Source: a virus
DNA length: 25,697 nt
Direction: 5' to 3' (one strand)
IMG/VR virus record: IMGVR_UViG_3300044301_003078
Location: 1-25,697 of that record
Both the position numbers and the translations under genes were made by a program. The stretch's first letter is position 1. Each line of letters starts with the position of its first letter. This document shows, piece after piece, positions 1 to 25,697 of the stretch. Below the pieces are notes generated by a model. The model made no database searches and was not told where the DNA came from. It was given only the letters and a program-made list of their open reading frames with translations.

Positions 1-1
1 G

Positions 2-217
2 TTAGAAAAGTACAAATTAGATTTAATTGTTGTGCAAAATACTTCTTTAACTCCTGAAGAGAGAAAGAATTGTCCTATACTACCGCATTTTATATTTAGG
101 AAAAATGGTCAGATTCTAACTCAAATTGGCGGAATACCAAAGGGTATGACTATGGCTGATTTAGTTAAGACTATTGAAAGAATGGTACTAATGAACATAT
201 TAAAAAAGACTTCATGA
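2..217 (+). CDS. Thioredoxin-fold-like protein, C-terminal fragment
   Basis: The frame is open to the left edge, so the start lies outside the window; an internal GTG at 32 is probably not the true start. The visible 71 residues contain ILPHFIFRKNGQ followed by a glycine-rich turn and a final helix. This resembles the cis-proline strand, KNG turn and last helix of thioredoxin-fold proteins. The redox CxxC, if it exists, would lie upstream and is not seen, so the fold is an inference and a redox activity is unproven. It ends in an ATGA overlap with the next gene, which suggests one operon. Confidence 0.5.
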   Translation, partial: LEKYKLDLIVVQNTSLTPEERKNCPILPHFIFRKNGQILTQIGGIPKGMTMADLVKTIERMVLMNILKKTS

Positions 218-450
218 AGTACTACATTTTAATGCCAGGAGATGATTGGCAACATGAAGAGAATGAGTTAGGTGAAGATAATGGCTTTGGAGTATTTTGG
301 GGCGCAAGAGGCTTAGTAATACTAATGAACTTAATAAAGACAGACCCAGAAAAATTAGAACTCATTACTATTGTAAATGAAAAAGGTAATAAACTTAGTA
401 TAACAAAATTCTTGGATAGTATACAAGATTTAAAAGTGAGATATAACTAA
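214..450 (+). CDS. Hypothetical protein, 78 aa
   Basis: I do not recognise this protein. It is acidic, has no membrane segment or signal peptide, and carries an N-terminal MKYYILMPGDDW stretch that looks like a beta strand entering a small alpha/beta domain. Its ATG overlaps the preceding stop (ATGA) and its own stop overlaps the next ATG (TAATG). This packing supports a real, translationally coupled gene in the operon that runs from before position 1 to about 1803. Confidence 0.75.
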   Translation: MKYYILMPGDDWQHEENELGEDNGFGVFWGARGLVILMNLIKTDPEKLELITIVNEKGNKLSITKFLDSIQDLKVRYN

Positions 451-749
451 TGAAAGTAAAAATTTGGATTAAAACGGAAGACGCAGTAAGGGGTAAAGTT
501 TATCCCGGCATGTACTATTCACTGAATCATATTAAAGGGCTTGTAGAAGTAATAATACATTCAGACGAATTTGCTAGATTAGAAGATAATGGAATGAAAG
601 AAGCTGTAGAAGAATTTTGGGAAGAGGATGATGGATTATTCAAAGACGAAGAGTATCTAGTAAACCAGTACAATAGAAATAGAGCTCCAAAAGATTGGAT
701 TAGCGAAGTAGATGAGATAGACCAGAACAATCAACCATTTGGAGATTAG
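450..749 (+). CDS. Hypothetical acidic protein, 99 aa
   Basis: I do not recognise this protein. It starts with a hydrophobic/basic strand (MKVKIWIKTED) and becomes strongly acidic in its second half, with several runs of Glu and Asp. No metal-binding cluster or membrane segment is visible. The start overlaps the previous stop by one base, and the gene ends two bases before the next ATG, so it belongs to the same polycistronic unit. The antisense frame across it is a shadow. Confidence 0.75.
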   Translation: MKVKIWIKTEDAVRGKVYPGMYYSLNHIKGLVEVIIHSDEFARLEDNGMKEAVEEFWEEDDGLFKDEEYLVNQYNRNRAPKDWISEVDEIDQNNQPFGD

Positions 750-751
750 AG

Positions 752-931
752 ATGAAAGAAGCGTATAGTAAAGGTATTAGCATAATAAGTAGTTGTCAGA
801 ATACGGAACAATTACAAGTAGCTAGGAAGTATATAGAAAACTTTGATAAGATGTATAAAGATATTGAATTTAGTAAAAAACTAATCGGCTTGTACAACTT
901 ATTAAATATAAAATTAAAAGCTTATGAATAG
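752..931 (+). CDS. Small hypothetical protein, 59 aa
   Basis: An ATG two bases after the preceding stop opens a 59-codon frame that ends at TAG 929-931, overlapping the next start by eight bases. The product begins MKEAYSKGISIISSCQNTEQ, is rich in Lys, Ile and Tyr, and looks helical. I do not recognise a family. It fills exactly what would otherwise be a 174-base gap in a gap-free operon, with start and stop meshing with both neighbours. That fit is the main argument that it is real. Confidence 0.7.
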   Translation: MKEAYSKGISIISSCQNTEQLQVARKYIENFDKMYKDIEFSKKLIGLYNLLNIKLKAYE

Positions 932-1247
932 ACAGGAAATAAAAATACATAAATTTGAAGATAACAAAAAGAAAGTTCTTAAATTGCACAAAGGTGCTAA
1001 GACTTCTTTCAATCCAAATGCTGGGTATTGTATTAAGGTAGAAGGTAAAAATATTATATCTGACAAGTACAAAGATTTACAGTATGCAGATACGGTAGTC
1101 GATGCTTACCATAATGCTGTAGTAGTAGAGCATTGGGAAAGGATTGAAAAGAGAAATAATAGAGGATTTGCTTTAGATATTGAGAATAGTACTATTCAAG
1201 ATTATGTATTACCTATTGGAGAATTATCAGATGAAGCTGAATGGTAG
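924..1247 (+). CDS. Hypothetical protein, 107 aa
   Basis: I do not recognise this protein. The N-terminal half is basic (EIKIHKFEDNKKKVLKLHKG) and the C-terminal third acidic, ending in LSDEAEW. There are no cysteine clusters or membrane segments. It overlaps the previous small gene by 8 bases and the next gene by 17 bases, consistent with coupled translation in one operon. Confidence 0.75.
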   Translation: MNRQEIKIHKFEDNKKKVLKLHKGAKTSFNPNAGYCIKVEGKNIISDKYKDLQYADTVVDAYHNAVVVEHWERIEKRNNRGFALDIENSTIQDYVLPIGELSDEAEW

Positions 1248-1803
1248 ACCTCCAAAAATAGTACTTGAAAGCGATGTCAGACGTGCAATGAAACACACTC
1301 TGTCTAACGCTCAGGCTGCAAAATTTTTAGGAATAAATAAAATTACCTATAAGAAGTATGCAAGTCAGTACTTTGATGATGATGGTATTAGTCTGTATGA
1401 AAAACACTGTAATCCTAATGGTAAAGGTATTACTAGAAACCATACTGTATTCAGAGGCAATAAGTACAAGCTACAAGATATTCTAGATGGTAAAGTGGAA
1501 GGTTATCCATTCTTTAAATTAAAGACTAGACTATTTAATGAAGCTATGAAAGAAGAAAAGTGTGAGTGTTGTGGTTTTGAAGAGAGAAGGATTACTGATT
1601 ACACAATACCACTACTACTAACACCAATAGATGGAGATAAAACAAATTACAGTTTGGACAATCTTCAGGTAGTGTGTTATAATTGTTTCTATTTAACTGT
1701 TGGAAATCTATTTGGAAAAGGTTCTAAGATAAAATTCACTAGAAAGAAGGATATTAGAGACCAATTAGATGATGACATGTATGAAACACTGAGAAAAATG
1801 TAG
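1231..1803 (+). CDS. HTH protein with degenerate HNH-like zinc domain
   Basis: I choose ATG 1231, giving 190 aa. It begins MKLNGRPPKIVL and meshes with the previous stop; an upstream in-frame ATG at 1180 would force a long overlap. Residues about 25-44 (NAQAAKFLGINKITYKKYA) form a helix-turn-helix. Residues 111-152 form an HNH-like zinc module: a Cys cluster at 111/113/114, the framework IDGDKTNYSLDNLQ, then C149 and C152. In active HNH nucleases the stretch before the IDGD turn carries catalytic histidines; here it reads PLLLTP, so cleavage is unlikely. Related proteins recur in marine T4-like phages and are often annotated as HNH endonucleases. I infer a DNA-binding, possibly regulatory, protein. 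Confidence 0.75.
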   Translation: MKLNGRPPKIVLESDVRRAMKHTLSNAQAAKFLGINKITYKKYASQYFDDDGISLYEKHCNPNGKGITRNHTVFRGNKYKLQDILDGKVEGYPFFKLKTRLFNEAMKEEKCECCGFEERRITDYTIPLLLTPIDGDKTNYSLDNLQVVCYNCFYLTVGNLFGKGSKIKFTRKKDIRDQLDDDMYETLRKM

Positions 1804-1834
1804 TAAAAACATGAAGAAAAAGTTAATTAATAGA

Positions 1835-1842
1835 TATTTATA
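1835..1842 (+). promoter_or_regulatory. Candidate late-type promoter element TATTTATA
   Basis: This intergenic octamer lies in GATATTTATATAC, 94 bases before the hsp20 start. The same core occurs before other transcription units here (10632, 12051, 19486, 21464). It is the reverse complement of the T4 late consensus TATAAATA. In AT-rich DNA it can arise by chance, so the call rests on its repeated intergenic placement. Confidence 0.35.
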
Positions 1843-1887
1843 TACTGAGAGATGGGGGAAACATAGAGCCAACAACTCTTACAAATG

Positions 1888-1901
1888 CACTGGACAAGGC
1901 A
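1888..1901 (+). repeat. Left arm of inverted repeat bracketing hsp20
   Basis: The sequence CACTGGACAAGGCA matches the reverse complement of 2357-2370 at 13 of 14 positions. The two arms enclose only the hsp20 gene and its leader. Confidence 0.65.
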
Positions 1902-1935
1902 TTTAACAAATTTAAATTATTTAAGGAGATTTAAT

Positions 1936-2352
1936 ATGGGAAATTTATTATTTCAAGAAAGGTTATTACCTACAGATTTGTTGTTTCGGAACTTCTTCGA
2001 GACAGATTCATTTTTTAAATCATTTACAGACACAAAACCAAACTATCCAGTAGACATATATACTACAGAAGACGGTTTGATTTTTGATATTGCTGCAGTT
2101 GGTTTAGATAAAAGTGATATTAAGATAGAAGCTGATAGCAATTTGCTAAAAGTTTCACATGAAAAAGATTCGTCATTAGACGATGTAAATTATATACACA
2201 AAGGCATAGCTAGACGTGCTTTTAATTTAGGCTGGAAGGTTTCTCCAAAGTACAATTTGAAGAAAATAGAAGCTACACTGAACAATGGTTTACTAAGTAT
2301 ATTAGTACCAATTGTACCAGAAGCTAAACCAGTAGAAATTAAGATTAATTAA
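1936..2352 (+). CDS. hsp20: Small heat shock protein, Hsp20/alpha-crystallin
   Basis: A 138-aa ATP-independent chaperone that would bind unfolding proteins in the cytoplasm. The start at ATG 1936 is set by AAGGAG about 8 bases upstream; an in-frame ATG at 1885 lacks such a site and would add 17 atypical residues. The alpha-crystallin domain spans about residues 36-128, with the IFDIAAVGLDKSDIKI strand pair and the signature NGLLSILVP at 117-125. The C-terminal tail VEIKI fits the I-x-I motif used in oligomerisation. Length is typical of class A bacterial Hsp20. Hsp20 is a common accessory gene in marine T4-like phages. Here it stands alone with its own leader and is bracketed by an inverted repeat (1888-1901 and 2357-2370). 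Confidence 0.93.
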   Translation: MGNLLFQERLLPTDLLFRNFFETDSFFKSFTDTKPNYPVDIYTTEDGLIFDIAAVGLDKSDIKIEADSNLLKVSHEKDSSLDDVNYIHKGIARRAFNLGWKVSPKYNLKKIEATLNNGLLSILVPIVPEAKPVEIKIN

Positions 2353-2356
2353 GTAT

Positions 2357-2370
2357 TGCTTTGTCCAGTG
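2357..2370 (-). repeat. Right arm of inverted repeat bracketing hsp20
   Basis: TGCTTTGTCCAGTG begins four bases after the hsp20 stop and pairs with the arm at 1888-1901 with one mismatch. No poly-T follows, so it does not look like a simple terminator. Confidence 0.65.
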
Positions 2371-2389
2371 TAATTGTTTAATAAAGGTT

Positions 2390-2635
2390 ATGAATAAAGA
2401 ACTATTTGAGAATGAAGGTCAACTCTATGTAGTACATAGGAAGGTTCTGGAAAGTAAAGTAAATCCTAAATATTGGGGAATCAATTCAACTGATATAAAC
2501 AAAATGGTTAAATGTTATGTTGAATGGTACAGGAGTAACTGTAAAACAATAGATAAGGTATTCTTAGCTAACGGAACCTTCTTATTCTGTGAACTCATAC
2601 CATCAGTAGAATTTAAGGAAATAAATAATGATTAA
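2390..2635 (+). CDS. Hypothetical protein, 81 aa
   Basis: I do not recognise this protein. It is a small soluble protein with aromatic residues spread along it (YWGINSTDINKMVKCYVEWY) and no clear motif. AAAGG sits about 5 bases before the ATG. It overlaps the next gene (lytic transglycosylase) by eight bases, so the two are probably co-translated. Confidence 0.7.
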   Translation: MNKELFENEGQLYVVHRKVLESKVNPKYWGINSTDINKMVKCYVEWYRSNCKTIDKVFLANGTFLFCELIPSVEFKEINND

Positions 2636-3209
2636 TATGAAACAAATGAATAGAAAAATTAATATAACAATGCTAATCGGCGTCGCGGTACTAGCTATTA
2701 TGTGTTGGCGCGCGGATAAAATAAGCGATGGTTTGCGAATGCAAATAGAACAACAGGAACAAAGATACATAATGGAAATGGATTCGATTTATTGTGTTAT
2801 TGATAGCATCAATACTCGTTGTGTAGAACGTGGATGTGGACGAAGTCCAATCCAGAAAATAGACGATTTTATTAACGAAGTTGATAGTCTAATATCCGCA
2901 ATAATGTTTGTAGAATCTAGTTACAGACCTAATGCATATAATGCCACTAGTGGTGCCACAGGATGTATGCAAATAATGCCAGTAATGGTAGCAGAAGTGA
3001 ATAGAATACTTGGATACGACGAGTATGATTTAGCAGATAGATGGGATTGTGATAGGTCAGTAGATATGTTTCTAGTTTGGAAGAACCATCACCATGCTCA
3101 TTCAGATTGGGAAACTATAGCTAGACATTGGTGGGGTGGACCTAAATGGGGAGAACATGCTATTAGTGATTTCTATTGGGAAAAAGTCGAATCAGCACTA
3201 GATTCTTAG
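2628..3209 (+). CDS. Membrane-anchored lytic transglycosylase (SLT-type)
   Basis: A 193-aa peptidoglycan-cleaving enzyme. Residues about 12-27 form one N-terminal hydrophobic segment (ITMLIGVAVLAIMCW), followed by a coiled linker to about 80. The soluble lytic transglycosylase domain then carries catalytic Glu96 in IMFVESSYRPNA and the family hallmark SGATGCMQIMP at 108-118. Later residues WETIARHWWGGP complete the fold. The active site should face the periplasm. The gly/ala-containing N-terminal segment could be a signal-anchor-release helix, but this cannot be proven from sequence. It could be a lysis enzyme or an entry/egress muramidase; small membrane proteins follow downstream (4263-4708). 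Confidence 0.85.
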   Translation: MINMKQMNRKINITMLIGVAVLAIMCWRADKISDGLRMQIEQQEQRYIMEMDSIYCVIDSINTRCVERGCGRSPIQKIDDFINEVDSLISAIMFVESSYRPNAYNATSGATGCMQIMPVMVAEVNRILGYDEYDLADRWDCDRSVDMFLVWKNHHHAHSDWETIARHWWGGPKWGEHAISDFYWEKVESALDS

Positions 3210-3272
3210 AGAAAGTCATGCACTTACACTATTGGGATTACAAATACTTAAATAAAATATTAGGAGATAAAA

Positions 3273-3569
3273 ATGGGACAGATACTACTAACACCGAAGA
3301 TAAATCGGAAGAGAGAAGTAAGATACATGGCCGGAAAGCCAGATTACAACTACTGCATACAGTACCAGAAGTCAATCGAAGAGAAACCGAAGGTATTTAA
3401 ACTAGCAGGAGGTGATAAGAAATCAGTACACAGAACAGTTGGAGCAGTGATAAAAGAGACAATAGGTTTTCAGAAAGTAACAGATATATGGATGGAAACT
3501 ATTACAGGTTGGGAGAAGCACGGAGAGAAATTAAGGTACTACGATATGGAGTACTTCAGTAAATTGTAA
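3273..3569 (+). CDS. Hypothetical basic protein, 98 aa
   Basis: I do not recognise this protein. It is Lys-rich, with no membrane segment, and has a central GDKKSVHRTVGAVIKETIGFQK stretch that looks helical. AGGAG lies 7-8 bases before ATG 3273, a good ribosome binding site that decides the start. A second in-frame ATG (MAGKPDYNY) lies 18 codons in. Codons 45-47 (GCA GGA GGT) happen to create an internal AGGAGGTGAT sequence; no start follows at a useful distance. Confidence 0.65.
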   Translation: MGQILLTPKINRKREVRYMAGKPDYNYCIQYQKSIEEKPKVFKLAGGDKKSVHRTVGAVIKETIGFQKVTDIWMETITGWEKHGEKLRYYDMEYFSKL

Positions 3570-3592
3570 ATTAAAAAGAGTGGAGAAAAGAA

Positions 3593-3814
3593 ATGAAAGT
3601 AACTAAATTAAGAAGCGTTATAAAGACCCTAACATGGCGTACCATAGCTAGTTTAGATACATTCCTAATTACTTGGATAGTAACAGGAAATCCCAAAGCA
3701 GGTATTACAGTAAGTTTAATAGAAGTGATAACAAAAATGGGATTATACTTCTTCCACGAGAGAACATGGTTAAGAACAAAATGGGGTATAATAAAGGAAA
3801 ATGAAAATGAATAA
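3593..3814 (+). CDS. DUF2061 family membrane protein
   Basis: A 73-aa protein matching the DUF2061 pattern. It has an N-terminal basic RSVIKTLTWRTIASLDTF, a first membrane helix (TFLITWIVTG), a short loop, a second helix (GITVSLIEVITKMGLYF), and the hallmark YFFHERTWLRTKWG at the C-terminus. The family is small inner-membrane proteins of unknown function found in bacteria and in many marine T4-like phages. GGAG lies about 8 bases before the ATG. The end overlaps the next reading frame by a few bases. Confidence 0.88.
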   Translation: MKVTKLRSVIKTLTWRTIASLDTFLITWIVTGNPKAGITVSLIEVITKMGLYFFHERTWLRTKWGIIKENENE

Positions 3815-4040
3815 ACAAATACTAGAAGCACTAATGGTGAGATACCAAGCTCAGAAAGTAGAAGCTATCACTAATTTAAACATATATCTAACTGCAGCAG
3901 TTGGAGTTGGTGAACATCCTAATGTAGTGGGAGAATGTGACAAATTGCTAAAACAAATCAGTGAAGCAGAAGGTAATATGGAAACTATTCAGAAGCTTGT
4001 AAAAGAATCGGAAGAGAAGAATGCCGAAGAGAATAAGTGA
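3807..4040 (+). CDS. Conserved coiled-coil-like phage protein, 77 aa
   Basis: Two in-frame ATGs compete, 3801 and 3807; AAGG at 3794-3797 is better spaced for 3807. The product is mostly helical, with a conserved-looking NLNIYLTAAVGVGEHPNVVG segment followed by a charged helix (ECDKLLKQISEAEGNMETIQ). Small proteins with a similar NIYLxNPVGIGEHP core occur in T4-like marine phages, as I recall, but no function is known to me. It overlaps the next gene by 20 bases. Confidence 0.7.
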   Translation: MNKQILEALMVRYQAQKVEAITNLNIYLTAAVGVGEHPNVVGECDKLLKQISEAEGNMETIQKLVKESEEKNAEENK

Positions 4041-4266
4041 TATATTACAGGGAGGACTAGCTTGGTCTAAAGCACATTGGAACACGTACAGGATTGTCAC
4101 CAAAAGAATAACTTGGGAACAGTTATGTGACGAAGACAAAACAGTACTAATAATATGTACTCCAGAAGAGCTAGAAGAACCAGAAATAGTAGACATACTA
4201 ATAGACTTCTACGAAGAAGCAGAAGACTATGAAAAATGTGCAGAACTTAAGGAGTTAATAAAATGA
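4021..4266 (+). CDS. Small protein with C-terminal UVR-like motif
   Basis: An 81-aa protein. The C-terminal 29 residues, with core FYEEAEDYEKCAELKELI, resemble the UVR motif of UvrB/UvrC and McsA, a helical hairpin used for protein-protein contacts. The same core recurs in the protein at 10646-10900 (HFEKTEEYEKCAKLLEI), so the phage has two proteins sharing this element. The N-terminal part (residues 1-45) is basic and unrecognised. It overlaps both neighbours, by 20 and 4 bases. The role is unknown. Confidence 0.7.
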   Translation: MPKRISDILQGGLAWSKAHWNTYRIVTKRITWEQLCDEDKTVLIICTPEELEEPEIVDILIDFYEEAEDYEKCAELKELIK

Positions 4267-4493
4267 AAAGTAAAATAACAACAATGATATTGAGTGTGAT
4301 GATGATAATAGTAGTACTAGTACTAACAGCAGTAATAGTAAGTACAGGATGTAATCACAAGTGTGAGGAAGACATACTAGACGATACACCTATATGGCTA
4401 GAAGAAGAACAGCACACACCGTATCACAAAGAACCCGTATTTCAGTTATCAGATGCGATAATGGATAGCACAGATATGGGTTGCGGAGATTAA
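4263..4493 (+). CDS. Small single-span membrane protein or lipoprotein
   Basis: A 76-aa protein starting in an ATGA overlap. Residues 6-28 are a strong hydrophobic segment (MILSVMMIIVVLVLTAVIVS) ending in STGC. A lipobox reading is possible but the -3 residue is not ideal. The remainder is acidic and soluble, containing HKCEEDILDD and ending MGCGD, and would be periplasmic. In a run beginning with a lytic transglycosylase it could belong to lysis functions such as an outer spanin, but no sequence feature proves that. Confidence 0.65.
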   Translation: MKSKITTMILSVMMIIVVLVLTAVIVSTGCNHKCEEDILDDTPIWLEEEQHTPYHKEPVFQLSDAIMDSTDMGCGD

Positions 4494-4497
4494 CAAT

Positions 4498-4584
4498 ATG
4501 GAAGTAGTTACATGGGCAATAGTCGGCCTTTTAGCATTCGCTATAGTACAATACATTATGACAGGTTCAGACGAGGATTATTAA
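4498..4584 (+). CDS. Very small membrane protein, 28 aa
   Basis: ATG 4498 opens a 28-codon frame five bases after the previous stop. Most of it is one membrane helix (VVTWAIVGLLAFAIVQYIM) followed by an acidic tail ending DEDY. Hydrophobic helix plus charged tail, and tight spacing to both neighbours (next ATG two bases after its stop), support a real microprotein. I recognise no family. Confidence 0.5.
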   Translation: MEVVTWAIVGLLAFAIVQYIMTGSDEDY

Positions 4585-4585
4585 C

Positions 4586-4708
4586 ATGCAAGATTTATTA
4601 ATTGATGGTATGATATACGCAGCACTGATACTCTCTAGTATGGGTGGATTTGCACTCGGTATGTGGATAACTATCCTGATAGGTGATTGGATTACCAAGC
4701 AAAGATAG
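4586..4708 (+). CDS. Very small membrane protein, 40 aa
   Basis: A 40-codon frame starting two bases after the preceding stop. It has one long hydrophobic span with small residues (YAALILSSMGGFALGMWITI) and a short basic end (DWITKQR). Glycine-rich helices of this kind occur in holin- or antiholin-like and membrane-modulating peptides, but no assignment is possible. Its stop lies at the base of a hairpin (4708-4742). Confidence 0.5.
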   Translation: MQDLLIDGMIYAALILSSMGGFALGMWITILIGDWITKQR

Positions 4709-4742
4709 TCTCTTAAACAGCTCTTATTGCTGCGGTAGAGAC
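4708..4742 (+). other. Hairpin closing the small-gene operon
   Basis: GTCTCT (4708-4713) pairs with AGAGAC (4737-4742). Inside, CAGC (4718-4721) pairs with GCTG (4729-4732), separated by an unpaired internal loop. No U-run follows, so it is not a classical intrinsic terminator. It may be an RNA-stabilising 3' end or processing site. Confidence 0.5.
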
Positions 4743-4920
4743 CTGATTTGCACTTATATTATCACATAATTGAGAGCTAAGTATTATTTCAGTTAAAATT
4801 ATAATATGGGCATAATTTAGTGTAATAATGTGGTAATTTGTGTAAAAAAATGGTATATTATTGGGGTAGTGAGTTGGCCCCTTCCCGTTGGTATTTTCTT
4901 TTTTTATACGCGAAAAATAT

Positions 4921-4995
4921 GTCCAAACCTGTACAATTCTGTCCAAGCCAGTCCTTGTGAAATTAGTCCGTCCATGTCCACACCTGTCCAATCCT
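4921..4995 (+). repeat. Helically phased GTCC decamer array
   Basis: GTCC-type units with consensus GTCCAANCCT start at 4921, 4931 (GTAC variant), 4941, 4951, then after a 5-base insertion at 4966, 4976 and 4986. The pitch is exactly 10 bases with one half-turn shift. An extra GTCC at 4970 lies inside the unit at 4966. The array ends five bases before the first GACAAATTGTC palindrome. It looks like a cooperative protein-binding array or iterons. Confidence 0.7.
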
Positions 4996-4999
4996 ATTC

Positions 5000-5031
5000 G
5001 ACAAATTGTCTTAGTTTTTCGACAAATTGTC
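5000..5031 (+). promoter_or_regulatory. Twin operator GACAA-N-TTGTC, 21-bp spacing
   Basis: Two perfect copies of the 11-bp palindrome GACAAATTGTC lie at 5000-5010 and 5021-5031, each preceded by C. Their 21-bp spacing equals two helical turns, so bound dimers would sit on the same DNA face. The same pair, with the same spacing and same distance to the promoter core, occurs at 9126-9157. Confidence 0.8.
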
Positions 5032-5036
5032 ACCTG

Positions 5037-5081
5037 TTTTATCGTGGTATTAGCCTAGGATTTCTTATATTAGTAGTATAA
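5037..5081 (+). promoter_or_regulatory. Phage early/middle promoter P1
   Basis: The pattern is TTTTATCGTGGTATT, then GATTTCTTATATTAGTAG and TATAA. ATCG (5041) lies 24 bases before TTATAT (5065). The same arrangement occurs at 5380, 6889 (25 bases) and 9163. A shared -10 is likely within TTATATTAGTAGTATAA, but the transcription start cannot be fixed from sequence. Confidence 0.75.
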
Positions 5082-5106
5082 TTAATAACTAATAAAAAAT
5101 GATTTT

Positions 5107-5334
5107 ATGCTTAACACTAATAATACTAAGAAAAATAAGCGGACTATAGGTCTATTTGAAGTAAGCCTATCTGGCTCACTAGCATCGGTACATCTTAAGA
5201 AGATAACTGGTTCGCCTGAACTAATTGCTACTAAAGAATTAGACCCAAATAATGTCTATCCGGCATTTAATAAATTCTGCGAGGATGCTCAGTTGTACTG
5301 GGAAATGAAATACGAAGACAAACTACACGGATAG
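5107..5334 (+). CDS. Hypothetical protein, 75 aa
   Basis: The first gene after promoter P1. I do not recognise it. It is small and soluble, with a basic start (NNTKKNKRTIGLFEVSLSGS) followed by a predicted alpha/beta segment and a C-terminal helix (FCEDAQLYWEMKYEDKLHG). There is no Shine-Dalgarno sequence; the leader is AT-rich with AACTAATAAAA. An upstream ATG at 5099 reads only four codons. It forms a single-gene unit, since promoter P2 follows directly. Confidence 0.7.
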   Translation: MLNTNNTKKNKRTIGLFEVSLSGSLASVHLKKITGSPELIATKELDPNNVYPAFNKFCEDAQLYWEMKYEDKLHG

Positions 5335-5337
5335 ATT

Positions 5338-5367
5338 GTTAATAAGTACCTGATAAATGTTAATAAC
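5338..5367 (+). promoter_or_regulatory. Twin operator GTTA-N-TAAC, 21-bp spacing
   Basis: GTTAATAAG (5338-5346, one change from a perfect palindrome) and GTTAATAAC (5359-5367) start exactly 21 bases apart, just upstream of promoter P2. A second pair with the same 21-bp spacing occurs at 6850-6879, so this is a second operator family, distinct from GACAA-N-TTGTC. Confidence 0.75.
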
Positions 5368-5379
5368 TTTCAGTGAAAA

Positions 5380-5421
5380 CATCGTGGTATTTACAAAAGA
5401 TTTATTATATTGTAGTATATA
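5380..5421 (+). promoter_or_regulatory. Phage early/middle promoter P2
   Basis: CATCGTGGTATTTACAAAAG followed by ATTTATTATATTGTAG and TATA. ATCG (5381) is 24 bases before TTATAT (5405), as in P1 and P4. It drives the AAA+ ATPase gene. Confidence 0.75.
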
Positions 5422-5447
5422 AGATTAATAATTAAAACTTGAAAAAA

Positions 5448-6647
5448 ATGACAAATGAATTTATTTTATCGGCGTCGAGGGATGAGAATAAGAACCTTGT
5501 GTTCACATCAGCAGCTGGTACAGTATTCGACCTAGTAAGTTATCTAGACGAATCCTCAATCCGAAAGGTTAAACAAGCTATTAGCTTTAAACAGAATGTT
5601 AAGATTACGTATAGTAATGGCGATGATGGAGAATTCTTCCATGCTAGTGCTACTAAATCACCAGTAACAAAGACTAAACCAGCAGATTGGTTACTACCAC
5701 TGGGTGAAGATTATGTAGAACCTGCAGCGGAAGTACCTGCTGAACAATTAGAAATTATGAATTTCATACATAAGGAGTCAGTAGGTCTAAAACCAAACCT
5801 TCTTAAAATGCAACCACTATCGTGGAAGTATTTGGTTAGGTCTGCTATGCGTGGGAAAAACATTATGATGACTGGTCCTGCTGGATGTGGTAAAACCATG
5901 GCAGCTAAGAGTGTTATTAGTGCACTAGATAGACCGGAATACTACTTCAATTTAGGTGCTACCCAAGACCCACGTTCTGTGCTAATTGGTAATACCCACT
6001 TCGATAAAGAGAAAGGTACATACTTCTCAGAATCTGTATTTGTGGAGGCTATAAAGACCCCTAATGCAGTGATACTACTAGATGAGTTATCTAGAGCACA
6101 TCCAGATGCTTGGAACATCCTAATGACGGTATTAGACCAAGGTCAGAGATACCTTAGATTAGATGAGAAAGATGGTTCAGATACTATTAATGTTGCAGAG
6201 GGTGTAACGTTTATAGCTACTGCTAATATAGGTAACGAATACACATCTACTAGAGTAATGGACAAGGCACTATTAGACAGATTTATAGTCATAGAGTTAA
6301 CACCACTAAGTGCAGCGGATGAATTAGATTTGCTCAAGAATTTATATCCGGATGTACCTACTAATTCTCTTAATAGTGTTGCTGAGATATGCGGTGCTAC
6401 TAGAACAGAGGTTAAGACAGATAACCCTAGAATCAGTACTAGTATAAGTACCAGAACAAGTGTAGAGATAGCGAGTCTTATATACGATGGCTTTACACTA
6501 TCAGAAGCAGCAGAGGTATGTGTGTACCCTCAGTATGATGATGCTGGTGGAGTAGACAGTGAGAGAACCTTTGTAAAACAGATAATTCAGAAGTACTGCG
6601 ACGATGGTACAGACGAAGACCTCTTTAATGTAGAGGAAGAAGCTTAA
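5448..6647 (+). CDS. MoxR/CobS-type AAA+ ATPase
   Basis: A 399-aa ATPase of the AAA_5/MoxR-CbbQ-CobS group, which remodel or activate partner proteins, often with a VWA-domain partner. I choose ATG 5448 rather than the in-frame TTG nine bases earlier, because that TTG belongs to a leader motif (TTAAAACTTGA) shared with other genes. Walker A GPAGCGKT is at residues 143-150, Walker B VILLDE at 208-213, sensor-1 TAN at 258-260, and DRF with a likely arginine finger at 277-279. Residues 1-110 are a separate N-terminal region without a known fold. CobS-like ATPases are frequent in marine T4-like phages, but no VWA partner is visible in this window. Confidence 0.88.
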   Translation: MTNEFILSASRDENKNLVFTSAAGTVFDLVSYLDESSIRKVKQAISFKQNVKITYSNGDDGEFFHASATKSPVTKTKPADWLLPLGEDYVEPAAEVPAEQLEIMNFIHKESVGLKPNLLKMQPLSWKYLVRSAMRGKNIMMTGPAGCGKTMAAKSVISALDRPEYYFNLGATQDPRSVLIGNTHFDKEKGTYFSESVFVEAIKTPNAVILLDELSRAHPDAWNILMTVLDQGQRYLRLDEKDGSDTINVAEGVTFIATANIGNEYTSTRVMDKALLDRFIVIELTPLSAADELDLLKNLYPDVPTNSLNSVAEICGATRTEVKTDNPRISTSISTRTSVEIASLIYDGFTLSEAAEVCVYPQYDDAGGVDSERTFVKQIIQKYCDDGTDEDLFNVEEEA

Positions 6648-6781
6648 TTTTTCAAGTTTTGGGTGATACGGGTGGTTTTGTGACAAAATGGCAAAACTGC
6701 TCGATTTCCCATTTAGGATAGGGGCTCCCCAACTCACGTAAACATACGAAAAATCGTTTTGTAAAAAGGGGCGCAAGTACG

Positions 6782-6817
6782 CTCCCATATCGGAGGTGAT
6801 TTTTTTCATATAGGGAG
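6782..6817 (+). other. Hairpin presenting a strong SD sequence in its loop
   Basis: CTCCCATAT (6782-6790) pairs with ATAT-A-GGGAG (6808-6817) with one bulged A. The 17-base loop contains GGAGGTGAT (6792-6800), complementary over nine bases to the conserved 16S rRNA 3' tail, followed by a T-run. No start codon follows at a usable distance. An alternative stem (GGGGCG with CGCTCC) competes for 6780-6785. Confidence 0.45.
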
Positions 6818-6849
6818 GGACACCCCACTAGGAAACTACGTTTCGGGAT

Positions 6850-6879
6850 GTTAATAACTTCGCGTAAATTGTTAATAAC
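6850..6879 (+). promoter_or_regulatory. Twin operator GTTA-N-TAAC, 21-bp spacing
   Basis: Two perfect GTTAATAAC copies lie at 6850-6858 and 6871-6879, starting 21 bases apart. The second lies 47 bases before TTATAT of promoter P3, against 46 in P2. Same family as the pair at 5338-5367. Confidence 0.8.
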
Positions 6880-6888
6880 TTTCTCCCG

Positions 6889-6933
6889 TTTTATCGTTGA
6901 AAATTGAAAAAAAAGTCTTATATTGTAATATAA
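6889..6933 (+). promoter_or_regulatory. Phage early/middle promoter P3
   Basis: GTTTTATCG followed 25 bases later by TTATATTGTAATATAA. The middle is more A-rich than in P1, P2 and P4, but the end elements and the upstream twin operators are conserved. Confidence 0.7.
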
Positions 6934-6952
6934 TAATTAACTAATAAAGTAT

Positions 6953-7168
6953 ATGGATATAAATAATCTAACAGAAGAACAACTACATTTGCTAATTCAC
7001 AATTGCAATGTTTACGGCTTACCTGCCGAAACTAAGCAAAAGTATGTAGACCGATTAAAGGAATTAGAAAGCGGATATGATTCAGATGGTAATTGTGTAG
7101 GGTTTGTACCTAGCAAAGACTTAGTAAAGATATGTGCTAATTGTAATTGTAATGAAAGTTATCACTAA
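6953..7168 (+). CDS. Hypothetical protein with Cys-rich C-terminus, 71 aa
   Basis: The first gene of the P3 unit. Residues 1-43 form a helical start (DINNLTEEQLHLLIHNCNVY). The C-terminus ends CANCNCNESYH, a CxxCxC cluster that could bind a metal, alone or with a partner. I recognise no family. No Shine-Dalgarno; the leader is AACTAATAAAG. The next gene also has a C4 cluster. Confidence 0.65.
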   Translation: MDINNLTEEQLHLLIHNCNVYGLPAETKQKYVDRLKELESGYDSDGNCVGFVPSKDLVKICANCNCNESYH

Positions 7169-7181
7169 TAAAATAAGTAAT

Positions 7182-7403
7182 ATGAAGTGTAAGTGTGGAA
7201 ATACAATCCCCTCGGGGAGGTTAACCTTAGGGTTCACCAACTGTGTGAATTGCTCATCAGTGGAACCATATGGGTGTGTAAGAATAAGCAATCATAAGAC
7301 CGGCAACGAGATACAGATAGTCTCTCAGGCCACTATGAAGCGTATGAATAAATTAGGTGCACGTAAAGGTTACGGTGTACTATCAGGAATGAAACATAAT
7401 TAA
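7182..7403 (+). CDS. Small C4 zinc-finger protein
   Basis: A 73-aa protein from ATG 7182; an in-frame ATG at 7134 lies inside the previous gene and would add an unlikely hydrophobic start. Cysteines at residues 3, 5, 21 and 24 (KCKCG and CVNC) make a C4 zinc site like that of DksA/TraR-type fingers. It is followed by YGCVRISNHKTGNEIQIV and a basic helix. DksA-like fingers can act on RNA polymerase, but here the coiled-coil part is missing and the function is unknown. Gap of 13 bases after the previous gene. Confidence 0.7.
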   Translation: MKCKCGNTIPSGRLTLGFTNCVNCSSVEPYGCVRISNHKTGNEIQIVSQATMKRMNKLGARKGYGVLSGMKHN

Positions 7404-7415
7404 AAACTTGAGAAA

Positions 7416-7868
7416 ATGAGTATAACATATAATCCTAAGAATAAAGGTAACGAAAAGAAAAATATGGCAAATAGAGAAAAATTAGAAAATGGATATATAG
7501 ATAGATTTGGCAATGAGAAGTCATATAATACAGAACTCAAACACGGTGAGATAACAACTAGTATACTAGACTTCGTAGCTAATATGGGTACTGCTACATA
7601 CACTGATATGAATAAGTACTACATATACTTACAGACTGGTCGTAACACTCTAGAAGACTATGACCCTGTTGCAGATAGGGGTGGTAGTTTTTCACATCAC
7701 TTCCAACAGTTAAGAAGTGTGAGAAGGAGAATGTTTGATGGTAAGACCAGATGGTTAGAACCTGCTACTAAAACAGAAGTTTGTGATTCTAATGAGTATT
7801 ACAAAACTAAGTATATAGGTTATAAGGTAGTTGAGAGAGTTGGTATCAATCTAATAGAAGAAGCTTAG
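7416..7868 (+). CDS. Hypothetical protein, 150 aa
   Basis: I do not recognise this protein. ATG 7416 is favoured over the internal ATG 7464 because it follows the TTAAAAACTTGAGAAA leader also seen before 5448 and 9232. Residues about 40-115 look like a compact winged-helix-like domain (ITTSILDFVANMGTATYTDM, then RSVRRRMFDGKTRWLEP), with a basic patch that could bind nucleic acid. This is a weak reading. The gene ends one base before the next ATG. Confidence 0.65.
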   Translation: MSITYNPKNKGNEKKNMANREKLENGYIDRFGNEKSYNTELKHGEITTSILDFVANMGTATYTDMNKYYIYLQTGRNTLEDYDPVADRGGSFSHHFQQLRSVRRRMFDGKTRWLEPATKTEVCDSNEYYKTKYIGYKVVERVGINLIEEA

Positions 7869-7869
7869 T

Positions 7870-8241
7870 ATGTACGAAGTGTATCACAAACATATAGAAA
7901 CTCTTGAGACCTTACTCTCTACCCTATTCGGTAAGTTCTTAATTTCCAAAAGTTGGGATGGTGATTTTGAGAAGTCTCGATACGCTGAAGACTTTCTTAT
8001 CACAGACCGGGAGCAGTACTTAATGACCGAGTTTAGTGAACAGTATTGGAATCGCAATACTAAGACACACCCCCTACTACCTAAAGAGTGGAATAAGAGT
8101 GAGGTTGTTTATTGGGCTGGTGATATATATGCCCAAATGACATACTGCAAAAAGAATAATGAACATAAGATTAGTAAAGACCGATTAGAAGTCTACAATG
8201 ATTTGTGGAAGCTAATGAAGTACTTAGAGAAGAACGTATGA
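7870..8241 (+). CDS. Hypothetical protein, 123 aa
   Basis: I do not recognise this protein. It is soluble, aromatic-rich and mostly helical (YWNRNTKTHPLLPKEWNKSE, then a C-terminal helix LWKLMKYLEKNV). No metal site or membrane segment is visible. It starts one base after the previous stop and ends in an ATGA overlap, so it is coupled to both neighbours. Confidence 0.65.
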   Translation: MYEVYHKHIETLETLLSTLFGKFLISKSWDGDFEKSRYAEDFLITDREQYLMTEFSEQYWNRNTKTHPLLPKEWNKSEVVYWAGDIYAQMTYCKKNNEHKISKDRLEVYNDLWKLMKYLEKNV

Positions 8242-8363
8242 TTAAAGGATGGAAAGATATGACCCCTGAACAGAAACAGACGGAGAAGTTTGCAATGGCT
8301 GTTATGACGATTATTGCAGCAGTAATAGCACTACTGTTCCTGTTGGCAGGTGGATTAGTATAG
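8238..8363 (+). CDS. Very small membrane protein, 41 aa
   Basis: An ATGA overlap opens a 41-codon frame. A soluble start (IKGWKDMTPEQKQTEKF) is followed by one hydrophobic span to the end (MTIIAAVIALLFLLAGGLV). This is a typical tail-anchored layout with the N-terminus in the cytoplasm. The start overlap and composition support it; no family is recognised. Its stop abuts a small GC-rich hairpin. Confidence 0.6.
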   Translation: MIKGWKDMTPEQKQTEKFAMAVMTIIAAVIALLFLLAGGLV

Positions 8364-8383
8364 CGTGCCGCCAACGCACGAGA
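8364..8383 (+). other. Small GC-rich hairpin
   Basis: CGTGC (8364-8368) pairs with GCACG (8377-8381) around a short loop, just after the stop codon at 8361-8363. No U-run follows, so termination is uncertain. A G-rich stretch lies directly downstream (8390-8401). Confidence 0.35.
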
Positions 8384-8431
8384 GTAAAACGGGCGGGGGC
8401 CGATAATAAATTAAAAAAAAGAATATAAGAT

Positions 8432-8629
8432 ATGCAAATAATAATAGATAGTTTAAAAAAAGGTAAGAATTGGATTTCTAATAAAATGATATACAGTTCA
8501 ATTAAAGGAAAAACAACAAAAGAAAAAGCAATAATAGCTCAGCAAATGTATGCCAAAGGCGAATCGGTTAAGTCGATAGCTAAGCACATGGGCCTAAGCA
8601 AATCAAGAATTTATGAATACTTAAAGTAG
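8432..8629 (+). CDS. Small helix-turn-helix protein
   Basis: A 65-aa protein. The last third (GESVKSIAKHMGLSKSRIYE) is a clear helix-turn-helix of the type found at the C-terminus of Hin-like resolvases and in sigma region 4. The first 40 residues are basic and could form a support helix (TTKEKAIIAQQMYAKG). It probably binds DNA as a dimer and is a plausible candidate for one of the palindromic operators here, but that link is inference. No recombinase catalytic domain is present. Confidence 0.75.
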   Translation: MQIIIDSLKKGKNWISNKMIYSSIKGKTTKEKAIIAQQMYAKGESVKSIAKHMGLSKSRIYEYLK

Positions 8630-8634
8630 ACAAT

Positions 8635-8859
8635 ATGGCATTAGATTTAGAAAACGTAGAAATAGGAAAATCAGAAGTGTATTGGAAGAATGTAGACCGA
8701 TACGAATTAACATTTGGTGATAGGAAGTTAGTCCTACATAAGGAGGAAGATTCTAATGGTGGGGACACTCACTATATAGAAGGTTACAATTTATTTACCA
8801 AAGAAGAAATAGCACAAATAGAAGAAGAACTATGGTGCGACGGATTTGAAGACTTTTAG
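8635..8859 (+). CDS. Hypothetical acidic protein, 74 aa
   Basis: I do not recognise this protein. It is small, acidic and soluble, with beta-type N-terminal segments (YELTFGDRKLVLHKEED) and a helical acidic C-terminus (FTKEEIAQIEEELWCDGF). It starts five bases after the HTH gene and ends one base before the next ATG, so it is probably part of the same short operon. Small acidic phage proteins can be DNA mimics or inhibitors; nothing here proves that. Confidence 0.65.
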   Translation: MALDLENVEIGKSEVYWKNVDRYELTFGDRKLVLHKEEDSNGGDTHYIEGYNLFTKEEIAQIEEELWCDGFEDF

Positions 8860-8860
8860 T

Positions 8861-8989
8861 ATGGTAGAATTCTTAAAACACTTAACGGGTGCTTGTGGAG
8901 AACCTCACATGAGCCTACTAACTATATTAGCTAGTACTCCCCTTATTGGGTATATTGTGTACCAAATAAAAAATTTATGGAAATGGTAA
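8861..8989 (+). CDS. Very small membrane protein, 42 aa
   Basis: A 42-codon frame starting one base after the previous stop. It has a short amphipathic start (MVEFLKHLTGACGEP), then a hydrophobic segment (LLTILASTPLIGYIVYQI) and a basic/aromatic end (KNLWKW). Tight spacing and a single membrane span support it. No family recognised. Confidence 0.5.
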   Translation: MVEFLKHLTGACGEPHMSLLTILASTPLIGYIVYQIKNLWKW

Positions 8990-9049
8990 TTTAACGTAAG
9001 ATTAACATTAGACTGACACTTAGCAATTAAAAATTAAATATTTATTAAT

Positions 9050-9127
9050 ATGGAAACAAAACAAATCGACATATCGAATGCTCTATACGTAATCATGATG
9101 GTTGCTGTATTCTTAGCAGCACTATGA
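9050..9127 (+). CDS. Very small membrane peptide, 25 aa
   Basis: A 25-codon frame: a soluble start METKQIDISN and a hydrophobic end (ALYVIMMVAVFLAAL). The layout matches the other small single-span proteins here. Its TGA stop shares bases with the first GACAAATTGTC operator (9126-9136). The short length makes this uncertain. Confidence 0.35.
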   Translation: METKQIDISNALYVIMMVAVFLAAL

Positions 9128-9157
9128 CAAATTGTCACCTTTTTTCGACAAATTGTC
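9126..9157 (+). promoter_or_regulatory. Twin operator GACAA-N-TTGTC, 21-bp spacing
   Basis: Perfect GACAAATTGTC copies at 9126-9136 and 9147-9157. Spacing (21) and distance from the second copy to TTATAT of the promoter (44) are identical to those of the pair at 5000-5031. No GTCC array precedes this copy. Confidence 0.8.
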
Positions 9158-9162
9158 TCTCA

Positions 9163-9207
9163 TTTTATCGTAGTATTTACTAAAGATTTCTTATATTAGT
9201 AGTATAA
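9163..9207 (+). promoter_or_regulatory. Phage early/middle promoter P4
   Basis: TTTTATCGTAGTATTTACTA, then AAGATTTCTTATATTAGTAG and TATAA. It is the closest relative of P1; ATCG to TTATAT is 24 bases. It drives the gene at 9232. Confidence 0.8.
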
Positions 9208-9231
9208 CTAATAACAATTAAAACTTGAAAT

Positions 9232-9549
9232 ATGACTAATAAAACACTTACTAAAACCGCAAAACGTAAAATTCTTTTTGACCAAACGTGTCAATACATA
9301 ACTACTCTTGGCTTTGATGGCCCTCACGATGACGATGGTTATGGTCGAATTAATTTCTTTAAAGAAGATGAGAATATATTCTTAACCCTTTCTCGTAGCT
9401 CTATGAGTCTGTGTACTGATGAATATAGTATGGGCGATAATGACATTATTTATGATAATGACGAGTTCGAACTAGTCTGTGAGAATTACGAAAAGAATAT
9501 ATATGGCTTCGTAGAGAATCAAAAAGTGGCTTTAGATTTAAATATATAA
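9232..9549 (+). CDS. Hypothetical acidic protein, 105 aa
   Basis: The first gene after promoter P4, preceded by the leader TTAAAACTTGAAAT rather than a Shine-Dalgarno sequence. I do not recognise it. A basic start (KTLTKTAKRKILFDQ) is followed by an acidic body (FDGPHDDDGYGRINFFKEDE, then DEYSMGDNDIIYDNDEFE). The acidic stretches could bind Ca2+ or mimic DNA; both are guesses. No membrane segment. Confidence 0.7.
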   Translation: MTNKTLTKTAKRKILFDQTCQYITTLGFDGPHDDDGYGRINFFKEDENIFLTLSRSSMSLCTDEYSMGDNDIIYDNDEFELVCENYEKNIYGFVENQKVALDLNI

Positions 9550-9569
9550 TAACTAATAAATTTTAAAAA

Positions 9570-10022
9570 ATGGAATATACTATTAAAGATGGCAACATCT
9601 ATTCAACCGAATTAGATAAGTGGGTACCCGTTCTGGACTACCTACAGAATATAATCAATACAATATGCTTTCAACTAGACAGCACCAAATTCGAAATGAC
9701 CTTTATTGGTTCTTCGGTAGTAGCTTCTGAACAACAGAAATCCCCTTACATTAGAGTTTACAATCAGTATGAAGGTCAGGATATAATTGGAATACTAAAA
9801 GACATGGGTATACCTTCAGAACTCGATTGCTATGAATCTGATGATGGCGATGACGATAATGGCCGACCGATAATCTTAAGGAGATGGTCCGTTCGAATAC
9901 CAGAACTTAATATACCAGAATCTGAATGCGATTTACCAAGGACTATTCTTTGTCCTGGTATTACAGATTGGGAAGATGAATCTGAGAATGACCCTGATGA
10001 TGGTTCTTGGATAGGTAGATAA
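9570..10022 (+). CDS. Hypothetical protein, 150 aa
   Basis: I do not recognise this protein. It begins with a short two-strand motif (MEYTIKDGNIYSTELDKWVP). The middle is mixed alpha/beta, and the C-terminal third is rich in Asp, Glu and Pro, ending SENDPDDGSWIGR. The leader carries AACTAATAAA, as in other early-type genes here, and no clear Shine-Dalgarno. It lies 20 bases after the previous gene and is probably co-transcribed from P4. Confidence 0.7.
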   Translation: MEYTIKDGNIYSTELDKWVPVLDYLQNIINTICFQLDSTKFEMTFIGSSVVASEQQKSPYIRVYNQYEGQDIIGILKDMGIPSELDCYESDDGDDDNGRPIILRRWSVRIPELNIPESECDLPRTILCPGITDWEDESENDPDDGSWIGR

Positions 10023-10030
10023 CTAATAGG

Positions 10031-10111
10031 GGCTAAGAGAAAAACCACCGTATTTAAATTATTAACGAGTGAGCTCACAAAAGAAGAAAGGGAAACGTTT
10101 CTTGCTTAGCC
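10031..10111 (+). other. Long stem RNA element or terminator
   Basis: GGCTAAGAGAAA (10031-10042) pairs with TTTCT-TG-CTTAGCC (10098-10111), a 12-bp stem with a two-base bulge closing a 55-base interior. The interior contains a perfect GTGAGCTCAC palindrome (10069-10078). A pyrimidine-rich tail (TTCTATTTT) follows, so it may terminate the P4 unit. It could also be a discrete structured RNA. Confidence 0.55.
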
Positions 10112-10146
10112 TTCTATTTTAACAATGAAATTAAACGATTTAAGAT

Positions 10147-10623
10147 ATGAAAAAAGATATAATATATGTAGATATGGACGGAGTACTTGCTGACTTCCAT
10201 ACGAAGAGAGATAACCTCCCACAACAAATTAAAGACGCTTATGAAAATAGAGCAGATTTAATACCTAACTTCTTTAGAGATTTACCGTTAATACCGGGAG
10301 CTAAAGAAGCTATGAAAGTTCTAAATGAACACTTTGATGTTTATATTCTTTCAACACCACCATGGGGTAATCCTACAGCTTGGAGTGATAAGAGATTATG
10401 GATTGGAGAACACTTTCCGTATATGTGGAAGAAGATAATTCTTTCTCATAATAAAGGTCTTATGAAAGGTGAGTTTCTAATAGATGATACAGACTACAGA
10501 GGCCAAAAAGATTTTGTTAATGGCGTAGGAGAAAAAGCCCATATTCATTTTGGACAACCGGGTCTAGAAAATTGGGATAAGGTTATGGATTATATTATGG
10601 GTTTTAATTCCATTTTGTCATAA
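10147..10623 (+). CDS. 5'(3')-deoxyribonucleotidase (NT5C-like, HAD)
   Basis: A 158-aa HAD-superfamily phosphatase that would dephosphorylate (deoxy)nucleoside monophosphates in the cytoplasm. Motif I is YVDMDGVLADF, with nucleophile Asp9 and acid/base Asp11. Motif II Ser/Thr lies in YILSTPPWG (69-70), the motif III lysine is near 103 (SHNKGLMKG), and motif IV is FLIDDTDYRG (Asp113-114). WGNPTAWSDKRLW matches the substrate-site region of the NT5C family. Phages use such enzymes in nucleotide-pool control or host DNA salvage. It stands between two structured RNA elements. Confidence 0.9.
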   Translation: MKKDIIYVDMDGVLADFHTKRDNLPQQIKDAYENRADLIPNFFRDLPLIPGAKEAMKVLNEHFDVYILSTPPWGNPTAWSDKRLWIGEHFPYMWKKIILSHNKGLMKGEFLIDDTDYRGQKDFVNGVGEKAHIHFGQPGLENWDKVMDYIMGFNSILS

Positions 10624-10631
10624 TAATTTGA

Positions 10632-10639
10632 TATTTATA
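10632..10639 (+). promoter_or_regulatory. Candidate late-type promoter element TATTTATA
   Basis: This lies in GATATTTATATAAG, seven bases before the ATG at 10646. A transcript starting from it would be nearly leaderless. Same core as at 1835, 12051, 19486 and 21464. Confidence 0.35.
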
Positions 10640-10645
10640 TAAGAT

Positions 10646-10900
10646 ATGATACCAGAATTAAGTCCATCAGAGTTTAAGGAAGTAGCTGCTTTTTTCCAAA
10701 ATATGGCAGTAAAGCAAGGCTATGAACTATTGATGAAAAAAGGACCCAAGGGTTTTACAAAGAACTTCGACGTTATAAAATTAGTAAACACACTAATAAA
10801 GCATTTTGAAAAAACTGAAGAATATGAAAAGTGTGCTAAGTTATTAGAAATCGGAGAAGAGTATAGAGCTAATAAGTTAATAAAGGAATTAACTAATTAA
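10646..10900 (+). CDS. Helical protein with UVR-like motif, 84 aa
   Basis: An all-helical small protein. Residues about 50-70 (LIKHFEKTEEYEKCAKLLEI) match the C-terminal motif of the protein encoded at 4021-4266 and resemble the UVR hairpin. The N-terminal half (LSPSEFKEVAAFFQNMAVKQ) is a further helix. Proteins with this EYEKCA core recur in T4-like marine phages, to my recollection, with no assigned function. It follows the nucleotidase by 22 bases. Confidence 0.7.
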   Translation: MIPELSPSEFKEVAAFFQNMAVKQGYELLMKKGPKGFTKNFDVIKLVNTLIKHFEKTEEYEKCAKLLEIGEEYRANKLIKELTN

Positions 10901-10904
10901 GGTA

Positions 10905-11002
10905 TAGATGGGTTAGGGAGTCGCTCTCCGTAAACTTGTTTTAAACCTTCCTAGGAACCTAAAACATATAATAGAAGTAATTAATATCTTCTCGCCCATC
11001 TA
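10905..11002 (+). ncRNA. Candidate structured RNA, four-way junction
   Basis: An 8-bp perfect closing stem, TAGATGGG (10905-10912) with CCCATCTA (10995-11002), encloses three hairpins: GGAG/CTCC (10917-10920, 10926-10929), TGTTTTA/TAAAACA (10937-10943, 10960-10966, with TTCCTAGGAA in its loop) and AGAAG/CTTCT (10973-10977, 10988-10992). It resembles a cloverleaf but lacks the T-loop consensus, standard arm sizes and CCA, so it is not a canonical tRNA. Function unknown. Confidence 0.6.
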
Positions 11003-11155
11003 CATAAAAATAACTGAAGAAACATCATTGAAAAGTGAAAAATTTTTATTATATTTATGATAAAAACATTTAACATAAAATAATAAATAAATAATTAAAT
11101 ATAATACGTATAAGTATTATAAAACGAAATAGTAATCAATTTTAATTTAATATAT

Positions 11156-11488
11156 ATGAAAAAGTTTAATAATAAACAACGAAACGTCTCAAGACGAGGA
11201 CCAGGTAATCAATTACCAATAAAGCACAATCAGAAGAAACCATTTGACCCGGGTAAGTACGGAAAGAATTGGGCATCTATAGATTTTGAATTGGCACATG
11301 GCGTAGTAGCAGTAGCTCCAGCTAAACAACCAATTATTGGATATTTGAGAATTGCTGGTCAAAAGATAGGTATAACCTTTAGTGAAGCTAATAAGATTCA
11401 GGAGACATTAAAAGATGGTAAACATGCATTTAATGTAGCAAGGTCTTTAGGAATGACTGAAGGTGGGTTTGGTACTTATCGAGGTTAA
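11156..11488 (+). CDS. Hypothetical basic protein, 110 aa
   Basis: I do not recognise this protein. The first 35 residues are basic and disordered-looking (NNKQRNVSRRGPGNQLPIKH). A compact domain follows (IIGYLRIAGQKIGITFSEAN), then a helix (NVARSLGM). The gene follows an unusually long AT-rich leader (11003-11155) containing a TATTTATG element at 11052 and an inverted repeat around ATACGTATAAGTAT. It could bind nucleic acid or be a minor structural protein. Confidence 0.65.
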   Translation: MKKFNNKQRNVSRRGPGNQLPIKHNQKKPFDPGKYGKNWASIDFELAHGVVAVAPAKQPIIGYLRIAGQKIGITFSEANKIQETLKDGKHAFNVARSLGMTEGGFGTYRG

Positions 11489-11515
11489 TAACTAAAAGAA
11501 TAAAGGGAAAAGTTA

Positions 11516-11758
11516 ATGGAATATTTAAGTATATTAGCAATAGCTTTATCATCATTGTTAGGTTTTGTTCTTGGCTTAGGCTGTGCATATTGGTTTTACC
11601 GTAGCACCCTGAGTCAAACAAAATCAGCATTAGGAGATAAAACACTTATTGCTAGTTTATTAAGAGAAGAACTTAATAAGAAAAAGAATGGTAAATCAAA
11701 AAAGAAATACTATAATAGAAAGAATAACAGAAGCAAATCGGGTGGGAAGAAATTATAA
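11516..11758 (+). CDS. Single-span membrane protein with basic tail
   Basis: An 80-aa protein. Residues 4-28 form one membrane helix (LAIALSSLLGFVLGLGCAYW) with a GxxxGxG packing motif. Residues 53-80 are extremely basic (KKKNGKSKKKYYNRKNNRSK). This suggests a type I anchor with a cytoplasmic nucleic-acid- or lipid-binding tail. GGGAAAAG lies about 7 bases before the ATG. Its last 71 bases overlap the next gene in another frame. Confidence 0.6.
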   Translation: MEYLSILAIALSSLLGFVLGLGCAYWFYRSTLSQTKSALGDKTLIASLLREELNKKKNGKSKKKYYNRKNNRSKSGGKKL

Positions 11759-12050
11759 GCTCGAAGGTGCAGTTAATTCTTTTTTTGATTCTATAGATAC
11801 TAAAGATATCAGAAATGATTCTGTTGTTAAAACAATCGATGGTCTGATTAAGCTAATAAGTGTTAATATCAGATTAGCCAAAGGCCACGAAAACTTTGAC
11901 GTAGACGAATGGAAAGATGAAAAGAATAGTATATTTGATTTGCGAGTAAAGTACATAGCTACTAAGATTAAGAATAAACCAGATTTTAAGAGAGCTAATA
12001 AACTTTACAATAAGCATAAAAAACTTCAGGACCTTTTAAAAGGAAAATGA
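11688..12050 (+). CDS. Hypothetical helical protein, 120 aa
   Basis: I do not recognise this protein. It is helical, with alternating charged stretches, and ends in a basic tail (NKLYNKHKKLQDLLKGK). The ATG at 11688 lies 71 bases inside the previous gene; a later non-ATG start would reduce the overlap but none has a convincing ribosome binding site. It ends just before the TATTTATA element and tmRNA gene. Size and charge recall small recombination-mediator or scaffold-type phage proteins, without motif support. Confidence 0.6.
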   Translation: MVNQKRNTIIERITEANRVGRNYKLEGAVNSFFDSIDTKDIRNDSVVKTIDGLIKLISVNIRLAKGHENFDVDEWKDEKNSIFDLRVKYIATKIKNKPDFKRANKLYNKHKKLQDLLKGK

Positions 12051-12058
12051 TATTTATA
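12051..12058 (+). promoter_or_regulatory. Candidate late-type promoter before tmRNA
   Basis: TATTTATA in GATATTTATATTAG lies directly after the stop of the previous gene and three bases before the first paired base of the tmRNA acceptor piece. If used, transcription would begin close to the RNA's predicted 5' end; processing could also generate that end. Confidence 0.4.
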
Positions 12059-12120
12059 TTAGACCGCTAGTACTTGTATTAGCTGCTATTTTGGACACGG
12101 GTTCGAATCCCGTCACCTCC

Positions 12121-12141
12121 ACTAAAAGATATTTAAAGCAT
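12121..12141 (+). other. Intervening segment of the permuted tmRNA
   Basis: About 20 AT-rich bases join the discriminator A (12121) of the acceptor piece to the first G (12142) of the coding piece. In known permuted tmRNAs this segment is removed to give a two-piece RNA with CCA added to the acceptor end. Confidence 0.65.
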
Positions 12142-12202
12142 GGGGGTGTTTTTGGATTTGACAGGTAGTAAGGGTATAAGGAAGGTCGATACGCAATTAA
12201 CT

Positions 12203-12235
12203 GGCGAACAAGTTGAAATGGCAATGGCTGCGTAA
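12203..12235 (+). other. tmRNA tag-peptide reading frame
   Basis: GGC GAA CAA GTT GAA ATG GCA then ATG GCT GCG TAA encodes GEQVEMAMAA. The hydrophobic C-terminal AMAA resembles the ALAA end recognised by ClpXP and related proteases. TTAACT directly upstream fits the usual UA-containing sequence that sets the resume codon. Confidence 0.82.
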
Positions 12236-12316
12236 TACGCACCCAGACCCAACGGCAAAAAGAAGCCATGTCGTCAAAGCTTCGGAGGATTAGACAGAGG
12301 ATATAAGAATACTATT

Positions 12317-13051
12317 ATGATTGTTTTTGACAAATTATTAGGGAAGCCAAAAGATTGGAAACTTACAGAAAAAGAAATTTTACTGTTCGTTAATGGTATA
12401 ACTGAAGTAGGTCAGTTAGATGGGTTCTTTAACAGATTAATAGAAAAAAGAAATAAACCAAACTTCTCATCATGGAAGAAATATGATAAAGAAGACTTTG
12501 AAAAATTATCTACTAGAGAGCCTGGTGTTTGGAGCGAAGATGAAGATGCTGTAGATACTTATTTAGACTTCTTAGCTGATTTAAGTGATGAGGAAAAAAA
12601 GCAGTTCGAAGATAGCTTAAAGAATAAGCCTCTTACTTTAGTTGAAATGTGGGATTCATTACATCACTTAGATAGGTATCAAGTTTTTAAGAACAAGAAA
12701 GTTAAGTTCTTTGATTGGATGAATGCTTTAGATACTAGAGACTATAATTACTATTATGAAAGGATATATAATGGTGAAAGACTTTTAAGTTTCGAAAAGA
12801 TTAATGATATAAAAGAATCTAAAATTAAAGCTGCTTTTGATGAATTATTGAAGATAATAGATAATGATGTTATTAGGGTTAGTTTGTCTGAAGAGGATAA
12901 AAGCCTTGTTATAAGTTCTACTAATATTAATAGACTTGACGATATGGTAAACAAGCTCCAATCCCTTGGTGGTGTATTTTCTGAATGTGAATACCACTAC
13001 AAAAAGAAGGAGATGATAACAGTACATTATTATACATTTAGGAAATTATGA
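12317..13051 (+). CDS. Hypothetical acidic protein, 244 aa
   Basis: I do not recognise this protein. It is soluble and acidic (VWSEDEDAVDTYLDFLADLS), largely helical to about residue 170. The C-terminal region looks alpha/beta (NDVIRVSLSEEDKSLVISST, then EMITVHYYTFRKL), with strand-helix-strand order like a small RNA-recognition or ferredoxin-like fold. It starts just after the tmRNA and ends in an ATGA overlap with the membrane protein gene, so the two are coupled. Confidence 0.75.
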   Translation: MIVFDKLLGKPKDWKLTEKEILLFVNGITEVGQLDGFFNRLIEKRNKPNFSSWKKYDKEDFEKLSTREPGVWSEDEDAVDTYLDFLADLSDEEKKQFEDSLKNKPLTLVEMWDSLHHLDRYQVFKNKKVKFFDWMNALDTRDYNYYYERIYNGERLLSFEKINDIKESKIKAAFDELLKIIDNDVIRVSLSEEDKSLVISSTNINRLDDMVNKLQSLGGVFSECEYHYKKKEMITVHYYTFRKL

Positions 13052-14181
13052 AAAAAAGATTACTTCCTTTTCTGATAGCATTTTCAGCACTATCAGTATC
13101 GGCATCGGCAGCTTTCTACTCAGTATTTGGATTAAGTCATTTGTTTGCTGGAGCTTCTACTGAAGTTATTATCATGGCCGGGACCTTAGAATTTGCTAAG
13201 TTAGTATGTGCTTCATTACTATATCAGTATTGGGGTACGATTAATAAATGGCTAAGAGCTTATTTGGTATCAGCAGTTTTTATACTAATGGTTATTACTT
13301 CCGGAGGTATATATGGATTTTTATCTGGAGCATTCGAAGAGACAAATACTCAAGCCCAGTTTTTAGAGAAACAAGTTGAAATACAAACTGCTAAAAAACT
13401 TATATTTGTAGAAAAGAAAGAAGATTTAACCTTAGAAAAAACAGCTTTAGTAAAGTCAATTTCTGATTTAAGAGTTTCTTTATCAAACCCAACTCAAGTA
13501 TCTTATTATTCAGAAGATGCAGGACAGGTAATAACAACATCTTCAACTTCTGCTAGGAAAGCTTTGCAATTAGAGCTAAACAAAGCAATTGAAGAGAGAG
13601 ATAATATATCGGGGTTAATAAATGCAACAACAGATTCAATAGCATCATACGATATAAAAATATTAGACCAACAAATAGGTAATGAAACAGCAAGAGAATT
13701 GGGGCCTCTTAAATATATGGCTGAGTTAACAGGAAAACCGATGGAGCAAATTGTAAATTGGTTTATGTTGCTGATTATATTTGTATTTGACCCTTTGGCA
13801 ATAGCAATGGTCGTAGCAGCGAATATGGCTTTTGCTCAAATTAGCATAAAAAAGCCCGAAAGATTTGAATGTGACATTCCTCCGGGCCTAGAATATAACA
13901 AACCTTATAAAATAGAGGAAATAAGAGAAGCTATGGAAGATAATGTAGTAGTAACTCCAGAAACTAAAGAGAGAATAAGGTTAGAAAATGACTTAGACGA
14001 AGAGGATGAAGTTATAGAACCCCAAATTATTGAAAAAGTTATAAAATATGATGATGTTGAACTGAGAACGAAAATAGAAAGTATTGAAAAGTTCTTAAAA
14101 GACAATACTAGAAAAGATACGTATGGTCGTTGGTCTTTAAGAGGAGGTCCTGGCGACTTATATGGAGAAAAAAAAGAATAA
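13048..14181 (+). CDS. Four-span membrane protein with long coiled coil
   Basis: A 377-aa protein. Three membrane helices lie at about 5-34, 38-58 and 70-95. A periplasmic or cytoplasmic coiled-coil segment follows (about 100-225, heptad-like LEKQVEIQTAKKLIFVEKKE), then a fourth helix at about 236-263 (WFMLLIIFVFDPLAIAMVVA) and a charged C-terminal tail with a second short coiled coil (about 325-360). The tail ends in a Gly-rich GRWSLRGGPGDLYG. Large membrane proteins with this layout occur in marine T4-like phages without known function. Roles in envelope remodelling or exclusion of other phages are possible. The start is an ATGA overlap. Confidence 0.8.
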   Translation: MKKRLLPFLIAFSALSVSASAAFYSVFGLSHLFAGASTEVIIMAGTLEFAKLVCASLLYQYWGTINKWLRAYLVSAVFILMVITSGGIYGFLSGAFEETNTQAQFLEKQVEIQTAKKLIFVEKKEDLTLEKTALVKSISDLRVSLSNPTQVSYYSEDAGQVITTSSTSARKALQLELNKAIEERDNISGLINATTDSIASYDIKILDQQIGNETARELGPLKYMAELTGKPMEQIVNWFMLLIIFVFDPLAIAMVVAANMAFAQISIKKPERFECDIPPGLEYNKPYKIEEIREAMEDNVVVTPETKERIRLENDLDEEDEVIEPQIIEKVIKYDDVELRTKIESIEKFLKDNTRKDTYGRWSLRGGPGDLYGEKKE

Positions 14182-14198
14182 ATAAAAAATAAGTTATT

Positions 14199-14810
14199 AT
14201 GGTAAGAAAAAAATCTAATAAAATCCCAAAAATTAAGGGTAGAAGTAGACAATCTAAAGTTATAATTCTAAATCAAAAACAATACGATAAAAACTGTGAA
14301 TGGGCTATAGAATATAGGAAAGGAACCAAGTGGAATCAGAACCCAGAATCTAAATATAGGTATATGGCTTGCAAAAGGTGCGGTCAAATGCAACAAGTTT
14401 CTTATGAAGCTACTTCGTGTACATGTTGGTCTTGCGTTCAGGAAATGGTAGAGCCCCCAAAAGAAACAAAATCAAGAGTTACTACTGGAAGACCGTTCGG
14501 ATGGCACTTTATGAAACAATTTGTTGATAAAGATGGCAAAGTATATCACAAAGGAGTAGAACAACCTAAATTAAAAGGTACTTTAGAACCAACCAAAGTT
14601 AAAAAGCCGAAAAGAATTCCTGCTAGGGTTAAAGATAGACTGAAGAGAGAAGCTATAACATCTATAAATAAGCTTAAGAAAGAATTATTAAAAGCTAGGT
14701 GGAAAAAAGATAAAAAAGTTATAGAAACTGAACTAAGTAAACTAAGAAAAGTAGCAAGCGGAAAATTTCCAAAAGAATATGTAGAACAGTATGGTAGTCG
14801 AAGCTCATAA
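14199..14810 (+). CDS. Zinc-ribbon protein, basic, 203 aa
   Basis: A strongly basic protein. Cysteines 58 and 61 (ACKRCGQ) and 74, 76 and 79 (SCTCWSC) form a zinc ribbon. Around it, KIKGRSRQSKVIILNQKQYD and the C-terminal Lys/Arg-rich helices (RIPARVKDRLKREAITSINK) could bind nucleic acid. Similar zinc-ribbon proteins occur in the late regions of marine T4-like phages; the function is not known to me. It overlaps the 2OG oxygenase gene by 20 bases. Confidence 0.7.
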   Translation: MVRKKSNKIPKIKGRSRQSKVIILNQKQYDKNCEWAIEYRKGTKWNQNPESKYRYMACKRCGQMQQVSYEATSCTCWSCVQEMVEPPKETKSRVTTGRPFGWHFMKQFVDKDGKVYHKGVEQPKLKGTLEPTKVKKPKRIPARVKDRLKREAITSINKLKKELLKARWKKDKKVIETELSKLRKVASGKFPKEYVEQYGSRSS

Positions 14811-15372
14811 TAGTTTTTGGGTTGTTAGAAATGTAATATCTGAAGAGCAGATATCTGATTTAATCCGTTGGTGGGAAGAACAACCCCATAAAACTACTGA
14901 TGATGGTACTCCAGAAGTTTATAAAGTTAATAAGTGGGATAATACATCTAAATTTAAACAGACAATAGATAACGAACACAGAAAAACTACTGTAGTTGGT
15001 TTAAAGCATAAAACTTTTGGTTTTTTAGAAGATATGTGGAGTAGTATTTTTCAAAGTGTGTATGGTAAGCCTTTACAACCAGAAGGTCCTACATATTTTA
15101 ATAAGTATGTTAAAGGTGGTAAGCACAAAATCCATAAAGACGTAGCTAAAGGATATAAAAATAGAAAATTAATATCTGTAATCCAACTGTCTGAGCCTTC
15201 TGACTATGAAGGTGGGTTTTTAAGAATAAAAGATACTAATGGGTACATATCTGCACCAAAAGAAAAAGGTTGTGCTGTGGTATACAAGAATGACACGTTA
15301 CACTGTCTAAGTCGAATAACATCAGGGGTTAGATATTCAATGAATGAGTGCGCAAGTGAGTATAATAATTAA
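14791..15372 (+). CDS. 2-oxoglutarate/Fe(II)-dependent oxygenase
   Basis: A 193-aa hydroxylase of the prolyl-4-hydroxylase-like class. The Fe(II) ligands would be His115 and Asp117 (HKIHKDVAK) and His171 (YKNDTLHCLS); Arg181 (GVRYS) would bind 2-oxoglutarate. The surrounding strands LISVIQLSEPSDYEGGFLRI and KGCAVVYKNDTLH fit the double-stranded beta-helix core. Such enzymes are widespread in marine T4-like phages and hydroxylate protein or nucleic-acid substrates; the target here is unknown. It overlaps the SET gene by 29 bases, a hint of a shared pathway. Confidence 0.85.
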   Translation: MVVEAHNSFWVVRNVISEEQISDLIRWWEEQPHKTTDDGTPEVYKVNKWDNTSKFKQTIDNEHRKTTVVGLKHKTFGFLEDMWSSIFQSVYGKPLQPEGPTYFNKYVKGGKHKIHKDVAKGYKNRKLISVIQLSEPSDYEGGFLRIKDTNGYISAPKEKGCAVVYKNDTLHCLSRITSGVRYSMNECASEYNN

Positions 15373-15685
15373 AAAGTCAGAAATAGAAGGTCTTGGAATT
15401 TTTCCTAAAAAGACTATTAAGGCCGGAGAGTGTATTGGGTTAGCCTATACTCTAATAGGAATGGTGAATGGTAAGTATATTGCTAAATGGACAGAAGATG
15501 CTTTGACAGATTTAGGTCAGTATCATAACCACTCATTAAAACCTACAGCAAAACCTAAAATAGTAGGTGATAGAGAAGTTTACATTTATGCTGAAGTAGA
15601 GATAGCTCCAGACATGGAAATAACTTGCAATTATAACGAATATGGTAAAATAATGAACATCGAAAAGCCAAATCCGGCTTGGTAA
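15344..15685 (+). CDS. SET-domain protein, putative methyltransferase
   Basis: A 113-aa protein with the compact SET fold pattern. EGLGIFPKKTIKAGECIG at 15-32 fits the GxGxF start. QYHNHSLKPTAKP at 59-71 fits the NHSxxPN AdoMet-binding motif. AEVEIAPDMEITCNYNEYG at 83-101 fits the GEELTYDY end with the catalytic tyrosine. Pre-SET and post-SET cysteine clusters are absent, as in the roughly 119-aa viral SET protein of chlorella virus PBCV-1. It would methylate lysine on a phage or host protein, but the substrate is unknown. The PN of the motif reads PT here, a conservative departure that leaves activity open. Confidence 0.82.
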   Translation: MSAQVSIIIKKSEIEGLGIFPKKTIKAGECIGLAYTLIGMVNGKYIAKWTEDALTDLGQYHNHSLKPTAKPKIVGDREVYIYAEVEIAPDMEITCNYNEYGKIMNIEKPNPAW

Positions 15686-15708
15686 TGAAACTTTCCTGTA
15701 ATATATTT

Positions 15709-15745
15709 TTTTATGTCGAAAAGATTTCTTATATTATAGGTATTA
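15709..15745 (+). promoter_or_regulatory. Promoter related to P1-P4 (P5)
   Basis: AAAGATTTCTTATATTATAG followed by GTATTA matches the downstream half of P1 and P4. The TCG element lies about 10 bases closer to TTATAT than in P1-P4, and no twin operator is present upstream. It precedes the gene at 15759. Confidence 0.6.
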
Positions 15746-15758
15746 AAGAAAAACTTAT

Positions 15759-16001
15759 ATGAAAGACTTAATTAACTTATTTGGAGCAATACTATTGGTT
15801 ATATCAATGATAGTTATGTGTTGGTTACTGGTATCGCTTCCATATTACCTAATTTGGAATTGGTTATTAGCACCTATAGCTGGGTTTGCAACAATAACCT
15901 TTGCAGAATCTATGGTTATGTCATTTTTAGTAAATCTTATCTATATGTGTTATGCTATGATTTACGATAGTGAAAAAGTTGCTGATGATAAAGATATATA
16001 A
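15759..16001 (+). CDS. Two-span membrane protein, 80 aa
   Basis: A small membrane protein. It has a long hydrophobic region at 8-33 (LFGAILLVISMIVMCWLLVS), a WNW turn, and a second span at about 38-68 with a negatively charged C-terminus (DSEKVADDKDI). It is the first gene of the P5 unit and has no Shine-Dalgarno; the leader is AAAAACTTAT. No family recognised; holin-like size and topology are compatible but not proof. Confidence 0.7.
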   Translation: MKDLINLFGAILLVISMIVMCWLLVSLPYYLIWNWLLAPIAGFATITFAESMVMSFLVNLIYMCYAMIYDSEKVADDKDI

Positions 16002-16210
16002 TGGATAAAATAACTTATACAAGAGGCAGAAGCTCTAAAGAACCACAATCACTAACATTCGAACTTAATTCGGATTTAACTTGCGTTGATTTTAGGAATA
16101 TGTGTGTTAGAATGGCTTATGCACTAGGCTATGCGAATAGTTCAATAGAAATAGCATTTCCAAAGCCAAAAATAGGTGGTAAGAATAAACAAAAAATATT
16201 ATTTGATTAA
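16001..16210 (+). CDS. Hypothetical protein, 69 aa
   Basis: I do not recognise this protein. It is a small basic protein with a strand-rich start (MDKITYTRGRSSKEPQSLTF), a central helix with two cysteines (CVDFRNMCVRMAYALGYANS) and a basic end. The start overlaps the preceding stop by one base (TAATG) and the next gene starts two bases after its stop. It is co-translated with the membrane protein before it and the ClpP gene after it. Confidence 0.65.
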   Translation: MDKITYTRGRSSKEPQSLTFELNSDLTCVDFRNMCVRMAYALGYANSSIEIAFPKPKIGGKNKQKILFD

Positions 16211-16212
16211 TT

Positions 16213-16818
16213 ATGGGCTTATACGACGATAAAAAACAAATAGAAGAAAAAATCCCACAAGTAGTAGCGGATAATTCTAAAATGTATGATGAAATTAATT
16301 ATGCGTTAAATGTAGACGATTCTATCATATACTTAAATGGTGAAATAGATGAGTATACAGTTTCGGATATTATAGCAAAATTTAGAATTGTATTAAACAA
16401 TAGACCTGAGAATAGCAAAGACCCTATAAACTTAATTGTAGATAGTCATGGTGGCTGTGCTTATTCTATGTTTGGTATAATAGATTATATAGAATCATTA
16501 GATGTTAAAGTTAATACAATTTGTAGAGGTAGAGCTATGAGTGCTGCTGCTTTGGTATTAGCAAGTGGAACGGGTCAGAGAGTAGCTTCTAAAAGGTCTA
16601 CAATTATGTTGCACGAAGGTTCTTCTGTACAAATAGGAAAGTATTCAGATTTAAAAGTTGCTAGTAAACAAGCAGATAAAATGGAGAATATGGTTAGAAT
16701 CTTATTAGCAGAAAAGACGAAGAAAGATGCAGAATGGTGGGCGGAAAATACAAAAACAGACTTATGGCTTACTGCTGAAGAGGCTTTAGACTTAGGATTA
16801 ATAGATAGCATAGGGTAA
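16213..16818 (+). CDS. clpP: ClpP-like serine protease
   Basis: A 201-aa ClpP-family peptidase. The catalytic triad is visible: Ser110 in CRGRAMSAAALVLASG, His134 in STIMLHEGS and Asp183 in TKTDLWLTAEEALDLGLID. The oxyanion region IVDSHGG (75-81) is present. Length is close to cellular ClpP. It would form a barrel that degrades proteins delivered by a host Clp ATPase. Phage ClpP homologues occur in marine T4-like phages and may replace or supplement the capsid-maturation protease; no gp21-type protease lies in this window, so its role is open. The tag made by the tmRNA could feed such a protease, which is inference. Confidence 0.9.
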   Translation: MGLYDDKKQIEEKIPQVVADNSKMYDEINYALNVDDSIIYLNGEIDEYTVSDIIAKFRIVLNNRPENSKDPINLIVDSHGGCAYSMFGIIDYIESLDVKVNTICRGRAMSAAALVLASGTGQRVASKRSTIMLHEGSSVQIGKYSDLKVASKQADKMENMVRILLAEKTKKDAEWWAENTKTDLWLTAEEALDLGLIDSIG

Positions 16819-16825
16819 TAAAATT

Positions 16826-17578
16826 ATGAAATTAACTGAAGAACAGATAGTAAAAAATTGGGACAAATTGATATGTATATTAGAAGAGGAGTTTTCAGGA
16901 GAAAGGAAAACCAATCTTTTAGAAATGTATAAGCATTTCGAAGAAAGAATGGCTATCGCTCCAGCATCTGGCTTAATACACTATCACAATTGTTTTGCCG
17001 GAGGTTATGTTGACCATATACTAAGAGTTATTGAATGCTCTTTATTATTATGGGAAACATGGAAAAAAATGGGAGCTAACCCTGAAGATTTCACTAGAGA
17101 GGAATTAATTTTCTCAGCTCTAAATCATGACTTAGGTAAAGTTGGTGATGAAGAGCATGACTATTACATTCCTAATCCTAGTGACTGGCATAGGAAAAAC
17201 CAAGGTAAGCTTTATGCTTTTAATCCAGAGTTAACCCACATGTCAGTTCCTGATAGAGGATTATACTTGTTGAATCGGTTCGGTATAAAGTACAGTGCTA
17301 AAGAATGTTTAGCTATAAGATTACACGATGGTTTATATGACCAAGCAAACGAACCTTATTTAAAAACTTATAATCCAGATAAAGAATTAAAAACTTATTT
17401 ACCAATTTTGTTACATCACGCTGACCACATGGCTTCTAGAATAGAACATGATTCGGCAGTTAATAAAAAGGGAGACAAACCAATAAATAAGGTTACTAAA
17501 GGTTATAATAAGAAGTCGGTTATCTCGGACTCTAATAAAAGTGCACAAGATTTATTAAAGGGATTTTTTAAAGAATAA
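16826..17578 (+). CDS. HD-domain metal-dependent phosphohydrolase
   Basis: A 250-aa HD-superfamily hydrolase. Metal ligands fit His64 (GGYVDHILRV), His101-Asp102 (SALNHDLGKVGD), His167-Asp168 (AIRLHDGLYD) and a further HHADH near 197-201. Family members cleave phosphate esters of nucleotides or nucleic acids, and this type is common in marine T4-like and pelagiphages. The substrate is unknown; nucleotide-pool control or degradation of signalling nucleotides are both plausible. It lies 7 bases after clpP. Confidence 0.85.
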   Translation: MKLTEEQIVKNWDKLICILEEEFSGERKTNLLEMYKHFEERMAIAPASGLIHYHNCFAGGYVDHILRVIECSLLLWETWKKMGANPEDFTREELIFSALNHDLGKVGDEEHDYYIPNPSDWHRKNQGKLYAFNPELTHMSVPDRGLYLLNRFGIKYSAKECLAIRLHDGLYDQANEPYLKTYNPDKELKTYLPILLHHADHMASRIEHDSAVNKKGDKPINKVTKGYNKKSVISDSNKSAQDLLKGFFKE

Positions 17579-17579
17579 T

Positions 17580-17879
17580 ATGGTTATCACTATAATAATA
17601 TTAGGAATACTTTGCTGTACATTAGGGTATTCTACTTACAATCTTCTCCGTAAAAATGAGCGAGTAGAAGACACGTTTGAAAGTATGGATAATGAACTCA
17701 TGGACTATATTGAGTTTGTTACTAAATTAGAATTAGATTTGAAAAGAGCTTTTGATAGTATGAAAAAAGCCGATAGTAAAGGTGGCTTTGAATCGGACGA
17801 TGAAGTTGGACAAACATTCAAAACTATAAAAAATATAATAGCAGAATTAGAAGAAAAATATGGCAAACAAAAGGCTTAG
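17580..17879 (+). CDS. Single-span membrane protein with coiled-coil tail
   Basis: A 99-aa protein. Residues 2-22 form one membrane helix (VITIIILGILCCTLGYSTYN), followed by a charged helical tail (YIEFVTKLELDLKRAFDSMK and IKNIIAELEEKYGKQKA). It is conserved in position directly before the late sigma gene, which it overlaps by 20 bases. Similar small proteins sit near gp55 homologues in marine T4-like phages, to my knowledge without a function. Confidence 0.7.
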   Translation: MVITIIILGILCCTLGYSTYNLLRKNERVEDTFESMDNELMDYIEFVTKLELDLKRAFDSMKKADSKGGFESDDEVGQTFKTIKNIIAELEEKYGKQKA

Positions 17880-18630
17880 CCCGGTTCAAGCGTTCTATGA
17901 AGAACTTAAAAATAAAAAAGAAGATGCTGTAGTATTAAATAAGCGAGGTAGACCTAGAAAGAGTAAAATGTACTTTACCCAAACAACCGAAGAAGCTATT
18001 GTAGCTTATAATTTGGAGTACAGCCATTCTAAAAAAGAAAGGATTTATAATGAACACATACATAAACCTCTTTTTAAGTTGGCTGAAAATATAATTAATA
18101 GATTTAGATTCTATTATATGGATGGTTCTCCTACAGACGTTAAGTATGAAGTAATTACTTTTTTACTGGAGAAATTACCAAAGTATACACAAGACAAAGG
18201 AAAAGCTTTTTCTTACTTCAGTATAGTTGCTAAAAATTATTTAATACAAAATAATAATAAAGCCTATAGAAAAATAATTACTAAAGCACCTTTGACTTTG
18301 ATAGATTTTAAAAGAAATGTAGTAAATGAAATTCAGAGAGAAGATAAAGACCAAAGGATGAGGGATTTTATGGATAGATTTATAATTCATTATGATTCTA
18401 TAGTACCAGATAAATTCCGAGGAGATAGAGATAAGAGAATTGCTTACGCTGTATTAGAATTATTTAGAACAAGAGATAATATAGAAAATTATAATAAGAA
18501 AGCCCTTTATATAATGATAAGGGAAATGACAGGGACTAAAACCCAATATATAACAAAAGTCGTAAACGAAATTAAAAAAGAATATGTAAAGCTTTATGAC
18601 TTATACGAAAAAAATAAAATAGTTTTATGA
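17860..18630 (+). CDS. 55: Late-transcription sigma factor, gp55-like
   Basis: A 256-aa protein matching the gp55-type sigma factors of marine T4-like phages. Conserved core segments are ENIINRFRFYYMDG (76-89), EVITFLLEKLPKYTQDKGKA (97-116) and FSYFSIVAKNYLIQNNNKAY (117-136), the equivalent of sigma region 2 that binds RNA polymerase and melts the -10 element. A basic N-terminus (KRGRPRKSK) precedes. gp55 lets host RNA polymerase read late promoters; T4 late promoters are TATAAATA. Here TATTTATA elements before late genes are the candidate targets. It overlaps the previous gene by 20 bases. Confidence 0.87.
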   Translation: MANKRLSPVQAFYEELKNKKEDAVVLNKRGRPRKSKMYFTQTTEEAIVAYNLEYSHSKKERIYNEHIHKPLFKLAENIINRFRFYYMDGSPTDVKYEVITFLLEKLPKYTQDKGKAFSYFSIVAKNYLIQNNNKAYRKIITKAPLTLIDFKRNVVNEIQREDKDQRMRDFMDRFIIHYDSIVPDKFRGDRDKRIAYAVLELFRTRDNIENYNKKALYIMIREMTGTKTQYITKVVNEIKKEYVKLYDLYEKNKIVL

Positions 18631-18646
18631 TTATTAAACTATAAAA

Positions 18647-18661
18647 AATTAGAGAGCCCAC
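18647..18661 (+). repeat. Left arm of inverted repeat bracketing OMP gene
   Basis: AATTAGAGAGCCCAC; its first 11 bases are exactly complementary to GCTCTCTAATT at 19128-19138. It lies 17 bases after the sigma gene and 39 bases before the outer-membrane-protein start. Confidence 0.65.
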
Positions 18662-18699
18662 TAACTTAGATTTAAAAACAAAAAGTGGAGATTTTATAT

Positions 18700-19110
18700 A
18701 TGAGAAATTTTATTTTAACAATGTGTATGGTAGCAACAGTTATGCTATCACAAGCACAAAACACAAAAGGAACATTTTACGTTGGAACAGGTGATGTAGC
18801 TAATACAGCTTGGACTGACTGGGCGGTTTCGCCATCAGTAGGATATGCATTTACGGATGCACTACTAATTGGTGGTTCTGTATCACAAGTAGATGCGGAC
18901 GCTGATATGAATCTAGATTTTTATGCTAGATATTTTTGGAACGGTATGTTTGTACATGCTGGTATGAATGGTCTCAATTTTGATGAGATGACATTAGGTA
19001 TGGGTAAAATGTTTACATTAAGGGATAATGTATATGTTGACCCGGCAATTGTTTATAGTGCAGGAGATGAAACGATAAACCTTACATTAGGTTTTGGTTT
19101 CAAATTCTAA
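18700..19110 (+). CDS. Outer-membrane beta-barrel protein with signal peptide
   Basis: A 136-aa protein starting at ATG 18700; GGAG at 18687-18690 is its ribosome binding site, so the in-frame GTG overlapping that site is not the start. Residues 1-20 are a signal peptide (MRNFILTMCMVATVMLSQAQ). The mature part has alternating hydrophobic strands (GGSVSQVDADADMNLDFYAR, FWNGMFVHAGMNG, INLTLGFGFKF) ending in aromatic Phe, the hallmark of BAM-assembled barrels. It would have about 8 strands, like OmpA/OmpX-type barrels. Phage-encoded barrels can mask receptors or block superinfection; that role is inferred. It stands alone between inverted repeats, like a moron. Confidence 0.83.
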   Translation: MRNFILTMCMVATVMLSQAQNTKGTFYVGTGDVANTAWTDWAVSPSVGYAFTDALLIGGSVSQVDADADMNLDFYARYFWNGMFVHAGMNGLNFDEMTLGMGKMFTLRDNVYVDPAIVYSAGDETINLTLGFGFKF

Positions 19111-19125
19111 GCTAATAAAGGAATG

Positions 19126-19138
19126 GTGCTCTCTAATT
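19126..19138 (-). repeat. Right arm of inverted repeat bracketing OMP gene
   Basis: GTGCTCTCTAATT lies 15 bases after the OMP stop and mirrors the arm at 18647-18661. A further small hairpin (GGC-GATATT-GCC) follows, but no U-run. Confidence 0.65.
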
Positions 19139-19186
19139 GGTCGGCGATATTGCCACATAACCAGAAAGAAATAAGGAGAAATACTT

Positions 19187-19411
19187 ATGGATTCAGTATT
19201 TAAAATGGTAAATGGATTTATTTCAGGAATATCAGGGATATTTATGGGATTACTTCCTCTAGCAATTTTATGGTTCGTATTGACTGGAACTTCGATTCTA
19301 GGAATGGACGTTGTTGCTAACATTACATCACTTTTAGAAACACTTACAAATGGTGGTTTTATAGGTTTAGTAGTATTAGTAATAGTTTGCTCATTTTTTA
19401 CTAAGAAATAG
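19187..19411 (+). CDS. Small two-span membrane protein, 74 aa
   Basis: A strongly hydrophobic protein with two membrane segments (IFMGLLPLAILWFVLTGTSI and FIGLVVLVIVCSFF) joined by a short amphipathic loop, and a KK end. AAGGAG lies about 9 bases before ATG 19187, a strong site. Candidates include a holin or another small membrane effector. No motif decides. It is followed by a strong intrinsic terminator, so it ends a transcription unit. Confidence 0.75.
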   Translation: MDSVFKMVNGFISGISGIFMGLLPLAILWFVLTGTSILGMDVVANITSLLETLTNGGFIGLVVLVIVCSFFTKK

Positions 19412-19436
19412 TTATCTTTTATTAACTATATAGGTT

Positions 19437-19474
19437 AAATACCCCAGTACTTTATTGTATTGGGGTATTTTTTT
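19437..19474 (+). terminator. Strong intrinsic terminator
   Basis: AAATACCCCA pairs with TTGGGGTATTT across a small loop (GTAC/GTA extends the stem), directly followed by a T-run (19468-19474). This is the only classical intrinsic terminator I see in the window, and it separates the membrane-protein unit from the baseplate module. Confidence 0.92.
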
Positions 19475-19485
19475 GTGTTTGTATA

Positions 19486-19493
19486 TATTTATA
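19486..19493 (+). promoter_or_regulatory. Candidate late promoter of baseplate module
   Basis: TATTTATA in TATATATTTATACTAAAGG lies just after the terminator and 19 bases before ATG 19512. Placement between a terminator and the first structural gene makes this the best-supported late-type element here. Confidence 0.5.
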
Positions 19494-19511
19494 CTAAAGG
19501 GATAATTTGTT

Positions 19512-19847
19512 ATGGATGGTAATAAAGAAATATTTAAAGGTAAAACATTTTCTGATTTATTAGAAGATATTTATGTGACTTCTAAGAAAAAAGAGCAACA
19601 AATAAATGCTCTTATTCGGGAACTTAAACCTATGATTAAAAATATTGGTGATGCTACTATAGTAGTACCACTGATAAAGGAGTACATGGAAGTTTCAGTA
19701 AAGAATGATGAACACCTTGTAAAAATGGCAGCAGTAGTACAGAGAGCAATGGCCAGAACTAGTAGTACTGAGGAAAACGTTCTTCTAACAAAAGAGGAAA
19801 AGAAACAGTTAATAGAATCAATTAACGAATTACAGGATAATGAATAA
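19512..19847 (+). CDS. Conserved structural-region protein, 111 aa
   Basis: A helical, charged protein (EIFKGKTFSDLLEDIYVTSK, then ATIVVPLIKEYMEVSVKNDE and a C-terminal helix). Small proteins of this type are encoded directly before the baseplate hub gene in marine T4-like phages, to my recollection, without an assigned function. It overlaps the hub gene by one base and is the first gene after the late promoter candidate. A structural or chaperone role in hub assembly is inferred from position only. Confidence 0.72.
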   Translation: MDGNKEIFKGKTFSDLLEDIYVTSKKKEQQINALIRELKPMIKNIGDATIVVPLIKEYMEVSVKNDEHLVKMAAVVQRAMARTSSTEENVLLTKEEKKQLIESINELQDNE

Positions 19848-20905
19848 TGGGGTATAAAGAAAGGGGCGTAAAACAATCTAGAAAATCTGGAGCAGATACT
19901 AAAGGTTCAACTGTATCTAGAATAATAGAAGCTGCAGAAGTTATCGAAGTTATTTTGGACGAAAGTCATAGTGAATTCGCTCCAGAATTAAACAGAGATG
20001 TTGGTGCAGTTTTAGCTAGAAGATTACATTCTGAATTCAATAAACCAATAAGTACATTAAGGTGGTACAAGCCTTTAAATATGCATAGTAATACAACACC
20101 AGTAGTTGGTGAGTATGTTCTATTAATAGAAGGACCAGGTTCAGGTTTTGGGGTTGGTAGAAAACTTACGGATATGTATTACATAAGTACCATAAACCTT
20201 TTTGGAGAGACTAAAGCAAACCACAACCACTTCTCTTCTATAATAGTCGGCTCTACAGGAGTTAATACAGATTTTGTAGGTAATATAGCTGCTTCTTCTA
20301 CAGACCCTGAAATTGGGGAGTATGCTACTGATGATTTAGTACCTAGATTAAATCTTTTCGAAGGGGATAATTTAATTCAAAGTCGTTTTGGTTCTGGTAT
20401 AAGATTAGGGTCAACAGCTGCAGGAAGTCCAACTACGCACTTATGGGAAGGTGGAGAAGAAGGTGCACCTATAGTGATAATGTCTAATGGACATACTGGA
20501 GAAGGTGATTACTATACAGAAGATATTAACGAAGATGCTTCTACCATAATGTTAACAAGTACTCAGGAAGTTGGTATAAAAGTAGAGAACTCTATGCCAA
20601 AAGAAGTATCTGATGCACCACCACAATTTAATAAAGGTCAAGTTATTCTATGTGCAGACCGACTTCTATTTACCAGTAAAACAGATTATGTTATTATGAG
20701 TGGAGGTAAAGGCTTAGCCTTAGTCACACCAGAATGGAAAGCAGATTTTTCAGCTATGATGGATATTATAAAAGACCTTATTGCAGACGTTGAAAAACTT
20801 TCTCAAGGAACTTTTCCAACTGGTGTAGGTCCAACAGGCCCCCACCCATCCGTACCTGGAACTATAGCTCAAGTAAAATCTAAATGGGCCCAATTGGAGC
20901 AATAG
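19847..20905 (+). CDS. 5: Baseplate hub protein, gp5-like (no lysozyme domain)
   Basis: A 352-aa baseplate protein. LRWYKPLNMHSNTTPVVGEY and the strands after it fit the OB-fold region of gp5-type hub/spike proteins. EGDNLIQSRFGSGIRLGS at 172-189 is the motif typical of cyanophage and pelagiphage hub proteins. The C-terminus is glycine/proline-rich (TFPTGVGPTGPHPSVPG). T4 gp5 carries an internal lysozyme and a long beta-helix; neither is visible here, so cell-wall cutting must come from another protein. It overlaps the previous gene by one base and is followed by further baseplate genes. Confidence 0.8.
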   Translation: MGYKERGVKQSRKSGADTKGSTVSRIIEAAEVIEVILDESHSEFAPELNRDVGAVLARRLHSEFNKPISTLRWYKPLNMHSNTTPVVGEYVLLIEGPGSGFGVGRKLTDMYYISTINLFGETKANHNHFSSIIVGSTGVNTDFVGNIAASSTDPEIGEYATDDLVPRLNLFEGDNLIQSRFGSGIRLGSTAAGSPTTHLWEGGEEGAPIVIMSNGHTGEGDYYTEDINEDASTIMLTSTQEVGIKVENSMPKEVSDAPPQFNKGQVILCADRLLFTSKTDYVIMSGGKGLALVTPEWKADFSAMMDIIKDLIADVEKLSQGTFPTGVGPTGPHPSVPGTIAQVKSKWAQLEQ

Positions 20906-20906
20906 T

Positions 20907-21425
20907 ATGCCATTAGGTTCACCATCTTTTGTATCTAACGTTACTAATTACCTTATGGATAAAGGTGCAGGAAGTGTTGATGATGCTGCACAATTTTTTA
21001 CTTCGGAAACGGTAAGTTTAATAAATACCGGAAAGCCAAATAGTTTACCTGCGGCATCAACATCAATATCAGCGGGAACAATCGAAAATGTTTGGAGAAC
21101 TGCTTTTCAGAACCTGTTTAATGGTGCACCTAATAACGTAAGTATATGGACGCCAGTAGCAAATGCAATAGGAACTCAACTTCAAGCGGCAAGTTACAAT
21201 ACATCTGGAGCGGGAGTAATAGTAACAGCTCCAATGGGGGGAGCGGCAGGAGCAGGAGCCGGAGCAGCACCTTTAGCACAAGCTTTTGCAACCCAACCAT
21301 ATAAAGAAGCACCACAAGTGGCAAGTTTATTAGACCTTGCTATAACAACACAATTACTTGCAACGCCAACTATACTAACACCACCAATGTCCAGTCCACT
21401 TCCACCGGTTCCCGGAATAGCATAA
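20907..21425 (+). CDS. Putative structural protein with Gly/Ala and Pro tail
   Basis: A 172-aa protein of low complexity. Its middle is a Gly/Ala run (GGAAGAGAGAAPLAQAFATQ) and it ends in a Pro-rich tail (PPMSSPLPPVPGIA). It begins two bases after the hub gene and shares its operon, which suggests a minor virion or baseplate component. I recognise no domain. The residue mix is rich in small and polar amino acids, as in tail-fibre or spike tip proteins, but this is weak. Confidence 0.65.
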   Translation: MPLGSPSFVSNVTNYLMDKGAGSVDDAAQFFTSETVSLINTGKPNSLPAASTSISAGTIENVWRTAFQNLFNGAPNNVSIWTPVANAIGTQLQAASYNTSGAGVIVTAPMGGAAGAGAGAAPLAQAFATQPYKEAPQVASLLDLAITTQLLATPTILTPPMSSPLPPVPGIA

Positions 21426-21463
21426 TAATTCCAATCAATCTACTTAAAATCTCGGCAGACTTA

Positions 21464-21471
21464 TATTTATA
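21464..21471 (+). promoter_or_regulatory. Candidate late-type promoter element TATTTATA
   Basis: This lies in TTATATTTATATAGGATAGG, 20 bases before ATG 21491, in a 65-base gap. The start may begin a unit that contains the gp25- and gp6-like genes. Confidence 0.45.
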
Positions 21472-21490
21472 TAGGATAGGGAGTATAGTC

Positions 21491-21862
21491 ATGACAAAAA
21501 AAGAACTAGTAAGAATTATTAGAGAGGTTGTAAAAAGAGAAATTAAGAACGTGCTGAATGAACAGTACGGTAGCCAACCTGTCAAAAAGAATAAGATTAA
21601 AAAACCACTAACAAAAAATCCATTAATAAACGAAGCTCTAAGTGCTACTGAAGAGTATGATACTGTAGCAAGTTTAACCAGTGCCGATGTAGGTGGCTTT
21701 AGAAGTAAATTTGCACAAATGCAAAATATGGAAGGAGCAGGAGGACCTATAAATATGATACCTCCAGAATTGCAACACCAAGTAGAATCTGGTAGTGAAG
21801 TAGAAAAAGCTTTAACAAGAGATTATAGTGGAGTAGTAAAAGCTTGGAAAAAAAAGAAGTAG
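21491..21862 (+). CDS. Hypothetical structural-module protein, 123 aa
   Basis: I do not recognise this protein. The N-terminus is a basic amphipathic helix (MTKKELVRIIREVVKREIKN). The middle is disordered-looking (KKNKIKKPLTKNPLINEALS), and the C-terminus ends in a basic tail (VVKAWKKKK). It starts after a late-type promoter element and ends three bases before the gp25-like gene, so it is probably a baseplate-associated or assembly protein. No catalytic motif is visible. Confidence 0.65.
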   Translation: MTKKELVRIIREVVKREIKNVLNEQYGSQPVKKNKIKKPLTKNPLINEALSATEEYDTVASLTSADVGGFRSKFAQMQNMEGAGGPINMIPPELQHQVESGSEVEKALTRDYSGVVKAWKKKK

Positions 21863-21865
21863 TAA

Positions 21866-22354
21866 ATGGCAATCCAACAAACCAGAATACATCCGTTAGA
21901 TAAAGAAAGTAATGTTGCTATAGGGATAACATTGCCTTTAACCGGGAATGTGAGTTATAATACTACACATCCAAAATCTGGAAGTTTTGCTCATGGAGAC
22001 GAATCTGTAGGAAATAGATTTGCTGGAGGAGAATTTAACCAATCATTTACTTCAGCACAACAAGCCCAAGCAAACTTAAGAAATTTAGTTTATACTAACC
22101 AAGGAGAAAGAGTTTACCACCCAACATTTGGATGTGGAATATATTCAGCTTTATTTGAAAACGCAACTCCAGGAATGGTAGAAAATCTAAAGAATAGAAT
22201 TAGAAGCCAAGTAGGTATTTGGTTACCATATATAACTTTAGATAGAGTAGAATTCGGAATGGATGAATTAGACAATAATAAAATACTATTGCGAATAGAT
22301 TACAATTTATATAATAATACATTAGACCCACAGAGTCTAGTTTTGGAGTTTTAG
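21866..22354 (+). CDS. 25: Baseplate wedge protein, gp25-like
   Basis: A 162-aa GPW/gp25-family protein that helps form the wedge core and nucleate the sheath. The family core is in the second half: QAQANLRNLVYTNQGERVYH, PTFGCGIYSALFENATP, then LKNRIRSQVGIWLPYITLDR and IDYNLYNNTLDPQSLVLEF. The conserved GERxxxPxFGxG pattern is clear. Length is slightly more than T4 gp25 (132 aa) because of an extended N-terminus. It is followed by the gp6-like gene after three bases, the order seen in T4-like wedge modules. Confidence 0.92.
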   Translation: MAIQQTRIHPLDKESNVAIGITLPLTGNVSYNTTHPKSGSFAHGDESVGNRFAGGEFNQSFTSAQQAQANLRNLVYTNQGERVYHPTFGCGIYSALFENATPGMVENLKNRIRSQVGIWLPYITLDRVEFGMDELDNNKILLRIDYNLYNNTLDPQSLVLEF

Positions 22355-22357
22355 GAT

Positions 22358-24238
22358 ATGCCAGGAGAAAAAAGTAATAAACCAGTACAGTACCTAAATA
22401 AAGACTTTGGAGGCTTTAGAGAAAGGCTAATTGATTTTGCAAAAAGCTATTTTCCAGATACTTACAATGACTTTAATGAATCATCACCAGGTATGATGTT
22501 TATAGAAATGGCTGCTTATGTTGGAGATGTATTATCTTACTACGTAGACCATCAAGCTAAAGAAAGTTTGTTAGTTCATGCAGAAGAAAGAGAAAATGTA
22601 GTAGATATGGCTAGAGCTTTAGGCTATAAAGCAAAAGCAGTAACTCCTGCTTATGTGAATCTAGAAGTTTATCAGATACTACCAACAGTAGGAACTGGAG
22701 GTACAGCTGCTCCGGATTATAGCTATGCTTTAAAGTTCGACCCTGGTATGGTTATAGAATCTGAAGAAAATGCGGATATAAAATATACTAGTGTTATTGG
22801 TTGTGACTTTGCAGCATCTTCTTCATTCGACCCAACGACAGTATCTGTATATACTATCGACGACCAAACAGGAGACCCAACTTCTTACCTACTAAAAAAA
22901 TCTATAAAAGCAGTTTCAGGAGAAGAAAAAGAAGAAACTTTCCAATTTACTACTCCAATAAAATTTGATAAAATTAGATTAAACTCTACAAAAGTTATAA
23001 CAATAGATTCTGTAACTGACAGTGATGGTAATCGATGGTATGAAGTACCCTACTTAGCTCAAGATACTATTTTTGAAGAAATAGCTAATGATAGTTTTAA
23101 TGCTCCCCAATCCCAAGCCCAAAGAGCAGAAGTTCCTTACTTATTGAAGTTAAGAAGAACTGCAAGAAGGTTTACTACTGGTTTAGCATTTAATAATAAA
23201 ACAGAACTTTACTTTGGAGCGGGAATATCAACAGACCCTGACGAACTAATAATACCAAATCCAGAAATAATTGGTAATTCTTTAGATAGAGGTCCAAAAG
23301 CTTCTTTAGATGTTTCTTTTGACCCTGCAAATATGATGTTTACTAAAGCTTATGGTCAAGCACCTCAGAATACGACTTTAACAGTTAAGTATTTAGAAGG
23401 TGGAGGATTACTTGCTAATGTAGGTTCTGGAGTACTAAATAAAATAAATTCCGTAGACTTTTCTATGGACGAAGATGGTTTAAATGGAGACACTTTAACA
23501 ACAGTAAAAGATTCTTTAGCAGTAACAAACCCACAACCAGCAACCGGAGGTAGAGACGAAGAAACAGTTGAAGAGATTCGATATAATGCTTTAGGTTCTT
23601 ATTCTACTCAGAATAGGGCAGTAACAAAAGAGGATTATTTAGCTAGAGTTTATGCTATGCCACCTAGGTTCGGAAGTATTGCAAAAGCTTTTATAGTGCA
23701 AAACGATTTTGTAGCATCAGATGAAGTTGTAGAATCAAATCCTTTAGCTTTAGATTTGTACGTACTAACTTACAATTCGGACAAGAGGTTAACTAATGTA
23801 AACGATATAACAAAACAAAACCTTCAACAGTATTTAGAGCAGTATAGGATACTAACAGATGCTATAAATATAAGAAATGGTTTTATCGTTAATGTAGGTA
23901 TAGACTTTGAACTTTTACCCTTACCTAGTTACAATGGTAAAGAAGTTCTAATTAAAGTTATAGAAAAAGTTAAAGATTATTTTAACTTAGATAAGTGGCA
24001 GTTTAATCAACCAATCATGATATCAACACTTTCAGCAGAAATGGATAGGGTTGAAGGCGTACAAACAATTAGTAATTTAGTAGTAAAAAATAACGTAAGT
24101 ATAGATTCTGGATATTCAGGGAATGTTTATGATATAGATGATGCTACTTTTAATAATATAATATACCCATCCCAAGACCCAATGATTTTTGAAGTTAGAT
24201 ATCCTGAAAAAGATATAAGAGGGAAAATTGTAGGATGA
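22358..24238 (+). CDS. 6: Baseplate wedge protein, gp6-like
   Basis: A 626-aa baseplate wedge protein. The N-terminal signature of gp6-type proteins is clear: YLNKDFGGFRERLIDFAKSY, FNESSPGMMFIEMAAYVGDV and LSYYVDHQAKESLLVHAEER. A long beta-rich middle follows. The C-terminal region contains ETVEEIRYNALGSYSTQNRA and VTKEDYLARVYAMPPRFGSI, which match the conserved J-like wedge core. It forms the ring around the hub and controls sheath contraction. The length is close to T4 gp6 (660 aa). It overlaps the next gene by 4 bases. Confidence 0.95.
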   Translation: MPGEKSNKPVQYLNKDFGGFRERLIDFAKSYFPDTYNDFNESSPGMMFIEMAAYVGDVLSYYVDHQAKESLLVHAEERENVVDMARALGYKAKAVTPAYVNLEVYQILPTVGTGGTAAPDYSYALKFDPGMVIESEENADIKYTSVIGCDFAASSSFDPTTVSVYTIDDQTGDPTSYLLKKSIKAVSGEEKEETFQFTTPIKFDKIRLNSTKVITIDSVTDSDGNRWYEVPYLAQDTIFEEIANDSFNAPQSQAQRAEVPYLLKLRRTARRFTTGLAFNNKTELYFGAGISTDPDELIIPNPEIIGNSLDRGPKASLDVSFDPANMMFTKAYGQAPQNTTLTVKYLEGGGLLANVGSGVLNKINSVDFSMDEDGLNGDTLTTVKDSLAVTNPQPATGGRDEETVEEIRYNALGSYSTQNRAVTKEDYLARVYAMPPRFGSIAKAFIVQNDFVASDEVVESNPLALDLYVLTYNSDKRLTNVNDITKQNLQQYLEQYRILTDAINIRNGFIVNVGIDFELLPLPSYNGKEVLIKVIEKVKDYFNLDKWQFNQPIMISTLSAEMDRVEGVQTISNLVVKNNVSIDSGYSGNVYDIDDATFNNIIYPSQDPMIFEVRYPEKDIRGKIVG

Positions 24239-25326
24239 TAATTAGTATATTTCCAAGAAAAGATACAACTTTATACAGCGCAGCAGTTTCTGAATCCGTT
24301 AACACAGGAATAGATGAAATTTTAGAAATAACAAAAATTATTTCTTCATCAGGAACTACACAAGTTACTAATACTAGAATATTAGTAGATTTTGATTTAG
24401 ACTGGATATCTTCTTCGATACAATCTGGGGAAATAAGTAGAAGTACTGCAACCCCAATGGATTTCTATTTAAACTTATTTGCTACAGAAGCTAAAAATAT
24501 ACCTATTGAATACCATTTAGCAATAGCACCAGTTTCAGAATCTTGGGATATGGGTGTTGGAAGAAGTACTAACAATCCTTATGTAAAAGAGGGTGCTAGT
24601 TGGAAGTATAGAGACGGAGAGAATACTGCTACAAGATGGAATGGTAATTTAGATGGTTGCACAACAGGTAGTACATTCCATTCTGGAAGTTTTGTAACTA
24701 AAAGCTACCAAGAAACTGATGATGTTAGAGCATCTGTTTCAAAGTCCGTTTCAATATTCTTTGATGGAGCCAAATGGCTTCCTGGAAACCAAGGCTTTTT
24801 AGTTGGTAGAGACCCAATAGAAGAAAATGATTCTAAAAGATATGGAAGTCTACTGTACTTTTCTAACGAAACAAAAACTATATACAAACCTAAATTAGAA
24901 GTTTGTTGGGATGATTCTGTTTTTAGTACTGGAACCATGGACCCTCTAGATGTACAAAATAAAGATATAACTTTGTATGTAGATAATAACCGAGGAACAT
25001 ACTATTCTGGTTCTAGAAGTCGGTTTAGAGTTAGAGGCGTAGAAAAATATAAAGCTAAAACTTATGGTACATCTTCTCAAGCTTTAGTAGTAGAATACTT
25101 ACCATCAAGTTCTTATTACTCTTTAGTAGATTCTAAAACTCAAGAAACTGTAATACCTTTTGATACAAAATATACAAGAGTTAGTTGTGATTCTGATGGA
25201 AACTTTTTAGATTTGTGGATGGAAGGTTTATACCCCGAAAGATTATATGAATTAAGATTTAAAATAGTGTCTGGAAGTTCTATTAACTATTATGAACCAA
25301 ACCAGCCATTTAAAATAATTAAATAA
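24235..25326 (+). CDS. Baseplate or virion structural protein, DNRLRE-like
   Basis: A 363-aa beta-rich protein. The N-terminal FPRKDTTLYSAAVSESVNTG fits the start of DNRLRE-type beta-sandwich domains, which bind glycans or serve as spacer modules. SWDMGVGRSTNNPYVKEGAS, followed by aromatic and acidic strands, continues the fold. The C-terminal 90 residues look like a second beta domain (LYVDNNRGTYYSG, ending NQPFKIIK). It sits right after gp6, in the position of other wedge proteins, and starts in an ATGA overlap. Adsorption or wedge roles are both possible. Confidence 0.7.
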   Translation: MIISIFPRKDTTLYSAAVSESVNTGIDEILEITKIISSSGTTQVTNTRILVDFDLDWISSSIQSGEISRSTATPMDFYLNLFATEAKNIPIEYHLAIAPVSESWDMGVGRSTNNPYVKEGASWKYRDGENTATRWNGNLDGCTTGSTFHSGSFVTKSYQETDDVRASVSKSVSIFFDGAKWLPGNQGFLVGRDPIEENDSKRYGSLLYFSNETKTIYKPKLEVCWDDSVFSTGTMDPLDVQNKDITLYVDNNRGTYYSGSRSRFRVRGVEKYKAKTYGTSSQALVVEYLPSSSYYSLVDSKTQETVIPFDTKYTRVSCDSDGNFLDLWMEGLYPERLYELRFKIVSGSSINYYEPNQPFKIIK

Positions 25327-25337
25327 GGAGTTTAAAT

Positions 25338-25592
25338 ATGTCATGGCAACTTAGCGGAATATCTATAGATTCAGACAGTAATACTGCAGAATATATATTA
25401 GATAAAAATGGAGAGTACGAAGATGATTTGTACGATGTAACAACTAATGGTACAATAATTTTAGCTTCTCCAGAATCAATACCTGACGGGTTAACTATAG
25501 GCCAAAGGTCTATAAAAATTGGGATGGTTAGAACTAGCTTTAAAACCTATGATTGGCTTGCAGCTACAAACAGAGAGTTTACGGAATTATAA
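25338..25592 (+). CDS. Hypothetical structural-module protein, 84 aa
   Basis: I do not recognise this protein. It is a short beta-rich acidic protein (MSWQLSGISIDSDSNTAEYI, then TNGTIILASPESIPDGLTIG). TAAGGAG about 9 bases before the ATG is a strong ribosome binding site. It is in the baseplate operon, 11 bases after the previous gene, and is probably a minor virion component. Confidence 0.65.
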   Translation: MSWQLSGISIDSDSNTAEYILDKNGEYEDDLYDVTTNGTIILASPESIPDGLTIGQRSIKIGMVRTSFKTYDWLAATNREFTEL

Positions 25593-25595
25593 TAA

Positions 25596-25697
25596 ATGCC
25601 AATAAATACTATAAATATAAAGCCTAGATTTGGAAGCGACTTCCTATCTGAAGTCGGACACTCTAACATGGTGTTTGATGATTTAGGAATGATTATC
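25596..25697 (+). CDS. Structural-module protein, N-terminal fragment
   Basis: ATG 25596 opens a frame that runs off the right edge after 34 codons (MPINTINIKPRFGSDFLSEV and onward). The gene is truncated by the window, not by mutation. It starts three bases after the previous stop. Too little is visible to name it; a further baseplate protein is expected from position. Confidence 0.6.
   Translation, partial: MPINTINIKPRFGSDFLSEVGHSNMVFDDLGMII

Follow-up and report, generated by a model that had tools for sequence, protein, structure and literature searches.

A permuted tmRNA gene, very probably working as a two-piece tmRNA, in a clade of marine T4-like phages that probably infect Bacteroidota

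Two-piece tmRNAs, whose genes carry the two halves in permuted order, are represented by the covariance models RF01849, RF01850 and RF01851 for the alphaproteobacterial, betaproteobacterial and cyanobacterial lineages, respectively, and their coding pieces typically have two pseudoknots, PK1 and PK2, flanking the tag (PMC3985003). Phages are also known to carry such genes. Permuted tmRNAs occur in T4-like marine phages of SAR11 and OM43, namely in Melnitz and in 17 of 47 related contigs, 53 two-piece tmRNA structures have been reported in phage genomes, and tmRNA fragments of host origin occur in prophages (PMC9004378). In our searches, Pelagibacter phage Mosig was recovered as an alpha-type permuted example with the tag GEDNFALAA. 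A headline claim of novelty for a permuted tmRNA in a phage would be too strong, because this has already been published (PMC9004378); the novelty of the gene family described here lies in its distinctness as a lineage, in the absence of PK1, in the tags and in the tRNA genes located in the spacer.

The DNA analysed here is a stretch of 25,697 nucleotides (hereafter the window) of the IMG/VR virus record IMGVR_UViG_3300044301_003078, for which an initial annotation had proposed a phage-encoded circularly permuted tmRNA, suggesting a search with permuted covariance models as a check. In a cmscan search of the whole window, RF04321 (tmRNA_permuted) matched positions 12062-12235 with 72.0 bits (gathering threshold 47; E = 2.9e-12) and, independently of cmscan, ARAGORN called a permuted form (tmRNA*) at 12030-12326 with the tag GEQVEMAMAA. 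The gene spans 12062-12283 on the plus strand, as do all the elements described below, whose coordinates were checked directly on the window sequence. The order of the halves is the one initially proposed: the T-arm/acceptor half (12062-12121) comes first, followed by 20 nt (12122-12141) and by the tag-coding half, which starts at 12142.

The acceptor piece corresponds to the 3' half of the mature tmRNA and, on the basis of the RF04321 alignment, of the element coordinates and of covariation, comprises the 5' strands of P2, the T-arm, the 3' strand of the acceptor stem and a discriminator A. The P2 strands (12062-12091) are GACC (12062-12065), CTTGTAT (12073-12079) and CTATTT (12086-12091), and in the window they are fully paired with GGTC (12184-12187), GTATAAG (12174-12180) and AGGTAG (12163-12168), respectively, so that the three-segment helix predicted to join the halves is complete. 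It is followed by the T-stem and loop ACGGG-TTCGAAT-CCCGT (12097-12113), the stem being fully paired in all seven distinct combinations found among relatives, and by CACCTCC (12114-12120), which forms with GGGGGTG (12142-12148) the anticipated 7-bp acceptor stem, its third pair being G-U. CCA is not encoded (12122-12124 reads CTA), and the 20 nt at 12122-12141 would be an intervening sequence to be removed, a reading based on the spacer lengths of relatives. The 5' part of the coding piece (12142-12187), recognized by the same three kinds of evidence as the acceptor piece, includes a D-like segment, TGGATTTGAC (12153-12162), between GGGGGTG and the 3' strands of P2. A 15-nt linker (12188-12202) leads to the resume codon, with which the tag reading frame begins (GEQVEMAMAA plus the stop codon TAA, 12203-12235; supported by ARAGORN and by the tags of relatives). 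The stop codon lies, as first noticed, in a P5-like loop, i.e., within the hairpin TGCG-TAATA-CGCA (12229-12241), where relatives carry different sequences with pairing potential (e.g., GCCTAATTAGGC and GCTTAATTTAAGC). An H-type pseudoknot (12252-12283), in which ACGGCA/TGTCGT is crossed with GAAGC/GCTTC, closes the gene, and relatives show the same fold with changed sequences. As for an acceptor half elsewhere that might pair better with the coding half, cmscan and ARAGORN revealed no second acceptor half in the window. The initial annotation had made no mention of the 3' pseudoknot, of the lack of PK1 or of a promoter-like box in front of the gene.

A near-identical contig is present in IMG/VR, and the gene belongs to a large family that was recovered both by a tag pattern and by a P2/T-arm pattern in which the tag was not used. 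The former retrieved 89 contigs from IMG/VR and the latter at least 119; among 124 fetched loci with the P2/T-arm motif, ARAGORN called a permuted tmRNA in 105 and a standard one in none, the rest being without a call. The first, narrower permuted patterns, which contained GGNTTTGAC, had found only three contigs because the spacing 3' of the acceptor varies.

The comparison of this family with the three described bacterial groups revealed a shared general plan, i.e., the permuted order, the acceptor stem and P2 formed between the pieces, a tag with its stop codon and a pseudoknot after the tag. However, described two-piece tmRNAs have both PK1 and PK2, whereas in the phage family only the pseudoknot after the tag is present. 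Indeed, all 60 distinct copies have only 9-15 nt separating P2 from the resume codon (GGC), which is too short for PK1, and in the window gene the RF04321 element 3' of P2 is deleted or unpaired. The family also falls below the cut-offs of all three lineage models. With the alpha model RF01849 (cut-off 50) the window scored 25.0 bits and its relatives at most 26.2, the positive control Mosig scoring 67.6; with the beta model RF01850 and the cyano model RF01851, for which the genomes searched held no positive control, the scores were 45.6 (cut-off 84) and 44.5 (cut-off 70) bits. The phage family does look like a lineage distinct from the three described permuted groups.

The closest phage examples, Melnitz and Mosig, are like the family in being phage-borne, permuted, marine, T4-like and matched by RF04321, and differ from it in being of the alpha type, the family lacking PK1, having tags that end in MAA and probably infecting Bacteroidota. 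These phages bear on the initial statement that permuted tmRNAs are not typical of T4-like phages or of Bacteroidota: its first part is overstated in view of them (PMC9004378), while the second appears plausible, as no isolate phage in the collection has the family tmRNA at matching similarity and a permuted pattern with the same D-loop form had no matches in GTDB genomes. They also suggest a different history, according to which the gene would be a working tmRNA of the alphaproteobacterial type, laterally acquired from SAR11 phages (as in Melnitz) and then drifted. The occurrence of permuted tmRNAs in T4-like marine SAR11/OM43 phages (PMC9004378) is in agreement with this idea, and so is the finding that Mosig encodes a protein distantly related to that of 13048-14181. 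We nevertheless consider such a transfer unlikely, since Mosig passes the alpha model and the family passes neither this one nor the beta and cyano models. Moreover, the coding half shares its first 24 nt, without a mismatch, with one-piece tmRNAs of IMG/VR phages with GGGGGTGTTTTTGGATTTGACAGG 5' ends (loci L122, L131, L141 and L144), an identity to be read with the caveat that this motif was in part the basis for choosing these loci; in the loci inspected, some one-piece phage tmRNAs have a Bacteroidota-like box, resembling TAnnTTTG, upstream. The four one-piece tmRNAs differ from the family in the order of their halves and in having other tags, such as AKLSTLGLIRTEEVTVA. Unusually long predicted tags (GNVINKLSTIGLIRTEEVSVA, AKLSTLGLIRTEEVTVA) are found in one-piece tmRNAs of many IMG/VR phage contigs (L113, L117, L122, L131, L141 and others), and a different permuted tmRNA, with the tag GEVIEMNPVSASFLAA, was observed in the phage contig L228 (9352-9705).

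Tag conservation in the set obtained with the tag pattern is biased, since that search used the tag. In the tag-independent set, tags of 10 residues include GEQVEMAMAA, GEHVEMAMAA, GAQVEMAMAA, GETVEMAMAA and GEQVYMAMAA; others, of 36-37 residues (e.g., GKQVNTTIASIFASLSAIRSLSQETIVAKEQVFAMAA), form a second class that begins and ends in the same way. These long tags occur in the permuted tmRNAs of L240, L241, L243, L250, L257, L275, L278, L279 and L283. All complete tags but one, which ends in MAV, terminate in MAA, and this hydrophobic-Ala-Ala end probably still directs the products to the host ClpXP. The dN/dS values of the long tags are mostly 0.4-0.9 and exceed 1 in some close pairs, which is weak evidence only. 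A homology between the long tags and those of one-piece phage tmRNAs is not claimed here, the uncorrected p values of 0.001-0.02 being suggestive only.

The tags also speak against another possible role, that of a decoy, in which a tmRNA-like RNA would bind SmpB or stalled ribosomes and block host rescue with no tagging at all. A precedent exists in mycobacteriophage DS6A, whose phage-encoded tmRNA relative consists of the tRNA-like domain only and inhibits the host tmRNA (PMC11915505, PMC4131195), and the lack of PK1 in the family might point in the same direction. However, DS6A has no tag frame, whereas in the family the frame and its stop codon are retained in every complete copy, in-frame tags of 36-37 codons keep their ends, and the 3' pseudoknot is conserved as well; a decoy would need neither the frame nor the long tags, and we regard this role as very improbable.

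A promoter-like box, ATATTTATA (12050-12058), ends 3-4 nt upstream of the start of P2 and was recognized by its recurrence in relatives and by its strand bias. In the more general form ATATTTAT, it precedes P2 by 3-6 nt in 50 of the 60 distinct relatives; over 534 kb of family loci there are 201 copies on the coding strand versus 51 on the opposite one, and in the 70-nt stretches preceding ORFs the corresponding figures are 60 and 7. In the window, ATATTTATA is found at 1834, 10631, 12050, 19485 and 21463, all five plus-strand copies being intergenic. The pattern suggests that the ATATTTAT box is probably a phage promoter element, and a late expression of the tmRNA is possible. Within the ATATTTATA box, the core of the T4 late promoter, TATAAATA, is present as its reverse complement. 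For 17860-18630, a late sigma factor of the gp55 type was considered and discarded, its support being no better than E = 0.18.

Covariation was evaluated on the 60 distinct copies, counted on motif-anchored segments because the MAFFT alignment put gaps inside P2a. The outer segment of P2 occurs as GACC/GGTC, GATC/GATC, GAAC/GTTC and AGTC/GACT, the middle one as CTTGTAT/GTATAAG, GTTATAT/ATATAAT and CTTTTAT/ATAAGAG, and the inner one as CTATTT/AGGTAG, CATTGT/ACAATG and CTCTTT/AGAGAG. When partners were dealt again 10,000 times, the observed pairing was never reached for P2a (inner; z = 9.3) and P2b (middle; z = 7.5), and was reached 41 times for P2c (outer; z = 3.0), all values being uncorrected for relatedness among the copies. 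In the acceptor stem (CACCTCC/GGGGGTG, CATCTCC/GGGGATG, CAGCTCC/GGGGCTG), one pair appears as C/G, T/A or G/C; here 1,665 of 10,000 shuffles reached the observed pairing, in a test that is weak with four distinct combinations only. The pseudoknot after the tag has likewise been kept by paired changes in most relatives (AGGAT/ATCCT, GGGAT/ATCCC, GAGGT/ACCTC, GAGAC/GTCTC, GGGC/GCCC), with a mean score of 25.0 versus 8.1 in shuffles. As the helices joining the halves have been kept by paired changes, we are dealing with a functional gene class and not with a chance fold. The genes flanking the tmRNA are conserved too, 52 loci having a relative of the 13048-14181 protein; the proteins encoded at 11688-12050 and 12317-13051 had no family matches. 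A chance or decaying tmRNA fragment, functionless in the phage, as the host-derived fragments of prophages (PMC9004378) might bring to mind, is strongly disfavoured and hardly credible in view of the paired changes across both halves, of the position conserved in a large clade and of the recurrent promoter-like box.

The spacer between the two halves falls into three length classes, i.e., 16-23 nt in most relatives, followed by 68-70 nt and 89-91 nt. In L034, L246, L275 and L283 it is filled by an intact tRNA gene (Ala or Glu), with almost no other spacer sequence. A single tRNA-Ala within the spacer of a permuted tmRNA has been presented as a unique feature of a nominally archaeal genome (PMC11915505), and this gene may belong to the present phage clade. 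The best full-length matches of the L034 spacer tRNA-Ala are mostly in Bacteroidota plasmids. The 68-70-nt spacers of otherwise different tmRNAs (L035, L082, L080, L099 and others) have in common a double-hairpin repeat resembling ATTATATTCAATTAGATATAATA, as if it were mobile.

Concerning the identity of the phage, the window contains T4-like baseplate genes, and, judged by a baseplate protein, the closest records belong to Microcystis phage Mel-JY01, Flavobacterium phage immuto and a huge uncultured phage; searched as close records, immuto, Mel-JY01 and two huge phages lack the permuted tmRNA of the family. The presence of immuto among the nearest isolates, the paucity of Shine-Dalgarno-like sites (seen for 12 of 48 ORFs) and the matches of the L034 tRNA-Ala suggest that the host is likely a member of Bacteroidota. 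The phage also encodes an Hsp20-like chaperone, a 2OG-Fe(II) oxygenase and a SET-domain protein (window 1885-2352 and 14791-15685). Among 84,980 GTDB species genomes, the tag pattern matched one contig, L111 (CALBOT010000027.1), placed in a bin of the archaeon Candidatus Nitrosopelagicus. This contig encodes homologues of the window proteins, and among 300 genomes of that archaeal phylum the RF04321 cut-off was exceeded only in the bin holding it; for these reasons L111 is likely a phage contig misbinned as archaeal. An archaeal origin was rejected, the sole permuted tmRNA of the phylum genomes being that of the phage-like contig itself. Misbinning of phage contigs may account for some of the tmRNA genes attributed to archaea on the basis of metagenome bins.

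It had also been suggested that the phage might tag proteins for its own ClpP. A gene for a ClpP-like (S14) protease does exist at 16213-16818 on the plus strand (PF00574, 2.4e-34; PHROG head maturation protease, 6e-35), and the conserved Ser/His/Asp triad is intact; the closest phage families of this protein are annotated as head maturation protease. However, such a gene was found in 14 of the 30 family contigs searched and not in the tmRNA-bearing contigs of 134 and 138 kb, all of these contigs being fragments. A dedicated tag-ClpP pair is not supported, and the protease is a possible partner that is not required. Since no SmpB gene was found in the 30 family contigs (up to 138 kb, all fragments), the use of the host SmpB is assumed.

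On the whole, we consider it very probable that a marine T4-like phage clade, itself probably infecting Bacteroidota, has here a functioning two-piece tmRNA gene, with the following route of processing and tagging, proposed from sequence comparison. A precursor would be started by the phage promoter at about 12062; by analogy with known two-piece tmRNAs, RNase P would cleave near 12142, and a 3' processing enzyme together with CCA addition would complete the acceptor end at 12121. The 7-bp acceptor stem and the three P2 segments would keep the two pieces associated, as covariation supports. Host AlaRS, SmpB and EF-Tu might then load the tmRNA onto ribosomes stalled on broken mRNA, where translation would resume at GGC 12203 and GEQVEMAMAA would be added. 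Most likely, the RNA would take part in ordinary trans-translation together with the SmpB, AlaRS and proteases of the host, aiding ribosome recovery in infection; the likely benefit would be that ribosome rescue, with a phage-specific tag, is kept going while phage and host mRNAs are cut. The absence of PK1 could reduce tmRNA function. We can speculate further, as a tentative idea for which we would not yet claim probability, that permuted tmRNA arose a fourth time in this family, independently and from a one-piece ancestor within Bacteroidota phages, and works here without PK1, that the phage-only tags (10 or 36-37 residues, ending in MAA) serve to change what becomes of proteins synthesized during infection, and that the tRNA genes in the spacer act as processing signals.

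These findings would add a large marine phage group to those bringing their own ribosome-rescue RNA, in a form outside the three permuted lineages described so far. With PK1 missing from many naturally conserved copies, the family offers a natural test of the purpose of this pseudoknot, and the tags, which were not found in sequenced cells, raise the question of whether phages send rescued proteins to other destinations.
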